NCBI RefSeq assembly: GCF_013401995.1 | Contig: NZ_JACBJI010000006.1 | Span: 124,001-188,000, forward strand | Source: Flavobacterium agri | GTDB taxonomy: Bacteria > Bacteroidota > Bacteroidia > Flavobacteriales > Flavobacteriaceae | Reading direction: 5' to 3' | DNA length: 64,000 nucleotides | Part shown: positions 1-64,000 of the stretch, one piece after another | Layout: each line of letters begins with the position of its first letter | Numbering within the stretch: the stretch's first letter is position 1 | Program-made: the position numbers and the translations under genes | Notes under the pieces: generated by a model | Seen by the model: only the letters and a program-made list of their open reading frames with translations | What the model was told of the DNA's origin: nothing | Database searches by the model: none

Positions 1-5
1 GTTTT

Positions 6-377
6 TTATGGTAATCGAAATTCCGGATTATAGATCAATCCGATAATATTTCCCCACAGATCTTTTACAGAAGCCACAACGATTTCACCTCCTACATTGG
101 TAGGTTTTTCATGTTCGGAAGCGCCCAAATCCAGAAATCTCGCATATTCAGATTCGATGTCGTTCACGCCCCAATATGTCAACACGGTTTCCGCTTTATT
201 AAGAATGACCGATTCTTCGGATTGCAGCCCGAGTTCGTAACCCGCGATGTTGAAACCTACATAGAAAGGCTCATTGAAATACGGTTCGGTTTGGAAAGCC
301 TTCGCGTACCAATCGGTAGCGGCTTTGATGTCGGTGACTTTGTAGATGGCGGTTCTCAGGCCGAGGATGTTTTTCAT
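6..377 (-). CDS. VOC (glyoxalase/bleomycin-resistance superfamily) protein
   Basis: A small single-domain protein of the vicinal-oxygen-chelate fold, 123 residues from the Met at 377. The frame is open to 413, but those 12 extra residues precede the first strand (LRTAIYKVTDI) and look untranslated. Visible VOC features are a first half with an AxDWYxKAF helix, a YELGLQ strand, and a second half with GGEIVVASVKDLWGNIIGLIYNPEF. The D-x-x-G-N-x-x-G-L ending is typical of the superfamily. Members include metal-dependent lyases, dioxygenases and drug-binding proteins, so substrate cannot be assigned. It has no signal peptide and should be cytosolic. It stands alone on the minus strand and nothing in the context indicates a pathway. 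Confidence 0.85.
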   Translation of the reverse strand: MKNILGLRTAIYKVTDIKAATDWYAKAFQTEPYFNEPFYVGFNIAGYELGLQSEESVILNKAETVLTYWGVNDIESEYARFLDLGASEHEKPTNVGGEIVVASVKDLWGNIIGLIYNPEFRLP

Positions 378-583
378 AAGATAAAAGATGATAGACGAAT
401 AGATAATAGACAAGTTGTGAAGACGGATTCAGATATCTAAACTCTTGATTTTAAATGTTAAAGCCAATGATGTAACTCAATCTTAAAATTATGTAAAAAT
501 TCACAACGACCGAAAAGGTAATTTAGCCTCAACGGAAATGAACTTCCCGATTCACTCATCGATAACCTAAAAAATAAATAGTC

Positions 584-853
584 ATGAAATCGGTATCACT
601 TATCATCTCGGCACTGGCACTGGTTGCTTCAACGTATTTCTTCGCGGTGGATTTCAGATTATCCCTTGAAACAAACTATTTGATCTATATGGGCATGCTG
701 CTCACGCTGATTTTCATTTCGGTAGTCGGTATCGCAATCAATTTGCCGTTCGCACGATTCAGACGTCCGAAAGCGCGTACTTTTTCGTATAACAGCTATT
801 CGCGCGACAGGATTCGCAATAAGTCGTTCGATTCCCAGTTCGGCATGTCGTAA
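584..853 (+). CDS. Small two-helix membrane protein, unknown function
   Basis: An 89-residue protein that I do not recognise. Residues about 5-22 and 33-54 form two hydrophobic segments, so it should be an inner-membrane hairpin. The tail (about residues 58-89) is strongly basic and rich in Arg, Ser, Tyr and Phe (RFRRPKARTFSYNSYSR) and should face the cytoplasm. The gene is monocistronic in appearance, with about 200 bases upstream to the divergent VOC gene and 150 bases to rmuC. Codon use resembles its neighbours, which supports a real gene. No function is proposed. Confidence 0.7.
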   Translation: MKSVSLIISALALVASTYFFAVDFRLSLETNYLIYMGMLLTLIFISVVGIAINLPFARFRRPKARTFSYNSYSRDRIRNKSFDSQFGMS

Positions 854-1004
854 CAAATAGAAATCTCCATAGATTTTACCTTGAAGTGGTTCGTTTAGGC
901 GGGCCACTTTTTTTATACAACCATGAAGGACTTTTCGGCTTATGGTTTTCCGTAAGACAAACTCCCGAAGTTATGCTTACATTTACGCTTTAATCCACAC
1001 AGAC

Positions 1005-2378
1005 ATGAATCCCTACCTGATTACCGCAATCGTATTTTGCGTGGCTCTGGCCATCGGTTTTTTTATCGGAAAACTGATCGCGTCGGCCAATGCGAACACC
1101 GAAACCTCATCGCTTAACGAAAAACTGCTTTCGGCGAATTCCCAATTGGAATTGATGCGCCAACAGCAGCAATCGGAACGGTCGAATGTCGAAAAATCGA
1201 TCGAACGCCATTTGTCGGATATCGCGAACCTAAGAACCGAAAAAGACGCGCTCGCGATACAGCTGACCAAAAAAGAAGCCGATTATGCGAATCTTTACGA
1301 AAAGCACCGCGAGCAGAAATCCGAAATCGAACAATTACAGGAAAAATTCACCAAGGAATTCGAGAATCTCGCCAACAAGATTTTGGATGAGAAATCGCTC
1401 AAGTTCACCGAACAGAACAAAACCAACCTCACGAACATCTTGTCGCCTTTGCAGGAAAAAATCCAGCTTTTCGAAAAGAAAGTCGAGGACACGCACAAGG
1501 AATCCATTGATTACCACGCGGCTTTGCGTCAACAGATCCTGGGGCTTCGCGAGATGAACGAACAAATGAGCCGCGAGACCGTAAACCTCACCAAAGCGTT
1601 GAAAGGCGATTCCAAAATGCAGGGAAATTGGGGCGAATTGGTTTTGGAGCGCGTACTCGAGAAATCCGGATTGGAAAAAGGGCGCGAATACGAAGTGCAG
1701 CAAAGTTTTACGAACGAATTCGGCCAGCGCATGTTTCCCGATGTGGTCGTGAATTTGCCCGACGGCAAGAAAATGGTGATCGACTCGAAAGTGTCACTCG
1801 TTTCGTATGAAAAATATTGCAATGAGGAAGACGATGCAATCCGCGCGGTGAACCTAAAAGAACACGTTGCTTCCATCAAACGCCACGTCGAGCAGTTGGG
1901 CGAAAAGAACTACCACGATCTGTATCAAATGGAAAGTCCCGATTTCGTGTTGCTTTTCATCCCGATCGAACCCGCATTCGCATTGGCTTTGAACGAAGAT
2001 GCGACGTTGTACAACCGCGCTTTCGAAAAAAATATCGTGATCGTCACGCCATCGACTTTATTGGCGACTTTGCGTACGATCGATTCGATGTGGACCAATC
2101 AAAAACAACAGGAAAACGCATACGAAATTGCGCGCCAGGCCGGAGCTTTATACGATAAATTCGAAGGTTTCGTAGCCGATCTGGTCAAGATCGGAAAGAA
2201 GATCGACGAAAGCAAAATCGAATATTCGGGCGCGATGAACAAGCTCGTCGAAGGCAAAGGAAACCTGATCACAAGCGTCGAACGGCTCAAGAAAATGGGC
2301 GCGAAAGCCAAGAAAGCGCTGCCCGAAAACATCCTGCGCCGCGCCGATGCCGAAATGGACAAACTACTCGAGGAATAA
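1005..2378 (+). CDS. rmuC: DNA recombination protein RmuC
   Basis: An RmuC-family protein of 457 residues from the ATG at 1005. An earlier in-frame Met at 942 would place 21 polar residues before the membrane anchor and is less likely. Order: N-terminal transmembrane helix (about residues 3-23), a long coiled coil (about 30-200, rich in Glu, Lys and Gln), then the RmuC nuclease-like core with GNWGELVLERVLEKSGL, the FPDVVVNLPDGKKMVIDSKV block and ALNEDATLYNRAFEKNIVIVTPSTLLATLR. The conserved D-S-K of the core suggests a PD-(D/E)xK-type fold. The family is linked to limiting DNA inversion and rearrangement. The thioesterase gene starts two bases after its stop, so the two are probably cotranscribed. 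Confidence 0.95.
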   Translation: MNPYLITAIVFCVALAIGFFIGKLIASANANTETSSLNEKLLSANSQLELMRQQQQSERSNVEKSIERHLSDIANLRTEKDALAIQLTKKEADYANLYEKHREQKSEIEQLQEKFTKEFENLANKILDEKSLKFTEQNKTNLTNILSPLQEKIQLFEKKVEDTHKESIDYHAALRQQILGLREMNEQMSRETVNLTKALKGDSKMQGNWGELVLERVLEKSGLEKGREYEVQQSFTNEFGQRMFPDVVVNLPDGKKMVIDSKVSLVSYEKYCNEEDDAIRAVNLKEHVASIKRHVEQLGEKNYHDLYQMESPDFVLLFIPIEPAFALALNEDATLYNRAFEKNIVIVTPSTLLATLRTIDSMWTNQKQQENAYEIARQAGALYDKFEGFVADLVKIGKKIDESKIEYSGAMNKLVEGKGNLITSVERLKKMGAKAKKALPENILRRADAEMDKLLEE

Positions 2379-2380
2379 TC

Positions 2381-2923
2381 ATGGAATACAAAACCGTAGA
2401 ATCGTCTTATATCACCATTTCGGAACTCATGCTTCCGTCGCACTCGAACTTTTCGGGAAAAATCCACGGTGGTTACATCTTGTCGCTTATGGACCAGATC
2501 GCGTTTGCGTGCGCGAGCCGATTTTCGGGCCATTATTGCGTGACGGCTTCGGTCGATACGGTCGATTTTTTGAATCCGATCGAAATCGGCGAACTCGTCA
2601 CGATGAAAGCCTCGGTGAATTATGTGGGAAGAAGTTCAATGGTCATCGGCATCCGCGTCGATTCCGAAAACATCACCACCGGTATTTCAAAGCACTGCAA
2701 CTCCTCGTATTTCACTATGGTCGCCAAGGATGAAAACGGAAAAAACACCGTCGTTCCGGGATTGGTTTTGTCGTGCGATGACGATTTGAGGCGTTTTTTC
2801 AAATCGGTCAAGCGGATTTCGAGAAGAAAAGACGGCATGGACCACGACGAAACGTTCGATTATAAATCGTCTGAAGCCTTGTCGGAACTCAAAAACTTCA
2901 ATGTGCGCCTCGAAAATTATTAA
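2381..2923 (+). CDS. Acyl-CoA thioesterase, hotdog fold (YciA/BFIT type)
   Basis: A 180-residue single hotdog-domain thioesterase that would hydrolyse acyl-CoA to free acid and CoA in the cytosol. The diagnostic helix is N-x-x-G-K-I-H-G-G-Y-I-L-S-L-M-D-Q (residues 23-39), with Asp38 in the usual catalytic position, followed by the strand V-D-T-V-D-F-L-N-P-I-E-I-G-E-L. The C-terminal about 50 residues are charged and extend beyond the minimal domain, as in the longer bacterial members. It begins two bases after the rmuC stop, so translation is likely coupled. Chain-length preference cannot be read from sequence. Confidence 0.88.
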   Translation: MEYKTVESSYITISELMLPSHSNFSGKIHGGYILSLMDQIAFACASRFSGHYCVTASVDTVDFLNPIEIGELVTMKASVNYVGRSSMVIGIRVDSENITTGISKHCNSSYFTMVAKDENGKNTVVPGLVLSCDDDLRRFFKSVKRISRRKDGMDHDETFDYKSSEALSELKNFNVRLENY

Positions 2924-2980
2924 GAGGTTTACTGATAATTCCGAACCGATTCCAAAACTTTTTTAGGGTATTCCGAAGGA

Positions 2981-3013
2981 TTGCTGTTTGATTCAAAATA
3001 TTTGCTATTTTTG
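2981..3013 (+). promoter_or_regulatory. Bacteroidetes-type promoter for the diheme lipoprotein gene
   Basis: TATTTTTG at 3006-3013 fits the phylum -7 consensus TAnnTTTG exactly. TTG at 2981-2983 lies 22 bases upstream (another TTTG at 2987-2990 is 15 bases upstream). The start codon is 19 bases downstream of the -7 box. Confidence 0.6.
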
Positions 3014-3032
3014 AAGCTTTCACAAAAAATCC

Positions 3033-4184
3033 ATGAAGAAAAATTACCTACTGCTGTGTTTTGTTGCAATTATTTTGGGAGCCGGGATTTTTATCTCGTG
3101 TAACCACGATGACAATGAAGATGAATATTTGCCCGTTTCGCCTGTAGTGCTCGATGTCACGCAGGTTCCTTATGCCAAACTTTCGGATTACCACTTTTTT
3201 GACGGAGGCGAACTCAAGGAACTTTCACCTTCTTACAAGGTACTTCCCTATCGACCTGCAAGCGAGCTTTTTACCGATTACGCCCATAAAAAACGTTTCG
3301 TCTGGATGCCGCAAGGCACGAAAGCGACGTTCAACGGCAACGACAACACGCTCGAATTTCCGGTCGGTGCGGTGTTGATCAAAAACTTCTACTACGACGA
3401 CGTGCTTCCCGACCATACGACCAAAATCATCGAGACGCGCATCCTGATCAAGAAACGCGAACCGCAGTACAACGACGACGGAGACGAAATCAACTCGGGT
3501 TGGGAACCGTACGTGTACATCTGGAACGACGAGCAGACCGAGGCCTTCCTCGACACCGAACAGCAAGGTGTTTTCGTTCCCGTGAGCTTTATGCACAACG
3601 GCCAGCAAAAAGACGCTTTCTACAAGATTCCGGCCGATACCGAATGCCGCACCTGTCACAAGATCAACCTTAACGAGACGCTCAACGGCGAAATCGTGAT
3701 TCCGGTCGGGGTCAAACCTCAGAATCTCAATTACGTTTACGATTACGGCACTTCGCAGCGCAACCAACTCGAGAAGTGGGTGGCAGAAGGTTATCTCGAA
3801 AACAACATTCCCGCAACAATATTATCTACCGTAGATTACAACGACACGAGCAAGCCACTTGAATTGCGTGCCCGTTCGTATATGGATATCAACTGCGCGC
3901 ATTGCCACCGTCAGGGCGGACATTGCGACTATGTAAACGTGCGTTTCAATTTCAGCAATTCCGATCCGGAAACGGTCGGGATTTGTGCGACACCGCTTTT
4001 CAATGTCGACAACCTGCCTTACGTGATCAATGCGGGCGATGCGGCCAATTCCGAAATCATTCACAGAATCAGCTCAACCGACGGCTCGGTGATGATGCCG
4101 TTCATCGGAAGATCGATAGTTCATGAAGAAGGAGTCCAACTCATGACCGACTGGATCAATTCGATGCAAAATCATTGCAATTAA
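3033..4184 (+). CDS. Diheme c-type cytochrome lipoprotein, SO2930/HNE_0200 family
   Basis: A 383-residue exported lipoprotein. A signal peptide ends at Cys23 (GIFISC), followed by an acidic stretch (HDDNEDE) typical of surface or periplasmic lipoproteins. Two c-type heme sites are visible: CRTCH at residues 205-209 and CAHCH at residues 288-292. Overall composition and length fit the SO2930 family of diheme cytochromes. The electron partner and reaction are unknown. It lies 23 bases upstream of a CRTAC1-like T9SS gene on the same strand, suggesting cotranscription. Several other extracytoplasmic heme or redox genes follow within 4 kb. Confidence 0.88.
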   Translation: MKKNYLLLCFVAIILGAGIFISCNHDDNEDEYLPVSPVVLDVTQVPYAKLSDYHFFDGGELKELSPSYKVLPYRPASELFTDYAHKKRFVWMPQGTKATFNGNDNTLEFPVGAVLIKNFYYDDVLPDHTTKIIETRILIKKREPQYNDDGDEINSGWEPYVYIWNDEQTEAFLDTEQQGVFVPVSFMHNGQQKDAFYKIPADTECRTCHKINLNETLNGEIVIPVGVKPQNLNYVYDYGTSQRNQLEKWVAEGYLENNIPATILSTVDYNDTSKPLELRARSYMDINCAHCHRQGGHCDYVNVRFNFSNSDPETVGICATPLFNVDNLPYVINAGDAANSEIIHRISSTDGSVMMPFIGRSIVHEEGVQLMTDWINSMQNHCN

Positions 4185-4207
4185 ACTAACAACTAAAACT
4201 AAAAGAA

Positions 4208-5833
4208 ATGAAAAAACTTTACGTATTGCTGGCCGTGTGCTCGTTTCCCGTGTTGGGACAAGCGCAGACCGTCAGTTTTACCCAACAGGCATTGGGTGGA
4301 AACGTACCTTACAATCCGTGTACGGTAGACATGGACGGCGATCATCTCGATGATGTCGTCGCCATTGGATCCAACCAACTCAAAGTCTGGAAGCAATTGG
4401 CCTCGGGCGGTTTTACGCTCGCGACGTATGCCGTAACCGGACTTGGCCTAGGAAATGCGACGCCTGATTGGAGTATCGCGGCAGGAGACTTTGACGGAAA
4501 CGGCTTTACCGACCTGGTTCTTGGAAACGGAAGTCGTGTATCCTTAGTAAAGGCCAATACGACTGGAACGGGTTATGCTTTGAGCACTTATCCGCAGAAT
4601 ATTTTTACGCAGCGTACCAATTTCATCGATATCGACAACGACGGAAATCTTGACCTTTGGGCCTGCCACGACGTCGCGCAAAGCCATGCGTATCGCAACG
4701 ACGGCGCCGGAAACCTGAACTTTGACATTTCGCTTATGCCGACTTTGGCCGTTGGAGGAAACTACGCTTCCATCTGGACCGATTACAACAGCGACGGACA
4801 TATCGACATGTATTTGGCCAAATGCCGAAGCGGTGCGCCAGTAGGAGATCCGCAACGCATCAATCTTTTGTACAAGAACAACGGAGACGGCACGTATACC
4901 GAAGTCGGTGCTGCTGCAGGAGTCAACGACGGCGCACAATCTTGGTCTACGGCCGTAGAAGATTTCGACAACGACGGCGATATGGATATGGTGCTTTCTA
5001 ACATCTCGGACCAAAACCGTTTCTACGTGAACAACGGCGACGGTACGTTTACCGATATGTACGCTTCTTCAGGAATCGCGGCACAGGTTGGATCATGGGA
5101 GTTGCAATCGGCCGATTTCAACAACGACGGCTTTGTGGATTTCTTGTGGGAAAACGGAAAAGAACTTTACCTCAATAACGGAAACGGCACGTTCACCGGA
5201 TACGATCTTCCGTTCGGCCAAGGCGGTATCGCCGATTTGAACAACGACGGTTTCCTTGACGTTCAAGTCGGAAGCAACATCTACATGAACAACGGCAACC
5301 CGAACAAGTGGATTAAAGTCACGCTTCAAGGCGTGGAAAGCAACCGCAACGGCATTGGCGCTCGTGTAGAAATCGAAGGTACTTGGGGTAAACAGACGCG
5401 TGAAATCCGCAGCGGACAAGGCTTCTCGAACATGAGTACGCTCAATGCGCATTTCGGTATCGGCAGCGCTACGGCGATTCCTGTCGTTCGCGTGGTTTGG
5501 CCTTCGGGAACTGTCGATGAATACCTGAACGTTTCTACAAACTCTACGCTTTTCGTTTTGGAAGGCTCGAGCCCGGCTTTGGGTGTGAACAATCCGTCGG
5601 CGACGAAATTCACGATTTCTCCGAATCCGGCCAAAGACGTGATCAACGTGACTTTTGCCAACGATACGCAATTGGCATCCGCCCAGATTTTCGACCTTAC
5701 CGGAAGGAAAGTAATGGATTCTGCGATCAACGTAAACCAAATCGGTGTAAAATCGTTGAGCAACGGCGCTTACGTTTTGCTTTTGACCGATGTGGACGGC
5801 AAGACGTACTCACAAAAATTCATCAAGGAATAA
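4208..5833 (+). CDS. CRTAC1-like FG-GAP/ASPIC protein with T9SS sorting domain
   Basis: A 541-residue secreted protein. After a signal peptide (about residues 1-19) come repeated Ca-binding FG-GAP/VCBS blades with D-x-D-G-D motifs (DMDGDHLDD, DFDGNGFTDL, DIDNDGNLDL, DFDNDGDMDM, DFNNDGFVDF, DLNNDGFLDV), predicting a beta-propeller. Residues about 365-455 match the ASPIC/UnbV domain (NKWIKVTLQG, NRNGIGARVEI, VWPSGTVDEY). The last about 75 residues are a type A T9SS sorting domain (ISPNPAKDVINV ... GAYVLLLTDVDGK). It should therefore be exported by the Por system and anchored or released at the cell surface. ASPIC proteins often occur beside c-type cytochromes, as here. Ligand or substrate is unknown. 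Confidence 0.9.
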   Translation: MKKLYVLLAVCSFPVLGQAQTVSFTQQALGGNVPYNPCTVDMDGDHLDDVVAIGSNQLKVWKQLASGGFTLATYAVTGLGLGNATPDWSIAAGDFDGNGFTDLVLGNGSRVSLVKANTTGTGYALSTYPQNIFTQRTNFIDIDNDGNLDLWACHDVAQSHAYRNDGAGNLNFDISLMPTLAVGGNYASIWTDYNSDGHIDMYLAKCRSGAPVGDPQRINLLYKNNGDGTYTEVGAAAGVNDGAQSWSTAVEDFDNDGDMDMVLSNISDQNRFYVNNGDGTFTDMYASSGIAAQVGSWELQSADFNNDGFVDFLWENGKELYLNNGNGTFTGYDLPFGQGGIADLNNDGFLDVQVGSNIYMNNGNPNKWIKVTLQGVESNRNGIGARVEIEGTWGKQTREIRSGQGFSNMSTLNAHFGIGSATAIPVVRVVWPSGTVDEYLNVSTNSTLFVLEGSSPALGVNNPSATKFTISPNPAKDVINVTFANDTQLASAQIFDLTGRKVMDSAINVNQIGVKSLSNGAYVLLLTDVDGKTYSQKFIKE

Positions 5834-5852
5834 CAAAGATTCCGACGCATAA

Positions 5853-5885
5853 AAAAGCCCCGTTTCCATTCGAATCGGGGCTTTT
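5853..5885. terminator. Bidirectional rho-independent terminator
   Basis: AAAAGCCCCG (5853-5862) pairs with CGGGGCTTTT (5876-5885). The A-run on the left and T-run on the right let it serve both the CRTAC1-like gene (+) and the convergent DUF5777 gene (-). Confidence 0.85.
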
Positions 5886-5902
5886 CTTTTATGTATTCGC
5901 GA

Positions 5903-6742
5903 TCAGAACACGCGCAGCAGGTTGAATCCGAAGAAGATGTCGCCTTTTCCCCAATCGCCCGTAGCGTTGCCCAAAAATCCGGCTTCGTGTATGCCTTGTG
6001 AATTCGTGAAGTGCATCTGGAATACGTGCCCGCCGGTTTCCAGATCGACGCCGACCGAAAGCGGATTGTGGTAAGGCGAAGAACCCGCACGGTTCAAATG
6101 CGTCGCATAATCGACGTTGACAGACCAACGTTTTGCCAATTTGTAACGTCCACCGAAACCTACCGCGAATTGCGAATTGTCCTGGTTGTCGTCGGTTACG
6201 AAATTCTCGTGGAAATACGTCGGCGCGATCTCGAGCGAGAACTTTTCCGAAAACTTGCGCGAGACCAAAATCTGGTTCACGTAAATCAGGCGATTCTCGA
6301 ATTTCATTTTCGGATACAGGCTTTCCTTGAGCTGATTGTTGAATCCCAAACTATTGAACAACACAAGGCTTACAGGCGAGCCGTCCTGACGCTGCGGAAT
6401 CAATCGGTATTTCGCCGAGAAATCGTAAGCCTGCTCGCTTCTTCCGGCGGCAATCGTAAGCCAGTCGGTCAATCCGTAAATGAATTTGATTTGGGTTACG
6501 GCATTGTCGAGTCCCCAAAAATCCTCGAATCCGCCTTTGATCGACCCAAAACGGTGCGCAACGACGAAATACAGGTCTTTTTTGGCCGCGAGTTTCGTCG
6601 ATTCGAGGTTCACGATCTTGAGTCCTTTAAAAGCCGATTCGACGTTTTGCTTGGTGGCAGCCGTATCGATTTCCTTGAGCAGGTCGTCTTGGGCTACGGC
6701 GGCGAACGGGAGCAGCAATCCCAACAGTAAAAGTTTTCTCAT
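5903..6742 (-). CDS. DUF5777 family beta-barrel protein
   Basis: A 279-residue protein with a clear signal peptide (residues 1-17, cut after AVAQ). It then shows alternating strands typical of an outer-membrane barrel, ending in an aromatic residue (LLRVF). It matches the DUF5777 family by its FVVAHRFGSIKGGFEDFWGLDNA segment and the late GIHEAGFLGNATGDWGKGDIFFGFNL segment. The family's function is unknown. It starts one base after the stop of the OB-fold gene, so the two form a tight operon. In this locus it is divergent from a monoheme lipoprotein plus YceI pair, suggesting a shared extracytoplasmic redox or lipid role (inference). Confidence 0.85.
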   Translation of the reverse strand: MRKLLLLGLLLPFAAVAQDDLLKEIDTAATKQNVESAFKGLKIVNLESTKLAAKKDLYFVVAHRFGSIKGGFEDFWGLDNAVTQIKFIYGLTDWLTIAAGRSEQAYDFSAKYRLIPQRQDGSPVSLVLFNSLGFNNQLKESLYPKMKFENRLIYVNQILVSRKFSEKFSLEIAPTYFHENFVTDDNQDNSQFAVGFGGRYKLAKRWSVNVDYATHLNRAGSSPYHNPLSVGVDLETGGHVFQMHFTNSQGIHEAGFLGNATGDWGKGDIFFGFNLLRVF

Positions 6743-6743
6743 A

Positions 6744-7136
6744 TTATTCGGTTAAGGTTGATTGGTCCATCTTGAGTTCCTCGAGCAAGTCGTCATAACC
6801 CACGAATCGGCCTTTGAGCTTGACCTGTTGCCCGGTTTTCAATTGCTTGGCAGAAGCGGCGTCCTGGAAACCGACCGACAATTTCTCGTCGATCATGATC
6901 GTTCCTGCTTCGGCCTCTACATCGGTGACTTTACCCGAAACCGTAATGGTCTTGTCGGCATACTTGGCATTGGCCAGGCTGTCGTTCGCCGAAAATTCGG
7001 AAAGCAATTGGGAAGTCGTAAGCGCAAAATCGGCATCTTCTTTGGCAATGTCGCGATGCCCGCGATACAGGTAGCGGTAGCCCGCAAAAAGCACGGCCAA
7101 AACGATGATGGCCGCCACAAGCAATTTCTTTTTCAT
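6744..7136 (-). CDS. Membrane-anchored OB-fold (tRNA_anti-like) protein
   Basis: A 130-residue protein with one N-terminal transmembrane helix (about residues 4-22) and a periplasmic domain. Residues about 38-125 read as an OB fold of the tRNA_anti-like type (ADKTITVSGKVTDVEAEAGTIMIDEKLSVGFQ ... GQQVKLKGRFVGYDDLLEELKMDQ). Despite the Pfam name, such exported versions are not expected to bind tRNA. It is the first gene of a two-gene minus-strand operon with the DUF5777 barrel, transcribed divergently from the monoheme lipoprotein. Its specific role is unknown. Confidence 0.8.
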   Translation of the reverse strand: MKKKLLVAAIIVLAVLFAGYRYLYRGHRDIAKEDADFALTTSQLLSEFSANDSLANAKYADKTITVSGKVTDVEAEAGTIMIDEKLSVGFQDAASAKQLKTGQQVKLKGRFVGYDDLLEELKMDQSTLTE

Positions 7137-7159
7137 AGCATTGGTTGGTTTAATATGCT

Positions 7160-7215
7160 CAAATTTAAATATTTATTTCCATCTATAACCGACTTGATTA
7201 ATTCGCTATTTTTGG
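7160..7215. promoter_or_regulatory. Divergent promoter region (two -7 elements)
   Basis: On the plus strand TATTTTTG at 7208-7215 lies 11 bases before the lipoprotein start at 7227, implying a very short leader. On the minus strand TAAATTTG (7167-7160) lies 23 bases before the OB-fold start at 7136. Both match TAnnTTTG, but neither has a good TTTG at normal spacing, so upstream activation may be involved. Confidence 0.45.
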
Positions 7216-7226
7216 TAAAAAAGAAA

Positions 7227-7586
7227 ATGCTTTTGAAAAGATTCATGCTTCTCGCGCCGTTCGCATTCCTCGTCGGATGCACGAGCGACAGTACCGAGGA
7301 ACTCATCGACAACACGCCCGTGGTGAACGTGACCTATACGGGTAACGTCAAATCGATCATCGACAACAACTGCATCATGTGCCACACGAATCCGCCCGAA
7401 AATGGCGCTCCAATGCCGTTGCTGACTTACGAAAACGTGAAACAGGCCGTTCAGGAACGCGGGCTTCTCGACCGTATTTCGCGCGCGCAAGGAGCCGATG
7501 GGATGATGCCTTTCGGCGGACAAAGGCTTCCGCAGAACGTGATCGACATACTCGTACAATGGAACGAAGAAGGACTCAACGAATAA
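7227..7586 (+). CDS. Monoheme c-type cytochrome-like lipoprotein
   Basis: A 119-residue lipoprotein. The start is set at the ATG at 7227 because it directly precedes a lipoprotein signal (LLAPFAFLVGC, Cys18); the open frame upstream runs antisense through the OB-fold gene. One c-type heme site, CIMCH, occupies residues 49-53. The later QGADGMMPFGG segment could supply the distal Met ligand (MMP), as in small cytochromes c. It probably carries electrons in the periplasm or at the outer membrane. YceI follows after 10 bases on the same strand. The pairing of a small heme lipoprotein with YceI, opposite an OB-fold/DUF5777 pair, is the core of this locus. Confidence 0.85.
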   Translation: MLLKRFMLLAPFAFLVGCTSDSTEELIDNTPVVNVTYTGNVKSIIDNNCIMCHTNPPENGAPMPLLTYENVKQAVQERGLLDRISRAQGADGMMPFGGQRLPQNVIDILVQWNEEGLNE

Positions 7587-7596
7587 AACCTACGCC

Positions 7597-8133
7597 ATGA
7601 AAAAACTAGTTTTACTATTGCTGATTTGTGCATCCACCGCATCGCTCGCACAAGACAAAATCCTGACCAAAACGGGGAAAATCACATTCGAGGCGTCGAC
7701 CGCCTTAGAGGAAATCAAGGCCACGACCACTTCGGCCACGTGCATCGTCAATACGACCAACGGAGACATCGCGTGTCTGGCGTTGCAGAAGTCGTTCCGA
7801 TTCAAGGTCGCGCTCATGGAAGAGCATTACAACGAAAACTACATGGAAAGCGACAAATTTCCTAAAGCCACTTTCAAAGGAAATATCGAAAAGTTCAACT
7901 ACCGCGCGCTTAGCGGAAGTGCGCAGGATTTCACGATGAAAGGCATTCTTGAAATGCACGGAAAAACCAAAGAAGTCACGACGGTCGCTAAAATCCGAAA
8001 GGTGGAAGGCGGCACCGAAATCAAGGCTGTTTTCAAAGTTTCACCTCAGGATTTCGGCATAGAGATTCCAAGTGTCGTGAAAGACAAAATCGCCAAAACG
8101 GTAGAAATCACTTCAGAATTTGTGCTGAAGTAA
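7597..8133 (+). CDS. YceI family periplasmic lipid-binding protein
   Basis: A 178-residue exported protein with a signal peptide cut near residue 19 (ASLAQ). The rest is one YceI domain, an eight-stranded lipocalin-like barrel that binds polyisoprenoids or other amphiphiles. Typical features are the early KTGKITFEASTALEEI strand, the NENYMESDKFPKATFKG block and the FTMKGILEMHGKTKEV strand. It is 10 bases downstream of the heme lipoprotein and should share its transcript. Its 3' end overlaps the convergent KirBac gene by 26 bases, so there is no room for a terminator between them. Confidence 0.92.
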   Translation: MKKLVLLLLICASTASLAQDKILTKTGKITFEASTALEEIKATTTSATCIVNTTNGDIACLALQKSFRFKVALMEEHYNENYMESDKFPKATFKGNIEKFNYRALSGSAQDFTMKGILEMHGKTKEVTTVAKIRKVEGGTEIKAVFKVSPQDFGIEIPSVVKDKIAKTVEITSEFVLK

Positions 8134-9097
8134 CCGCTTCCATATCCACTTTTTTATACGAATTGAGTTTGTCGAGGTGCAAAATCGTACGCGTATTCGA
8201 TTCATTTTCGGAATACATGATGTCGAATTTCGCTCCGTACACGATTTCGTCGAACGTATACGACGTACGCGTGGCGACGGTTGCGCTGAACATGTCATCG
8301 AACGCTTTGATGTATACGATCACCTCGCCTTCCAACCTGTCGAAATCTTCTTTCGTAAAGCCGTAGAACGGGCTGTCCTCGGTAATCGGATGCACGAGCG
8401 TCCAACTCAAGGTGAGCGCGTTGATGTTGTGCAGTTGCAGATCGAGCGTATAGAACCTGTTCACGATTTCCCCGTCTTCCTCTACGCCCATCCCAAGCGT
8501 CATGCGTGCTTCGGCGTCGAGCAGGTTTGTGTTTTTGTAAGGCGTGAGACGCACCATAAAGCCCGTTGCGTCGCGATAAGGCGAGATCAGCGCTTTGTCG
8601 GCGAATTTGATGAAAGCGCGCGGTTTGCTGAAACGCCCGTAAAACAATCCGGTAGCGATCGCGAAACTCAAAAGTCCGGTCAACGCTTCGGTGGCGGCCA
8701 ATGCGCTCGTCAAAAAACCGTTCGGGCTGATGTGGCCGTAACCGACCGTCGTAAACGTTTGGGCCGAAAAGAAATACGCCTTCCCGAACTGCAGCCATTC
8801 GGGGCCTGTGTGGTCGATGCCGTCGAGATATTCGATTCCGATCGCGTAATACAGACAAGCGAATACGAAATTAATTCCGGTATAGAAAACGAAAAGCACG
8901 AACAGGAATTTCCACGTCGGCATGTCGAGCATCGTATGGAACCAACTGATGCGGTTCATATACGACGCGCCTCGTTTGGACACGTTCGACGATCCGTCTT
9001 TATTGATGAAACGCCCGCCGTAATTTTCGGGATTCGTGCCGTAACCCGAACTTTCGGTTGCCCTAGCCTTCGAATTTATTTTAGAAAAAAAAGCCAT
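8108..9097 (-). CDS. KirBac-type inward rectifier potassium channel
   Basis: A 329-residue K+ channel of the inward-rectifier family. Order: cytoplasmic N-terminus with slide-helix region (about 45-60), TM1 (about 65-87), pore helix, selectivity filter T116-T-V-G-Y-G-H122, TM2 (about 129-154), then a cytoplasmic immunoglobulin-like gating domain (about 160-310). The filter is intact, so it should conduct K+. It starts immediately after the stop of the CotH gene (9098), indicating one transcript with it, an unusual partner for a channel. The 3' end overlaps yceI by 26 bases tail to tail. Confidence 0.93.
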   Translation of the reverse strand: MAFFSKINSKARATESSGYGTNPENYGGRFINKDGSSNVSKRGASYMNRISWFHTMLDMPTWKFLFVLFVFYTGINFVFACLYYAIGIEYLDGIDHTGPEWLQFGKAYFFSAQTFTTVGYGHISPNGFLTSALAATEALTGLLSFAIATGLFYGRFSKPRAFIKFADKALISPYRDATGFMVRLTPYKNTNLLDAEARMTLGMGVEEDGEIVNRFYTLDLQLHNINALTLSWTLVHPITEDSPFYGFTKEDFDRLEGEVIVYIKAFDDMFSATVATRTSYTFDEIVYGAKFDIMYSENESNTRTILHLDKLNSYKKVDMEAVTSAQILK

Positions 9098-11149
9098 TTA
9101 TTGCTTGACTATTGAAACGGTTTTGGATGCGTGGCCCGACGTGATTTTCACGAGATAGACGCCTTGCACCAGATCGTTGGCATCCACTTCGACGGTTTCG
9201 GAATTGGCTGTCGTGCTTTTGACGATACGTCCGAGGCTGTCAAAAACCTGAACGCCATCTATCCTTGCCGACGAATTCACCGTAAAGATATTCCTAACCG
9301 GGTTCGGATACAACACCAAAGAAGCGATTGCGAAATCTTGTGTCCCCAAACTGGCCGAAGACGCCATCCAACTCGATGCCAGGCTGTTGTCGAGAGAAGT
9401 ACTGATAAGTTGCAGATACGAACCGTTTCCGTCGGCATTTGGCCAAGGCGATTCGTCGTCGTATTCGACAAGATCGATCACATTTCCCCAGGCGTCGGAC
9501 AGCATCAATTTCTGGCTGTTGTTCGATAAATTTCGTGTGAATTGTCCGAAAGCCGCGAATCCGTAACGACTTTGGAACGTGGTCATATTGCTTGCGATAT
9601 ACGCGCTTTGACCGGCAGCAAGCGTGGAATTGTTCGGGAATTGGTACGAAATCCCAAGTTGGCTGAAGTAAATTCCGGTCAACGTCACGGTCGTGCTTCC
9701 CGCGTTTTTGATTTCGATGAATTCCTGGTCATTGCTCACCGGAAACTGGCTCGAAGTACTCGGGTTGTAGTTGATGCGGTTGATCACCAATTGCGGAACG
9801 GCCACGTTGCTGCAAGCCGTATACGCTCCTAAATGGTTCGTCATCCAAGTGATTCTCGAATTCAGCCAGGTCTTGAGGTCGTCGATTTCGGCCGTCCAGT
9901 TCCAAATGGAATTCCAGCGTTGGTCCTCGCGCGCTTCGGCTTCCGAAATCAACGCGACCGTTTCATCGATCAACGCCACGAGACTTTGGTGGCGCAACGG
10001 TTGGCCCGGTTGGGTCAAATCGTGGAAACGCTTTGAAAGGTAGCATTTGAAAGTCGGGTTGTCGAATAGGTCTTTCCAGAATTTCGAACCCGTGTTGTCG
10101 TCGTTGTCGAATTGCCACACATCGTATCCGCTGCGACTCGGTTCTCCCAAATCGTTGCCGTACGTAAGGTTGTAATCCCAGATTGGGCCGGCGCGTAATT
10201 TTCCGCCTCTATCCTTGTGGAAATACGTACTGAACTGATAGGAATCCACATTCGACGCCAATTCGCTGCTGATCATATAATCGACAAAAGTCGGAATGTC
10301 GATTTTCGATGGAAAACCATTCGTTATCGTTGAATTTCCCGCTCCGGCGACGAGCTGCAACGACGAGAATTGCCCATGGATATACGTGTCCTGTGCCGCC
10401 GTAACGTCTTCGGGTTTGGGCAAATCGTGAATGTAGGCCACGTCTCCGTTATACGACGCCATGTTCCAGGCCACGGGATCGTCTCCGGTAGTCTTGTCGG
10501 CTTTGGTGATGTAACCGCCCGTAAGATTCGGCATTGCGTTGTCGGCATCGGTAATCTTGACGATGTTCACGCGGTTCGAATCCGATTTTACTTTTTCCTG
10601 AAGCAGATAAAGCCCGCGGTAGTCACCGTTGACGACCACTTCGCAATATTGGATGCGAGGCGCGTAATTGCCCATGGCGCGTGCGAGATTGTACGAAATA
10701 TAGTCGCGTATCAGCGATTCGTCGAAAGCGAAACTGTTCAAAACCCAATCGTTCTCACTGGGCATTCCCAAAAGACTCACGTTGTTGTTCGAGACATTGT
10801 CGGCGAGCAACGTCGTCAATCCGTAGGGCTTTTTTTCGAGCAATTGAGACGTGGAACCGCGGATTTCAATGTTGATACGGCCGTTGTAATTCAAATAAGC
10901 CGCATTGTTCTGGTCGGTCATATAATTGCGCGAACCGTCGGGATGTTTAATGATTTTCATGGTAGCCAATACACGCGGATCGTCGGGAATCTCTGTAGGT
11001 TGTCCCGTATTCGGATTGATGTCGGTGTTGATGATGACGATCGGAAGGTTGCTGTCGGTAAAGTTTTGGGCCGAAACGTTGCCCATCGGCCATACGGCCA
11101 AAAACAAAACCAGCGCCAATCGCCTTAAGTTGGTGTAAGGGTCGTTCAT
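9098..11149 (-). CDS. CotH kinase-family protein with lamin-tail and T9SS domains
   Basis: A 683-residue secreted protein: signal peptide (residues 1-27, VSAQ), a CotH-like kinase domain (about 35-440), a lamin-tail domain (about 455-560, FIEIKNAGSTTVTLTGIYFSQLG) and a C-terminal T9SS type A sorting domain (LYPNPVRNIFTV ... GVYLVKITSG). CotH features include INIEIRGSTSQ near the start, GDYRGLYLLQEKV, and GPIWDYNLTYGND, where the Asp is a candidate metal ligand. CotH enzymes are atypical protein kinases of secreted targets in spore formers; the bacterial surface versions have no known substrate. The KirBac gene follows with no gap. Confidence 0.9.
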   Translation of the reverse strand: MNDPYTNLRRLALVLFLAVWPMGNVSAQNFTDSNLPIVIINTDINPNTGQPTEIPDDPRVLATMKIIKHPDGSRNYMTDQNNAAYLNYNGRINIEIRGSTSQLLEKKPYGLTTLLADNVSNNNVSLLGMPSENDWVLNSFAFDESLIRDYISYNLARAMGNYAPRIQYCEVVVNGDYRGLYLLQEKVKSDSNRVNIVKITDADNAMPNLTGGYITKADKTTGDDPVAWNMASYNGDVAYIHDLPKPEDVTAAQDTYIHGQFSSLQLVAGAGNSTITNGFPSKIDIPTFVDYMISSELASNVDSYQFSTYFHKDRGGKLRAGPIWDYNLTYGNDLGEPSRSGYDVWQFDNDDNTGSKFWKDLFDNPTFKCYLSKRFHDLTQPGQPLRHQSLVALIDETVALISEAEAREDQRWNSIWNWTAEIDDLKTWLNSRITWMTNHLGAYTACSNVAVPQLVINRINYNPSTSSQFPVSNDQEFIEIKNAGSTTVTLTGIYFSQLGISYQFPNNSTLAAGQSAYIASNMTTFQSRYGFAAFGQFTRNLSNNSQKLMLSDAWGNVIDLVEYDDESPWPNADGNGSYLQLISTSLDNSLASSWMASSASLGTQDFAIASLVLYPNPVRNIFTVNSSARIDGVQVFDSLGRIVKSTTANSETVEVDANDLVQGVYLVKITSGHASKTVSIVKQ

Positions 11150-11171
11150 TTCTAGATTTTTAGGTGGTACG

Positions 11172-11179
11172 CAAATGTA
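11172..11179 (-). promoter_or_regulatory. Candidate -7 element for the cotH-kirBac operon
   Basis: TACATTTG on the minus strand, 22 bases before the CotH start at 11149, matches TAnnTTTG. A clear upstream -33 element at the usual distance was not seen. Confidence 0.4.
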
Positions 11180-11271
11180 AACAGAAAGTAAACAAATCGT
11201 GATTTGGGCGTCTTAAAAAATGTGATTACATCAAAGTCAAATTTGCTATTTTTATACCAAAGCATTCAAGC

Positions 11272-13692
11272 ATGAAAAAAATTACACTTTTCTTATTACT
11301 ATTCGTTCAATCATTAACGGCCCAAATCTGGACAGCATCAGAAATGTTGTGCCCTAAGTTGCGGGAGTCATTTTTCTTCGATGAAAACCACGGTTTTTCT
11401 TATGGTGAAGGAACTATCATATCAACTTCGGACGGAGGAGCAAATTGGATAAAATGCCTATCCCTTGTAGATGCTCACGAATCCCAATGGGAAGCCGAAA
11501 AAATAAGTGACAACAGAGCCATTATCTTCACCCATCATGGCAATTTTTACCGCACACTTGACAAGGGCTTAACTTGGACCTTGTCTACTCTCGGTTTTAC
11601 TGGTAACGAAAAGGTCCTTTTTATTAGTTTTGTCAGCGAAAATATCGGTTTTATTTCAGGGGAATTAACCCCGTCGGGAGCTACATTTCTAGCAAAAACG
11701 GTGGATGGGGGCCAAAGTTGGAATCTTATAAATAACAACGTCAATTCAGGCACTTTCGGGGTAAAATTCATTTCCCCTACAGTTGGTTTTACTCTTCAGC
11801 ATTATCCTTTACAAAAAACCACAGATGGCGGATCAACATGGACGAACGTCACTTTCCCTGCCAACATAGTATGGCAAATACAAGTAGCAGAAAATGGTAT
11901 TTTGTGCGCTTTTACCACAACTAATAAGATGTATGCATCTTACGACCAAGGCTCAACCTGGACAATTTTAAATGGGCTTACTCCTGCAAATAATGTGTAC
12001 CTCGACTTATATGACTTTTCGATAAAGAACAACATATTGTTGGTTCCGGGGTTTGTAAATGATGTGAGTAGTCTGATAAAATACGACCTTATTTCCAACA
12101 CAATCCAAAGCGTGCCTTTCCCTTTGATGACGCCCAGCTGCATAACGCATTTCCTAGACGAGGATTTTGCCGTTACCACAAGAAGGGGAGGTAATGACTG
12201 GCAAGGTTCCGAAATTTTATCTACTAATAATGGAGGTTTAAATTGGAGTTCTCTTGAATCTTCATTTTTTCCGGCAGGAGGATTTGGATTAAGAGGTTTT
12301 AAAACCGAAAGCGGTCGTTTGTTTTATGGTGGTATGGACGACATGAATCAGACGGGAAGTTTTCGCATTTTTGAAAGTGAATCAAATGGTGCTGCCTGGC
12401 ATCCTATGATTAGCGTCCCCACGTCCTCCGGTACATTCTTAAGAGTCAAAGATAATTACATGTCTTACATGACTCAAGGCTCGAATTCCTGGGTCGGAAA
12501 TTTCGTCGAATCGACCGATGCGGGACAAAGCTGGACGTCACATGAAATAGATGAACTTTTCATTGACCTTCCTACCAATCCTGAACGCATGACACAAATT
12601 GACAACAACACATTGTTTTACAACGGATTCGGAAATAAAGTATACTATTCTACCAATCACGGTGTAGACTGGACGCAAATTCTCGCGCCCGTTTACATAT
12701 CCGTAGGAGCGAAGTTTCATTTTGACGCAGCTGGTACAATGTATCTTTTCGAATATAACCAAAATGTATTGGGCCACGTACTCTACCGCTCACAAGATTG
12801 GGGGCAATCGTGGCAAACCATAGCAACTATCCCAGGAAATAACACCCAGTATTTAATAGCTTATTCGGATGATTTCGCAATCGTTAAAGAATCGGTGGGT
12901 GCCAGCGCTTTCAAGATTGACCTCGTTGAAAATACGACCTCTCCTTACCCGATGGGAACGTTGCCTAACGGAAACAATTTCTACCAATTGTACTTGATAA
13001 CCCCTCAAAAATGGTGTGCAGGTGGAGCTACATGGAGTTATGATGCTGGTCAAACATGGATGCATTATAATAATTTCATCTCTTACATTGATTCCAATTC
13101 TACATTGGATTATGATCCGGAAACAGACGAACTTGTATTTGCGAACGACTCTGGAATGGTCCGTCTATCCCAATTTGTTCCCGAATCATCAGTTATAATT
13201 GGTGAGAACTCTTCTCAAACAGACCAAACTTTACAATATATCGTTCCATTCAATCCCTTTGCCGATGTAGAATGGCAGTTATCGTCTGGTGGTTATATTT
13301 CTTCAACAGATGAAAATCGCATTTCGATTCATTGGATCTCCCCCGGAACCCACATCCTTTCGGCAAAATACGTTAATGAAAACGGACAAAGTTCTTATTT
13401 CAGTCTGGAAATAATAGTGACCGGAAGTATGGGAGTTGACCAACCACAAACACAAAATGTGATGATAAACCCGAACCCTGTCCGGGACAACTTCGAGGTT
13501 AAGCTACCTGATGTCCCGGGGCAAGATGTTCAGGCCAGCATTTATGATTCCGCAGCTCACAAAATATGTGATTTAAGGTTGCAATCTGACATCAATAAAA
13601 TATCTGAAATGCAGCATGTCGCGTCTGGAGTTTATTATTTAATGATTAAATATTCAGGAAAGACCCACATCAAAAAAATTATCAAACAATAA
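11272..13692 (+). CDS. Secreted BNR/Ycf48-like beta-propeller with T9SS sorting domain
   Basis: An 806-residue secreted protein. After a signal peptide (residues 1-17, LTAQ) it carries many BNR/sialidase-type or Ycf48-like blades, seen as repeated S/T-x-D-x-G-x-x-W boxes (STSDGGANW, KTVDGGQSW, KTTDGGSTW, STDAGQSW, YDAGQTW). The last about 75 residues are a T9SS sorting domain (MINPNPVRDNFEV ... GVYYLMIKYSG). No sialidase Arg triad was recognised, so adhesion or glycan binding is more likely than catalysis. Its base composition is clearly A+T-richer than both neighbours (sample lines about 35 % versus 50 % G+C), suggesting recent acquisition. It is monocistronic and convergent with the TonB receptor. 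Confidence 0.85.
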   Translation: MKKITLFLLLFVQSLTAQIWTASEMLCPKLRESFFFDENHGFSYGEGTIISTSDGGANWIKCLSLVDAHESQWEAEKISDNRAIIFTHHGNFYRTLDKGLTWTLSTLGFTGNEKVLFISFVSENIGFISGELTPSGATFLAKTVDGGQSWNLINNNVNSGTFGVKFISPTVGFTLQHYPLQKTTDGGSTWTNVTFPANIVWQIQVAENGILCAFTTTNKMYASYDQGSTWTILNGLTPANNVYLDLYDFSIKNNILLVPGFVNDVSSLIKYDLISNTIQSVPFPLMTPSCITHFLDEDFAVTTRRGGNDWQGSEILSTNNGGLNWSSLESSFFPAGGFGLRGFKTESGRLFYGGMDDMNQTGSFRIFESESNGAAWHPMISVPTSSGTFLRVKDNYMSYMTQGSNSWVGNFVESTDAGQSWTSHEIDELFIDLPTNPERMTQIDNNTLFYNGFGNKVYYSTNHGVDWTQILAPVYISVGAKFHFDAAGTMYLFEYNQNVLGHVLYRSQDWGQSWQTIATIPGNNTQYLIAYSDDFAIVKESVGASAFKIDLVENTTSPYPMGTLPNGNNFYQLYLITPQKWCAGGATWSYDAGQTWMHYNNFISYIDSNSTLDYDPETDELVFANDSGMVRLSQFVPESSVIIGENSSQTDQTLQYIVPFNPFADVEWQLSSGGYISSTDENRISIHWISPGTHILSAKYVNENGQSSYFSLEIIVTGSMGVDQPQTQNVMINPNPVRDNFEVKLPDVPGQDVQASIYDSAAHKICDLRLQSDINKISEMQHVASGVYYLMIKYSGKTHIKKIIKQ

Positions 13693-13696
13693 ACAA

Positions 13697-15661
13697 TTAT
13701 AATTTATACTTCACTCCGCCGCTGAACACGAAGCCTTCCGTATGGTTCCAGATGTCGTCGAAAGTCGGGTTCGTACGCGGCCCGTTGACGACGCTTTTGT
13801 AATTGCTTTGGCGCTCGTCGGTAAAGTTTTCAAGATTCACGTACACGCTGAATTTGCCGAACGCTTTCTCGGCCGAAAACCCGAATTCCCAATACGAAGG
13901 CGTTGCCGTCCCGTCGTATACGTATTGCCTGTCGGTAAAATAGCCTTCGAGCCCGAACTTGAAATTCTCGTGTTTCTCGTACAACAACACGAGGTTCACA
14001 CGGTTCTTCGCCGTAAGCGGAAGTGTGTTGTTGCCCGACAAATAATCGGCTTTGGCATCGGTGAACGTGTATCCGGCGAACAACTTGAAATCGTCGCGGA
14101 AAATGAATTTGAGATTCGTTTCGAAGCCTTTGGAATTCATGGCCTCATCAGAACTCATAAAAAACAACTCATCACCGCTTTGCTGCAAAACCAGCGGATT
14201 GTCGAGCCTTGTGTAGAAAAACATCTGGTTCGCACTGATGGCCAGATCGCCGAAACGCTTTCGGTAATTCAAATCGAAAGTCCCGCCGATCGAGCGCTCG
14301 GTTTTCACGTCGGCGAGCGCAAGTACGTTGCGGTATTGCACGCTCTCGGTCTGTTCGGTGAACACGGTCGGGATTTTGTAGCCGAGACCGCCTCCGAGAC
14401 GCATCGACAGATCGGGCGTCGCTTTGTACAGCAACGAAATCCGCGGAAGCGCAAACGTTCTGTTTTCGTTAAAATTGACGTTCTTGAACTGGATGTTATC
14501 GAGACGCAATCCGGCTTCCGCAATGATTTTTTCGGAAACGTCCCAAGTATCCTGGGCATAAATCCCCGAAGTGAACGAACGGTTGCCCAGATCGACGGCC
14601 GAATAATTCTCTTTCTGCCAGAACTTGTCATAAATCAGGTTCACGCCGCCGATAAGCGAATGTTTACCTTTCTTGGACGCGTAGGAAACGTCGGTGAAGC
14701 TGTTCGTGTTCAATCCGGCGAACACGAAATTCGGGATTTGGATCTCGCGATCGAAAAAACTCAGGCTTTGCTTGACCTTGAAACTGTTTCCGTTTTCGTT
14801 TTTGCGCTCGAATTCGAAAGTCGTCGTGTTGCGGATCGTGTTATTTTTCTCGTAATAGACGTGATCCGCATCCGAAAAACCGTCGATCACGCGCATGTCG
14901 CCTCCGAAATTGCGTCCGGCGGTAAAACTGTTGCCGAGCATCACATAAGTGTTTTCGTCCGGATAGTAGAACAACCGCGGATTTACGGTGAAATTGCGCG
15001 AATCGGGCAGTTCAGAAAAACCGTCGTCATCAACATCGTATTCGTTCTGCAAATTTCCCAAGGCGAGCAACGTATAGCCGAATTTCGATCCTTTTTTGGA
15101 TGAATAGAATCCGAAATTCGTTTGACCTACATGTGATTGGTTGATCAAGAAGTTGTTTTCACCTTTCGCCGACGGATTCTTTGAAACGAAGTTCACGACG
15201 CCCGCAATCGCGCCTCCTCCGTACAAAGTCGAAGCCGGACCTTTGATCACTTCGACTTGTTTCAAATCGAGAGGCGGGATTTCGAGAATGCTGAGCCCGC
15301 TCGCGAAATTGCCGAAATTCGGATACCCGTCTTTCAAAAGCTGCGAATACCGTCCGTCGAGGCCTTGTATGCGGATACTCGAATTGGCCGAAGTCGCCGA
15401 GGTTTGCTGAACCTGAATGCCCGTGCTTTCATGCAAGACCATCGACACGTTCGCGGGACGCATGTTGGCTTTTTCCTCGAGTTCTTCGGCGTCTATGGTT
15501 TCGACACGCGTGGGTGTATTTTTAATGGTGCGGCTGGTGCGCGTCGATTGGATCACGATTTCGTCGAGTTCCTCGTTTTGTGTGGAATCCTGTACCGGTT
15601 CCTGCGCCCATGCCACGAAAATCGACAGCGAGAAAATCGCCGCCAGAATGTATTTTTTCAT
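13697..15661 (-). CDS. TonB-dependent receptor, possibly metal-linked
   Basis: A 654-residue outer-membrane receptor: signal peptide (1-19, VAWAQ), a TonB-box-like segment (ELDEIVIQSTRTSR), a plug domain (about 45-165, with LEIPPLDLKQVEVIKGPASTLYGGGAIAGVVNFVSK), then a 22-strand barrel ending in YKL. The length without a carboxypeptidase-like extension is that of the siderophore/copper/B12 receptor class. Substrate is not readable, but the upstream Cys-rich DUF6660 gene 49 bases away on the same strand points to a metal. Only 4 bases separate it from the convergent T9SS gene. Confidence 0.9.
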   Translation of the reverse strand: MKKYILAAIFSLSIFVAWAQEPVQDSTQNEELDEIVIQSTRTSRTIKNTPTRVETIDAEELEEKANMRPANVSMVLHESTGIQVQQTSATSANSSIRIQGLDGRYSQLLKDGYPNFGNFASGLSILEIPPLDLKQVEVIKGPASTLYGGGAIAGVVNFVSKNPSAKGENNFLINQSHVGQTNFGFYSSKKGSKFGYTLLALGNLQNEYDVDDDGFSELPDSRNFTVNPRLFYYPDENTYVMLGNSFTAGRNFGGDMRVIDGFSDADHVYYEKNNTIRNTTTFEFERKNENGNSFKVKQSLSFFDREIQIPNFVFAGLNTNSFTDVSYASKKGKHSLIGGVNLIYDKFWQKENYSAVDLGNRSFTSGIYAQDTWDVSEKIIAEAGLRLDNIQFKNVNFNENRTFALPRISLLYKATPDLSMRLGGGLGYKIPTVFTEQTESVQYRNVLALADVKTERSIGGTFDLNYRKRFGDLAISANQMFFYTRLDNPLVLQQSGDELFFMSSDEAMNSKGFETNLKFIFRDDFKLFAGYTFTDAKADYLSGNNTLPLTAKNRVNLVLLYEKHENFKFGLEGYFTDRQYVYDGTATPSYWEFGFSAEKAFGKFSVYVNLENFTDERQSNYKSVVNGPRTNPTFDDIWNHTEGFVFSGGVKYKL

Positions 15662-15710
15662 GGTGGATATTATAAGTTAAGAATCTGTTTCCTTTAAAAA
15701 GGTCGAGTAC

Positions 15711-16025
15711 TTAACTTATTTTGGGCGGTTGCCAGATGGAACGGCAGATTTCGTTCGGAAGTGCGAACGCGTAAAATGAAGGTTTTTGCTTCGGCATTTC
15801 GATTTCCCGATTTTGGAGAATCGCATGCACCGGCTCGAATTGTGCGATCTGGACGCCGCAGCACGCGCAGGTGCAAAACGGCGGGCATTGCTCTTCGTCC
15901 GAAGCGTGGTTGCGATGATCGGTCACGCGTTCGGCACGGGTTTCATTGCACTCCACACTGTCGTGGCAAGGCATGACAGACAGCAGCGAGATATAAACAC
16001 CGAAAAGCACAATCAGGAATCGCAT
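15711..16025 (-). CDS. DUF6660 family Cys-rich exported protein
   Basis: A 104-residue protein with a signal peptide (about 1-18). It carries a dense Cys/His region: C20-H, C26, H37, H40, then CPPFCTCACC with Cys at 47, 51, 53, 55 and 56. This matches the small DUF6660 family found in Flavobacteriia, often beside TonB receptors or metal efflux genes. The Cys cluster strongly suggests soft-metal (Cu or Zn) binding in the periplasm, though this is inference. It is the first gene of a two-gene operon with the TonB receptor. The Cys count makes a disulphide-knot alternative possible. Confidence 0.75.
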   Translation of the reverse strand: MRFLIVLFGVYISLLSVMPCHDSVECNETRAERVTDHRNHASDEEQCPPFCTCACCGVQIAQFEPVHAILQNREIEMPKQKPSFYAFALPNEICRSIWQPPKIS

Positions 16026-16115
16026 GCCGTAAAAGTAAGTCGTTTTCGATTAGGGACGAAAAAATTCTGACACAAGTCATTCAATCGCTACCTTTAAGGA
16101 AGAAAACAATTCGAC

Positions 16116-16562
16116 ATGGATATTTCCGAAAAAGAACCGCTTATATACGATTTGGCACTCGACGCACCCATCCAAAAAGTGTGGCAGGCGATTTCCGATA
16201 AAGACAAAATGGTGCAATGGTATTTTCCGATGATGGAAGATTTCAAACCGCAGGTCGGATTCGTCACGCAATTCGATGTCGTACATCCCGAAAGCGGAAA
16301 CCATTATCAGCACAAATGGACGGTGACCGAAGCGCTCGACCAACGCAAATTATCGTACGAATGGAACTATCCCGATTATCCCGGAAACGGATTGCTCACG
16401 TTCGAACTTGAACCGAATGGCGACAAGACCCACCTCAAACTTACGTTCAAAGCGCTCGAATCGTTCGAACCTCAAAAATATCCCGAATTGTCGATGGCGA
16501 ATTTCAACGAAGGCTGGACGTATTTCACCAACGCTCTCGCCGACTTCGTAAATAAGCAATAA
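16116..16562 (+). CDS. SRPBCC (AHSA1/START-like) protein 1
   Basis: A 148-residue single-domain SRPBCC protein of the AHSA1/CalC type, a helix-grip fold that binds hydrophobic ligands. Family marks are the N-terminal strand and helix (LALDAPIQKVWQAISDKDKMVQWYF) and the C-terminal amphipathic helix (NFNEGWTYFTNALADFV). It is cytosolic, with no signal. Ligand and role are unknown. It is the first of three SRPBCC genes on this strand; the next starts 10 bases after its stop. Confidence 0.85.
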   Translation: MDISEKEPLIYDLALDAPIQKVWQAISDKDKMVQWYFPMMEDFKPQVGFVTQFDVVHPESGNHYQHKWTVTEALDQRKLSYEWNYPDYPGNGLLTFELEPNGDKTHLKLTFKALESFEPQKYPELSMANFNEGWTYFTNALADFVNKQ

Positions 16563-16572
16563 ATAATAAAAT

Positions 16573-17076
16573 ATGGATAATACGACATACGCCGGAGCGC
16601 AAATGAAAATCCGCAAACCCATTGCGGAAGTATTCAACGCTTTTATCGATCCCGAAGTCACCGTCAATTTCTGGTTCACAAAATCGAGCGGAAAACTAGA
16701 AACCGGCAAAACCGTGGTTTGGGAATGGGAAATGTATGGCGTCTCGACCAAAGTGGAAGCCGTCGAAATCGTTCCGAACCAGAAAATCGCGATCCGTTGG
16801 GGCGAACCTCAAACGAACGTCGATTTCAATTTCAGCGAATTATCGGACGGTTCGACCTATATCGACATCAAACATTACGGATTCACCGAGCAAGCAGACG
16901 ACTTGATTGCGGTAATCCGTGATTCTACGGGTGGTTACACGACGGTCGTCGACGGACTGAAAGCATGGCTCGAACACGATATAAACCTGAACCTGATTTT
17001 GGATAAGTTTCCGAAGAAGTCACGGCACATCGCGAAAACGAGATTTAACAATTTCTACAGAAAAACTGTAAGGTGA
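16573..17076 (+). CDS. SRPBCC (AHSA1/START-like) protein 2
   Basis: A 167-residue SRPBCC protein, similar in plan to the preceding gene but divergent in sequence (MKIRKPIAEVFNAFIDPEVTVNFWF at the start, GGYTTVVDGLKAWLEHD in the final helix). It carries a basic tail of about 25 residues beyond the domain (FPKKSRHIAKTRFNNFYRK), which could contact a nucleic acid or membrane. It sits 10 bases downstream of SRPBCC 1, so they are cotranscribed. No enzymatic motif is visible. Confidence 0.85.
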   Translation: MDNTTYAGAQMKIRKPIAEVFNAFIDPEVTVNFWFTKSSGKLETGKTVVWEWEMYGVSTKVEAVEIVPNQKIAIRWGEPQTNVDFNFSELSDGSTYIDIKHYGFTEQADDLIAVIRDSTGGYTTVVDGLKAWLEHDINLNLILDKFPKKSRHIAKTRFNNFYRKTVR

Positions 17077-17097
17077 AGTAACCCGAATTTACGACCT

Positions 17098-17132
17098 TAG
17101 ACCTAACAGGTTTTGGAAACCTGTTAGGTCTA
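17098..17132. repeat. Near-perfect palindrome, 16-bp arms
   Basis: TAGACCTAACAGGTTT (17098-17113) is followed by a 3-base loop (TGG) and its exact reverse complement AAACCTGTTAGGTCTA (17117-17132). There is no T-run on either side, so it is a poor terminator. It sits between the second and third SRPBCC genes. I believe palindromes of this type recur in Flavobacterium intergenic regions, but this is recollection, not a search. Confidence 0.8.
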
Positions 17133-17251
17133 AACCCTCATTTCACTCAACGCAGTATTTCCGAAACCACCACAAAAGCAAAACAAACACATTTCGCAAT
17201 CGCACCCGCGAATTGTCGTTTTTGCAATTCGTCGCACATAAAACCGGCCGC

Positions 17252-17259
17252 TATCTTTG
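17252..17259 (+). promoter_or_regulatory. Candidate promoter -7 element for SRPBCC 3
   Basis: TATCTTTG matches TAnnTTTG. A TTCG at 17229-17232 lies 19 bases upstream as a weak -33. The start codon is 25 bases downstream. Confidence 0.5.
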
Positions 17260-17284
17260 CCTTATCAACATAAAACGAAAAATC

Positions 17285-17707
17285 ATGGAAACGCTTAAAC
17301 CAGCCATCACGATCAAAACAACCGTAAACGCACCTATCGAAAAAGTCTGGAAATTCTGGTCGGAACCCGAACATGTCATGAATTGGAATACGCCTTCTCC
17401 CGACTGGCATACGCCGAAAGCCGAAAACGATTTGCGCACCGGCGGCCAATTCTCTTTCACTATGGCAGCCAAGGACGGTTCGTTCAGCTTCGATTTCGGC
17501 GGAACGTATACCGAAGTCATCCCAAACAAAACCATCGCTTATGAAATGAGCGACGGCCGAAAAGTAGACGTGCAATTCGAAAACGAAGGCGATGCGGTAG
17601 CCATTGTCGAGACATTCGATCCTGAAAACGTACACGATCCCGAATTCCAACGCCAGGGTTGGCAGGCGATCCTTGACAATTTCAAAAATTATACGGAAGC
17701 CAACTGA
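17285..17707 (+). CDS. SRPBCC (AHSA1) protein 3
   Basis: A 140-residue SRPBCC/AHSA1 protein. The start is placed at the ATG at 17285, downstream of a good -7 box; the 24 codons upstream are basic and atypical. Family marks: TTVNAPIEKVWKFWSEPEHVMNWNTPSPDWHTPKAENDLRTGGQFSF and the closing helix QRQGWQAILDNFKNYTE. This WNTPSPDW-type subgroup is widespread in Bacteroidota and is usually annotated 'activator of HSP90 ATPase' without functional proof. It probably has its own promoter and is separated from SRPBCC 2 by the palindrome. Confidence 0.88.
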   Translation: METLKPAITIKTTVNAPIEKVWKFWSEPEHVMNWNTPSPDWHTPKAENDLRTGGQFSFTMAAKDGSFSFDFGGTYTEVIPNKTIAYEMSDGRKVDVQFENEGDAVAIVETFDPENVHDPEFQRQGWQAILDNFKNYTEAN

Positions 17708-17727
17708 CGCTAAAAAAACCAATCGAG

Positions 17728-17750
17728 GCCTCGCATTCGCGGGCTTTTTT
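17728..17750 (+). terminator. Possible rho-independent terminator after SRPBCC 3
   Basis: CTCGC (17730-17734) can pair with GCGGG (17739-17743) around an ATTC loop, followed by C and a T-run. The stem is short, with one U-G pair. Confidence 0.4.
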
Positions 17751-17833
17751 ATGGCCGAAAAATCCATTCCCGTGGAATAATAAGTCATACCTCGGGAATA
17801 ATCATCGCCCGACAACCGTACAAAAGCTTACTC

Positions 17834-17841
17834 TATATTTG
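17834..17841 (+). promoter_or_regulatory. Candidate -7 element for the LytS-like kinase gene
   Basis: TATATTTG matches TAnnTTTG and ends 23 bases before the TTG start at 17865. No -33 TTTG was seen at the usual distance. Confidence 0.45.
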
Positions 17842-17864
17842 CTTCAGTTAATTCTGAACAAGCT

Positions 17865-19790
17865 TTGAAAACCAAAATCCATAACCTGATCATCACCCTT
17901 GCGTACGCTGTGCCGGTCGTCGGATTGGCCCAAACTTCGGCCGCCGACAGCCTCAAGCGCATCGTGCGTTCGGCGAAAGTGGATACGGCACGTGTCAACG
18001 CTTACAACCATCTTGCGAACCTGTACCGCGAAAGCAATCCGGATTCGGCCACATTTTATGCGGTCAAAGCCGAATCGCTCTCGAGAAAAGCCCATTACGA
18101 TTTCGGAACGGCCTCGGCCCTTTTGAACCGCGGCAACGCCCACATCATTTCGGGCGATTACAAAAAGGCGCTCGACTTGTTCCGCGATGCGCAATCGGTG
18201 TTTTCGCAATTGCTCGAAGACGATTCGGACGATATCCAGGTCAAGAATTCGCTCGGACGTGCGTTTGCGAGTTCGGCCGTCGTGCTGTCGGAACAAAGCG
18301 ATTACGCGCGCTCGCTCGCCGATTACCAAAAGGCGCTGCAACTATTTACCGAAACGGCCAACAAACCGATGATGTCGCGCGCGTACAACAATATCGCCAT
18401 CGTCTACAAATCGCAAAGCAACAAGGAAAAAGCACTCGAATACCTGCAGAAAGCTTTCGGGTTGCAACAGGAAACCGGCGAGCAGGCCGCGGCCGTAACG
18501 CTCATGAACATAGGCGTTATCCATTTCGAGAAGAACGATCCTAAAAAAGCAGCCGATTTTTACCGAAAAGCGGAAAAACTGTTTGCCGAAACCGACAACC
18601 AGCGCGGCTTTGCATTGCTCTACAATTATTGGGGCGATTATTACGCCAAGACGGGAGATGTCGGGAAAGCCGCCGAGTATTACAACAAATCGGTGCTCAC
18701 CTACGAAAACATGCAGAATAAATTCGGGGCTTCGCTCGCGTTGTACAATTTGGGCAGATTGTATCGCACACAACCTGAAAAAGCGTTGATATTCGCACAA
18801 AAATCACTCGATTACGCTTCCGAAATCGGAATTCTGAACCAACAATACCATTCCGAAAAATTGTTGAGCGACCTATATGAAGATCTTGGCAAACCGCCTG
18901 AAGCCTTGTCGCATTACAAAAAGTACGTAACGTTGCGAGACAGCATCTTCAATCAGGAAAGCACACGGAAATTTGCGCTTGCCGAGATGAATTTCGAATA
19001 CCAGAAAAAAGAAGCGCTGCTCAAGGAACAGAACAAACGGCAAACGCAACTTTTATTACTGTCGGCTTTGGTCGCGTTGCTGCTCATCGGACTTATCGTG
19101 GTCATTTACAACCGACGTCAGGTAAAACGCCGTCTGACCTTGCAAAAAGAAGTGGCCGAATACGAACAGAAAGCGCTGCATTTGCAGATGAATCCGCATT
19201 TTGTGTTCAACTGTTTGGGTTCGATCTCGAGTTTCATCGTACAGAACGGGACCGATTCGGCCTTGCGCTATCTATCGAAATTCTCGAAACTGATGCGGCT
19301 CACGCTCGAATACTCGAAAGGTTCGCTGATTCCGATCGACAAGGAAATCGAGAGCCTGCAAAATTATCTCGAACTCGAGCAATTGCGCTTCCACAACAAA
19401 TTCGATTTCGAGATCCGCTCGAGCGAAAAAGTGGAATTCAACATGGGATTGCCGCCTTTGCTCGTGCAGCCGTTCGTCGAGAATGCCATTTTGCACGGCA
19501 TGGTGCCAAAAGAAGGAAACGGACGCATCCTGGTTGACTTCGATGTCGAGAACGGCCAGCTTTTGTGTACGATCACAGACGACGGCATCGGCATCTCGCA
19601 TTCGCGCCAATTGAAGGAGAATTCGGTTACGGCCCACAAATCGATGGCGCTCGACATCACCAAAAAGCGATTGGAGATCATGGAATCGACAACGGCGAAA
19701 TCGGCACAGATCGACATTGCCGAAATAGACGAAAACGGAAAAACCGGAACGAAAGTCACATTGCGATTGCCGATACAGTATATGCCGTGA
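17865..19790 (+). CDS. TPR-containing LytS-type sensor histidine kinase
   Basis: A 641-residue kinase that appears to start with TTG. Order: signal peptide (1-22), about seven TPR repeats in the periplasm (about 40-360), a short coiled coil, one transmembrane helix (about 396-416), then a His_kinase domain with QMNPHFVFNCL (His445) and a HATPase_c domain (about 540-640, with PPLLVQPFVENAILHG and TDDGIGI). This layout is the LytS/YehU type, which phosphorylates LytTR regulators. The LytTR gene follows 51 bases downstream and is the obvious partner. The signal sensed through the TPR domain is unknown. Confidence 0.93.
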   Translation: MKTKIHNLIITLAYAVPVVGLAQTSAADSLKRIVRSAKVDTARVNAYNHLANLYRESNPDSATFYAVKAESLSRKAHYDFGTASALLNRGNAHIISGDYKKALDLFRDAQSVFSQLLEDDSDDIQVKNSLGRAFASSAVVLSEQSDYARSLADYQKALQLFTETANKPMMSRAYNNIAIVYKSQSNKEKALEYLQKAFGLQQETGEQAAAVTLMNIGVIHFEKNDPKKAADFYRKAEKLFAETDNQRGFALLYNYWGDYYAKTGDVGKAAEYYNKSVLTYENMQNKFGASLALYNLGRLYRTQPEKALIFAQKSLDYASEIGILNQQYHSEKLLSDLYEDLGKPPEALSHYKKYVTLRDSIFNQESTRKFALAEMNFEYQKKEALLKEQNKRQTQLLLLSALVALLLIGLIVVIYNRRQVKRRLTLQKEVAEYEQKALHLQMNPHFVFNCLGSISSFIVQNGTDSALRYLSKFSKLMRLTLEYSKGSLIPIDKEIESLQNYLELEQLRFHNKFDFEIRSSEKVEFNMGLPPLLVQPFVENAILHGMVPKEGNGRILVDFDVENGQLLCTITDDGIGISHSRQLKENSVTAHKSMALDITKKRLEIMESTTAKSAQIDIAEIDENGKTGTKVTLRLPIQYMP

Positions 19791-19841
19791 TTTGGACCGG
19801 CGCGCCCAATAAAAAATGAAAATAAAGAATAAACAATACAA

Positions 19842-20603
19842 ATGATAAAAGCCATACTCATAGACGACGACCACCATTTGCGCACCGGCCTCAAAGCTTT
19901 GCTCGAACGCTACACCGACGATATCGCGATAATCGGTGAGGCCGAAAGCGTCAAGACGGGAATCGAAGCCGTAAAAAAATTGCAGCCGCAGGTGATTTTC
20001 CTCGACATCCATTTGAGTGACGGTACGGGTTTCGACATGCTCGAGAAACTGTCCGAAAGCTCGGGAAAAATCAAGGCGCACATCGTGTTCATCACGGCTC
20101 ACGAGCAATATGCGGTGAAAGCGTTCAAATTCTCGGCTCTTGATTTTATCCTGAAGCCCGTCGATTTTGAGGAATTGCAGAACACCATCGCCAAGATCAA
20201 GGAAGCCGTGAACAAGAACAATTCGTTCGAGCATATCGATTTGTTGTTGGAAAACATCCGGAAGAAGGTCGACAATTTCAAGCGGATCGCGCTTTCTACG
20301 AGCGACGGCATCCATTTGTTCGACGTGGCCGACATCATACGGTGCGAAGCGAAAGTGAACTACACCCAGTTTTACATCAAGAACCACAAGCCCGTACTGA
20401 TTTCGAAAACGCTCAAGGAATACGAGGAATTGCTCACCGAACACGGTTTCGAACGCATCCACCAATCACACCTTATCAACCTTTCGTACCTCAAATCGTA
20501 CATAAAAACCGATGGCGGTTATGTGGTGATGGCCGACAATTCGAACATCCCGATCGCGCAGAGCAAAAAGGAAAAATTACAAGAACTTATTAAAGCTCTT
20601 TAA
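19842..20603 (+). CDS. LytTR-family response regulator
   Basis: A 253-residue cytosolic transcription factor. The receiver domain (about 1-120) has acidic pocket D8-D9-D10, phosphoacceptor Asp55 (VIFLDIHLSD), T/A switch (FITAHEQY) and Lys in LKPVDF. The C-terminal LytTR DNA-binding domain (about 150-253) shows GIHLFDVADIIRCEAKVNYTQFY and GFERIHQSHLINLSYLKSYIKTDGGYVVMADN. It is paired with the LytS-like kinase directly upstream. The 1282-residue LRR surface protein begins 37 bases after its stop and is a candidate cotranscribed output. Confidence 0.95.
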   Translation: MIKAILIDDDHHLRTGLKALLERYTDDIAIIGEAESVKTGIEAVKKLQPQVIFLDIHLSDGTGFDMLEKLSESSGKIKAHIVFITAHEQYAVKAFKFSALDFILKPVDFEELQNTIAKIKEAVNKNNSFEHIDLLLENIRKKVDNFKRIALSTSDGIHLFDVADIIRCEAKVNYTQFYIKNHKPVLISKTLKEYEELLTEHGFERIHQSHLINLSYLKSYIKTDGGYVVMADNSNIPIAQSKKEKLQELIKAL

Positions 20604-20640
20604 CCCAATCAATCAAAAAACGAACATTAAAAAAGAAATC

Positions 20641-23600
20641 ATGAAGAAAATTTTACAAATAGCGCTTTTATTGCTGGCCGTTGCGGGCAATGCGCAAATC
20701 GTCAACATTCCCGATCCCGTTTTCAGGGCGATGTTGTTGGTCGCCGACACGAACAATACGATCGCGATCGGCTCAAACGGAACGACGCCCATCAAAGTCG
20801 ACAGCAACAGCGACGGACAAATCCAGGAAAGCGAGGCGCTGGCCGTTTACAATCTGAACCTCGGCGGCAGCATCATTTCGAATTTGAGCGGGATTTCGAG
20901 TTTTACGAACCTGCGTCACCTCGACGTGCACAGCAACCAACTTTCGAGCCTTGACGTGAGTGCGCTCGTGAACCTCAAACGCTTGTATTGCGGCGACAAC
21001 TCGCTCACAAGCCTCGACATCAGTGCGTTGCCGAACCTTGAATTCCTCTTTTGCGAAACGAACCAGATTTCGAACCTCAACTTGGGCACGTCTCCGAATT
21101 TCAAGTTTCTGAGCTGCAACAACAACGAATTGTCATCGCTTAACCTGAACGGATTGACCGGTTTATTGTCGGCGAGTTGCAGCTATAACCAACTGACAAA
21201 CCTTTCGGTGAACAACCTTCCTGTATTGAGCTCGTTGATTTGCGACCACAACCAACTTACGAATCTCAACCTTAACGGATTGACGGCGCTTACGCAATTG
21301 TATTGCTTTTACAACCTGCTTACGACGCTCGATTTGAGCAGCCAAACGAACCTTACGCATTTGAGCTGCGGAGAAAACAACATTGCCGTGTTGAATTTGA
21401 ACGGACTTACGCAACTCTCGGCTGTCGAATGCTCGTATTTGCCGAACAATGCCGTGATCAACGGAAACAACCTCAACGCATTGGTCAATTTCCAATATGC
21501 GGGATCGAATTCGAATTTGACGCTCAACGGATTCCAAAACGTAAACGATGTGACGCTGTCACTTCCGCAGGCAAGCGTGACGTTGAACGTTTCGGGTTTC
21601 AGCAACAATTCCACCATCCATATGTACGGTTCTTTGATGACGAGCCTTACCGTGAACGGCACGGGTTCGGTGAGCCTTGAAGCGCTCGACATCCCAAGCA
21701 ACCAACTTACGAGCCTTACGTTGAACGGATTGGACAATTTGCTCGCTTTGAATTGCAACAACAACCAACTCGTCAACCTGAGTTTGAACAATCTTGCGAA
21801 TCTGGAACAATTGAACTGCAGCCGCAACAAGATCCAAACGCTTAATTTGGCAGGCGTTCCGAACCTGAAACACCTCGACTGCAACAACAACAAGCTTACG
21901 GGACTTAACGTGAGCGGATTGACGTCGTTGGAATATCTGGATTGCTCGAACAATATTTCGACGGCTATCGTCGGAAACCAGATCACGTCGCTCAACGTCA
22001 GCGGATTGACGAACCTCAAATACCTCGACTTTTCGAATTACGGTTTCGACGGACAAATCGGCGCGGCAGGCAACCTGATCACTTCTATCAACGTCAACAA
22101 CCTCACGCATCTGCAACAGCTGAAATGTTCGAAAAACAATTTGCCGACGCTTATCGTGAACGGACTTACCGAACTTACGACGTTGGATTGTTCGCACAAC
22201 CAGCTTACGAGCCTCGATTTGATCGGATTGACGAACCTTACGTCTCTGAATTATGGATGGAACCAGCTTTCAAACCTCAATATGACAGGTTTGGTCAACA
22301 TCACCGAATTGGATTGTTCGCACAATTCGATCGCGACTTTGAACGTGGTCAACATGACGAACCTTACGAAACTCAACTGCAATACGAACTTGCTTACGAC
22401 CTTGAATTTGAGCGGGCTTACGCTTCTCACAAGTTTGAATTGCGATTCGAACCAGATTTCGTCTCTCGACGTGAGTGCCATGCCCGGACTTCTCACGTTG
22501 AGCTGTAACGGCAACCAAATTTCTACTTTGGATGTTTCCAACTTACCGGAACTTACCTCGTTGAACTGCGGCGGGAACAACATTTCAAGCCTTGACGTAA
22601 GCGGATTGCCGCATCTGGCGGTATTTTACTGTTCTGCAAACAACCTCACGAATCTTGACGTAAGCGCACAGGCCGATATGTACGATTTCAATTGCAGCGG
22701 CAACCAGCTTACGAGTCTCGACGTGAGCAACTCGCCCGACATCATCTATCTGAATTGCGCCGACAACCAGATTTCGAACCTTAACGTAAGCAATCTCACC
22801 AATCTGGTCACGTTGAGTTGCAACGCCAATCAACTTACGAGCCTTGACGTGAGCCAGTCTGCCGTACTTCAGGGATTGTACTGCAACAACAACCAAATCA
22901 CCTCGCTCGACGTAAGCAATACGAACCGCCTTACCGATATGTGGTGCCAGGACAATTTGCTTACCGAACTGTTCCTTAAAAACGGAAGTTTCGAAACCAA
23001 CCTCAACCTGGCGAACAATCCTACGTTGGCTTACATTTGTGCCGATGACGCGCAATTGGCGAGCGTACAATCGCAGCTCAACAGTTTGGGTATGACCACG
23101 ACCGTTTCGAACTCGTATTGTACGTTCACGCCGGGCGGACCGCATAATACCGTAATCGGAACGACGATTTTCGACGGAAACAACAACGGTTGTAACATCA
23201 ACGACCCGTTGCACCCGAACATCAGGGTCGATTTTACCGACGGGTTCACGACAGGTTCGGCGTTCACCAATACTGACGGAATCTGTACGTTTTATGCAGA
23301 TGCCGGAAACTACACTTTATTCCCGAATATCGAGAATGCATCGGCGTTCAACATTTCGCCTGCGAGCGCGTCGATCAACTTCCCCGACAACAACAATAAC
23401 ATCAGCAACCAGAGTTTCTGTCTGTCGGCCAACGGAGTCCATCCTGATATAGAAATCGTGATCAGTCCGATCACACCGGCGCGCCCAGGTTTTGACGCCG
23501 TTTACGAAGTGGTTTACAAAAACAAAGGAAACACCGCGCTTTCGGGCACCGTGACGCTTGGTTTTGACGATTCGAAATTGGATTTGTTGACGTCGGTTCC

Positions 23601-24489
23601 TGCATTCGACACGCAAACTTCGAACAACCTCGAATGGTCGTACAGCGGATTGCTGCCTTTCGAAAGTCGTACGATAAGACTCGAATTCAACGTGAATTCA
23701 CCGACAGAAACGCCTGCGGTAAACAACGGCGACATCTTGAACTTCACGACTTCGATAACTCCTGTCGCGGGTGATGAGACGCCATCGGACAACGCATTTG
23801 CGTTCAACCAGATCGTCGTGAATTCATTCGACCCGAACGATATCACATGTCTTGAAGGAAATACCGTTTCCCCGACAGAAATCGGGAACTATCTGCACTA
23901 CATCGTGAATTTCGAAAACACGGGAAGCGCGAACGCCGTAAACGTAATCGTGCGCACGACGGTAGACGAAGGCCAGTACGACCTGCATTCGCTTCAGGTG
24001 TTGAACACTTCACATAATGCGCGCACCGTGATCCGCGGGAATATCGTCGAGTTCATTTTCGAGAATATAGAATTGGACGCGTCTGCTGGCGATCCACCGG
24101 TTGGCGGGCACGGAAACGTACTGTTCAAGATCCGCTCGAACGACGGATTGACCGACGGCGATTTCGTAGCCAAGAAAGCCGAGATTTTCTTTGACTACAA
24201 CTTCCCGATCGAGACCAACGAGGCCGAAACCGTGTACCAAAGCTTGCAGAATCCCGATTTTGAAACGGATGACAGCGTTTCGGTTTACCCGAATCCGTCA
24301 AACGGCATCGTAAACGTGAAAAGCGAATACGACGTACAATCATTGGAATTGTTCGACGTACAGGGCAGATTGCTACAAAAGAACCTGAACCTGGATTCGA
24401 TCGACTTGTCTTCGCGAACAAACGGCCTGTACTTTTTAAGGATTACGACCGAAAAAGGAAGCAAGGTCGAAAAAGTAATACGCAACTGA
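20641..24489 (+). CDS. Giant leucine-rich-repeat surface protein with T9SS sorting domain
   Basis: A 1282-residue secreted protein. Signal peptide (1-19, GNAQ); residues about 75-800 hold some 30 bacterial-type LRRs of about 21 residues with a Cys or His at a fixed place (pattern L-x-x-L-x-C-x-x-N-x-L-x-x-L-x-x-S/N-G-L). A domain after about residue 830 resembles Cna-B/SdrD-like modules (GTTIFDGNNNGCNIND). Then comes a DUF7619-type block (about 1070-1190, IGNYLHYIVNFENTGSANAVNV ... KAEIFFDYNFPIETNEAETVY), and finally a T9SS type A sorting domain (VYPNPSNGIVNV ... NGLYFLRITTEKG). It is probably a cell-surface adhesin or binding scaffold. Its position after the LytS/LytTR pair suggests two-component control. 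Confidence 0.92.
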   Translation: MKKILQIALLLLAVAGNAQIVNIPDPVFRAMLLVADTNNTIAIGSNGTTPIKVDSNSDGQIQESEALAVYNLNLGGSIISNLSGISSFTNLRHLDVHSNQLSSLDVSALVNLKRLYCGDNSLTSLDISALPNLEFLFCETNQISNLNLGTSPNFKFLSCNNNELSSLNLNGLTGLLSASCSYNQLTNLSVNNLPVLSSLICDHNQLTNLNLNGLTALTQLYCFYNLLTTLDLSSQTNLTHLSCGENNIAVLNLNGLTQLSAVECSYLPNNAVINGNNLNALVNFQYAGSNSNLTLNGFQNVNDVTLSLPQASVTLNVSGFSNNSTIHMYGSLMTSLTVNGTGSVSLEALDIPSNQLTSLTLNGLDNLLALNCNNNQLVNLSLNNLANLEQLNCSRNKIQTLNLAGVPNLKHLDCNNNKLTGLNVSGLTSLEYLDCSNNISTAIVGNQITSLNVSGLTNLKYLDFSNYGFDGQIGAAGNLITSINVNNLTHLQQLKCSKNNLPTLIVNGLTELTTLDCSHNQLTSLDLIGLTNLTSLNYGWNQLSNLNMTGLVNITELDCSHNSIATLNVVNMTNLTKLNCNTNLLTTLNLSGLTLLTSLNCDSNQISSLDVSAMPGLLTLSCNGNQISTLDVSNLPELTSLNCGGNNISSLDVSGLPHLAVFYCSANNLTNLDVSAQADMYDFNCSGNQLTSLDVSNSPDIIYLNCADNQISNLNVSNLTNLVTLSCNANQLTSLDVSQSAVLQGLYCNNNQITSLDVSNTNRLTDMWCQDNLLTELFLKNGSFETNLNLANNPTLAYICADDAQLASVQSQLNSLGMTTTVSNSYCTFTPGGPHNTVIGTTIFDGNNNGCNINDPLHPNIRVDFTDGFTTGSAFTNTDGICTFYADAGNYTLFPNIENASAFNISPASASINFPDNNNNISNQSFCLSANGVHPDIEIVISPITPARPGFDAVYEVVYKNKGNTALSGTVTLGFDDSKLDLLTSVPAFDTQTSNNLEWSYSGLLPFESRTIRLEFNVNSPTETPAVNNGDILNFTTSITPVAGDETPSDNAFAFNQIVVNSFDPNDITCLEGNTVSPTEIGNYLHYIVNFENTGSANAVNVIVRTTVDEGQYDLHSLQVLNTSHNARTVIRGNIVEFIFENIELDASAGDPPVGGHGNVLFKIRSNDGLTDGDFVAKKAEIFFDYNFPIETNEAETVYQSLQNPDFETDDSVSVYPNPSNGIVNVKSEYDVQSLELFDVQGRLLQKNLNLDSIDLSSRTNGLYFLRITTEKGSKVEKVIRN

Positions 24490-24503
24490 TCCAAACAAAT
24501 TTT

Positions 24504-24530
24504 AAAGCCTCGATTATTCGAGGCTTTTTT
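24504..24530 (+). terminator. Rho-independent terminator of the LRR gene
   Basis: AAAGCCTCGA (24504-24513), loop TTAT, TCGAGGCTTT (24518-24527), then a T-run. The stem is a perfect 10 bp. Confidence 0.85.
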
Positions 24531-24576
24531 ATGGCTCTCCGTTGGCCAAGTATAAACGGATTGCCGGAGTTCAAAA

Positions 24577-24606
24577 ACAAAAGCCCCGAATAATCGAGGC
24601 TTTTCA
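24577..24606 (-). terminator. Rho-independent terminator of carB
   Basis: AAAGCCCCGA (24580-24589) and TCGAGGCTTT (24594-24603), with A-rich sequence on the left that reads as a T-run on the minus strand. One G-U pair in the minus transcript. The stem is nearly identical to the neighbouring LRR terminator but serves the opposite strand. Confidence 0.75.
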
Positions 24607-24644
24607 TTTCAAAGACGGAATCTTCCAATCTTTAAATCTTTTAA

Positions 24645-27497
24645 TTATTTCGACAAATACATCTTACGTCTCGAATACAACTCATAAAACTGGTCGTCTT
24701 TCAAGTCGTCTATGAACAAAATGCTTTCGCCTGTCGATTTCATTTCAGGCCCAAGCGCCTTGTTCACGCCGTGGAATTTCGAGAATGAGAATACCGGTTG
24801 CTTGATCGCGAATCCGTTGAGTTTCGGATTGAACGTGAAATCTTTGACCTTTTTCTCGCCGAGCATCACTTTCGTCGCATAGTTCACATACGGTTCTCCA
24901 TACGCTTTCGCGATAAACGGAACGGTCCTCGACGCGCGCGGGTTGGCTTCGATGATGTACACGATATCGTCCTTGATCGCGAATTGGATGTTGATGAGCC
25001 CGACGGTTTTGAGCGCCAATGCGATCTTCTTCGTATGGTCCTTGATTTGTTGCATCACGAATTCTCCAAGGTTAAACGGAGGCAACGTCGCGTTCGAATC
25101 GCCCGAGTGGATACCGCAAGGTTCGATATGTTCCATGATTCCGATGATGTACACATCTTCTCCGTCGCAGATCGCATCGGCTTCGGCTTCGATCGCACCG
25201 TCGAGATAATGATCGAGAAGCAATTTATTTCCTGGGATGTTCTTGAGCAAATCGATTACGTGCTCTTCGAGTTCCTGTTTGTTGATCACGATTTTCATGC
25301 CTTGTCCGCCAAGAACGTACGATGGACGCACCAAAAGCGGGAAGTCGAGCACATCGGCCAACTGCGATGCCTGTTCTGCCGATTCCGCAACCCCGAATTT
25401 CGGGAATGGGATGTGAAGCGATTCGAGCAATTCAGAGAAACGTCCGCGGTCTTCTGCCAAATCGAGCGCGTCGAAACTTGTACCGAGGATTTTTATGCCG
25501 TAGCGGTCGAGTTTTTCGGCGAGTTTCAATGCCGTCTGTCCGCCAAGCTGCACGATGACGCCTTCGGGTTTCTCATGTCGGATGATATCGTAAATGTGTT
25601 CCCAGAAAACCGGCTCGAAGTAGAGCTTATCTGCCGTGTCGAAATCGGTAGAAACCGTTTCGGGGTTACAGTTGATCATGATGGTTTCGTAACCGCATTC
25701 TTTCGCAGCCAAAACGCCGTGCACGCAAGAGTAATCGAACTCGATTCCTTGTCCGATGCGGTTCGGGCCTGAACCCAAAACCACGACTTTTTTCTTGTCG
25801 GTGACGATACTTTCGTTCGAAACGTAGGTCGTTCCGTCGGCTTTTTGGATTTCGGCCTCGAAAGTCGAATAGTAATATGGGGTTAGCGCCTTGAATTCGG
25901 CAGCGCACGTATCGACGAGTTTGTAGACGCGCTTTACGTTCATCTGCTCGCGCAAATTATATACTTGCGATTCGAGACAGCCCATCATATGTGCGATCTG
26001 ACGGTCGGCGAAACCTTTTTGCTTGGCCTCCAAAAGCAGTTCTTTCGGAAGGTTGTCTATTTTATAATTCGAGATTTCTTTCTCGAGAATGTACAATTCC
26101 TCGTATTGCTTGAGGAACCACATATCGATTTTTGTGATTTCGTGGATTCTCGACAACGGGATTCCCATCGCGATCGCATCGTAGATCACGAATACACGAT
26201 CCCAGCTTGCGAACGTCAATTTTTCTATGATCTGTTCGTAATTTTTGTAGCCTTTTCCGTCGGCGCCAAGACCGTTTCTTTTGATCTCGAGCGATTGGGT
26301 CGCTTTGTGAAGCGCTTCCTGGAACGAACGTCCGATGCCCATCACCTCGCCTACCGATTTCATCTGCAAGCCCAAAGTCCTGTCTGCACCTTCGAATTTG
26401 TCGAAGTTCCAACGCGGGATTTTTACGATCACGTAATCGAGCGTCGGTTCGAAAAGTGCCGATGTCGATTTGGTGATTTGGTTCTGGAGTTCGTCCAATG
26501 TATAACCAAGCGCGAGTTTCGATGCGATTTTTGCAATTGGATAACCCGTAGCTTTCGATGCCAATGCCGATGAACGCGATACGCGCGGGTTGATCTCGAT
26601 GGCGACTATGTCTTCTTTTTCGTCTGGAGAAACCGCGAACTGTACGTTACATCCGCCGGCAAAGTTTCCGATCGAACGCATCATTTTGATGGCCATGTCA
26701 CGCATTTTCTGGAAAGTCGCGTCACTTAACGTCATGGCCGGAGCGACCGTGATCGAATCTCCGGTGTGGATGCCCATCGGATCCATATTTTCGATGGAAC
26801 AGATGATCACGACGTTATCGTTTTTGTCGCGCAACAATTCCAATTCGTATTCTTTCCATCCGAAAAGTGCTTTGTCGATCAATACTTCGTGGATTGGCGA
26901 CGCTTCCAAACCTCTTGTCAAGAGTTCGTCGAAATCTTCTTTTTTGTGCACGAAAGCCGCGCCCGTTCCACCAAGCGTAAACGAAGGACGGATTACGAGC
27001 GGAAACCCGAATTCCTGTGCGATCTCTTTTCCTTTAAGGAACGAAGTTGCCGTTTTGGCCGGAGCCGCCGGGATTTCTATCTTTTCGAGCAACTGCTTGA
27101 ACTGCTCGCGGTCTTCTGTGATATTGATCGCGTTGATATCGACACCTATGAGTCTCACGCCGAAATCGTCCCAAATGCCTTTTTCTTCGGCTTCGAGGCA
27201 AAGGTTCAGAGCCGTTTGCCCTCCCATCGTGGGTAAAACCGCGTCGATTTGCGGATGTTCCTTAAGGATTTCGATGATTGATTTTGTGGTAAGCGGCTTG
27301 AGGTAGACGTGGTCAGCCATGCTCGGATCGGTCATGATCGTCGCCGGATTCGAGTTGATCAGGATGACCTCGATTCCTTCTTCGCGGATCGAACGAGCCG
27401 ATTGCGAACCAGCGTAATCGAATTCGCAAGCCTGTCCGATTACGATTGGGCCTGATCCTATAATGAGGACGGATTTGATGGAAGTGTCTTTTGGCAT
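24645..27497 (-). CDS. carB: Carbamoyl-phosphate synthase large subunit
   Basis: CarB, 950 residues, makes carbamoyl phosphate from glutamine-derived ammonia, bicarbonate and two ATP, for pyrimidines and arginine. Both ATP-grasp halves are intact: N-terminal half from KSVLIIGSGPIVIGQACEFDYAGSQ, with IEINPRVSRSSALASKATGYPIAK, and C-terminal half from KVVVLGSGPNRIGQGIEFDYS, with VYIIEANPRASRTVPF. The chain stops at SRRKMYLSK, directly after the second synthetase half. It thus lacks most of the about 120-residue MGS-like allosteric domain of the roughly 1070-residue E. coli enzyme. I recall this short form as normal in Flavobacteriia. carA is not in the window. Confidence 0.97.
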   Translation of the reverse strand: MPKDTSIKSVLIIGSGPIVIGQACEFDYAGSQSARSIREEGIEVILINSNPATIMTDPSMADHVYLKPLTTKSIIEILKEHPQIDAVLPTMGGQTALNLCLEAEEKGIWDDFGVRLIGVDINAINITEDREQFKQLLEKIEIPAAPAKTATSFLKGKEIAQEFGFPLVIRPSFTLGGTGAAFVHKKEDFDELLTRGLEASPIHEVLIDKALFGWKEYELELLRDKNDNVVIICSIENMDPMGIHTGDSITVAPAMTLSDATFQKMRDMAIKMMRSIGNFAGGCNVQFAVSPDEKEDIVAIEINPRVSRSSALASKATGYPIAKIASKLALGYTLDELQNQITKSTSALFEPTLDYVIVKIPRWNFDKFEGADRTLGLQMKSVGEVMGIGRSFQEALHKATQSLEIKRNGLGADGKGYKNYEQIIEKLTFASWDRVFVIYDAIAMGIPLSRIHEITKIDMWFLKQYEELYILEKEISNYKIDNLPKELLLEAKQKGFADRQIAHMMGCLESQVYNLREQMNVKRVYKLVDTCAAEFKALTPYYYSTFEAEIQKADGTTYVSNESIVTDKKKVVVLGSGPNRIGQGIEFDYSCVHGVLAAKECGYETIMINCNPETVSTDFDTADKLYFEPVFWEHIYDIIRHEKPEGVIVQLGGQTALKLAEKLDRYGIKILGTSFDALDLAEDRGRFSELLESLHIPFPKFGVAESAEQASQLADVLDFPLLVRPSYVLGGQGMKIVINKQELEEHVIDLLKNIPGNKLLLDHYLDGAIEAEADAICDGEDVYIIGIMEHIEPCGIHSGDSNATLPPFNLGEFVMQQIKDHTKKIALALKTVGLINIQFAIKDDIVYIIEANPRASRTVPFIAKAYGEPYVNYATKVMLGEKKVKDFTFNPKLNGFAIKQPVFSFSKFHGVNKALGPEMKSTGESILFIDDLKDDQFYELYSRRKMYLSK

Positions 27498-27551
27498 GTA
27501 GTTGTGTGTTGCGGGTTTGTGGATATGTCAGGACTTTCTTCTGGAACTTTG

Positions 27552-27696
27552 CCTAGCCCGGATGCAAGCGAAAAGCCTTTTGAAGTAAGCCATTTGATTT
27601 TTCGTGTCTGCGAAAGCGACCAACGGAAGCTCTTTGCAGACACAGAAAAATTTATGGATTTCAAGAAAGCTTGCAGCGGCAGCCGGATCAGCTCCT
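27552..27696 (+). repeat. Structured intergenic repeat, copy 1
   Basis: Runs from CCTAGCCCGGATGCAAGCG to GCAGCCGGATCAGCTCCT. It shares with copy 2 (45171-45317) the same ends, the exact 15-mer GCGACCAACGGAAGC (27616-27630) and a central hairpin (GTGTCTGC near 27605 with GCAGACAC near 27636). Here it is read on the plus strand, antisense to the flanking carB and rpmH, and is not just upstream of a start codon. It could be a dispersed repeat or a structured RNA. Confidence 0.65.
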
Positions 27697-27762
27697 GAAA
27701 ATGGTCATATTCTTTAGAACGTCCCTTGTTTTTGAAGACTTTTCAATACTTCGCGACAAGGT

Positions 27763-27797
27763 ATAAAAAAAGGCGCAACCTCTAAAAGTAACGCCTT
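27763..27797 (-). terminator. Rho-independent terminator of rpmH
   Basis: AAGGCG (27770-27775) and CGCCTT (27792-27797) form the stem base, with an A-run at 27764-27771 that is a T-run in the minus transcript. Confidence 0.65.
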
Positions 27798-27816
27798 CTT
27801 TAATGTTTTTTGCACA

Positions 27817-27978
27817 TTATTTCTTGTGTCTTGGCTCAGAAGAAACGGTCAATTTGTGACGTCCTTTGGCACGACGACGGGCAAGTACCTTTCTACCATT
27901 GGCAGAGGCCATTCTTTCCATGAAACCGTGCTTGTTTCTTCTTTTTCTCTTTGATGGTTGAAATGTTCTTTTGCTCAT
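27817..27978 (-). CDS. rpmH: 50S ribosomal protein L34
   Basis: A 53-residue, very basic protein: starts [20 protein letters not shown], continues through a [18 protein letters not shown] segment, and ends SEPRHKK. This is the standard bL34 sequence, slightly longer at the C-terminus than in E. coli (46 residues), as usual in Bacteroidota. bL34 is a small rRNA-binding protein of the large subunit. It has its own strong promoter (28053-28082) and terminator. No rnpA lies beside it, consistent with the scattered arrangement in this phylum. Confidence 0.97.
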
Positions 27979-28052
27979 CGCTTAACTATCTTTAAATGTC
28001 GTGAATAACTATCGGATTGTGCGGTAGTGATTACGTGTTTCAAAACCGAGTG

Positions 28053-28082
28053 CAAATATAGGCAGTTTTTCTTTTTTCGCAA
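28053..28082 (-). promoter_or_regulatory. rpmH promoter, consensus match
   Basis: On the minus strand TTG (28082-28080), 19 bases, then TATATTTG (28060-28053). Both elements and spacing fit the Bacteroidetes sigma-A consensus. The leader to the rpmH start is 74 bases. Confidence 0.8.
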
Positions 28083-28293
28083 GTGGAATTTGAAAAAATA
28101 TTTTCTAAGCTGGAATGTGTCGTTTCGATTATGCTTTTTCTGATGCGACTTCGTGCCCACCCAAGCAAATTTATCGATTCCAAAACTTGCATCATTACAG
28201 ATTTTCCGCATCAAATGTTAAACCGCAAACAATACGAACTGCCATCAAACGCCACAAGTGTAAATTTGGACACGGCATAAAGCTTAAAGCCTA

Positions 28294-28322
28294 TTGCTTA
28301 ACGCCAAAAAAACCTATCTTTG
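28294..28322 (+). promoter_or_regulatory. Promoter of the TPR membrane protein gene
   Basis: TTG (28294-28296), 18 bases, TATCTTTG (28315-28322), 19 bases before the ATG at 28342. Confidence 0.7.
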
Positions 28323-28341
28323 CCGCGCTAAAAAACACATC

Positions 28342-28857
28342 ATGTTCAATAAAAATATAAAGATCGGTATCGCCGTCGTGATTTTCGCGGTTGCGATCTG
28401 GCAGTTTACCGAAGGCAACATCGGGAACGGGATTTTCCTGATCATCCTTACCGCATTGCCGATTTTCCTTTACTTCAAGAACGAATTCATCTTATTGGCT
28501 TTCCTTAAATTGAGGAAACAGGATTTCGCGGGCGCACAGAAATGGCTTGCACACATCAAGAATCCCGAAACGGCTTTGGTGACCAAACAAAAAGGATATT
28601 ACAATTACCTGCAAGGCATCATGCTGTCTCAAACCAACCTCAATCAAGCCGAGAAATATTTCAAGAAAGCGGTAGAATACGGACTTTCGATGGATATGGA
28701 CATGGCCGTAGTGAAATTGCAACTGGCCGGGATCGCAGCAGGAAGACGTCGCAAGATCGAAGCCCAGAACCTGTTGGCAGAAGCCAAGAAACTCGACAAG
28801 CACAATATGCTAAAAGACCAGATCGCGATGCTAAAAGAGCAATTGAAGCGCATCTGA
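28342..28857 (+). CDS. TPR-like inner-membrane protein, DUF2892-like N-terminus
   Basis: A 171-residue protein. The start at 28342 is preferred over one 16 codons upstream because the promoter -7 box (28315-28322) would lie inside the longer frame. Two hydrophobic helices (about 6-21 and 24-45) form a membrane hairpin, followed by a cytoplasmic helical region (about 55-171) with TPR character (GYYNYLQGIMLSQTNLNQAEKYFKKAVEYG). It is found widely in Flavobacteriia as a conserved protein of unknown role. It is monocistronic, with its own terminator. Confidence 0.8.
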   Translation: MFNKNIKIGIAVVIFAVAIWQFTEGNIGNGIFLIILTALPIFLYFKNEFILLAFLKLRKQDFAGAQKWLAHIKNPETALVTKQKGYYNYLQGIMLSQTNLNQAEKYFKKAVEYGLSMDMDMAVVKLQLAGIAAGRRRKIEAQNLLAEAKKLDKHNMLKDQIAMLKEQLKRI

Positions 28858-28882
28858 TTTACCGACATAATTATATTGAGGG

Positions 28883-28908
28883 CCCGTTCAATTTGGACGG
28901 GTTTTTTA
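28883..28908 (+). terminator. Rho-independent terminator
   Basis: CCCGTTC (28883-28889) pairs with GGACGGG (28895-28901) with one G-U, followed by TTTTTT. Confidence 0.75.
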
Positions 28909-28992
28909 TTTCGCACCATTTCTTCATAATAAAAAAACACATCCGAAATGAAAAATTAATAGACAAAACCAAACATTGTTAACAACTTTTTC

Positions 28993-29000
28993 TAACTTTG
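28993..29000 (+). promoter_or_regulatory. Candidate -7 element for the TlpA-like gene
   Basis: TAACTTTG matches TAnnTTTG, 23 bases before the first ATG at 29024. TTG at 28976 is closer (14 bases) than usual for a -33. Confidence 0.45.
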
Positions 29001-29023
29001 ATTAGTATTAATCTTAAAAATGA

Positions 29024-29731
29024 ATGTTTATGAGATTAATTTTACTTTTCTTCCTTATCGTTTTCGCGCCCCAATCGGCAATAAGCCAGGAAAAAACCAT
29101 TCTCTTTTCGGACGCGATAAAATCGAACATCAAGAAATACAACAAAGAATCCGACAAGGTCTACCAAAACGGTGACATCGAAAAAGGCCAGGCACTTTTC
29201 GATTCTTTGGTGAAAAATCATCTTGTAGGTTCTAAATTCGATGATTACACGTTTAAAAGCGTCAACAGCAAAAAGGTCAAGCTCAGCAAAATCGGGAAAC
29301 CGACGTTTATCATCACCTATTCTTCGTGGTGCGTGATCAACAAAGGCGAAATCGCGGCTTTGAACAAACTTGCGCGTAATTACAACGATTCGATCCAGTT
29401 CATCGTCGTATTTTGGGATACGAAACAGAACATGAAAAAAATCGGGCGCCAATTCAACGGAAAGATCAAAGTGTGTTACGCGAACGAATCGTACAAGAAC
29501 GATGCGACGGCCGTTTCTACGTTAAAGCACACGCTCGGTTTTCCGACCTCTTACTTTTTGAACAGCGATATGGAAGTAGTCGACATCAAAAGAGGCGGTA
29601 TCGCGATTCCGCCGCGCACGCCATCGCGAAAAGCCATGGAAATGAATTATGCGTTGTTCGACGAACGCCTTACGGATTTCATGCAGAAAAAAGATCAGAT
29701 GCACCAACTTGCGGTGCTTAGTCAGGATTAA
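29024..29731 (+). CDS. TlpA/thioredoxin-like exported protein with incomplete active site
   Basis: A 235-residue protein with signal peptide (about 1-21) and a thioredoxin fold of the TlpA/AhpC-TSA type (about 65-215). The active-site position reads S-W-C-V-I-N (Trp102, Cys103, Asn106), so the second Cys of WCxxC is missing. The cis-Pro loop (GFPTSYF) is present. A single Cys could work as a peroxiredoxin-like or mixed-disulphide site, but not as a normal dithiol oxidoreductase. A second ATG at 29030 gives nearly the same signal. Its stop lies 29 bases from the convergent TauE gene. Partner unknown. Confidence 0.82.
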   Translation: MFMRLILLFFLIVFAPQSAISQEKTILFSDAIKSNIKKYNKESDKVYQNGDIEKGQALFDSLVKNHLVGSKFDDYTFKSVNSKKVKLSKIGKPTFIITYSSWCVINKGEIAALNKLARNYNDSIQFIVVFWDTKQNMKKIGRQFNGKIKVCYANESYKNDATAVSTLKHTLGFPTSYFLNSDMEVVDIKRGGIAIPPRTPSRKAMEMNYALFDERLTDFMQKKDQMHQLAVLSQD

Positions 29732-29760
29732 GCACTTTCATTACATCCGGCAAAATCACT

Positions 29761-30588
29761 TCACAAGCTTCCGACGAGAATTCGGACACCAACGAGCACA
29801 AGGCAAATCGCAAGCGCGCGAATGATCGACTTCCCGTGAATTTTATGCGAAAGGATGGCTCCGACCTGCGCTCCGGGAATGATACCTATGACCAAGCCCA
29901 ATACGAGATGCTGCACTTGCGCATCGCCATATGTTCCTTCGAAAAAATGTGTCGCAACGGTAGCCGACGCCATAATTGCAAGGATAAAATGTGAAGTCGC
30001 CGTTGCGATATGCACCGGAAAGCGCAACCATTCGACCATAGCGGGAACATGTATGATGCCGCCACCGATTCCCATGATCGGCGACAGATAACCGACGACG
30101 ACACTTAAGAACGTGCCTTTACGCAAATCGTAGCTGTATTCGTGGGTTTCTCCCGAACGGTCCGTGAGTTTTTGATGAACCCAACCTTTGTGTTCGAGCA
30201 CGACCTTGCTTTGCGGCTTGCCTTTTCCGCCTTTGATGAACAGGAAAATAGCAAGTGATACGAGAATGATGCTGAATGCGATGTCGAAAGTGCCACGCGG
30301 AATGATTTTCGTCGTCCAAACGCCAAGTATCGAGCCCGGAATCGTACAAACGGCAAAAATCAATCCTGCCTTGTAGTCGACGCGTTTGTTGTACATGTAA
30401 GCCGACGTGCCCGAAATGGAATTGGCCGCCACGACCGCCATCGAAATCGCGGTTATCGTTTCCGGATCGAGTTCGGGATGGAAAATAAGCAGCAAAGGCA
30501 CGAGAATAAAGCCTCCGCCCGCACCTATCAAAGTCCCGACGGTACCGATCGTGAATCCGATCGCGATAAGCAGCCAGAAATTATCCAT
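29761..30588 (-). CDS. TauE/SafE family sulfite/anion exporter
   Basis: A 275-residue inner-membrane protein with about eight hydrophobic segments and the two family motifs GTLIGAGGGFILVPLLL and GYLSPIMGIGGGIIHVPAMV. The start is taken at 30588 (MDNFWLL), because it overlaps the transglycosylase stop as TGATG and precedes the first membrane helix. An in-frame Met at 30663 would fall inside that gene. The family exports sulfite, sulfonates or related anions by proton-coupled transport, and substrate is not readable. It is third in an operon with an alpha/beta hydrolase and a lytic transglycosylase. Confidence 0.9.
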   Translation of the reverse strand: MDNFWLLIAIGFTIGTVGTLIGAGGGFILVPLLLIFHPELDPETITAISMAVVAANSISGTSAYMYNKRVDYKAGLIFAVCTIPGSILGVWTTKIIPRGTFDIAFSIILVSLAIFLFIKGGKGKPQSKVVLEHKGWVHQKLTDRSGETHEYSYDLRKGTFLSVVVGYLSPIMGIGGGIIHVPAMVEWLRFPVHIATATSHFILAIMASATVATHFFEGTYGDAQVQHLVLGLVIGIIPGAQVGAILSHKIHGKSIIRALAICLVLVGVRILVGSL

Positions 30589-31481
30589 CAATAGCCGCTT
30601 GTCGGAATGTCGATCACGTATTTCTTGCGCGCTACGTTGGTGAGTTTGCGGTCGCGCAACCACGGGTTGTGGATTTTGAGGATTTTATAATTGATACCTT
30701 GACCGTTTGCGAACGCGGCCAAATCATCTATCGTAGAATCGACCTCGACCTTGCGTACCGGCAACAACGGATACGTTTCTTCGGGCGCTACCGTAAAACC
30801 ATACATCGCGGGATTCTTCATGATTTCCTTGAGCGCGATGATCCTGAAAACGTAACGCGCGGTCTCGTCGGTCAAAAGAAGGTCGTAATAATTCGATACT
30901 TTTTGGAAGTCGATCTGTTTGTTCACACCCGAAATCCCACCGTTGTAAGAAGCGGCGGCAAGCGTCCAGCTTCCTAGGCGCGCTTTGGCGTCGATCAGGT
31001 ATTTGCAGGCCGCTTCGGTCGATTTCTCGAGGTTGTAGCGTTCGTCTACGATATCGTTCACTTCCATTCCGCGCTCTTTTGCCGTGGCCGGCATGAATTG
31101 CCAAACGCCTCGTGCACCGGCTGGAGAAACGGCATTCACCAATCCGCTTTCGATTACCGCCAAATATTTAAAATCGTCGGGAACACCATATTTAGCCAAG
31201 ATCGGTTCGATTACGGGAAAGGCACGGTTGGCACGTTTGATGATGATCAGCGTAGTCGCATCGAGGTTGGCGTTGACCAAAAGCTCGCGGTCAAAGCGTT
31301 CGCGCACATCCGAAATCTGCAAAGGAACGGCTTCACCGCAAAAATCGGCCTGACTCGGAAAATACATTTTGGTATTCTCGTGAAGCAGTTCTTTTTTGGT
31401 GTCTGTCGAGACGCCGTATATCAGGAAACTGCTCACCAAAATGGCGGCGGCTATAAACGTAAGCTTGTTGATCGAATTCAT
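30588..31481 (-). CDS. Lytic transglycosylase (SLT domain, MltD-like)
   Basis: A 297-residue exported murein lyase. Start at 31481 (MNSINKLTF) because a signal/anchor helix (about 6-24) follows directly. The SLT domain (about 85-225) carries catalytic Glu111 in AVIESGLVNAVSPAGARGVWQFMPATA and the later AAASYNGG motif. It cleaves MurNAc-GlcNAc bonds to 1,6-anhydro products in the periplasm. The C-terminal part (RKKYVIDIP) resembles the start of a LysM-like segment but is too short to be certain. TauE overlaps its stop by one base; the hydrolase lies 47 bases upstream. Confidence 0.92.
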   Translation of the reverse strand: MNSINKLTFIAAAILVSSFLIYGVSTDTKKELLHENTKMYFPSQADFCGEAVPLQISDVRERFDRELLVNANLDATTLIIIKRANRAFPVIEPILAKYGVPDDFKYLAVIESGLVNAVSPAGARGVWQFMPATAKERGMEVNDIVDERYNLEKSTEAACKYLIDAKARLGSWTLAAASYNGGISGVNKQIDFQKVSNYYDLLLTDETARYVFRIIALKEIMKNPAMYGFTVAPEETYPLLPVRKVEVDSTIDDLAAFANGQGINYKILKIHNPWLRDRKLTNVARKKYVIDIPTSGY

Positions 31482-31528
31482 GGGAGTATTTTTTGGAAGT
31501 ACGGTAAAACTACGAAAATCGGACCGAA

Positions 31529-32194
31529 TCATTTTGTCTCGAGGATAATTTTGGGAAGGTTTTCGTTAAGCCATTTGTATTTGTTCAAAATCATGATGTG
31601 CGTGCCGCCTTTCACGGGAATGAATTCGCTCGTGATATATTTCGCGGGAAAAACCTCGTCGGAATCGCCATGGATGTGGATGACTTTTTGATCGGGAACC
31701 GAACGCTTCCAAAGAATAATTTGCTCGAGCGCCCAATCGAGATACAGCTTGTCGCGCATCGCAAGGAATTTTTCGTACAGTTTGAAGCGTTGGCGGAATT
31801 TGCTTCCGAAAGGCAACTTTTCGAATTTCTCGAAATTTTCGGCCAGATGCGTCGGAAAAATCTTATAGAGTTTGGTGTATTTGGCCATTTTCATGCGACG
31901 CGGAAATTCGGCATTGCATTTCACACTCGAAATGATGATGACCTTTTCGGGATTTGTGAATTGCGCCATTTCCTGCACCAAAACGCCTCCGAACGAAACC
32001 CCAAGCAATACGGCTTTCTCGTGTTTCACGTTCATTGCCATGCGCTTGGCGTAATCGGTGAGCGATTCTGCGGGCAACGGCAGCGTCCATTCGAGCATGT
32101 GTGTCTCGAATTGCTCATCCGGTAAATGGATGCGTTCGAAAATCTCGGGACTCGCGGCGAGCCCAGGCATAAAATATACGGGAATTTTCCTCAT
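31529..32194 (-). CDS. Alpha/beta hydrolase
   Basis: A 221-residue cytosolic alpha/beta-hydrolase. Nucleophile elbow G-V-S67-F-G-G, acid at Asp177 or Asp179 (HIHGDSDEVFP) and His199 (GGTHIMIL) complete the triad. The lid between about residues 95 and 165 is helical and basic. Substrate is unknown. It is the first gene of the hydrolase, transglycosylase and TauE operon, so a link to envelope turnover is possible but not proven. Confidence 0.85.
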   Translation of the reverse strand: MRKIPVYFMPGLAASPEIFERIHLPDEQFETHMLEWTLPLPAESLTDYAKRMAMNVKHEKAVLLGVSFGGVLVQEMAQFTNPEKVIIISSVKCNAEFPRRMKMAKYTKLYKIFPTHLAENFEKFEKLPFGSKFRQRFKLYEKFLAMRDKLYLDWALEQIILWKRSVPDQKVIHIHGDSDEVFPAKYITSEFIPVKGGTHIMILNKYKWLNENLPKIILETK

Positions 32195-32431
32195 AAATGT
32201 TTAACGGATTTCTAACAGGCAAAACCCGATAAAATCGCGAAATTTGTATAAAAATAACGCGTTTTTAGTCTGAACGCAATGAGGTGTTACTTATTTTATC
32301 ACCAAATTATGATTGCTGAATCGGACATGGCGAAAGGTGACATGGAAAGGTGATGAGTTAATGTGAGTCGTCCAATGTCGGCACCATATGCCTCAAATTT
32401 TGATCGTGCAAGCACCAATGACAATTCGACT

Positions 32432-32716
32432 ATGGAAATAAAGGACAATACTTTTCAAAGACAGTTCGAGGCATCGACCGATGGAAAACTCGTAACCGTA
32501 GAATATTCGCATCAGGAACGCAAGATTTTCCTCACGCGTATCGTCACGCCCGAAGGTTTCGACAACGAGGATTTCATCAACGCCATGCTTACCCAAATAC
32601 TCGAAGAAGCATGCGATAAAAAATTTAAAGTAGTTCCGACGTTCCCGAAAATCGCGGCCTTCTTCCGTAAGAACCCCAAGTACAAGGAGTTGTTGCCACC
32701 TGGAATAAAAATTTGA
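32432..32716 (+). CDS. NATD1/YjdJ-like small GNAT protein
   Basis: A 94-residue protein from the ATG at 32432; the in-frame ATG at 32363 would add an unlike, low-complexity lead. The sequence follows the NATD1/YjdJ subgroup of Gcn5-related N-acetyltransferases: a first strand block VTVEYSHQERKIFLTRIVTPEGF, a helix AMLTQILEEACDKKF and the closing V-V-P-T-F-P-K-I-A-A-F-F-R-K-N-P-K-Y-K-E-L. These minimal GNATs bind CoA, but a physiological acceptor is not established. Monocistronic. Confidence 0.85.
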   Translation: MEIKDNTFQRQFEASTDGKLVTVEYSHQERKIFLTRIVTPEGFDNEDFINAMLTQILEEACDKKFKVVPTFPKIAAFFRKNPKYKELLPPGIKI

Positions 32717-32821
32717 TGTCCGATCAAGGGCGTTTTTATTGCCCAAAATAGAGTAATAATTTTCTCATATCTTGCGTTTGTACAAATCTACTCAATCTGT
32801 CAAACCTTGTAAGCTAGGCTT

Positions 32822-33163
32822 ATGATATCAAACGAACTCCGCGAACAAGTCGTCGAATTCTTCGAAAGTATCCAGAAATACTATGGTGACCTTACGGAAA
32901 TTACAGAAGGCCTGTATTCTCACGGCGACACGTTCGACGCCAATCTTACGACGTGGAACTTATCGGAATTCACGCTGATCCGTTCGGCTTATCGCAACAG
33001 CGGCGCGCGATTGATGATGGAAGGCGAAAAAATGTATTATGAGATTTCGGCCGAAAGACTTGTGGATTTTAAGCATCCGGGTCGACATGTGTACGAATTC
33101 GTCGAATTGTATGGATTGAATGTGTATCGGATAACGAAGGTGAGATTTCACTCGAAGTATTGA
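32822..33163 (+). CDS. Hypothetical protein, about 113 residues
   Basis: I do not recognise this protein. It is cytosolic, acidic at the N-terminus (helical EQVVEFFESIQKYYGDL) and then likely alpha/beta. Codon use resembles the neighbours, which supports a real gene. It stands between the NATD1-like gene and a low-G+C orphan on the opposite strand. Confidence 0.55.
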   Translation: MISNELREQVVEFFESIQKYYGDLTEITEGLYSHGDTFDANLTTWNLSEFTLIRSAYRNSGARLMMEGEKMYYEISAERLVDFKHPGRHVYEFVELYGLNVYRITKVRFHSKY

Positions 33164-33199
33164 TCGTTTTTTTGACATTGGCTTTCACATGTCCGGAAA

Positions 33200-33757
33200 T
33201 TAGCGATGGTTAGCTGCAGGCTTTGTTATCGAATGATTTTCTTCTAGATTTTCTAACGTGATTTTAAAAATGTCTAAAAGAGAATTCAATTTTTCCATAG
33301 ATTTTATTTCTCCTTGCACAAAAAAGGAAAGCTCAAGGTTTTCTGTTTTCTCTTCCCAAATTCCTTTGTAATTGGATATCTGAAAATTAAACTCACTTTC
33401 CTTTTCGATTAAACTTCTTAAGTTTGGATTCTGTAAGAGCTTTTTCAATTTAAATTCATTATTGGCCTTCAAGATGAATTTTTTATCAAATCCTTTTATT
33501 CCGATTTCAACATCTTGAGCTCCAAAGAGTTTTTCGACAGATCGGATTATTCCATTATTGTAGATTTCAAATCTGAAATTATCTTTTGAGGTTATAGGAA
33601 CAAAAACCCGAGTAAACCTTTGATTGAATTTTCCTGAATATAAGTCATAGTAATCAAAGGAGATTTCCCAATTTTTATAGTTTACGATTGTTCCGTCGGA
33701 CATTCCATATCGGCCGCCGAAAAAAGTTCCTCCGGTTAATTCTGAGAGATTTATCAT
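33200..33757 (-). CDS. Hypothetical protein, A+T-rich orphan
   Basis: A 185-residue protein without signal or membrane segment. The phrase VEIGIKGFDKKFILKANNEFKLKKLLQNPNLRSLIEKE weakly recalls DUF3137-type proteins, where a similar strand-helix pair occurs, but I would not assign it. Its G+C content is far below the window (a sampled 60-base line is about 30 %), and codons are A/T-ending, so recent acquisition is likely. It shares no operon with mtaB or the 32822 gene. Confidence 0.6.
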   Translation of the reverse strand: MINLSELTGGTFFGGRYGMSDGTIVNYKNWEISFDYYDLYSGKFNQRFTRVFVPITSKDNFRFEIYNNGIIRSVEKLFGAQDVEIGIKGFDKKFILKANNEFKLKKLLQNPNLRSLIEKESEFNFQISNYKGIWEEKTENLELSFFVQGEIKSMEKLNSLLDIFKITLENLEENHSITKPAANHR

Positions 33758-33920
33758 GTTTTTTTGTGGTTTAAGTTTGCAAGCAATTTATAGGATGTTG
33801 AACCTGTAAGGCTGTCTAATTGCGTAATTTAAGATTTTATACAGTTTTTCTGTAGTAATATGTTTTGAAACCGCATTAACTTTCGGGTGGGTGGTGGTGG
33901 CAATTTTACAAACCACAAAA

Positions 33921-33944
33921 AAAGCCGACACAAAGCCGGCTTTT
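33921..33944 (-). terminator. Terminator downstream of mtaB
   Basis: AAAGCCG (33921-33927) can pair with CGGCTTT (33937-33943); the A-run before it is a T-run in the minus transcript. The overlapping palindrome AAAGCCGGCTTT (33932-33943) offers an alternative fold. Confidence 0.6.
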
Positions 33945-33987
33945 CTATTTCTTAATGAATCCAATGATTCAAATCTTTCCAGTAAAA

Positions 33988-35313
33988 TCAAGCCAGTACG
34001 TTTACAAACTCCATTCGCACCAAACCATCGTCATCGATCTTGGTGAGCGTCACTTCTTGTAAAGTGTTCGCCAATTCCGGATTCCAAGGCGTTTTCACCT
34101 TCACGTAATTCTCTGTAAACCCATGGATGTAACCTTCTTTGTTTTCGTCCTCGAACAAAACCGTTCTCGTACTTCCGAGTTGGCTTTCGTAAAACGCACG
34201 ACGCTTCTTGACCGACAATCCTCTTAGCATCTTGCTGCGTTTCGCACGCACATTGGCAGGAACGACGCCTTCAAATTCGGCGGCTTCAGTGTTATCCCTT
34301 TCCGAATACGTAAACACATGCAGATAGGAAATATCGAGTTCGTTCAAAAAGTTATAGGTATCGAGAAAATGCTCGTCCGTTTCCCCAGGAAACCCGACGA
34401 TCACGTCTACACCAATACAAGCGTGTGGCATGACTTCACGGATTTTCGAAACTCTTTCCGAATACAATTCGCGCATATAACGACGCTTCATCTTCTTCAA
34501 GATGTCGTTGCTTCCCGATTGCAACGGAATATGGAAATGCGGAACGAAAGTGCGCGACTGTGAAACGAAATCAATCGTCTCGTTCTTGAGCAAGTTTGGC
34601 TCTATCGAAGAAATGCGCAAACGTTCAATCCCTTCAACCTTATCCAAATTCTGGACGAGTTCGAAAAATGTGTGCTCGTGCTTTTTGTTGCCGAATTCGC
34701 CTTTTCCGTAATCGCCGATGTTTACGCCCGTAAGCACGATTTCCTTGATGCCTTTTTCAGAAATTTCCTTTGCGTTCTTCATAACGTTTTCCATCGTGTC
34801 CGATCTGGAAATACCGCGCGCCAACGGAATCGTACAATAGGTACATTTATAATCGCATCCGTCCTGGACTTTCAAAAATGCGCGCGTGCGGTCGCCGATC
34901 GAGTACGAACCAACGTAAAAATCGGCTTCCTGTATCTCGCACGAATGCACTTCGCCCATATCGTTTTTGGACAAATCGTTGATGTAATCGGTAATCTTGA
35001 ATTTTTCGGTCGCGCCCAAAACCAAATCGACACCGTCTACAGCGGCCAATTCTTCGGGCTTCAATTGGGCATAACAACCTACTGCCGCGACGAACGCCTT
35101 GTCGTTGAGCTTCATCGCCTTTCGCACGACTTGCTTGAATTGCTTGTCGGCGTTTTCGGTAACCGAACAGGTATTGATCACATAAATGTCGGCCACGTCT
35201 TCAAATTCGACGCGATCGAAACCTTCATCATGGAAACTGCGCGCAATTGTCGAGGTTTCCGAGAAGTTAAGCTTGCAGCCAAGCGTATAGAATGCAACTT
35301 TCTTTCTTTCCAT
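33988..35313 (-). CDS. mtaB: tRNA t6A37 methylthiotransferase MtaB
   Basis: A 441-residue radical-SAM methylthiotransferase that converts t6A to ms2t6A at position 37 of ANN-decoding tRNAs. N-terminal UPF0004 domain has the cluster cysteines Cys13, Cys49 and Cys80. The radical-SAM domain has C153-DYK-C157-TY-C160. The C-terminal TRAM domain (about 375-440, LGSTRTVLFEDENKEGYIHGFTENYVKV) binds tRNA. The GCKLN/CSVTE and GCDYKCTYCTIPLARG motifs separate MtaB from MiaB and RimO. It starts eight bases from a copy of the structured intergenic repeat. Confidence 0.96.
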   Translation of the reverse strand: MERKKVAFYTLGCKLNFSETSTIARSFHDEGFDRVEFEDVADIYVINTCSVTENADKQFKQVVRKAMKLNDKAFVAAVGCYAQLKPEELAAVDGVDLVLGATEKFKITDYINDLSKNDMGEVHSCEIQEADFYVGSYSIGDRTRAFLKVQDGCDYKCTYCTIPLARGISRSDTMENVMKNAKEISEKGIKEIVLTGVNIGDYGKGEFGNKKHEHTFFELVQNLDKVEGIERLRISSIEPNLLKNETIDFVSQSRTFVPHFHIPLQSGSNDILKKMKRRYMRELYSERVSKIREVMPHACIGVDVIVGFPGETDEHFLDTYNFLNELDISYLHVFTYSERDNTEAAEFEGVVPANVRAKRSKMLRGLSVKKRRAFYESQLGSTRTVLFEDENKEGYIHGFTENYVKVKTPWNPELANTLQEVTLTKIDDDGLVRMEFVNVLA

Positions 35314-35320
35314 TTTCTTT

Positions 35321-35435
35321 TGGGCGTTGCCTTCGGCCCGGGCTTTCCGCTATTATCTTTTGGTTTCTCTCCCGAAGCATCGGGAGCACTCGAAACCCAA
35401 AAGGATAACCGCTTCAATCCCTAACGCGGGCGCGG
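35321..35435 (-). repeat. Structured intergenic repeat, copy 3
   Basis: Read on the minus strand it goes TTAGGGATTGAAGCGG, then a paired AAAAG/TTTTGGG(TTTC) arm enclosing the perfect stem CTCCCGA (35369-35375)/TCGGGAG (35380-35386), then TAGCGGAAAGCCCGGG and GGCAACGCCC. It has the same plan as copies 1 and 2 (AAGCGG-type 5' end, central long hairpin, AGCGGA-AGC 3' end) but diverges in the hairpin. It ends eight bases before the mtaB start, on the same strand. Confidence 0.55.
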
Positions 35436-35543
35436 TTTCCAGAAATCCGTCTGTCTAAACCACAAAACCCTTGCTCCGAATGAGGCCGCAAATTTACGCC
35501 AAAAATCCCAATCGCAAAACTTTGCCGCTGAACGTTTTAAACG

Positions 35544-35574
35544 AAAAAGGGAACCCGACGTGCGGAATTCCCTT
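35544..35574 (-). terminator. Terminator of the FN3/T9SS gene? (upstream-side hairpin)
   Basis: GGGAACCC (35549-35556) and GAATTCCC (35565-35572) pair with two G-U pairs; the A-run at 35544-35548 is a T-run in the minus transcript. It lies 28 bases beyond the stop of the 35602 gene, so it terminates that gene. Confidence 0.7.
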
Positions 35575-35601
35575 CTTCTCTCTACTAATTTAAAATGAAA
35601 A

Positions 35602-37488
35602 CTACTCCTTGAGCAGCCTGGCCGTAGCCGATCTGCCCTCAGAGTAAACCTTTAGGATGTAGCTTCCGCTAGGAACATGCGCAAGCGACACATCGGCGTT
35701 CAATCCGTTACAATTAGCACTCGAAATCAATTGACCCAATAAACTTCTGATTTCTATTTTTTCGATATTCGTCGTGTTGACCACAGATACCACATCCTTT
35801 ACCGGATTCGGGAATACTTTCAACTTCGAGAACGAAGGCGTGTCAAAGCCAAGCGATGGTTGCGTCGTAAAACTCACGGGCGCGTTCCATTCGCTCAAAA
35901 CTCCAGAGCAAAGGCCACGTACGTGGATGTAGTACGTCGTTTCAGGCTCAAGGTTATCAAGCGCGTGCGTCAGCGATGGCGTAAACTCCGGATTGGCTGG
36001 CTCTTCTTCGCTCGTCGTGACCGCAAATTGATACACTTGAGCGGTGTTTCCGACAGAAGCGTCCCAACTTACCGTAGCCGAACTTTGGGTAACATCCGCG
36101 GCAGCGATATTGGTCGGCGTATTGCAAATCCACTCCTCGACCAAAATATCATCAAGGTAAAGATTGCCCTGGCTCGCATCCGAGAACGCATTGAATCCGA
36201 AATAGTAAATCCCGGCTCCATTCACCGCAGGAAACGGCCCTACCGAATTCGACTGGGCTTCACCTCCAGAAATGTTCTCGAAATTCCCGAACGGTCCGCC
36301 CGGAGACATGGCATCGGCCTGTTGTGCAGCCCCTACACTGACATTCAGCTTCTCGATACCAGCTCCGTTGTTGCCATATTTATACGAAAGTTTGTACATC
36401 TTTCCCGCTTCCAATTCAAGGCCGGGCGTAAAAAACCAAGCAGAGGCCGCCTGTCCGTTGCCGGAATACTGCAATGCCTTAGTAGAAAAGCCGTTTCCTG
36501 GGTTTTCGGAAGTGATCCAGTCGTTTCCGTCGGCGGCATTCTCGATTGCGGTACAATTCGGAATCTCCGGTAACGCAACCAATTCGAAATCCTGTGAATA
36601 AGGCAACGCAAAAGTTCCGCAAGGCGTAGTGAAAGTTACCGCATCAGACCAGTTGCCCCAAGCGCCCGAACAGAACGAACGCACGAAAAACTGGTACGTG
36701 CCGCCTGGAACCAACGGGAAATACGAAGCACCTGTGAGTGTTGTCGACACCGGCCCGTCAATAGGAGTATTATTGTTCACGACACAATACTGATACATCA
36801 TCACAGGTTCTCCCGAAGTTGGCGCTTCCCACGAAAAAGAAGCGGTCGTAGACGTCACATCGGATGCAGCCGCGTTTTGTGGAACGCCGCATTCGAACGG
36901 TTCTATCGCGATGTCGTCGATCAGCAAACTCCATTGGTTGGCATCCGAAAACATGTGGAAACCGAAATAATAAACGCCCGAAGCGGACGGCGTAAACGGC
37001 ATTCCGTCTACTGTTTGAGGCGTGCCGCCAGTCACCGAATTGTGCGTGGAAATCGTAGTGGACATACCGTCGACCGTAGCCGACGTACCGTAAGCCACAT
37101 GCAGTTTTTCGGTCGTGTCCTCGCTTTTGTTTCCGTACTTGTACGAAATCTTGTAAGTCGTTCCGCCAGTCAGTTGGATACCTTTCGTAAAGAACCATTT
37201 GTTGCTGGCTTCGGTCACGGAACCCGTTCCTACAAGCGTGACGCTTTCGAATCCGTTACCCGGAAAATTGATCGTTTCCCAAGCGTTTCCGTTATCGGGG
37301 TAAGCGGTTGCGCTGCATTCGGGCAAACCGTTTTGCGTCGATTCGAAGTCTTCATAAAAAGGAACAGCTACCGGCTCACAATCGAGTGTGGTCTTTTTGG
37401 TTGCGGACGGTCGTTTAACGGGATCGCCGTTCGAAGCGATGGCCGAGCAGCAAAGCAGCAAAGCCAACAAAGAAGTAAAGTTTTTCAT
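35602..37488 (-). CDS. Secreted protein with two adhesion/FN3 units and T9SS sorting domain
   Basis: A 628-residue secreted protein. Start at 37488 (MKNFTSLLALLLCC), immediately followed by a signal peptide; the frame upstream is not coding-like. It has two similar units, each a MAM-like or choice-of-anchor beta-sandwich (PFYEDFEST...; LPYSQDFEL..., each with a WFFT/GIYYFGF core) followed by a fibronectin type III domain (VPQNAAASDVTSTTASFSW; TPTNIAAADVTQSSATVSW). A T9SS sorting domain follows (VFPNPVKDVVSV ... GSYILKVYSEGR). It is likely a surface adhesin. No enzymatic motif is visible. Confidence 0.88.
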   Translation of the reverse strand: MKNFTSLLALLLCCSAIASNGDPVKRPSATKKTTLDCEPVAVPFYEDFESTQNGLPECSATAYPDNGNAWETINFPGNGFESVTLVGTGSVTEASNKWFFTKGIQLTGGTTYKISYKYGNKSEDTTEKLHVAYGTSATVDGMSTTISTHNSVTGGTPQTVDGMPFTPSASGVYYFGFHMFSDANQWSLLIDDIAIEPFECGVPQNAAASDVTSTTASFSWEAPTSGEPVMMYQYCVVNNNTPIDGPVSTTLTGASYFPLVPGGTYQFFVRSFCSGAWGNWSDAVTFTTPCGTFALPYSQDFELVALPEIPNCTAIENAADGNDWITSENPGNGFSTKALQYSGNGQAASAWFFTPGLELEAGKMYKLSYKYGNNGAGIEKLNVSVGAAQQADAMSPGGPFGNFENISGGEAQSNSVGPFPAVNGAGIYYFGFNAFSDASQGNLYLDDILVEEWICNTPTNIAAADVTQSSATVSWDASVGNTAQVYQFAVTTSEEEPANPEFTPSLTHALDNLEPETTYYIHVRGLCSGVLSEWNAPVSFTTQPSLGFDTPSFSKLKVFPNPVKDVVSVVNTTNIEKIEIRSLLGQLISSANCNGLNADVSLAHVPSGSYILKVYSEGRSATARLLKE

Positions 37489-37637
37489 GCGTTTTTTAGT
37501 TTTAAGAGGTTGTGGTTTGCCGAAATCGGCGTCTTGGTTTTTTTGAAGCCGCAATATTGGAAACGAAACAAAAAAATAGCGGTTTCTTAACCCTAAAAAA
37601 CGTGACAACCTTGCCTAAAAAACGTGATTGTATTTGA

Positions 37638-39302
37638 TTATGAAATACTTACCAGATAGTCATATAAAGAAGTATAGTCGTTGAGCCCTACTTTTTTCGA
37701 AACCCTTTCCTTGCGTTTGCGGATGGCTTCGGGCGTAATATTGAGAATCGCCCCGATTTCTTTCGAGCTTAGATTCATATACAGGTATGAAATGAAGCGG
37801 ATGTCGTTCGCGTTGAGATCCGGATGACGCTTTTTAAGTTCGTGCAGGAAATCCTGGTTGACTTCCTCGAAATGCCCGACAAAATTGTCCCATTCCGAAT
37901 CGGTGCGCAAATGTTCCTTGAGCGCCTTGACTTTCGACCGAATGATCGCGTTGTCCGAAATACCTTTTACGGACATAAGTGTTTCCATCAAATCCTCGAT
38001 CATTTCGTTTCGCCCCGACAAATACAACGCGCGCGCCGATAATTGACGGTTCTTCTGCCCGATCTCGTCGGCGAGTTTGCGCTGTTGCAATCCGGTTTCG
38101 GTTTCGAGTTCGTGATACTGGCGCTCCAGCTTTTGATGTACCGATTTTTCCTTTTCGAGTTCAAGACGCGCGATTTCCGCTTCGCGAATGGCGATGATGC
38201 GTTTTTGCTCGTTCTTGATCGCGCGATTTCGGAACAGTCGGTACACCAGAAACAACAACAGCAAGGCAACCGCAAGCGCCACAAAAAACAACTTGCGTTC
38301 CAAAGACAACCTTTGTTGGTTATGGCTCAAATCGTTCTTATACTGCTGGAATTCGAATTTGACCTTGTTGTTCGCGAAAAGCACCGAATTGCGCGTACTG
38401 TCGAGACTCGCTTTGGAAAACAATACCGAATCCTTGAACTGCAAAGCCAGCCACGGTTTTTTGTCGGCGGCATAACTTTCGGAAAGCCGTTGGAAAAGCT
38501 GCACTTTCCATTCGAGTTCGTCGTTTTCCCTCAAACCGCGCTTGAGGTAAAAAATAGCGGAATCCTGCATGTTCGAACGGTGATAAGCATCAGCAAGATG
38601 AACCAGTAGTTCGATACGGTCGTCGTTGAGCGACATCTTCGAAGTTTTCGGGAAAAGCGAAAAAGCCAGCTTTCGCGACTCGACAAATTGGCCTTCCATC
38701 ACAAGATTTTCGACCTTGGTGATTTGCGCTTGGAGCCTCAACGCCTTGTTATCGCCTATCAAAGGCTCGGCTTCTTCGAGATATTGTCCGGCCAATGCCG
38801 CTTTGCCTGTTTTGTTGGCCACGCGCGCAAGGTTCACGCAATAAAGCGCGAGTTTCTGCTTGTCGTTTTCGCGTTTGGCGATTTCGTACGCGCGGCGGAA
38901 ATACTCGCCTCCTTTCGCAAAATCGCTTTCGGCCGAATACAACGTACCGATGTTGTTGAGTATCGTCATCTCGCGCTTGGCATCGAGGTATTTGATCGCG
39001 ATCGTGTAGGCTTCGAGGTAATAATTGAGCGCTTCGCCGTAATCATTGAGATTGAAATAGATGATTCCGATGTTGTTCTTGGCGACGAATTGTTGGTCGT
39101 ACAACCGATTCTTCTCGGCCACGACATGGGCTTGGGTAAAAGATTCGAGCGCTTCCCCGAACTGGCCTTTCTCTACTCGGGCAAAACCTTGGTCGATCAA
39201 TTTCTGAGCATCGCCTTTCGGGCTTGCAAAAGCCGGAACTGCCGCGAAAAGCAAAAGCAGCACGATCGGGAAAAATCCCCTAAACAGATTCTTAGTAGCC
39301 AT
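37638..39302 (-). CDS. TPR membrane protein with C-terminal LuxR-like HTH
   Basis: A 554-residue regulator of the Bacteroidota type. Start at 39302 (MATKNL), just before a signal/anchor helix. The periplasmic part (about 30-320) holds TPR repeats (GQFGEALESFTQAHVVAEKN, NDYGEALNYYLEAYTIAIKY). One transmembrane helix lies at about 335-355 (LFFVALAVALLLLFLVY), then a cytoplasmic coiled coil (about 365-440). It ends in a GerE-like HTH (NLSSKEIGAILNITPEAIRKRKERVSKKVG). It has no kinase domain, so it should couple an envelope signal directly to DNA binding while in the membrane. Target genes unknown; the FN3/T9SS gene 149 bases downstream on the same strand is a candidate. Confidence 0.85.
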   Translation of the reverse strand: MATKNLFRGFFPIVLLLLFAAVPAFASPKGDAQKLIDQGFARVEKGQFGEALESFTQAHVVAEKNRLYDQQFVAKNNIGIIYFNLNDYGEALNYYLEAYTIAIKYLDAKREMTILNNIGTLYSAESDFAKGGEYFRRAYEIAKRENDKQKLALYCVNLARVANKTGKAALAGQYLEEAEPLIGDNKALRLQAQITKVENLVMEGQFVESRKLAFSLFPKTSKMSLNDDRIELLVHLADAYHRSNMQDSAIFYLKRGLRENDELEWKVQLFQRLSESYAADKKPWLALQFKDSVLFSKASLDSTRNSVLFANNKVKFEFQQYKNDLSHNQQRLSLERKLFFVALAVALLLLFLVYRLFRNRAIKNEQKRIIAIREAEIARLELEKEKSVHQKLERQYHELETETGLQQRKLADEIGQKNRQLSARALYLSGRNEMIEDLMETLMSVKGISDNAIIRSKVKALKEHLRTDSEWDNFVGHFEEVNQDFLHELKKRHPDLNANDIRFISYLYMNLSSKEIGAILNITPEAIRKRKERVSKKVGLNDYTSLYDYLVSIS

Positions 39303-39320
39303 CGGTGTTGTTTGGAACAT

Positions 39321-39328
39321 CAAATGTA
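39321..39328 (-). promoter_or_regulatory. Candidate -7 element for the TPR-HTH gene
   Basis: TACATTTG on the minus strand, 18 bases before the start at 39302. No clear -33 element. Confidence 0.4.
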
Positions 39329-39455
39329 ACGGTTAAAAAATTGTGATGTGTAACGTAAATTGGCAAATCGCTATTCAGGATTAACAGTTTTCAACACAAT
39401 TCAAATTAAAATAATACGTTTGCTCTATACAATTTTTACCCACCAGAATATTAGC

Positions 39456-39875
39456 ATGAGAGTATTGTTCGCCTGTTTTGCCTTTTTTTGCGCTCTGACC
39501 GTTTCGGCCCAGAAGAAAAACATCCAACCTTCGCAATTACCCGAAAACGCGCTCACGTTCATAGAGACGAATTTTACGAGCGTCGCGTTGCATCATTGCA
39601 TGAAATTTACCGAAGGCGACAACGTGCGTTTCAAGGCGGTTTTGGCCGATGATACAGAAATCGACTTCACCGAAGACGGCAAGTGGAAAGAAGTGGACGG
39701 AAAAGTGCATTCGGTACAGCCTACGTTTTTGGGCCAGACGATCATCGAATACATCAAGAAAAATGCGCCCGGACAACGCTTGCTCAAAGCCACGAACCAA
39801 GGCAAGACGATCGATGTCACGTTGGTCAACGGACAGAAATTCACTTTCGATACATCGGGGAAATTCATTCGGTAA
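39456..39875 (+). CDS. PepSY-like (DUF2874) secreted protein 1
   Basis: A 139-residue exported protein. Start at 39456, directly before a signal peptide (MRVLFACFAFFCALTVSAQ); 32 in-frame residues upstream are not coding-like. The mature part matches the PepSY-like/DUF2874 fold: a helix with LPENALTFIETNF, strands with D-x-D-F-T-E-D-G-K-W-K-E-V-D-G, a second helix (FLGQTIIEYIKKNAPGQ), and a final VTLVNGQKFTFDTSGKF. It is the first of three tandem paralogues. Such proteins resemble beta-lactamase-inhibitor-like folds, but ligand is unknown. Confidence 0.85.
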   Translation: MRVLFACFAFFCALTVSAQKKNIQPSQLPENALTFIETNFTSVALHHCMKFTEGDNVRFKAVLADDTEIDFTEDGKWKEVDGKVHSVQPTFLGQTIIEYIKKNAPGQRLLKATNQGKTIDVTLVNGQKFTFDTSGKFIR

Positions 39876-39948
39876 ACATTCCACAAAACTTTATTAAAAC
39901 TGCTTTACAAATTCGACATTGTCGTATCTTGTCTCAAAACCTGCTGCT

Positions 39949-40365
39949 ATGAAATACGTTTTTTCCGTTTCGTTCTTATTGTTTTCCATTGTTTCGATCC
40001 AAGCACAATCTGCCAAAATCTCGGTAGCCGAATTGCCGACGGCCGCGCGTACTTTTTTAAACGAATATTATAAATACCGTCCGATCGAATTCGTGAAAAA
40101 GAAAGACAAGACGGCAATTCCCTACCAGGTCAAGCTCGCACAAGGCACGCAGATCTGCTTTGCCGAAAATGGCGAATGGTGTACCGTCGACGGTGACGGA
40201 TCTTCGCTTCCGAAAGAATTGATCCCGCAAAACATAACCGATTTCGTGAAGGCGAAATATCCGCGAAAGCGCATCACTTACATAGAAAAAGACGCCAACC
40301 GCATAGGCGTGAACCTCAACAATAAGGTCGGATTGGAATTCGACGCCAAAGGAAATCCGTTATAA
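39949..40365 (+). CDS. PepSY-like (DUF2874) secreted protein 2
   Basis: A 138-residue exported protein, start at 39949 (MKYVFSVSF) before a signal peptide ending IQAQ. Same plan as the neighbour on the left: LPTAARTFLNEYY helix, AENGEWCTVDGDG turn, LPKELIPQNITDFVKAKYP helix and a closing LEFDAKGNP. It has two Cys (ICFAENGEWC) not seen in the other two copies, which could form a disulphide. Gaps of 73 and 80 bases to its neighbours allow separate promoters. Confidence 0.85.
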   Translation: MKYVFSVSFLLFSIVSIQAQSAKISVAELPTAARTFLNEYYKYRPIEFVKKKDKTAIPYQVKLAQGTQICFAENGEWCTVDGDGSSLPKELIPQNITDFVKAKYPRKRITYIEKDANRIGVNLNNKVGLEFDAKGNPL

Positions 40366-40445
40366 TCGCTTCTTAAAACGATATTAAAGACGGTGATGCA
40401 TAACCTGTTGTGTCGTAAATTAGGGTAAACCTAAAGCGACACATC

Positions 40446-40880
40446 ATGAAAAATGCAATCTTCTTTTTGCTGTTCCTGTTCACGGCAACCGCTTCGCAAG
40501 CGCAGGGCAGCAAATTAAAAGTGACGGACTTGCCCAAAGAAGCCCAGAATTTCCTTGAAACCCACTTCAAGGGCGAAAAAATCGTAAAAGTCAAGAAAGA
40601 AAGCCAGATTGGCGAAAAGGGTTATGAAGTCGAATTGGCCAACGGAATCGAGATCGAATTCACGAATTCAGGCCACTGGCGCGAAGTGGACGGTAACGAC
40701 GGCGCGATCCCTACCGGTTACATTTTACCGGCAATCACTGATTATATCAAGGCAAATTATCCGGCCCAAAAAATCACGCATATCGATATCGGGCATAAGG
40801 ATATCGACGTCGATATTTCGAACAACACCGATTTGAACTTTACGCAGGACGGGAAGTTCTTGAAGGCGAAACAGAAGTAA
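40446..40880 (+). CDS. PepSY-like (DUF2874) secreted protein 3
   Basis: A 144-residue exported protein with signal peptide (MKNAIFFLLFLFTATASQAQ). The mature domain repeats the motif order of the two upstream genes: LPKEAQNFLETHF, IEFTNSGHWREVDGNDGAIP, YILPAITDYIKANYP, and LNFTQDGKFLKAK. The three genes have clearly diverged, so the array is not a recent tandem duplication. Function unknown. Confidence 0.85.
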   Translation: MKNAIFFLLFLFTATASQAQGSKLKVTDLPKEAQNFLETHFKGEKIVKVKKESQIGEKGYEVELANGIEIEFTNSGHWREVDGNDGAIPTGYILPAITDYIKANYPAQKITHIDIGHKDIDVDISNNTDLNFTQDGKFLKAKQK

Positions 40881-40911
40881 AATTCAGCATAAATCTTTCA
40901 ATTGCAATTGG

Positions 40912-41253
40912 CTAGTTGAAGACAAGTTTTGCTACAAGGAATTCCCATTTTGTATCCTTATATCCGAATGCGGAGGCTATTTCACATTCATAATGTTGCA
41001 CCATTGTAGAGTGCGGCTCTATGACAAAAATGTCGATCTGTCCTTCCAAAGCATTGATATTTTTCAAGAGCTCTCCGTCGATATCGAAGCTGTACAGGTA
41101 TCGGACACCTAAATCGTGCATCGCGTCAAAAAAGTTTTCGTAGGCTTCAGGGCCATCGATGGCTGAAAACCGGCCTGTGACCGGATCATTATAGCAATAC
41201 AACCAACATGCGCCAGCCTTTCGTCTGATCTCTATCTTCTCGAAAATATCCAT
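40912..41253 (-). CDS. Hypothetical protein, 113 residues
   Basis: Not recognised. Cytosolic, mixed alpha/beta, with a notable aromatic core (GACWLYCYNDPVTGRFSAI, VRYLYSFDIDGELLKNI). It is not related to the PepSY-like genes whose strand it opposes. Single gene with no promoter seen. Confidence 0.5.
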   Translation of the reverse strand: MDIFEKIEIRRKAGACWLYCYNDPVTGRFSAIDGPEAYENFFDAMHDLGVRYLYSFDIDGELLKNINALEGQIDIFVIEPHSTMVQHYECEIASAFGYKDTKWEFLVAKLVFN

Positions 41254-41417
41254 GTTTAAAGGTAGCCCTTATTTCATCAAACAAATGCAAGCCCGAGGGT
41301 TAAGCCTTCAAAAAGACTCACTTTATAGTTATATTCTTACGTCTTCTTTTTAATTGTCAATTAAACTTAATTCTTAGGGCATTGTTCGCCTTCTTGCACT
41401 ACCTTACCAAAAAAGTG

Positions 41418-41669
41418 ATGAAAAAAGAAATTGGAAAATGGCTCAGGCAAATGATGGAAGAATCTGATGTCGTTGAAAGGAACATACTGAAACGAAAAAT
41501 ATTGAACAATTTTTCCAGGCTACGTTTCGTAATGAACGATCCGGACGGTGAAACCCGATGCAAAAGCAAATTAAAGGATTCCATGGTTTCGTATTGTCAG
41601 GATGCGAATTCAAACAGCAAACAAATATTGTTGGATTGCGTGGTGAGTTTCGAAAAACTTTTCGTTTAA
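41418..41669 (+). CDS. Hypothetical small helical protein
   Basis: An 83-residue protein from the ATG at 41418 (MKKEIGKWLRQMMEES); an earlier in-frame ATG at 41382 is possible. It is highly charged and helical throughout, with no signal. Three Cys are present (TRCKSK, SYCQD, LDCVV). Not recognised and could be a chance frame, but codon use is coding-like. Confidence 0.4.
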   Translation: MKKEIGKWLRQMMEESDVVERNILKRKILNNFSRLRFVMNDPDGETRCKSKLKDSMVSYCQDANSNSKQILLDCVVSFEKLFV

Positions 41670-41735
41670 CCATAACTGGCTGCGAAGGTCATAAATCAAT
41701 TTATTGGTGAAATTCGTGTCATTCGCGGCTAAAAA

Positions 41736-42911
41736 CTACTCTTTCCTATATTGTTTCGTCTCCTCGAAAACGTGTTCCAAAATACGCGCTTCCTGCTCAT
41801 CGAAAGCCACATTTCGTCTCGACATCACGATCCTTGCGGTCTCGAAGGCCTTATTGGTAAGATATGTCGTGAATCCCGAAGCGCCGCCCCAACTGAAGCT
41901 CGGCACGAAATTACGCGGGAATCCGGATCCGAAAATATTCGCGCTTACGCCAACGACCGTTCCCGTGTTGAACATCGTATTGATACCGCATTTGGAATGG
42001 TCGCCCATCATCAATCCGCAGAACTGAAGACCGGTTTTGGCGAATCCTCCTTTTTCGTAGCTCCAGAGTTTTACTTCTTCGTAATTGTTTTTTAGGTTCG
42101 AGTTGTTCGTGTCGGCGCCAAGGTTGCACCATTCGCCAAGTACCGAATTCCCGAGGAAACCGTCGTGCCCTTTGTTCGAATATCCGAAAAGCACCGAATT
42201 CGAAACCTCGCCTCCGATCCTTGAATGTGGCCCGACGGTAGTTGCACCGTAAACTTTCGTCGCCAGTTTCACCTGTCCGCCTTCGCAAAGCGCAAACGGC
42301 CCGCGGATAACGGAATTTTCCATGATTTCGGAGTTCTTGCCTATATAGATCGGGCCTGTCGACGCATTCAGCGTGACGAATTCGAGTTTCGCGCCTTCTT
42401 CTATAAAGATGTTTTCGGCAGCGATCACATTGACGCTTGACGGAATCGGCTGTGATTTTCGGTCGTCGGTCAACAATTCGAAATCTTCGCGCAAAGCCGC
42501 ATCGTTCTTGGCGAAAATATCCCACGGATTGGCCACGGTGATGCAATCGTCGTTGAATTCTATGATTTCATACGTATCAAAATCGACTTCTTCCTGAGTG
42601 TCTTGCGTATAGAACGCGATGATTTCGCCGTTTTTTGCGATCGCTTGCTTCGGCTCGAGGCTTTTGACCATTTCGGCCAACACTTCGTTCGGACAATAAG
42701 ACGCGTAAATCATCACGTTCTCTTCCATTTCGACCATCGGGAATTTTTCGGAAAGGTATTCCTCGGTCAACGTCGTAGTCGTATTACCGAGGTATTTCTC
42801 CCATTTTTCACGGATCGTCAAAATCCCGATGCGGATATCGGCTACGGGACGCGTAAAAGTGAAAGGAAGCAATGCGTTACGGACGGCGCCGTCGAAAAGT
42901 ATGTAGTTCAT
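41736..42911 (-). CDS. GlmU-like sugar nucleotidyltransferase family protein
   Basis: A 391-residue protein starting MNYILFDG at 42911; the frame upstream to 43064 crosses a repeat and is not coding-like. The N-terminal about 180 residues match the NTP_transf_4 family (GAVRNALLPFTFTRPVADIRIGILTIREKWEKYL), which lacks the standard GxGTRM pyrophosphorylase loop. The C-terminal part is a left-handed beta-helix of hexapeptide repeats (IYIGKNSEIMENSVIRGPFALCEGG ... VGPHSRIGGEVSNSVLFGYSNKGHDGFLGNSVLGEWCNLGADTN). It is the Bacteroidota GlmU-like form, expected to work in UDP-sugar or other NDP-sugar synthesis. Catalytic competence is uncertain. Confidence 0.85.
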   Translation of the reverse strand: MNYILFDGAVRNALLPFTFTRPVADIRIGILTIREKWEKYLGNTTTTLTEEYLSEKFPMVEMEENVMIYASYCPNEVLAEMVKSLEPKQAIAKNGEIIAFYTQDTQEEVDFDTYEIIEFNDDCITVANPWDIFAKNDAALREDFELLTDDRKSQPIPSSVNVIAAENIFIEEGAKLEFVTLNASTGPIYIGKNSEIMENSVIRGPFALCEGGQVKLATKVYGATTVGPHSRIGGEVSNSVLFGYSNKGHDGFLGNSVLGEWCNLGADTNNSNLKNNYEEVKLWSYEKGGFAKTGLQFCGLMMGDHSKCGINTMFNTGTVVGVSANIFGSGFPRNFVPSFSWGGASGFTTYLTNKAFETARIVMSRRNVAFDEQEARILEHVFEETKQYRKE

Positions 42912-42915
42912 TTTT

Positions 42916-43104
42916 AGATGGCAGATTTTCAGATTAACAGATTGACAGAACCTTCCAAGAGCGAATGTCGCAATGCAAGGTTTGAAATGCATCCCGAAAA
43001 TACGAAGTTCTGTGTTAACCGGAAACAGAAACTTGTTATTAAACCTTTTCCTGTCCACATCCAATCTGAAATTCTGTGAATCTGAAAATCCGTCAATCTG
43101 TGAC
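42916..43104. repeat. Inverted CAGATT-type repeat pair
   Basis: 42916-42950 contains GCAGATTTTCAGATTAACAG; 43062-43104 contains, in the opposite orientation, a matching run of AATCTG-type units (TGTGAATCTGAAAATCCGTC). The two flank about 110 bases upstream of the GlmU-like gene. A similar iteron-like A+T-rich sequence recurs in Flavobacteriia intergenic regions by recollection; no function is assigned. Confidence 0.5.
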
Positions 43105-43110
43105 TAAAAC

Positions 43111-43138
43111 AAAAAAGCCCTCCGTTTCGGAAAGGCTC
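43111..43138 (-). terminator. Rho-independent terminator of rpmE2
   Basis: A hairpin of GCCCTCCG (43117-43124) and CGGAAAGGC (43128-43136), preceded by AAAAAA that is the T-run of the minus transcript. Confidence 0.75.
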
Positions 43139-43165
43139 TTCGTAATTTGAACACTAATTTGCGAA

Positions 43166-43417
43166 TTACTTGCTGAATTTCGCGTATTTGTTTTTGAACT
43201 TGTCGATACGTCCTGCGGTATCGATAAGTTTTGATTTTCCAGTGTAGAAAGGGTGAGAAGAACGAGAGATCTCCATTTTCACCACAGGATATTCAACTCC
43301 TTCGTGCGTGATTGTTTCTTTTGTTTCAGCTGTAGACTTGGTGATGAAAACCTCGTCGTTAGACATGTCTTTGAAAGCGACTAGTCTGTAAGATTCCGGG
43401 TGAATTCCTTTTTTCAT
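43166..43417 (-). CDS. rpmE2: 50S ribosomal protein L31, type B
   Basis: An 83-residue bL31 of the zinc-free (type B) class, starting [20 protein letters not shown] at 43417. A longer frame to 43516 would run through the promoter. It lacks the C-x-C...C-x-x-C zinc ribbon of the C+ form. Family marks: [26 protein letters not shown] and the final [12 protein letters not shown]. It binds the large subunit near the 5S/L5 bridge region. It has its own consensus promoter and terminator. Confidence 0.97.
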
Positions 43418-43513
43418 GGTGTATCCTTTTTGATGCTGCTTTTCGTCCTGAAGCTTCTTAAAGAAGGTATGGTCTAGGAACAGCTTTTGGTTTACTGTTT
43501 TATTTTGAGTGCG

Positions 43514-43543
43514 CAAATGTACGATTAATTTTTAAAAATCAAA
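43514..43543 (-). promoter_or_regulatory. rpmE2 promoter
   Basis: On the minus strand TTTG (43543-43540), 18 bases, TACATTTG (43521-43514). The leader to the start at 43417 is about 95 bases, long enough for post-transcriptional control. Confidence 0.75.
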
Positions 43544-43574
43544 TTCTTTACACTTGTTTTTTGACATCTATTTT

Positions 43575-43607
43575 TTGGAAGCCGTAAAATCGGAATTGCT
43601 ATATTTG
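43575..43607 (+). promoter_or_regulatory. Promoter of the DUF4199 to ABC-exporter cluster
   Basis: TTG (43575-43577), 22 bases, TATATTTG (43600-43607); ATG follows 25 bases later at 43633. Confidence 0.7.
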
Positions 43608-43632
43608 TTAACCAAAAATAAACAACTTCACC

Positions 43633-44157
43633 ATGAATGCAATCATCAAGAAAAACGGAGTTTCATTCGGAGTCGGATTAGGCGTCCTGGCCATACTTCT
43701 GGCCGTAATCACGTATTCGTTCAACATGTATGGCGCATGGTGGCTTGGCATATTGGCCTTGCTGCTTTACCTCGTCGGTTTTATCATGTTGTTGAGCAGG
43801 ACCAAAAAAGAACTCAACGGCCAAATGACGTTCAAGGAAGCGTTTACGACGTATTTCATCGCCGCCGTGCTGATGATCCTGATTTCGACGTTGTTCAATA
43901 TCGTCCTTTACAATTTCGTAGATCCGGGAGCCAAAGAGACGGTTAAAGAAGAAACCATAAAGACAACGGTGTCGTTCATGCAGAAAATGAGCGCTCCGGC
44001 AGACCAGATCAACAAAGCCGTAGAAGACATACAAAACAAAGATCAATTCTCCATATCAAGCCAAATCATGGGACTCGCGATCGGTATCGCCGTAAGCTGC
44101 GTTTTCGGTTTGTTGCTGGCCTTGATCTTCAAAAGCCGCCCTACCTACAAGGAGTAA
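43633..44157 (+). CDS. DUF4199 membrane protein
   Basis: A 174-residue inner-membrane protein with four hydrophobic segments (about 10-28, 32-54, 70-92, 143-165), as in the DUF4199 family. The loop between the third and fourth is charged and likely periplasmic (KETVKEETIKTTVSFMQKMSAPADQINKAVEDIQNKD). Its stop abuts the glycosyltransferase start with no gap, so the pair is cotranscribed and probably works together. Family function is not established. It is often found beside this GT2 gene in Flavobacteriia. Confidence 0.88.
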   Translation: MNAIIKKNGVSFGVGLGVLAILLAVITYSFNMYGAWWLGILALLLYLVGFIMLLSRTKKELNGQMTFKEAFTTYFIAAVLMILISTLFNIVLYNFVDPGAKETVKEETIKTTVSFMQKMSAPADQINKAVEDIQNKDQFSISSQIMGLAIGIAVSCVFGLLLALIFKSRPTYKE

Positions 44158-45114
44158 ATGAATTTATCGATAGTTATCCCGCTGCTCAACGAAGAAGAAT
44201 CGTTGCACGAACTCCACAATTGGATCGTCTCGGTCATGGAAAAGAACTCGTATTCGTACGAAATCCTTTTCATAGACGACGGCAGCACCGACAATTCCTG
44301 GCCCATCATCGAAACCCTTTCACACGAGAACGCGAATGTGAAAGGGATTCGCTTTATGAAGAACTTCGGTAAATCGCAGGCTTTGCACGCCGGATTCGCC
44401 GCAGCCAAGGGCGACGTGGTCATCACGATGGACGCCGATCTTCAGGACGATCCCGAAGAAATTCCCGAATTGTATGCGATGATCGCCAACGACAAATACG
44501 ATCTGGTTTCGGGTTGGAAAAAAAAGCGCTACGACAACGTCGTGATGAAAAACCTGCCGTCGAAACTGTTCAATTGGGCCGCGAGAATGACCTCGGGCGT
44601 GAAGTTGCACGATTTCAACTGCGGGCTTAAATCGTATCAGAACCGAGTGGTCAAAAACGTAGAAGTTTCGGGCGAAATGCACCGCTACATCCCGGTTTTG
44701 GCCAAGAATGCGGGTTTCAAGAAAATCGGAGAGAAAGTCGTAAAACACAGGGCTCGCAAATACGGCGAGACCAAATTCGGCATGAACCGTTTCATAAACG
44801 GTTTTCTCGATCTGATCACGATTTGGTTTTTGTCTCGCTTCGGCAAACAGCCGATGCATTTGTTCGGTGCTTTGGGCTCGATCATGTTCGTGATCGGATT
44901 TTTGGCCGCCGGATACATAGGCGCAAGCAAACTCATCCGATTGTACGACCACGAACCTACGATTCTCGTGACCGAAAACCCGTGGTTCTATATTTCGTTG
45001 GCCACGATGATCATCGGTACGCAATTGTTCCTCGCCGGATTTTTGGGAGAAATCATTTTGCGCGCACGCCAAGGAAACGACCGTTACAAAGTTTCGGATA
45101 CCGTTAATTTATAA
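44158..45114 (+). CDS. Family 2 glycosyltransferase, membrane-anchored (DPM/GtrB-like)
   Basis: A 318-residue GT-A enzyme using a nucleotide-sugar. Motifs: IVIPLLNEEESL, DDGSTDNSW and DADLQDDPEE (DxD metal site), with two C-terminal transmembrane helices (about 236-256 and 276-300). This layout matches polyprenyl-phosphate sugar transferases such as DPM1 and GtrB, which make lipid-linked hexose in the inner membrane. Sugar is not readable. It immediately follows DUF4199, and a phosphosugar mutase and lipid exporter lie downstream after a repeat copy. Confidence 0.92.
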   Translation: MNLSIVIPLLNEEESLHELHNWIVSVMEKNSYSYEILFIDDGSTDNSWPIIETLSHENANVKGIRFMKNFGKSQALHAGFAAAKGDVVITMDADLQDDPEEIPELYAMIANDKYDLVSGWKKKRYDNVVMKNLPSKLFNWAARMTSGVKLHDFNCGLKSYQNRVVKNVEVSGEMHRYIPVLAKNAGFKKIGEKVVKHRARKYGETKFGMNRFINGFLDLITIWFLSRFGKQPMHLFGALGSIMFVIGFLAAGYIGASKLIRLYDHEPTILVTENPWFYISLATMIIGTQLFLAGFLGEIILRARQGNDRYKVSDTVNL

Positions 45115-45170
45115 ACGCCTTAACAACTCCTATCGCGATTTTTAAGGAAATTCGTGATTGGAACACGAAA

Positions 45171-45317
45171 GCCCTAGCCCCGATGGAAGTGGAAAGCTTT
45201 TCGCTTGAAAAACGAGATTTTGCCGAAGCGGACGGGCGACCAACGGAAGCCACGACCGCAAGTCGCAAAAACCGTTTTTAAAGTGGAAACTTGCAGCGGA
45301 CAGCGGGATCAGCTTCT
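45171..45317 (+). repeat. Structured intergenic repeat, copy 2
   Basis: Runs from GCCCTAGCCCCGATGGAAG to CAGCGGGATCAGCTTCT and ends 15 bases before the pgm-like start at 45333. It shares the 15-mer GCGACCAACGGAAGC (45236-45250) exactly with copy 1, plus closely similar ends (TTGCAGCGGACAGCGGGATC versus TTGCAGCGGCAGCCGGATC). The centre has internal self-complementarity. Could be a mobile structured repeat or a leader RNA. Confidence 0.65.
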
Positions 45318-45332
45318 AAAAAAACATCAGAA

Positions 45333-47060
45333 ATGCATATCGAACAAAACATACTCGACCGTGTAAACGAATGGCTTACGCCCGATTTTGACCGCGAGAC
45401 GCGCGAAAAGATCGAAGACATGATGACCTCGAACCCAAAGGAACTCGAAGAAAGTTTTTATAAAAACCTCGAATTCGGTACCGGTGGCATGCGAGGCGTT
45501 ATGGGTGTGGGCACGAACCGCATCAATCGCTACACGCTCGGGAAAAACACCCAAGGCTTGAGCGATTATCTGCACAAGTCGTTTCCGGACAAGGAAATCA
45601 AAGTTGCGATCGCGTACGATTGCCGACACAATTCGAATACGCTCGCGAAAGTCGTGGCCGATGTGTTTTCGGCAAACGGCATACACGTGTATCTTTTCTC
45701 GGATTTGCGTCCGACGCCCGAATTGTCGTTCGCGCTCAAATACCTGCATTGCCAATGCGGCATCGTGCTTACGGCTTCGCACAACCCGCCAGAATACAAT
45801 GGGTATAAAGTGTATTGGGAAGACGGCGGCCAGCTCGTTCCGCCACAGGACAAGGAAATCGTGGACGTGATCGAGAGTTTGACCTACGACAAGATCAAGT
45901 TCAAGCCCAACGAGAAATTGATCACGATGATCGACAAGGACGTGGATGCGGCTTTCGTGAAATCGACGGTAGAGAATGCGAGTTTCGACACGCCTCAATC
46001 GGCCAAAGACGGTTTGAGCATCGTGTACACCTCTTTGCACGGCACATCCATCAAGGCGATTCCGGCCGTTTTGGAAAAAGCGGGCTATAAAAATCTTCAT
46101 ATCGTTCCTGAACAAGCGACTCCTGACGGAGATTTCCCGACCGTGAAATCGCCAAATCCCGAAGAACCCGAAGCCTTGTCTATGGCTGTTTCATTGGCAA
46201 ACAAACTCGGTGCGGACATCGTGATCGGAACCGACCCGGACGCCGATCGTCTCGGAATCGCCGTGCGCGACAACGCCGACAAACTGGTTTTGCTCAACGG
46301 CAACCAGACGATGGTGCTCATGACGCATTTCCTTTTGGAGCAATGGCGCAAAAAAGGCAGGCTCAACGGCAAGCAATTCATAGGATCGACGATCGTTTCC
46401 ACGCCGATGATGATGGAATTGGCCTCGGCTTACGCAGTCGAATGTAAAGTCGGACTTACGGGTTTCAAATGGATCGCGAAATTCATCAAGGACTTCCCGA
46501 ACCTCGAATTCATTGGCGGTGGCGAAGAAAGTTTCGGCTTTATGGTAGGCGACAAAGTACGCGACAAAGATGCGGTCGGTGCGACGTTATTGATTTGTGA
46601 GGTCGCGGCTCAGGCCAAAGCCAAAGGCAGTTCGGTTTACAAAGAATTGCAGCAAATGTATGTCGATTACGGATTCTACAAGGAACATCTGGTTTCGTTG
46701 ACCAAAAAAGGAATCGAAGGCGCACACGAAATCAAACAGATGATGATCGACCAGCGCGTGAATCCGATTAAGGAAATCGCAGGCGAACGTGTCGTTGTGG
46801 TCGAGGATTACCAATCGTCTGTTGCCAAAAACCTGCTTACGGGCGAAGAAGATCCGCTTACCGTGCCAAAATCGGACGTGTTGATCTATTATACCGAAGA
46901 CGGCGCCAAAATCGCGGCGCGCCCAAGCGGAACCGAACCCAAAATAAAATTCTACGTGAGCGTTAACGCGGCCATCGACAGTCTGGATGACATTCCGGCG
47001 GCCGAAAAACAGCTCGACGAAAAAATACAGAACATCATCCGCGATTTGAAAATCAGTTAA
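45333..47060 (+). CDS. Phospho-sugar mutase (phosphoglucomutase/phosphomannomutase)
   Basis: A 575-residue alpha-D-phosphohexomutase that interconverts 1- and 6-phosphosugars. Start at 45333 (MHIEQN), just after the repeat copy. Active-site Ser149 in T-A-S-H-N-P-P-E-Y-N-G-Y-K; metal loop GTDPDADRLGIAV; sugar-binding GGGEESFGFM; phosphate-binding RPSGTEPKIKFY. Length and motifs match the PgcA/PMM-type long form. The next gene starts on the overlap TAATG (47058-47062), so the exporter is translationally coupled. It could feed sugar-1-phosphate to the glycosyltransferase upstream. Confidence 0.95.
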   Translation: MHIEQNILDRVNEWLTPDFDRETREKIEDMMTSNPKELEESFYKNLEFGTGGMRGVMGVGTNRINRYTLGKNTQGLSDYLHKSFPDKEIKVAIAYDCRHNSNTLAKVVADVFSANGIHVYLFSDLRPTPELSFALKYLHCQCGIVLTASHNPPEYNGYKVYWEDGGQLVPPQDKEIVDVIESLTYDKIKFKPNEKLITMIDKDVDAAFVKSTVENASFDTPQSAKDGLSIVYTSLHGTSIKAIPAVLEKAGYKNLHIVPEQATPDGDFPTVKSPNPEEPEALSMAVSLANKLGADIVIGTDPDADRLGIAVRDNADKLVLLNGNQTMVLMTHFLLEQWRKKGRLNGKQFIGSTIVSTPMMMELASAYAVECKVGLTGFKWIAKFIKDFPNLEFIGGGEESFGFMVGDKVRDKDAVGATLLICEVAAQAKAKGSSVYKELQQMYVDYGFYKEHLVSLTKKGIEGAHEIKQMMIDQRVNPIKEIAGERVVVVEDYQSSVAKNLLTGEEDPLTVPKSDVLIYYTEDGAKIAARPSGTEPKIKFYVSVNAAIDSLDDIPAAEKQLDEKIQNIIRDLKIS

Positions 47061-48886
47061 TGAGCAGTTTAAAAAAGATTATCCCTTTCGCGAAGCCGTA
47101 CAAGAAGTACGCTTATCTCAATATTTTCTTCAACGTGTTGTATGCGTTGTTCAGCACTTTGTCCTTCGTAGCCTTGATGCCGATGCTCGACGTGCTTTTC
47201 GAGAAGAACAAAAGGGTTTACGTAAAACCGGTTTATACCGACATCGAACACATCAAGGATTACGGTTCGGGCCTATTGAATTACCACCTTACCGCTTTCA
47301 CAAAAGCGCACGACATGGGAACCACGCTCATGTTGCTGGTCGGTGGAATCATTACGTTATTTTTGCTCAAGAATCTTTGCGATTATCTCGCGATGTTTTT
47401 TGTGACATTCCTCAAGAATGGCGTTTTGAAGGATTTACGCACGGCCATGTACGACAAAATCCTGCATTTGCCGATCGCTTTTTTTTCTGAAAAACGCAAA
47501 GGAGACACTATTGCAAGGATTTCCAACGATGTGAACGAGGTTCAGAATTCGATGCTCGCCGTCCTTGAACTCATCGTAAAAGAGCCATTGACGATCGTTT
47601 TTACCATTATCGCGATGTTCCTGATTAGTGTCAAATTGACGATGTTCGTTTTCATTTTCATCCCTATTTCGGGCTACATCATTTCGCTTGTCGGAAAACA
47701 ACTCAAGAAGAAATCGTCTCTAGCACAAAAAGAGCAAGGCGTTTTTCTTTCGACTTTAGAAGAAACACTTGGCGGACTTAAAGTCGTGAAATCATACAAT
47801 GCGGAAAAGCATTTTGGGGAGGCATTCCGAAAATCGACCTATCGCTTTTTCAAACTTTCGAACAGCATCAACAACAGGCAGAACCTTGCCTCGCCTATGA
47901 GCGAATTCCTCGGGATTTTTGTCATAGCCTTCCTTTTGATTTATGGCGGACAGATGGTTCTCGAAGAAGGAACGCTCGCTGCGAGTTCGTTCATTACCTA
48001 CATGGGATTGGCGTACAACATCCTCACGCCGGCCAAAGCGATTTCAAAAGCTTCATACGGCGTAAAACGCGGAGCTGCAGCGGCCGATCGCGTACTCGAA
48101 ATCTTGCACGAACACAATCCGATCGTGACCAAACCGGGCGCAATCCATAAGGAAACGCTGGAATCGGGAATCGAATTGCAGAACATCACGTTCGGCTATC
48201 TCGAAGACAAAGTACTCAAGGATTTTTCACTTACCGTCAAAAAAGGCGAAACCGTCGCGCTCGTCGGACAATCGGGAAGCGGGAAAAGTACGATCGCGAA
48301 CTTGCTCACGCGTTTTTACGACGTCGATTCGGGTGAAATCCTTTTGGACGGAACCGATTTGCGCGATCTCGATATGCAATCGCTGCGGGGCCTGATCGGA
48401 CTTGTGACACAGGATTCGATTTTGTTCAACGACACGATCAAAGCCAACGTTTCGCTCGGAAAACCCAACGCTACAGACGAAGAAGTCATCGAAGCCTTGA
48501 AAGTCGCCAACGCTTATGAATTCGTCAAAGATTTGCCCGAAGGCATCATGACCAATATCGGCGACAGCGGCAACAAACTTTCGGGCGGACAGAAACAACG
48601 ACTCAGCATTGCACGCGCCGTCCTTAAAAATCCGCCTATCATGATCCTTGACGAAGCGACATCGGCGCTCGATACCGAAAGCGAACGTCTGGTGCAACAG
48701 GCTTTGGAAAACATGATGCAGAACCGCACATCGGTCGTGATCGCGCACAGGCTTTCGACGATCCAAAAAGCCGATCGCATCGTCGTGATGCAAAAAGGCC
48801 GCATCATGGAACAAGGCACACACGAGGAACTGATCGCACACGATGGCGTATATCGCAAACTCGTCAACATGCAATCTTTTGAATAA
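47060..48886 (+). CDS. ABC-type lipid/multidrug exporter (MsbA-like)
   Basis: A 608-residue half-transporter with fused permease and ATPase. Six transmembrane helices lie at about residues 20-330. The ATPase has Walker A GQSGSGKST, Q-loop, signature LSGGQKQR, Walker B IMILDEATSALD and switch His (VIAHRLS). MsbA-type transporters flip lipid A core or other lipid-linked products across the inner membrane. Its one-base overlap with the sugar mutase and the glycosyltransferase upstream support glycolipid export. A terminator follows at 48902-48930. Confidence 0.94.
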   Translation: MSSLKKIIPFAKPYKKYAYLNIFFNVLYALFSTLSFVALMPMLDVLFEKNKRVYVKPVYTDIEHIKDYGSGLLNYHLTAFTKAHDMGTTLMLLVGGIITLFLLKNLCDYLAMFFVTFLKNGVLKDLRTAMYDKILHLPIAFFSEKRKGDTIARISNDVNEVQNSMLAVLELIVKEPLTIVFTIIAMFLISVKLTMFVFIFIPISGYIISLVGKQLKKKSSLAQKEQGVFLSTLEETLGGLKVVKSYNAEKHFGEAFRKSTYRFFKLSNSINNRQNLASPMSEFLGIFVIAFLLIYGGQMVLEEGTLAASSFITYMGLAYNILTPAKAISKASYGVKRGAAAADRVLEILHEHNPIVTKPGAIHKETLESGIELQNITFGYLEDKVLKDFSLTVKKGETVALVGQSGSGKSTIANLLTRFYDVDSGEILLDGTDLRDLDMQSLRGLIGLVTQDSILFNDTIKANVSLGKPNATDEEVIEALKVANAYEFVKDLPEGIMTNIGDSGNKLSGGQKQRLSIARAVLKNPPIMILDEATSALDTESERLVQQALENMMQNRTSVVIAHRLSTIQKADRIVVMQKGRIMEQGTHEELIAHDGVYRKLVNMQSFE

Positions 48887-48901
48887 TACAAAAATTTGGA
48901 A

Positions 48902-48930
48902 ACGGCTCGATAATATTCGGGTCGTTTTTG
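48902..48930 (+). terminator. Rho-independent terminator of the ABC exporter gene
   Basis: ACGGCTCGA (48902-48910), loop TAATAT, TCGGGTCGT (48917-48925), then a T-run; the stem includes G-U pairs. Confidence 0.75.
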
Positions 48931-48958
48931 TTTTGTAGCTTTAGTGAAATTAGTAATC

Positions 48959-49034
48959 GGTGAATAGTGATTGGTAATTGGTAATCGAACTCCAATCTCC
49001 GAACGTCATAACTATTCACCAATCACTATTCACC
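48959..49034. repeat. Inverted repeat, 17-bp arms
   Basis: GGTGAATAGTGATTGGT (48959-48975) and its exact reverse complement ACCAATCACTATTCACC (49018-49034), 42 bases apart. Part of the unit is repeated again (CACTATTCACCAATAACC next to the DUF2971 start). The right arm ends 8 bases before the start at 49043. Confidence 0.75.
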
Positions 49035-49042
49035 AATAACCC

Positions 49043-49744
49043 ATGTACACCCACGACAACCACATACAACTTCCCTCCGACCCCGATACCATCGTATGGA
49101 AGTACATGGACTTGTCGAAACTCATCGATCTGTTGCTTTCGGGCAAAATGTTCATGTCGCGATCGGACAAGTTCGAAGACCAATACGAAGGCACTTTTTC
49201 CGAACCGACGTACGAGGAAATCAAGAAACTTTCGGCCGACAATCCGGGTTTTTTGGAATATTACAAACAGCATCGCGAGCAGGTCGTGATTTCTTCTTGG
49301 CATCTCAACGAATACGAATCGTTTGCGATGTGGCAGATTTTCACGCAAAAACAGGAAGGCTTGGCGATCCAATCGACGATCGGCCGTCTCCAGAAAGCGC
49401 TGGCACCCGAAAACCAGTTCGCCCAATATATAGGCGAGGTGAATTACATCGACTACAAAAAAGAATACATCCCGTTCGACAACACGTTTTTCCCGTTCCT
49501 GTTCAAACGCAAGAGCTTCCAGTACGAACGCGAAGTGCGCATCATTACCGATGTTTCGGGGTTTGACATGAAAATCGACAACGGCCTCAAAATCGACGTC
49601 GACATTTGCCAGATGATCGAGAAGATCTACATCCATCCGAAATCGGAAAACTGGTACAAAAACCTCGTGATCGAATTGGTGAAACGGCTTGGGTTTGATT
49701 TCGGGATTGAGAAATCGGATTTGGAAAGCGACATCCTTATTTAA
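49043..49744 (+). CDS. DUF2971 family protein
   Basis: A 233-residue cytosolic protein of the DUF2971 family, with its typical start (VWKYMDLSKLIDLLLSGKMFMSRSDKFEDQYEG) and the SSWHLNEYESFAMWQIF block. No catalytic activity has been assigned to the family; it is often found as an accessory or defence-island gene, but nothing here supports defence. It starts just after a 17-bp inverted repeat and has no recognised promoter of its own. Confidence 0.85.
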   Translation: MYTHDNHIQLPSDPDTIVWKYMDLSKLIDLLLSGKMFMSRSDKFEDQYEGTFSEPTYEEIKKLSADNPGFLEYYKQHREQVVISSWHLNEYESFAMWQIFTQKQEGLAIQSTIGRLQKALAPENQFAQYIGEVNYIDYKKEYIPFDNTFFPFLFKRKSFQYEREVRIITDVSGFDMKIDNGLKIDVDICQMIEKIYIHPKSENWYKNLVIELVKRLGFDFGIEKSDLESDILI

Positions 49745-49822
49745 ATTCCATCCTGAAGCTTCGGAATCAAATCAATCGATTGGCTCGCAACTTTTTAGTA
49801 TACTTGCGTAAACCGACACGAC

Positions 49823-50605
49823 ATGATCACCTGTAAAAACTGCAACCACGATTTCGACGGGAATTTCTGCAACCTCTGCGGCCAAAAAGCCAAAACTGCG
49901 CGCCTTGATTGGCATTACCTTTCGGACGAAGCCAAATATACGTTCCTTCATTTCAACGGCGGATTGACTTACAGCGTCAAACAACTCGTCACGCGACCTG
50001 GGCACACCGTTCGCGAATTCATCGAAGGCAAACGCGTCCATCATTACAAGCCTGTTTTGTTGTTGTTTGTACTGGCCGGTATATACGGATTATTGATGCA
50101 TTATATCGACATGACTTCGTATTTCGGTTCTTTCACCCATACCGGAACCGAAGAACAACAAAAAAAGGTAATCGAACTGCAGAACAAGATATTTGAATGG
50201 CAGGTAAGCCATTATTCCTTGATTGAAATCGTGAGTATACCGGTGGTTTCTTTCGCTTCATGGCTCGCTTTTAGAAAGTGGCGCTATAACTTCATCGAAC
50301 ACATCATCCTGAATTCTTTTTCGGCCTCGTTGCGCTTGCTGTTCAACATCGCTGTCTTTCCGTTATTCTATTATTCGATTGGAAGTTCTGCGATGTTTTC
50401 GATACACGCTCTTATCGCGCTGACCGGATTAGCTCTTACTTTTTGGACGTACATCGGTTTTTTCGGAAGCGGCAAAATCAAACCCATCCTGGGCAGACTG
50501 ATGTTGTTTTTGATACTGATCCTCGTCGAATTCGTGATTATGATGATTCTTTTTTCTTTAGCGATTATATTTCTTTTCGGCGATAAATTCGGTATCACAC
50601 ATTAA
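49823..50605 (+). CDS. DUF3667 family membrane protein
   Basis: A 260-residue protein with an N-terminal zinc ribbon (Cys4, Cys7, Cys16, Cys19 in CKNC...CNLC), a linker (LDWHYLSDEAKYTFLHFNGGLTYSVKQLVTRPGHTVREFIEGKR) and several transmembrane helices, the usual DUF3667 layout. The metal ribbon faces the cytoplasm. Function is unknown. Its stop overlaps the convergent TonB receptor gene by four bases. Confidence 0.85.
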   Translation: MITCKNCNHDFDGNFCNLCGQKAKTARLDWHYLSDEAKYTFLHFNGGLTYSVKQLVTRPGHTVREFIEGKRVHHYKPVLLLFVLAGIYGLLMHYIDMTSYFGSFTHTGTEEQQKKVIELQNKIFEWQVSHYSLIEIVSIPVVSFASWLAFRKWRYNFIEHIILNSFSASLRLLFNIAVFPLFYYSIGSSAMFSIHALIALTGLALTFWTYIGFFGSGKIKPILGRLMLFLILILVEFVIMMILFSLAIIFLFGDKFGITH

Positions 50606-53010
50606 AACACCACTTCTAGCGTAACATAAAACGTGCGCGTTTCGCTTGGGATGATTCCCGGTCCTGGATAACCCGTCGCGCGTCTTGTGAAGTAGTTGTT
50701 GTTGGTGAAGTTGTTGATTCCGCTTTCGAGTTTCCAGTTTCTCCATTTGTATGAAAGTCCTAAGTCGGCTACGTAATACGATGGGATTTGCCCGAAAACG
50801 CCATATGTATTGTCGTTCGGATCGCTTTTCGAATTCGAAGCGTCGGTAAACTGGTCGGAATAATACGTAAGCTGGATCGTCGCAAGCACGTTTCTATATC
50901 CGACGCCCGTTCCCGTTTTCACATTGACAAGCGGTACGAATTCTACTTTATTCCCTTCTATGTTGCCCGCATCCGAGTCGAGGTATTCCGAACCTGTAAG
51001 CGCACCGTTCGCGAAAACATTCCAGGAAAAATCGGGGCTGTCGAAAAACGTACGGTCGAGTTTCCAGTCGACCATCGCTTCAAAACCATACGTAAGCGCA
51101 TTGCCCACATTGGTCCTGTAGCGCACCAATCCGGCCGCGCCGTTCGGGTTTTCGGCTAAATATTCTCCGATTTTTTCTCCGTAATATAAAGCGAAAACAC
51201 TGGCGTCGAGCGAGATTTTATCGTTGAATTTCCCACGGATTCCAACATCGGACGTATACCCTTTTTCATCGTCGATTCCCGGATCGATCGCAAGTCCGGG
51301 CGTGCTCGTGCGGATGTCATTGTACGTGACCGAACGGTAATTGCGCGACACGTTGCCGTAAAGCTCGAACCCGTTGTCCATTTTATGCGCCATTCCGATT
51401 CCGAACAGGAAAATCTCGCGTTTCTTGTCGATTTTTTCGTTTATGGTTTCGTCGAGGATCACGTTTCCGGCCAAATCGTACAGCACGTTGCGGTAAAAAC
51501 CGTTGGCTTTGGTACGGATGCTTTCATATCGGAATCCGGGCGTGATCGAGAATTTATCCGAAATGCGGAACACGTTTTCCCCGAAAATAGCCAAGTTCAA
51601 ATTCGGATAAGTGTATTGGGTCATCGCATCGTCGGCCAATTCGAAATCGGGTCCCGAACCGGTCGAGCCCGCACCCTGGAATTCGCGGTTATGCGCCTGA
51701 TAATATTTCGCGCCCAACAACAAAGCGTTGTTTTGGCTGCCGATTTTGTACTTTCGCAAGTAACGCGCCTCAGCTCCCCAATTCGCGAATTTCCCCGAAA
51801 TCAAATCGCGGTTCGAACCCGGAACATCGTCGGCCGACACGCGGTTCTGGCGATATCCGACGGCCTGACGTTGCGCATCGAGTCCGAAAAGTTGCAATGA
51901 GAAATTGTCGTTCGAACTGAATTTGTGTTTCAATTGAAACGCGAACAGATTCCAATGTACATCGAACCAGTTACGTGCGCGGTTGCTTTGTTCCGGATCC
52001 TGATTGAACATCAAATCGGTGAGCCCGCCCGGTTGTTGCGCGAGGTAGTTGAGGTTGGTATAATCGAAATGGATCGACGTCTTTTCGGAAAACGCATAAT
52101 TCAAATTCGCGAAAAAATTGCGGCTGCTGAATTCGGAATTCGGGCGAAAACCGTCGCCTTGCTTATAATTGAAGTAGGTGTAATAGCTGAATTTACCGAC
52201 GGTTCCGCTCAAACTCGAAAAGTTCGTATACAAACCGTAAGAACCGAGGGTATTGCGCAAGACGATTTCCATTTTCTTCGTCGACGGATCGTGCAGCTTG
52301 AAATTGATGAGCCCGCCGAACTGCGTGCCGTATTGCAACGAAGCCGCACCACGCACGACCTGGATTTCCTGAAGCGCTTCGACCGGAGGCGTGTAATAAC
52401 TTTCGGGATAACCCAAAACATCGGCACTGATATCGTAACCGTTCTGGCGCGTATTGAAATTCGAGGTCCGGTTCGGATTGAGCCCGCGGCCGCCGACCGA
52501 AAGCTGTAAACCGCCGTCCGATCCTTCGTTTATCGTAAGCCCGACGACCTGGCTGTACACCTGTCGCGTATTGTTCACGGCTTTGTTCACGGTGAGTTGG
52601 TCGACCGAAACGACCTCTGTTTTCTTTCCGGCATAAATCGCGGTTTCCTCTACATCTCTGAGCTTGTTGAGCGCAAACAGCTTTTCGCGTTGTTTTTGGA
52701 TGACGACTTCCGAAAGCAGCTCGACTTTGAGGAATTTGACTTCGACGACTTTTTCGGATGGCGACAACGTCATATCGACCGTACCGAAATCCTCGGCATA
52801 AAAAGTGAAATCGTACGCCTTGTTTTCGGGAACCGAAATCACCGACGGACTTTGCTTGAGCACGAACTTTTCTCCGGTCGTCTTATTGTAGACCTCGACG
52901 GGCCAAACCGCCTCGGCACTTATATCCGAAAACGAGACGTTGATCGAAAACTGGGCGTTGGCGGTAAGTCCGAAACACAAAAATAACAGGCTAAAAACCG
53001 TAAATCTCAT
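50602..53010 (-). CDS. TonB-dependent receptor (FecA-like), iron-locus member
   Basis: An 802-residue outer-membrane receptor, start at 53010 (MRFTVFSLL) before a signal peptide cut at ANAQ; longer in-frame starts run through the HTTM gene and would lose the signal. Order: an N-terminal beta domain (about 24-110), plug with TRQVYSQVVGLTINEGSDGGLQLSVGGRGLNPNRTSNFNTRQNG and ALQEIQVVRGAASLQYGTQFGGLINF, then the barrel ending VTLEVVF. This plug form is the FecA class. It overlaps the HTTM stop by 20 bases, so the two are coupled. As third gene of the imelysin-HTTM operon it most likely imports ferric or other metal complexes. Confidence 0.92.
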   Translation of the reverse strand: MRFTVFSLLFLCFGLTANAQFSINVSFSDISAEAVWPVEVYNKTTGEKFVLKQSPSVISVPENKAYDFTFYAEDFGTVDMTLSPSEKVVEVKFLKVELLSEVVIQKQREKLFALNKLRDVEETAIYAGKKTEVVSVDQLTVNKAVNNTRQVYSQVVGLTINEGSDGGLQLSVGGRGLNPNRTSNFNTRQNGYDISADVLGYPESYYTPPVEALQEIQVVRGAASLQYGTQFGGLINFKLHDPSTKKMEIVLRNTLGSYGLYTNFSSLSGTVGKFSYYTYFNYKQGDGFRPNSEFSSRNFFANLNYAFSEKTSIHFDYTNLNYLAQQPGGLTDLMFNQDPEQSNRARNWFDVHWNLFAFQLKHKFSSNDNFSLQLFGLDAQRQAVGYRQNRVSADDVPGSNRDLISGKFANWGAEARYLRKYKIGSQNNALLLGAKYYQAHNREFQGAGSTGSGPDFELADDAMTQYTYPNLNLAIFGENVFRISDKFSITPGFRYESIRTKANGFYRNVLYDLAGNVILDETINEKIDKKREIFLFGIGMAHKMDNGFELYGNVSRNYRSVTYNDIRTSTPGLAIDPGIDDEKGYTSDVGIRGKFNDKISLDASVFALYYGEKIGEYLAENPNGAAGLVRYRTNVGNALTYGFEAMVDWKLDRTFFDSPDFSWNVFANGALTGSEYLDSDAGNIEGNKVEFVPLVNVKTGTGVGYRNVLATIQLTYYSDQFTDASNSKSDPNDNTYGVFGQIPSYYVADLGLSYKWRNWKLESGINNFTNNNYFTRRATGYPGPGIIPSETRTFYVTLEVVF

Positions 53011-54358
53011 CGTTGAAAAGTAAAATCCAGGTCTTGTGCCTGAACGATTCGTATTGTTTTGAAAGGTCGACTTTAGGGTCGATATAAGGTTGCGACAAAC
53101 GTCCGTTGAGCGCGACATAACTTGTGCAAAAAACTTTTGGGTCTTGGATCCCGCGTTTTTCGAATTCATCATGAAGGAAATGTGCGTATTCTAAAATGAA
53201 ATCGGGTTGGAATGCCATCTGTTTTTCCTGGAAAGCCGTGAGAAATTCATGATTGTCAACATGAACTACGGCATTTCGAGCTTCATCGACGACGCGGAAT
53301 TCGGTGTAACCCGCTTTTTCCATAAGCATCACGCGCCATGAGAAGCGAAAACCTTCTTCGGTCCAAAAAAGTTCGTCGGGGTAAAGCAAGTATCGAAACG
53401 GAAAAAACAGCTGGAAAACGACGAAAGCGATCACGATATTGAGCTTCATCACATTGGGCAGGTCGAACGTCTGGACTTTCTCTTTGGTCATGATCAGCAA
53501 CGAATGCGGCAATCTGAAAATGCTTCGGATGTAGCCCAAAACACCGCGATGGAACGACGGCCCGAAGAAAATTAACGTCGCCACGATCATGATGTACGGG
53601 AAAATCCCGATCGGGAACAAAATCTTGGTCAATATGTGAAACACGATCACGAGCAGGAATGCCCAGAATCGCGTTTTCCGGTTGAGCAGTAAAAACGGGA
53701 TCGTCAAATCGTAAGCCGCGCCTATCCAACAAAACGCATACTGCATCCAATTTTGGTTGAGCCAGGTTCCGATGAGCGGCAAATCCATATTTCCGGGAAG
53801 CCAGATCTTGAGTGGCATCGCGTGCAACAGCCAATCGGAATTGAGCTTGGCCAGGCCTGCGTAGAAATAGACGATGCCGAGAAGCAGTTTGAGAATATCG
53901 GTCGTCCAACGCGGAATCCTTGAGAAAGCAAGCTTCTGGTTGCGATGCGCATCGACCGAAAAAAAAGCGTTTGCGGGCAAAAAAATCATGATGAAACTCA
54001 CGACCGACACAAAATAGTAATGGTTCAGGTACGTGGTCTTGTCCATGAGTTCGATATACGTGAACGTGAGGAAAAACGTAACGATAGCCAGCCTGTATTT
54101 GAATCCTATGGCGACCATGAAAGCCGAAACCGCGCATACGGCGAATAGCAAATACGTCCAATCGCCCAAAGGCTTGACCCATTCGAAACCGTAATACGTA
54201 AAGTGGAAAACGGGTTTGATGTAGAATTTTTCGATCCAGCCGTAAGCCGCAAAACGAATCAATCCGCCGAGCATCATAAAACCGAACGCCAGCCTGAAAA
54301 AGGCCAGCGTCGCCGCATCGCATCCCGATGCCAGATATTTGCGGATCGAAATCGCCAT
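52991..54358 (-). CDS. HTTM-domain (vitamin-K-dependent carboxylase-like) membrane protein
   Basis: A 455-residue multipass protein (about eight to ten hydrophobic segments) of the HTTM/VKGC superfamily. The key segment is I-E-L-M-D-K-T-T-Y-L-N-H-Y-Y-F (residues 102-116): the human gamma-glutamyl carboxylase has the same D-K...N-H pattern, and its Lys (218) is proposed as the catalytic base. Lys107, Asn112 and His113 are retained here. C-terminal about 130 residues are soluble. It sits between an imelysin-like lipoprotein (3-base gap) and the TonB receptor (20-base overlap). Whether it carboxylates, or oxidises a quinol for metal reduction, is inference. Confidence 0.85.
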   Translation of the reverse strand: MAISIRKYLASGCDAATLAFFRLAFGFMMLGGLIRFAAYGWIEKFYIKPVFHFTYYGFEWVKPLGDWTYLLFAVCAVSAFMVAIGFKYRLAIVTFFLTFTYIELMDKTTYLNHYYFVSVVSFIMIFLPANAFFSVDAHRNQKLAFSRIPRWTTDILKLLLGIVYFYAGLAKLNSDWLLHAMPLKIWLPGNMDLPLIGTWLNQNWMQYAFCWIGAAYDLTIPFLLLNRKTRFWAFLLVIVFHILTKILFPIGIFPYIMIVATLIFFGPSFHRGVLGYIRSIFRLPHSLLIMTKEKVQTFDLPNVMKLNIVIAFVVFQLFFPFRYLLYPDELFWTEEGFRFSWRVMLMEKAGYTEFRVVDEARNAVVHVDNHEFLTAFQEKQMAFQPDFILEYAHFLHDEFEKRGIQDPKVFCTSYVALNGRLSQPYIDPKVDLSKQYESFRHKTWILLFNDEIYGF

Positions 54359-54361
54359 GGC

Positions 54362-55474
54362 TTAATCGCCGTCTCCGTCTACGTAATCGATCGTGATATT
54401 AAGCGCCTGGAGCATGTCGAGTTTCACATAAACGACTTGCTGTTGGAGCACGTTGTACGCGTTGATCATTTTGGTATTGTCGCTGAAAATCTGCTCAGAA
54501 AAACTTTCGTCCAAAGTAGTATTGGCTTCGAAAACCGCTGTGAATTGGTTGTTGATGATCGTGGAAAGGTTCTGGCCGTTTCGCACCGCGTTCACATGGT
54601 CGAGATAGGTTTTGAGACCTGGTCCGGTCGTCGCATTTCCGAAAGATTTTCCGTTGAAGAAATCCTGTTCGGCATGAAGCGATTCGTTGAGCAGATTGCG
54701 TGAAATGTCGTTTTTGTAATAGGCTTCGACTTTTTCGGGAAATGTCGTCCCGTTCGAGAAAAGTCCCGACGGAATGCCCAATTTGCCGTAGCGGATGTCT
54801 TTTTCGAGCGTCTTCACGAAAAGGTTCGTGATCTTGTTGGTCGAACTGCTCACGGAATTGCCATTGCTCGCCACGAACGAATCGCGGAAACCACCGTTCC
54901 AATCGGCTACGACCGCATCGATGACGGTTTTGAGACGGGTCGTGACATCGGTAAGGTATTGCTTGTATTTGACGGCGTTCGCATTTGTCGTATAAAAAGC
55001 GAGAATTTCGGGATCGTTGTTACCAAGCCCGTTAATCAGATAGTCGACAGCCGGAAAACCTTGTTTATCGAACTGTGAAAATGTAGTCAGGTTGTAATTG
55101 CCCGAAGCGATGTTGGCTTCGATTCCGGTCGCGCTTGCCGGATACGTATTTCCTGACAACTTCAGGTTCAGATCCTGTGCTTTTCCGATATCATAGAGCA
55201 TCACGTATTGGAACGCTTTGTAGCCGTCAAGCCACGACGCGCGAAGTGTTTCGAGGTTCAGCTGTGAAGGGTTTGCGTTGAAAGCCGCTGCAGCGGTCGC
55301 AAGCGTATTCACTTTCGCTTGATAGTTTTCATACGAAGGGATGATGATGTTATCGGCCCAATGGGTAAGCATTGCCGAACGGTCGAAAGTATCCGACGGG
55401 TTATCGCCACCATCGGACGAAGAACAACCGAAAGCGACCAAAGCGAAAAAGGCAAAAAGGAGAATTTTCCTCAT
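54362..55474 (-). CDS. Imelysin-like lipoprotein with degenerate GxHxxE motif
   Basis: A 370-residue lipoprotein (Cys17, LVAFGC; acidic DGGDNPSD follows), imelysin-type helical domain through residue about 360 (ANIIIPSYENYQAKVN-type start, LRASWLDGYKAFQYV, DKQGFPAVDYLINGL). Imelysins have a GxHxxE metal/peptidase site. The aligned place here reads G139-F-P141-A-V-D144, so the His is Pro and the Glu is Asp. A divergent function (scaffold or ligand chaperone for the canonical imelysin) is likely. It is the first gene of the HTTM-TonB operon and divergent from the canonical imelysin. Confidence 0.88.
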   Translation of the reverse strand: MRKILLFAFFALVAFGCSSSDGGDNPSDTFDRSAMLTHWADNIIIPSYENYQAKVNTLATAAAAFNANPSQLNLETLRASWLDGYKAFQYVMLYDIGKAQDLNLKLSGNTYPASATGIEANIASGNYNLTTFSQFDKQGFPAVDYLINGLGNNDPEILAFYTTNANAVKYKQYLTDVTTRLKTVIDAVVADWNGGFRDSFVASNGNSVSSSTNKITNLFVKTLEKDIRYGKLGIPSGLFSNGTTFPEKVEAYYKNDISRNLLNESLHAEQDFFNGKSFGNATTGPGLKTYLDHVNAVRNGQNLSTIINNQFTAVFEANTTLDESFSEQIFSDNTKMINAYNVLQQQVVYVKLDMLQALNITIDYVDGDGD

Positions 55475-55660
55475 CTCAAGAAATTTTCGGCAAAAATAAT
55501 GAAGCTGATTTACTTATGTTTATTTATTCTAAATAATTTCGTCAAATTGTTGATAAGAAATCGCGACGCAAATATTTTTTCGCAAATGTTCGCATCGGCT
55601 TTTGTCTTTCGGAACAAAGGATTTACATTTGCCGTAATTTTAAATCAATCTAAATAAACA
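55475..55660. promoter_or_regulatory. Divergent control region of the iron-type locus
   Basis: Plus strand: TTTG (55601-55604), exactly 19 bases, TACATTTG (55624-55631), then 29 bases to the start at 55661, a consensus promoter. Minus strand: TATTTTTG (55498-55491), 16 bases before the start at 55474, with no clear -33. An A+T-rich stretch (55501-55560) lies between. I found no obvious Fur box by eye. Confidence 0.65.
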
Positions 55661-56824
55661 ATGAAAAACATATCTATATCTGCCGCGTTTTTGGCTGTCG
55701 TAGGTTGCTCTTTCGTGACTTCTTGTAGCGATGACGATTCAAATGATGGCGTTACCAAAGCGAAAGTGATCAAGAATTACGCGGACATCGCTTACGAAAA
55801 CTACAAAGATGCATACGACGATGCCGTAGAACTTGAGCAAGCGATCAACGCATTTGTAGCCAATCCTACCCAAGCTACTTTCAACACGGCTAAAGAAGAG
55901 TGGAAAGAATCACGCGAAAGTTATGGTACGACAGAAGCGTTCCGTTTCGCGAACGGGCCTATCGACGACGCCGACGGACCGGAAGGTTTGATCAATTCTT
56001 GGCCGTTGGACGAAGCATATATCGATTATGTCGACGGAGATGCAAATGCAGGAATCATCAACAATCCGGCAGAATTCCCTACAATTACGAAAGTTTCGCT
56101 CGAAGCGTTGAACCAAACCGAAAACGAAGAAAGCGTTAGCGTTGGTTACCATGCGATCGAATTTTTGCTTTGGGGACAGGATTTGACGGCTCCATCGGCT
56201 AACATGGCGGGACAACGTCCATACACCGATTTCGTTGACGGAGGAACCGCTTCAAACCAGGATCGTCGTCGCCAATATTTGTTAGCTTGTGCCGATTTGT
56301 TGACCGACCACCTGTCTTCGCTTGTAACCGAATGGCAACCGGGAGGTGCCTACCGCACGACTTTCCTCGCTTTGCCCGAAAACGAAGCGTTGCAGAACAT
56401 GTACCTCGGAATCGTGACGTTGGCTTCGGCCGAACTTGCCGTAGAGCGCATGGACGTCGCGCTTTTGAACATGAGCCAGGAAGACGAGCACTCTTGCTTC
56501 AGCGACAACACGCACCGCGACGTACGCTTGAACCTTCAGGGAATCGTAAACATTTATCAAGGCAAGTACGATGATATCGACGGGCCGTCGTTGGAAGATT
56601 TGGTCAAGAAAGCCAGCACTACGGCTTTCAGCGCGACACAAACGTCCTTGCAAGCGGCACAGACCAAGATGAACGCGACTCAAATCCCGTTCGACGCGGC
56701 GATTTCTGAAGGCCCGGATTCTACCGAAGGCGCAAAAGTAAAAGCTACCGTTGAAGAACTTCAAAACCTTGGCGCGACATTCATTGCCGGAGCCGCAGCG
56801 ATCGGAGTTACCGTCAACGGATAA
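55661..56824 (+). CDS. Imelysin (IrpA-like) iron-uptake lipoprotein
   Basis: A 387-residue lipoprotein; the lipobox could be Cys16 (AVVGC) or Cys22 (FVTSC), the latter followed by acidic DDDSNDG. The imelysin domain has the intact site G162-Y-H164-A-I-E167 (SVGYHAIEFLLWGQDL) and the family phrase QEDEHSCFSDNTHRD, typical of IrpA, an iron-regulated protein of the EfeO/insulin-cleaving family. It would sit at the outer or inner membrane and bind iron. A strong terminator hairpin follows its stop before the di-heme gene, suggesting attenuated readthrough. Confidence 0.93.
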   Translation: MKNISISAAFLAVVGCSFVTSCSDDDSNDGVTKAKVIKNYADIAYENYKDAYDDAVELEQAINAFVANPTQATFNTAKEEWKESRESYGTTEAFRFANGPIDDADGPEGLINSWPLDEAYIDYVDGDANAGIINNPAEFPTITKVSLEALNQTENEESVSVGYHAIEFLLWGQDLTAPSANMAGQRPYTDFVDGGTASNQDRRRQYLLACADLLTDHLSSLVTEWQPGGAYRTTFLALPENEALQNMYLGIVTLASAELAVERMDVALLNMSQEDEHSCFSDNTHRDVRLNLQGIVNIYQGKYDDIDGPSLEDLVKKASTTAFSATQTSLQAAQTKMNATQIPFDAAISEGPDSTEGAKVKATVEELQNLGATFIAGAAAIGVTVNG

Positions 56825-56850
56825 AAAATATTGAATCTATTTTGGATGAG

Positions 56851-56877
56851 AGTGCTCTGTTTCAGGGCACTTTTTTT
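56851..56877 (+). terminator. Terminator between imelysin and di-heme oxidoreductase genes
   Basis: AGTGCTCTG (56851-56859), loop TTT, CAGGGCACT (56863-56871), then a run of seven T. One U-G pair. It sits between two genes of the same strand, so DHOR expression would require readthrough or another promoter, which I did not see. Confidence 0.75.
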
Positions 56878-56893
56878 CCGTTTATAATACACA

Positions 56894-58297
56894 ATGAAAA
56901 AAGTTTACCGTTGCCTTTTGGGCGCTGTGCTATTTCTATCGGTTTCGGCTTGTTCCGACAGCGATTCCGACTACCAACCTTTGACTCCCGAAGAAGGCGA
57001 ACAATTTTCGGGCGGCTCGTCAACGGTTTTCAATTCTACCGAGGAAGCGTTCGGATTTGCATCGTCGGCGATCACGCCAGACCAGGCTTCCGATTTTGGT
57101 GTCGGGAATTCGTTTTTCCGCCAGAATTGGGTCATGGCACCTTCTTCGACCACGGCTCGCGACGGCCTCGGCCCATTTTACAACGCGATTTCGTGCGCTT
57201 CGTGCCATTTCAAGGACGGACGCGGTAGACCTCCAAGCTTCGACGGGGAATTCGGAAAAGGCTTGCTGTTGCGGCTTTCAGTTGCGGGCACAGACGCGTT
57301 CGGAGGCCAACTTCCCGACCCGATTTACGGCGGACAATTGCAGGACAAGGCAATTTTCGGACAAACGGCAAAAGGAGACTACACGATTTCGTACGAAACC
57401 ATCATCGAAACGTTGGCCGACGGCACGACGGTAGAACTGCGCAAACCGATTTACCACATCCAGAATTTGGCTTATGGCGATATGGCCACAAACGTAATGG
57501 TTTCCCCTCGTATCGCGAACCAGATCATCGGCATGGGCTTGCTCGAAGCCATTCCGCAGCAAACGATTTTGGATTTCATAGACAGCGGCGACAGCAATGG
57601 AGACGGTATTGTCGGGAAAGCGAACTACGTGCGCGACTACACTTCAAATACGACCAAACTCGGACGTTTCGGATGGAAAGCCAACCAACCTTCGATACGC
57701 CAACAAGTCGCGATGGCCTTGCATCAGGACATGGGATTGACAACTTCGCTTTTTTCAGTCGAAAATTGCCCGCCGGGAATCGATTGTAACGCGATTCCGA
57801 ATGGTGGCACTCCCGAAGTACCCGATTTATCGCTCGACCGCATGGTGTTGTATTCCCAGGCGTTGTCGGTACCGGCTCGCAGAAATCTCGACGACCAAAG
57901 CGTGTTGAGAGGAAAACAGATTTTCGCCGAGCTCAATTGCATCGGATGCCACAAACCGAAAATCCAGACGGGAAGCGATTATACGATCGCGGGCATGCGT
58001 AACCAGACGATACGTCCTTACACCGATTTGTTGCTGCACGACATGGGTGACGGACTGGCCGACAACGCCAACGACTACCTGGCCAACGGTCGCGAATGGA
58101 GAACCCAGCCGCTTTGGGGAATCGGACTTATCAATACGGTCAACGGACATACGAACCTGTTGCACGACGGACGCGCACGAAACGTAACCGAAGCGATTTT
58201 GTGGCACGCCGGCGAAGCGACGAATTCGAAAAACGCGTTCAAACAACTCAATACTTCCGAACGTACGGATTTGCTGAATTTCATCAACTCGTTGTAA
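56894..58297 (+). CDS. Di-heme oxidoreductase (DHOR/DUF1111) lipoprotein
   Basis: A 467-residue lipoprotein (Cys20 in SVSACSDSDSD). Two heme c sites: CASCH at 101-105 (AISCASCHFKDGRG) and CIGCH at 349-353 (LNCIGCHKPKIQTG). The overall sequence matches the di-heme oxidoreductase family, related to MauG-type peroxidases and common next to imelysins in iron-regulated loci. It could change the redox state of iron or of an imelysin ligand. It is downstream of the terminator at 56851-56877, so stoichiometry to imelysin should be low. Final helix INSL ends the domain normally. Confidence 0.92.
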   Translation: MKKVYRCLLGAVLFLSVSACSDSDSDYQPLTPEEGEQFSGGSSTVFNSTEEAFGFASSAITPDQASDFGVGNSFFRQNWVMAPSSTTARDGLGPFYNAISCASCHFKDGRGRPPSFDGEFGKGLLLRLSVAGTDAFGGQLPDPIYGGQLQDKAIFGQTAKGDYTISYETIIETLADGTTVELRKPIYHIQNLAYGDMATNVMVSPRIANQIIGMGLLEAIPQQTILDFIDSGDSNGDGIVGKANYVRDYTSNTTKLGRFGWKANQPSIRQQVAMALHQDMGLTTSLFSVENCPPGIDCNAIPNGGTPEVPDLSLDRMVLYSQALSVPARRNLDDQSVLRGKQIFAELNCIGCHKPKIQTGSDYTIAGMRNQTIRPYTDLLLHDMGDGLADNANDYLANGREWRTQPLWGIGLINTVNGHTNLLHDGRARNVTEAILWHAGEATNSKNAFKQLNTSERTDLLNFINSL

Positions 58298-58306
58298 TTT
58301 ATATTT

Positions 58307-58373
58307 AAGCCACGAATGGCACCGATTTTCACAAAACATTCGCGAAAATCAGTGCCATTCGTGGCTTTTTTTG
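58307..58373. repeat. Long inverted repeat with T-run (possible terminator)
   Basis: Arms of 24 bases: AAGCCACGAATGGCACCGAT... (58307-58330) and its complement (58344-58367) with one mismatch, 13-base loop, then TTTTTTT. It fits a terminator of the di-heme gene but is longer than needed; similar CCACGAAT inverted repeats appear to be a Flavobacteriia repeat family (recollection). Confidence 0.75.
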
Positions 58374-58428
58374 ACTTCGACGAAGGAGAAGTCTCTGCCT
58401 AAAGCTTACGGCTTAAAGCCTAAAGCCA

Positions 58429-59142
58429 TTATACAGGTTTATATTCTACCACTTTCCAATCTGCGGAAAGCAAGTCGATGTAGTTGTAATGCAGCACGTC
58501 GTTCTTATCGAATTCACCGCTTTTGTTCGTGTCTTCTATCGTGCGGAAATACAGTCGGTTTTTGGATTCAATGAAATTCCAGTCGATCAATTCCTGAAAA
58601 TCCGGAGAGACTTTAACCAATTTGTTTCCGTTGATTTCCCCGATATACAACGTACGGATATCGCTCGCATCAAGCTTTCCGTCCTGATTCGTATCCATAT
58701 CCGAAAGCGAATACACCAAAATCTGCTGTTTGGTCTTATCGGCGAATGCCTTTAGGAAAGTGGCGGTCTGGATAAGCACGGGTTTATCGAAAACGGCTTT
58801 TATGGAATCCGAAGAAACTTCCTGGATTTTAAGATTTTTCAAATAGCCCGTAATTTCGAATTCCCCGTAATTGGAAACCGTAAAGCTTCCTTTTTCGTAC
58901 GAATAACCCGATTTTCTCGCACCGTCCATTACACGATATTGCCCGACGGGATGAATCAGGTACGACGTTCCCGAAATCTGTATCGGCAAATCGGCGATTT
59001 CGATCTCGGAAGAATCGGCCGCGGCGGCCACGGCTTTGGATTCGCGGGCCTTATACGTCACTTTGGGCTTTTCGGTATCCTCATTTTTACAGCCAACGGC
59101 AAACAACGCAACGGACAACGATAGCAACAGCGCTTTTTTCAT
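58429..59142 (-). CDS. EF-hand lipoprotein, unknown function
   Basis: A 237-residue lipoprotein, start at 59142 (MKKALLLSLS), lipobox Cys18 (LFAVGC). After a beta-rich region (about 50-130) two EF-hand/dockerin-like loops follow: DTNQDGKLDASD (150-161) and DTNKSGEFDKND (204-215), both with D-x-N-x-[DS]-G-x-x-D-x-x-D. Calcium binding is likely. It is separated from the iron locus by a terminator-like repeat and has its own -7 box (TATATTTG, 59174-59167). No function assigned. Confidence 0.7.
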   Translation of the reverse strand: MKKALLLSLSVALFAVGCKNEDTEKPKVTYKARESKAVAAAADSSEIEIADLPIQISGTSYLIHPVGQYRVMDGARKSGYSYEKGSFTVSNYGEFEITGYLKNLKIQEVSSDSIKAVFDKPVLIQTATFLKAFADKTKQQILVYSLSDMDTNQDGKLDASDIRTLYIGEINGNKLVKVSPDFQELIDWNFIESKNRLYFRTIEDTNKSGEFDKNDVLHYNYIDLLSADWKVVEYKPV

Positions 59143-59166
59143 ACGATCGGGATTCGGATTACACTT

Positions 59167-59174
59167 CAAATATA
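59167..59174 (-). promoter_or_regulatory. Candidate -7 element for the EF-hand lipoprotein
   Basis: TATATTTG on the minus strand, 24 bases before the start at 59142. It lies 30 bases beyond the stop of the upstream TonB receptor. Confidence 0.4.
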
Positions 59175-59204
59175 CTTAAAAATTGAAAGGTCGATTTTCG
59201 AGGC

Positions 59205-61679
59205 TTACAACCTTGCGGAAAGTTTAACGTTGAACACGCGCGTGGTCATGTAGTTCGGGATGCCGTACTGGTTTTTGGTATACACGTCGCGCACCCACGT
59301 ATTCGTGATCGCATTCTGGTTGTTGAACATGTTGAAGATCTCGAATCCGACAGACAAATCCTTGAACTTTTTGAGCCAATGGCCATCGGGACGCGTCCCA
59401 TTGGTTTCGGTGAACACATATGAGAACCCGACATCGGCACGGCGATAATCGCGCAAACGGCTTTGGTACACATAAGGATCGGCATACGAAGGCGAACCGC
59501 CCGGCAATCCGGTGTTGTACACAAGATTGATATAGACTTTGACGTTCGGGATCGCTGGCATGTAATCCTGGAACAACACGCCGAATTTGAGCCGTTGGTC
59601 GGTCGGACGCGGAATGAACCCACGATCGTTGAGATTCTCTTCGGTTTTCATATAACTGAAACTGAACCACGATTCGGTGCCTTTCACGAATTCGCCGTTC
59701 AATCGCATGTCGAGTCCCGTCGCATAAGCTTTCGCATCATTGTTCGCACGATAGCGGATGCGCACGTTCTCGAGCGTATACGTATTGATGTCCGACATGG
59801 ATTTATAGTAGACTTCTGCCGAAAACTTGAACGGACGATCCCACATCTTGAAGCTGTAATCGCCTCCGGCCACGTAATGGATCGAACGCTGGGCTTTCAC
59901 GTCGGGATTCACGACACCTGCAGAATCACGCAATTCGCGGTACATCGGAGGCTGGTAATACAAACCGCCCGACAATCTAAACAAGATGTCGCGTTCCCAT
60001 TTGGGCTTGATCGTAAATTGGGCGCGCGGGCTGAACACGATCTGGCTTTTGCCGTTTTCGCCAAAGTCGTTCGAAACTTCCCAATTGTGGGCGCGCACGC
60101 CGGCGTTAAGCCAAACGTCGCTTGTTCCGATATGGGTTTTGCGACTCCATTGCGCATATCCCGAAAACCTTTCGATTTGCGTGTAATTGAGCGCACGCAC
60201 GTTTTGGTAAGGCACGAGCGGGCCTGTATAAGGATTGTACGGCTGATCGTTCGTCGGCAGACCGACAATCGGCGGATTCAATGAAAAACCTGCCGAATCG
60301 ATGACTTCCCACTCTACCAATCGGTCGCGAATGTCTTCGCGCGAATATTTGAAACCCCATTCGATAGTGGTTTCTTTCGGCAATTTGTGTGAACCTTTCA
60401 CTTCGCCGTTCACTATAAAGGCGTCAAGGTCGTTTCTCGCATGGTTGAGCTGTTCGCCGATTCCACGGTTGAAGACGACGTCGCCGAACGTATCCGAACC
60501 GATATTAGCATCGACCTCACCCAAAAAATAAGCCGCGTAAATGTCGAAATACTCCTTTTCTATCGCGTGGTAAGCCGAACCGATGAACTTCAGCGTGAAA
60601 TTATCGGATACTTTATATGTCGACTTGAGCGCGCCGAAATACGTCTCGTACTTGTCTTTTTCCTGACCTTCGTAAAATACCTGGAGCGCGATCGGCTCAT
60701 CTATCGTTCCGAAATTCGTCTGGCGTGTAAGCGGTTGGTAATTGTAGCGGTTTTGCGAAATGTTGCCCAAAAAGCTGAACGTCCATTTCGGCGTCGGATT
60801 GAAGTTGATGTTGGTCTGGATGTCGAAAAACCGCGGGCGGAAATTCGTCTCGGTCTCCTGACTGTTCACGAGCATGCTATTGTCGCGGTAGCGCGCACCG
60901 ATAAGTCCTGACCATTTGTTGTTTTTGGAAACGAGGTCGGCCGAAACGCTTCCGCCGAGAAGGCTGGCTTGTGCCGATGCGCCGAATTTGGTCGGGACGC
61001 GATACGTGATGTCAAGTACAGACGACAGTTTATCGCCGTATTTCGCCTGGAATCCGCCCGATGAAAAGTTGACGTCCTGAACCAGATCGGTATTCGTGAA
61101 ACTCAAACCTTCCTGTTGGCCAGAACGGATCAAAAACGGTCGATACACCTCGATTTCATTCACGTAAACCAAATTCTCGTCATAGTTTCCGCCACGCACC
61201 GAATACGCCGTACTCAATTCGTTGTTGCTCGTAACGCCTTGCAAGAGCTTGACGATGTTCTCGATCCCGGCATTCGCACCCGGAATGTTGAGCGCGAGTT
61301 CGGGTTTGATATTGATCACGCCTTCGATCTGGTCGCGGTTCTGCATCGTAACGATAACAGTCTCGAGTTGTTCGAATTCCGAGTTCACGACCGGATTGAA
61401 CTGAAGCGTTTCACCGGGTTTCAATTCAAAAGCCTGGGATGTTTTTTTATACGACGGATGCGTCACGACAAGGTCGAACTTTTGGTTGGCAGGCACGTCG
61501 ATCACGAAAAAACCGGTCTCATCGGTCGTGACTGAACGGTTTGCCGCAGTTACGGTAGCGCCGTCGACAGCTTGGTTGTCTTCATCTAAAATGACTCCGG
61601 TGATTCTCGCATTCTGGGCAAAAGCCACGATTCCGAACAAAAGGAAAAAGAGCGAAAAGAGGTGTTTGTTGGTCTTCAA
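59205..61679 (-). CDS. TonB-dependent receptor with carboxypeptidase-like N-terminal domain
   Basis: An 824-residue outer-membrane protein. Signal peptide (1-21, VAFAQ), carboxypeptidase-regulatory-like domain (22-110, ARITGVILDEDNQAVDGATVTAANRSVTTDETGFFVIDVP), plug (about 120-230, with QGVTSNNELSTAYSVRGGNYDENLVYVNEIEVYRPFLIRSG) and barrel ending FNVKLSARL. The plug SVRGGNYDENLVYVNEIEVYRPF is typical of a widespread Flavobacteriia receptor of unknown cargo. It follows the M23 peptidase gene by 11 bases, so the two are one operon. Confidence 0.92.
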   Translation of the reverse strand: MKTNKHLFSLFFLLFGIVAFAQNARITGVILDEDNQAVDGATVTAANRSVTTDETGFFVIDVPANQKFDLVVTHPSYKKTSQAFELKPGETLQFNPVVNSEFEQLETVIVTMQNRDQIEGVINIKPELALNIPGANAGIENIVKLLQGVTSNNELSTAYSVRGGNYDENLVYVNEIEVYRPFLIRSGQQEGLSFTNTDLVQDVNFSSGGFQAKYGDKLSSVLDITYRVPTKFGASAQASLLGGSVSADLVSKNNKWSGLIGARYRDNSMLVNSQETETNFRPRFFDIQTNINFNPTPKWTFSFLGNISQNRYNYQPLTRQTNFGTIDEPIALQVFYEGQEKDKYETYFGALKSTYKVSDNFTLKFIGSAYHAIEKEYFDIYAAYFLGEVDANIGSDTFGDVVFNRGIGEQLNHARNDLDAFIVNGEVKGSHKLPKETTIEWGFKYSREDIRDRLVEWEVIDSAGFSLNPPIVGLPTNDQPYNPYTGPLVPYQNVRALNYTQIERFSGYAQWSRKTHIGTSDVWLNAGVRAHNWEVSNDFGENGKSQIVFSPRAQFTIKPKWERDILFRLSGGLYYQPPMYRELRDSAGVVNPDVKAQRSIHYVAGGDYSFKMWDRPFKFSAEVYYKSMSDINTYTLENVRIRYRANNDAKAYATGLDMRLNGEFVKGTESWFSFSYMKTEENLNDRGFIPRPTDQRLKFGVLFQDYMPAIPNVKVYINLVYNTGLPGGSPSYADPYVYQSRLRDYRRADVGFSYVFTETNGTRPDGHWLKKFKDLSVGFEIFNMFNNQNAITNTWVRDVYTKNQYGIPNYMTTRVFNVKLSARL

Positions 61680-61690
61680 ATGGTTTGGTT

Positions 61691-63388
61691 TTACGGAGTT
61701 TGGCTCCTGAAAAAATACGTTTCAAATATAGCGGAATTTCCCACATTGTCGGTCACGACGAGCTTTAATTCATTGCGACCGTCGACGGCGAAATCGTCTG
61801 TGGAAAACCAGTGCGTGATGCGGCGCGACTTGTAATCGTACTCGAAAAGCACCCAATGCCCGTTCAAGTAGCCTTTGTATTCCTTGATTCCGGAAAGCGC
61901 GTCCGAAATCACGAACGAGAGGTTGCCGTCTTTTATGGTCTTGCCTTCTATTTTCTTCGGACTCGTGATTTTTGGAGCGTCGTTGTCTTTGGCAAGCTTG
62001 AATCCGCCGAGGTTTTTGGTATAACACGTGAACTTTCCGTTCTTGTATTTGGTCGAGTTGTAAACAAGACGCGAACCGCTTACGGAAGCGATGAATGTCT
62101 TTTCGCGTTCGCTTTCGGGAATCGTTTTATCTTCTATCGATACCGAAAAATTGGTATGGACCGGAATATCGTCGTTGCCGAAAGTCATCACGTTGCCGTC
62201 CACATCGAAATTCATGTACACGTCTTCGTAAAACGTCTTGGCCGGAATGAACACCGAAAAATTGCCTTTTTCAAGATTCGCGTCCTTGATGGCCGAAACC
62301 AAATATCCGGCCGGCTTGATTTCGGGCTCGGCCGTAGCTGTCGGCATCGCGTATTCTATCGGGATATTGATGACGATGTTGTTGCCGTAAAAATCGGAAA
62401 TCTCCAATCTCGAGATCTTGTTCATGTTGGGTTCGACCAGGATCGCGCCTTGGGTTTCGTCGGTTTTGATCAAACTGAAATCGGTAGGTTGCTTACGAAA
62501 AAGCCGTTGGACGCGTTGGCCCGTTTTCCTGAATCTCGGATAATCGATCAAAGCATTGATGTAACGCGACTCGTCGAACGCGAACGTATTGAACTCGTAA
62601 CCGTACGAAAGTTGTCCGTTCACGAAATTTTCCACTTTGTACACGCCATTTTTCCCGGGCGAATAATCGCATTGGTCGTAAGCCGAAATCCCGAACCCGA
62701 CACGTCCGAAAGCGGTGATCTTCTCGGCGAGATATGTGCCGTCTTCCATAAGGCGAACATCGACCATTAGTGGTGTTTTGACCGTATTGACTTCGGAATT
62801 CGCATCTATCGGATAAACCAGAAGCGTCTGTAAAACCGGTTTTTTATTGTCGAGGATGATCTTGTCAAAACCGAAAAACAACGGATTGATGATTTTTTCG
62901 GATTTGGTGTCGCGGATTTCGAAATGCAAATGCGGGCCTTCCGAACCGCCCGTGTTTCCCGAAATCGCGATCACGTCTCCTTTTAAAACCGAGATCTCGC
63001 CGGGTTTCGGAAACAATTCGACTTCGAACGATTCCTGTTTGTACTGGTTTTCCTGAATATATTTTTCAATCGCGGCCGAACCCATTTTCAAGTGGCCGTA
63101 AACCGTCGTGAACCCGTTCGGATGGTCGATGTAGATGGCTTTTCCGTATCCGTAAGGCGAAATCTTGATGCGCGACACGTAACCGTCGCCAGAAGCATAC
63201 ACATTGAAGCCTTCTTTTTGTTGGGTGCGGAAATCGAAACCCGCGTGGAAGTGGTTCGATCGCAGTTCGCCGAAGTTGCCCGACAGCTGTAAAGGAATGT
63301 CGAGAGGCGAACGGAAAAAGTCTTTTGGGTAAACGTCCTGAGCATAGATAGGCGCATACAAAAACGAAAGGAGTAGAAAAAATCTCAT
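61691..63388 (-). CDS. M23 family metallopeptidase (LytM domain), periplasmic
   Basis: A 565-residue exported peptidase. Start at 63388 (MRFFLLLS) with signal cut near IYAQ; the frame upstream is not coding-like. The LytM domain (about 40-160) keeps all zinc ligands: H48-x-x-x-D52 (HFHAGFDF), His99 (VYGHLKMG) and H153-L-H155 (GPHLHFEI). It should cut peptidoglycan cross-bridges. The large C-terminal region (about 170-565) is beta-rich and not recognised. The TonB receptor follows in the same operon, and zapA is divergent, consistent with a cell-wall and division role. Confidence 0.94.
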   Translation of the reverse strand: MRFFLLLSFLYAPIYAQDVYPKDFFRSPLDIPLQLSGNFGELRSNHFHAGFDFRTQQKEGFNVYASGDGYVSRIKISPYGYGKAIYIDHPNGFTTVYGHLKMGSAAIEKYIQENQYKQESFEVELFPKPGEISVLKGDVIAISGNTGGSEGPHLHFEIRDTKSEKIINPLFFGFDKIILDNKKPVLQTLLVYPIDANSEVNTVKTPLMVDVRLMEDGTYLAEKITAFGRVGFGISAYDQCDYSPGKNGVYKVENFVNGQLSYGYEFNTFAFDESRYINALIDYPRFRKTGQRVQRLFRKQPTDFSLIKTDETQGAILVEPNMNKISRLEISDFYGNNIVINIPIEYAMPTATAEPEIKPAGYLVSAIKDANLEKGNFSVFIPAKTFYEDVYMNFDVDGNVMTFGNDDIPVHTNFSVSIEDKTIPESEREKTFIASVSGSRLVYNSTKYKNGKFTCYTKNLGGFKLAKDNDAPKITSPKKIEGKTIKDGNLSFVISDALSGIKEYKGYLNGHWVLFEYDYKSRRITHWFSTDDFAVDGRNELKLVVTDNVGNSAIFETYFFRSQTP

Positions 63389-63518
63389 GGCGTAAAGGTT
63401 TCCGCTAAGATAAAAAAGCCGCTGCAAACTCGGGTGTGTTTTTTCTGTATATAACAGGCTTTCGCGCAAATTATTATGGGTTACATCGATGTAAATCTCG
63501 TTTTTTCCGACAAAAAAA

Positions 63519-63549
63519 TTTCGGTAATTCAAGTGAAATGCTACCTTTG
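63519..63549 (+). promoter_or_regulatory. Promoter of the coiled-coil/zapA operon
   Basis: TTTC (63519-63522, near TTTG), 19 bases, TACCTTTG (63542-63549), 27 bases before the start at 63577. Confidence 0.55.
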
Positions 63550-63576
63550 CGTTTCAGCTAATGAACAGGGTTCCAC

Positions 63577-63867
63577 ATGAGTGAAATAGCAGGAATTATT
63601 GACACTCTCGAAGGCAGGATTCAAAAACTGCTCCAAAAAATCGACGCTCTCGAGGCGCAAAACAAGGAATTTCGGGAAGAGAAAATAAGGACGGCCCTAA
63701 CGCTGGAAAGCCATTCGAAGGAAATCGACGGGCTCAAATCGGCCAACGAAACGCTCAGGATCGCCAATTCATTGCTTGGCAGTGACGAAAACAAAAGAGA
63801 TACGAAGCTCAAGATAAATTCATTGATACGGGAAATTGATTACTGTATCGCCCAGCTCGCGGATTGA
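63577..63867 (+). CDS. Coiled-coil protein upstream of zapA
   Basis: A 96-residue helical protein with heptad pattern (residues about 5-75: IIDTLEGRIQKLLQKIDALEAQNKEFREEK). No signal peptide. It starts 27 bases after a good promoter and its stop lies two bases before the ATG of zapA, so the two are cotranscribed. It is a conserved Flavobacteriia protein at this position and probably has a division-related role, but the evidence is only context. Confidence 0.8.
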   Translation: MSEIAGIIDTLEGRIQKLLQKIDALEAQNKEFREEKIRTALTLESHSKEIDGLKSANETLRIANSLLGSDENKRDTKLKINSLIREIDYCIAQLAD

Positions 63868-63869
63868 TT

Positions 63870-64000
63870 ATGGACGAAAAGCTGAAAATCAAACTCTCGA
63901 TAGCCGACCGCGTTTATCCGTTGACGGTAAACATGTCGCAAGAGGAAGGCCTGAGAAGCGCCTGCCGGAAAATCGAGCAGATGATCAAGCAATTCGAAGA
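63870..64000 (+). CDS. zapA: Cell division protein ZapA (partial, runs off the window)
   Basis: The first 43 codons read MDEKLKIKLSIADRVYPLTV and then continue with NMSQEEGLRSACRKIEQM, the standard N-terminal beta-hairpin and helix of ZapA. ZapA binds and bundles FtsZ filaments in the cytoplasm. The gene is cut at the window end. It begins two bases after the coiled-coil gene stop. Confidence 0.88.
   Translation, partial: MDEKLKIKLSIADRVYPLTVNMSQEEGLRSACRKIEQMIKQFE

Follow-up and report, generated by a model that had tools for sequence, protein, structure and literature searches.

The human vitamin K-dependent gamma-carboxylase (GGCX), a member of the VKGC superfamily, activates clotting factors by converting Glu to Gla with vitamin K epoxidation, but what its bacterial relatives do has been an open question since they were noticed; the Leptospira VKGC, for instance, is reported to be an epoxidase without detectable carboxylase activity (Rishavy 2005). 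Imelysins have been found with di-haem oxidoreductases (DHOR) in iron-responsive loci such as Pseudomonas aeruginosa PA4370-PA4373 and the Leptospira LruB-DHOR-imelysin genes with a nearby TonB receptor, which carry an imelysin, a di-haem protein (called an EfeB homologue in PMC3143127) and a second imelysin (PMC3143127, PMC13066512, PMC7567364), while EfeUOB has an imelysin (M75) domain protein and a haem oxidoreductase. In Riemerella anatipestifer, a TonB receptor, a 'vitamin K-dependent gamma-carboxylase', an imelysin and a hypothetical protein lie in a row (RAYM_09779-09794) and are induced at low iron (PMC5609570, Table 4). In this article, I describe a locus of Flavobacterium agri, within a 64,000-nucleotide stretch of contig NZ_JACBJI010000006.1 (hereafter the window), in which an HTTM membrane protein that might have been taken for a transporter looks instead like a bacterial relative of GGCX, in an iron-response operon found widely in its phylum.

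Five genes around a divergent control region

A sequence-only reading of the window had described two imelysin-family lipoproteins, a di-heme oxidoreductase, a FecA-type receptor and an HTTM protein around a shared 186-base divergent region, and that observation is confirmed, since all five genes lie where they were placed. On the minus strand are a TonB-dependent receptor (ORF 50602-53172; PF00593 2.2e-28, PF07715 2.9e-07), whose likely real start is the ATG at 53010 before the signal peptide (an inference, with the start chosen by eye), the HTTM/VKGC gene (52991-54358) and imelysin-1 (54362-55474; PF09375 4.3e-21), a predicted lipoprotein of the motif-variant (IPPA/PA4372-like) kind with GFPAVD in place of GxHxxE and a C-terminal DGD. 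On the plus strand are imelysin-2 (55661-56824; PF09375 3.9e-67), an LruB/ICMP-like predicted lipoprotein with an intact GYHAIE motif that scores 183.9 bits with the LruB model, below its cut-off of 850, and the DHOR (56894-58297; PF06537 5.1e-100), a predicted lipoprotein with two CxxCH motifs identified by eye. The region between them (55475-55660) is exactly 186 bp, and coupling on the minus strand is tight, with 3 bp between imelysin-1 and VKGC and a 20-bp overlap of VKGC with the receptor if the latter starts at 53010. One correction is needed, namely that 'FecA-type' is only a superfamily-level likeness, as the receptor scores 81.5 bits with the FecA model against a cut-off of 1100 and 126.2 with a siderophore-receptor model against 223.5. 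The assignment of imelysin-1 to the IPPA/PA4372 subfamily (GxxxxE, His lost) was left undecided, because among its relatives the His is absent in 145 of 146 but the Glu position is Asp in 126 and Glu in 14.

The two best Fur-like sites of the whole window, scored with a matrix built from Riemerella boxes, both lie in the 186-bp region: one of 19.1 bits at 55637-55655, ending 5 bases before the imelysin-2 ATG at 55661, and one of 15.0 bits at 55516-55534, at -60 to -42 of the imelysin-1 ATG. Of 12 relatives inspected, six have boxes of 15 bits or more at -60 to -62 and one at -107, one has 14.7 bits at -54, and four have none above 10; across the larger set only 38 of 145 imelysin-1 upstream regions pass 14 bits, such that boxes directly before imelysin-1 are found in a minority only. 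Fur binding itself was not assayed.

A VKGC/GGCX homologue in place of a presumed permease

The HTTM protein carries both VKGC domains far above cut-off (PF05090 5.1e-80, PF22777 8.8e-58), matches human GGCX over residues 12-445 (E about 3e-40), and its predicted fold matches only GGCX chains at E<=0.001. The catalytic base (K171, equivalent to K218 of GGCX) and the Glu-pocket residues N112 and H113 (N159 and H160, which hold the substrate Glu in GGCX; residue roles from PMC12589487) are invariant in 153 of 153 trio-type relatives and in 24 of 24 other VKGCs. Of 19 mapped active-site columns, 12 are among the only 37 invariant of 455 (hypergeometric 4.5e-10), although two of the 12 are invariant for a residue other than the human one. 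The vitamin-K pocket gave a mixed picture that settles the matter in neither direction: of the ring residues (F286, F294, F299, H160, V210, M401, W223) five of seven are invariant, V210 being kept in 147 of 153 and M401 being Val in all 153, whereas of the tail-tunnel residues (A214, G258, G259, V254, V255, N290) only A214 and G259 are kept throughout.

Other features of a gamma-glutamyl carboxylase in the strict GGCX sense are lacking. The Glu-binding loop is diverged (WtEeGyRFsWRVMLmE against WTNGLYGYSWDMMVHS), with F337 in the window for Y395 (Tyr in 104 of 153 relatives), R342 for D400 and V343 for M401; N158 is Leu (L111 in the window) and K217 is Ala in 153 of 153; R436 is mostly Gln (Q380 in the window); the propeptide exosite Y425 is mostly Val (V367 in the window); and the C99-C450 disulfide is absent (F53 and F394), so Glu carboxylation may be lost. 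Conversion of Glu to Gla was not measured here. Imelysin-1 has conserved Glu at E224 (99%) and E250 (100%), but these are single positions, and I saw no Gla-domain-like cluster in the imelysin-1, DUF4856 or receptor consensus. Neither was a recycling partner found, since VKOR (PF07884) is missing from the own genome and, comparing the lists by eye, occurs in 18 of 82 VKGC genomes against 92 of 395 phylum genomes overall, which is no association. An attempt to test for an oxygen requirement had no power, because COX1 is present in 71 of 71 trio-type genomes but also in 359 of 375 of the phylum sample.

An operon conserved across Bacteroidota

Conservation of the imelysin-HTTM-TonB order across Bacteroidota had been put forward with the sequence-only reading as a check on its proposal, which was to be refuted by no iron (or metal) response together with no HTTM-imelysin co-conservation, and the order holds: imelysin-VKGC-receptor on one strand recurs in 76 of the 80 nearest loci and in 68 of 72 loci of a phylum-wide sample (71 genomes, 36 genera), which is beyond chance, against 0 of 24 for other VKGCs, which sit at ribF with no imelysin or receptor adjacent. 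Trio VKGCs lie on one side of a branch with support 100 in the tree, in which GGCX is a long branch whose place is not interpreted. The distribution is nevertheless patchy, with PF22777 in 82 of 395 phylum genomes; a class-level search (80 of 295 genomes) served only as a tally and its loci were not opened. Exceptions include the Roseivirga loci L103 and L108 (locus numbers of the sample), which have DUF4856-VKGC without imelysin or receptor in the fetched stretch, and L218, which has VKGC alone. Among plasmid-borne VKGCs, the Paracoccus albus and Bernardetia copies have no imelysin or receptor nearby, while one Persicobacter copy (L268) has imelysin-DHOR-imelysin-VKGC on one strand; a second Persicobacter hit was not opened. 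Another divergent member, L244, has the same arrangement plus a receptor, with its first imelysin cut by the contig end.

The conserved unit normally includes a further gene that could not be seen from the window, DUF4856, which lies upstream on the same strand in 61 of 72 loci and usually leads the operon; 52 of 57 DUF4856 genomes are among the 82 with PF22777, yet none was found in the window's genome. Fur-like boxes precede 117 of 136 DUF4856 genes, against 1.8% of shuffles and 2.3% of 751 control ORFs. DUF4856 is named in no paper of the library searched, and its confident, all-helical model has no PDB match at E<=0.001; imelysin 3n8u appears at Z 4.3, but among unrelated helical rows, which does not decide whether the two are related. 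As for the iron response, the same-named block in Riemerella rises 2.1-3.1-fold at low iron, but these genes still respond to iron in the fur mutant (2.7-3.1-fold), the fur effect at high iron is only 1.4-1.9-fold and no Fur box is tabulated for them, while orthology to the window genes was judged by name and order alone.

Interpretation and comparison with known systems

The sequence-only interpretation is thus partly supported: an iron locus, co-conservation of HTTM with imelysin, tight coupling of HTTM with the receptor and some association of the imelysin-DHOR half all hold, whereas the proposal that HTTM replaces the permease of the EfeUOB plan is not supported, and nothing found supports a permease. 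The explanation I favor, at a probability of about one half, is that the locus is one iron-responsive outer-membrane system for acquiring iron (or another metal), split here into two divergent operons with a Fur-like box each. What the sequences show is a VKGC/GGCX-superfamily enzyme with an intact catalytic base and five of seven invariant ring residues, specifically linked across the phylum to a motif-variant imelysin, usually to a DUF4856 protein, and to a TonB-dependent receptor, with Fur-like boxes before these operons in many genera; the rest is inference, namely that at low iron the operon is derepressed and VKGC, predicted to reside in the inner membrane, uses menaquinol and O2 to modify an exported partner (imelysin or receptor) on the periplasmic side, possibly by gamma-carboxylation of Glu to Gla or by related base-driven chemistry, creating metal-binding or assembly-competent sites, after which imelysin-1 would work with the receptor at the outer membrane while imelysin-2 and DHOR would supply the imelysin/di-haem redox step. 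Substrate and chemistry are unproven, and neither the metal nor the ligand has been identified. DUF4856 cannot be the only substrate if the enzyme works here, because none was found in this genome.

A possible, though more tentative, alternative is that the homologue serves the iron system through other menaquinol/O2 chemistry, such as uncoupled menaquinone epoxidation or a base-driven change of a small chelator or another residue. This would fit the kept base and ring pocket beside a consistently changed Glu-binding loop, K217, R436 and propeptide site, the reported behavior of the Leptospira enzyme and the lack of a VKOR association, but N159 and H160 are invariant, the operon leaves no room for a small precursor gene between its three genes and none of the five genes matches a chelator synthesis family. 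It is unlikely that the two halves are unrelated iron operons merely sharing a promoter region: imelysin-2 and DHOR are within the fetched flank in only 12 of 80 and 5 of 72 loci, many of them close kin, yet L244 and L268 hold both halves on one strand, nearness recurs in divergent, convergent and co-directional forms, and the own genome's only two imelysins are both here, so all five genes plausibly form one system. That VKGC is a passenger with a housekeeping membrane role and a merely historical place in the operon is very unlikely; VKGCs at ribF and the few trio-type copies that stand alone or only with DUF4856 speak for it, but the trio order over 36 genera and the Fur-like boxes before DUF4856 argue for a role in the iron response. 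Least likely is the permease, for although the protein is polytopic and no other permease is among the five genes, its full-length homology to an enzyme, its predicted fold and its invariant active-site residues all disfavor it.

A bolder reading, doubtful but not excluded, is that Bacteroidota carry out vitamin-K-type (menaquinol-dependent) gamma-carboxylation, with an iron-regulated VKGC converting Glu to Gla on its co-encoded imelysin-like or DUF4856 proteins or TonB receptor, these Gla residues being metal ligands for uptake; this would be a bacterial counterpart of the clotting-factor modification with a defined substrate and purpose. In any case, the operon gives these bacterial enzymes a conserved context over many genera (iron limitation, imelysin-like and DUF4856 proteins and a receptor), which makes their unknown job testable, shrinks the substrate search to a few co-encoded proteins and is helped by natural losses, such as the missing DUF4856 here and the two Roseivirga loci. 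If carboxylation is confirmed, it adds a post-translational modification to bacterial metal uptake and bears on where animal GGCX came from. It also places DUF4856 and motif-variant imelysins in a system.

In the literature, 'carboxylase' and 'vitamin' do not occur in the main text of PMC3143127, nor 'carboxylase' or 'vitamin K' in the two Leptospira papers (PMC13066512, PMC7567364); PMC5429918 and PMC7881567 contain no 'imelysin', 'HTTM' or 'carboxylase'; PMC9478572 and PMC5561996 mention imelysins without a carboxylase in the parts seen; and in the Riemerella study 'carboxylase' and 'imelysin' occur once each in the main text, as table rows (PMC8638967, PMC8638851, PMC9146348 and PMC9331221 were also consulted). 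Compared with EfeUOB, the locus has no permease family and no cupredoxin domain among its five genes, both imelysins matching M75 only, and no EfeU-type permease was found among the nine proteins scanned between 49043 and 61679, the rest of the genome not having been searched for it. Like the PA4370-PA4373 and LruB loci, it brings together a GxHxxE imelysin, a DHOR and a motif-variant imelysin, but splits them into divergent operons rather than a single one. The Leptospira VKGC is likewise a bacterial VKGC, its gene neighborhood and those in other phyla lying outside the searches made here. With human GGCX, finally, the window's protein shares the HTTM and VKGC lumenal domains, the predicted fold (TM-score 0.81 by query length) and the catalytic base, in 455 residues against 758.

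The HTTM protein and its predicted active site

The five genes reported by the sequence-only reading are present as it described them, with imelysin-1 (54362-55474), the HTTM protein (52991-54358) and a TonB-dependent receptor (ORF 50602-53172, probable start 53010) on the minus strand, where 3 bp separate the first two and the last two overlap by 20 bp, and with imelysin-2 (55661-56824) preceding a di-haem oxidoreductase, DHOR (56894-58297), on the plus strand; the divergent region between them is indeed 186 bp. Imelysin-2 keeps the GxHxxE motif (GYHAIE), while imelysin-1 reads GFPAVD, and in 146 aligned imelysins from imelysin-VKGC-receptor trios (window included) the His is absent in 145. 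In addition, imelysin-1 ends in DGD in 143 of the 146 trio imelysins, as do four other imelysin-1-like proteins in the loci, providing a possible binding or recognition tail. The locus also has neighbors, since a DUF3667 protein gene (49823-50605; PF12412, 3.8e-11) is convergent with the receptor gene and overlaps it by 4 bp, and on the other side lie a small acidic protein with a lipobox recognized by eye and EF-hand matches below cut-off (58429-59169) and a second TonB-type receptor with a CarboxypepD_reg domain (59205-61679), both of which are also found beside the locus in three relatives' loci (L031, L034 and L042).

The interpretation offered with that reading, a metal uptake system in which the HTTM protein replaces the permease of the EfeUOB plan, is only partly supported, since the iron setting and the linkage to imelysin hold up as described below, but nothing points to a permease. 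The protein has the HTTM domain (PF05090, 5.1e-80) and, behind it, the VKGC lumenal domain (PF22777, 8.8e-58); a phmmer search against solved structures finds human vitamin K-dependent gamma-carboxylase, GGCX, at about 3e-40 over residues 12-445; and an AlphaFold2 model (mean pLDDT 82.4, low at 329-347) matches 16 chains at E<=0.001, all GGCX (best 9wfc, 2.3e-20, TM-score 0.81 by query length). It is an enzyme homologue.

I took the residue roles from the GGCX cryo-EM paper (PMC12589487) and mapped them through the phmmer alignment onto 153 sequences of 400 bits or more, namely the window, the 80 nearest loci and 72 loci from a phylum-wide sample, although some genomes seem to be in both sets. 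K218 (the base), H160 and N159 (the Glu pocket), A214, W223, G259, F286, F294, F299 and M402 are invariant in 153 of 153, and of the vitamin-K pocket described in the paper, 5 of 7 ring residues and 2 of 6 tail-tunnel residues are kept in all, with V210 kept in 147. Only 37 of 455 columns are fully invariant and 12 of the 19 mapped active-site columns are among them (hypergeometric 4.5e-10), although two of the 12 are invariant for another residue than in human (N158 to L, M401 to V). However, several features speak against equivalence to GGCX: K217 is Ala in 153 of 153, Y395 is Tyr (104) or Phe (49; Phe here), R436 is Gln in 140, Y425 is Val in 134, the C99-C450 disulfide is absent, and the loop WTNGLYGYSWDMMVHS is replaced by WtEeGyRFsWRVMLmE. 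In GGCX, K217A impairs substrate binding but not catalysis (PMC12589487). So base and cofactor chemistry look kept and substrate recognition changed.

Conserved gene context and the DUF4856 gene

A search for the imelysin-HTTM-TonB order across Bacteroidota had been proposed as the check on this locus, with absence of HTTM-imelysin co-conservation as part of what would count against it, and the order proved to be widespread. One scan of the genome collection, from which the best 80 of 588 relatives found were kept (by name all Bacteroidota, as I read them), showed a same-strand imelysin and receptor flanking the VKGC in 76 of 80. Since that set is biased to near kin, I also used a sample drawn across the phylum, in which 82 of 395 genomes carry PF22777, and the 96 matches listed besides the window's own were examined with flanks. 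Their scores are bimodal, with 72 loci at 400 bits or more and 24 below; of the 72, which come from 71 genomes in 36 genera, 68 have imelysin and receptor adjacent, and of the 24, none has. Similarly, in a tree the 73 trio-type rows, window included, plus one Persicobacter plasmid row lie on one side of a branch with support 100, and the 24 others fall in two groups. The four exceptions among the 72 are L228, which is DUF4856-VKGC-receptor without a detected imelysin, L218, which is VKGC alone, L221, which lies on a 6.2-kb contig, and L209, in which the receptor frame seems to fail only my distance rule. The other VKGCs (locus L251 in the window's own genome, G000:C12:334550-334990; the 24 phylum loci below 400 bits) lie next to ribF (16 of 24 loci) and in 9 before serS, with no imelysin or receptor adjacent, and possess K218, H160 and N159 in 24 of 24 while keeping GGCX-like N290 (24), M401 (23) and H381 (21). 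A further VKGC, on plasmid p1 of the alphaproteobacterium Paracoccus albus (L266), sits beside a DUF393 protein with no imelysin or receptor annotated nearby.

Furthermore, in 61 of the 72 phylum loci a same-strand gene lies upstream at a median of 1177 bp from VKGC, that is, just before imelysin-1. The example scanned is DUF4856 (PF16148, 1.6e-53), an invariant Cys after the signal suggests a lipoprotein, and by my profile it is within the fetched stretch in 71 of the 80 nearest and 64 of the 72 phylum loci. One such protein (L032:4579-5808, from a relative's locus) gave a confident all-helical predicted model, with invariant EH-WD and S-E-G-F motif residues and no PDB match at E<=0.001. DUF4856 occurs in 57 of 395 genomes, and by comparing lists 52 of these are among the 82 with PF22777 (Fisher 1.5e-37, not corrected for kinship). 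None was found in the window's genome; the search that showed this also gave no hit in any control genome, but the phylum-wide search that found the family in 57 genomes was again negative for the window's genome, which has two imelysins, both at this locus. Among the nearest 80, 7 of 9 loci without DUF4856 have DHOR nearby against 5 of 71 with it (Fisher 8e-6, many being close kin). Two Roseivirga loci (L103 and L108) show the reverse, with DUF4856-VKGC as a pair without imelysin or receptor in the fetched stretch, a minimal unit useful for substrate tests. So trio-type VKGC nearly always follows an imelysin or a DUF4856 gene, and neither is obligatory.

Probable iron control and proposed mechanism

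The absence of any iron response had likewise been named in advance as counting against an uptake system, and the evidence on this point is both published and sequence-based. I built a matrix from the 11 Fur boxes tabulated for Riemerella (PMC5609570; four promoters were tested by gel shift there), and in the 64-kb window the two best sites, 55637-55655 (19.1 bits) and 55516-55534 (15.0), both lie in the 186-bp region, the third being 12.0. The matrix is AT-rich and so are intergenic regions; of 751 control upstream regions (these start at the first Met of frames of 300 aa or more, some perhaps not genes) 2.3% reach 14 bits, while upstream of DUF4856 117 of 136 do, against 1.8% of mononucleotide shuffles. 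Upstream of imelysin-1, where DUF4856 usually intervenes, 38 of 145 reach 14 bits against 1% of dinucleotide shuffles, although backgrounds differ between these analyses and the bits are not interchangeable. By eye, a Bacteroidota-type promoter fits 55601-55604 and 55624-55631, just before the imelysin-2 box. In Riemerella, a block of the same names (RAYM_09779 receptor, 09784 'vitamin K-dependent gamma-carboxylase', 09789 imelysin, 09794 hypothetical) rises 2.11-3.07-fold at low iron and is listed by the authors under Fur; however, the fur mutant still responds (2.70-3.07), the fur effect at high iron is 1.36-1.93, and no box is tabulated for these genes (PMC5609570). The iron response is published and Fur control likely, exclusive Fur control not having been shown.

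The gene content, homology, residue conservation, linkage and Fur-like boxes rest directly on the sequences, whereas it is by inference that I propose that VKGC uses menaquinol and O2 to modify an exported partner on the periplasmic side. Human GGCX was found with menaquinone-4 bound (PMC12589487). Flavobacterium makes menaquinone. The candidate partners here are imelysin-1 and the receptor, but substrate, metal and reaction are unproven, I saw no Gla-like Glu cluster in the imelysin-1, DUF4856 or receptor consensus, and no VKOR partner was found. Imelysin-2 begins CSDDDSND at its lipobox Cys, close to the flavobacterial surface-export signal SDDFE (PMC5080379), so an outer-surface place is plausible.

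Comparison with known imelysin-DHOR operons

That bacterial VKGCs exist is old, the HTTM domain having been described in 2004 and the Leptospira enzyme in 2005, and the new point is the conserved iron operon. Among the open-licence papers searched, none was found on imelysin with HTTM or on DUF4856, and imelysin together with a vitamin K carboxylase led only to the Riemerella paper, where the genes are table rows (PMC5609570).

The imelysin-2 and DHOR half of the locus is less constant than the trio, since these two genes lie in the fetched stretch of only 12 of 80 nearest and 5 of 72 phylum loci, in divergent, co-directional and convergent arrangements. However, in two divergent members they share a strand with VKGC: L268, the Persicobacter plasmid locus, reads imelysin-DHOR-imelysin-VKGC with no receptor recognized next to it, and L244 reads imelysin (cut by the contig end)-DHOR-imelysin-VKGC-TonB receptor. 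This is the known imelysin-DHOR-imelysin kind of operon, exemplified by P. aeruginosa PA4370-PA4373 (PMC3143127) and by the Leptospira LruB operon with a nearby receptor (PMC7567364; PMC13066512), with VKGC added, and the window is best read as a split version.
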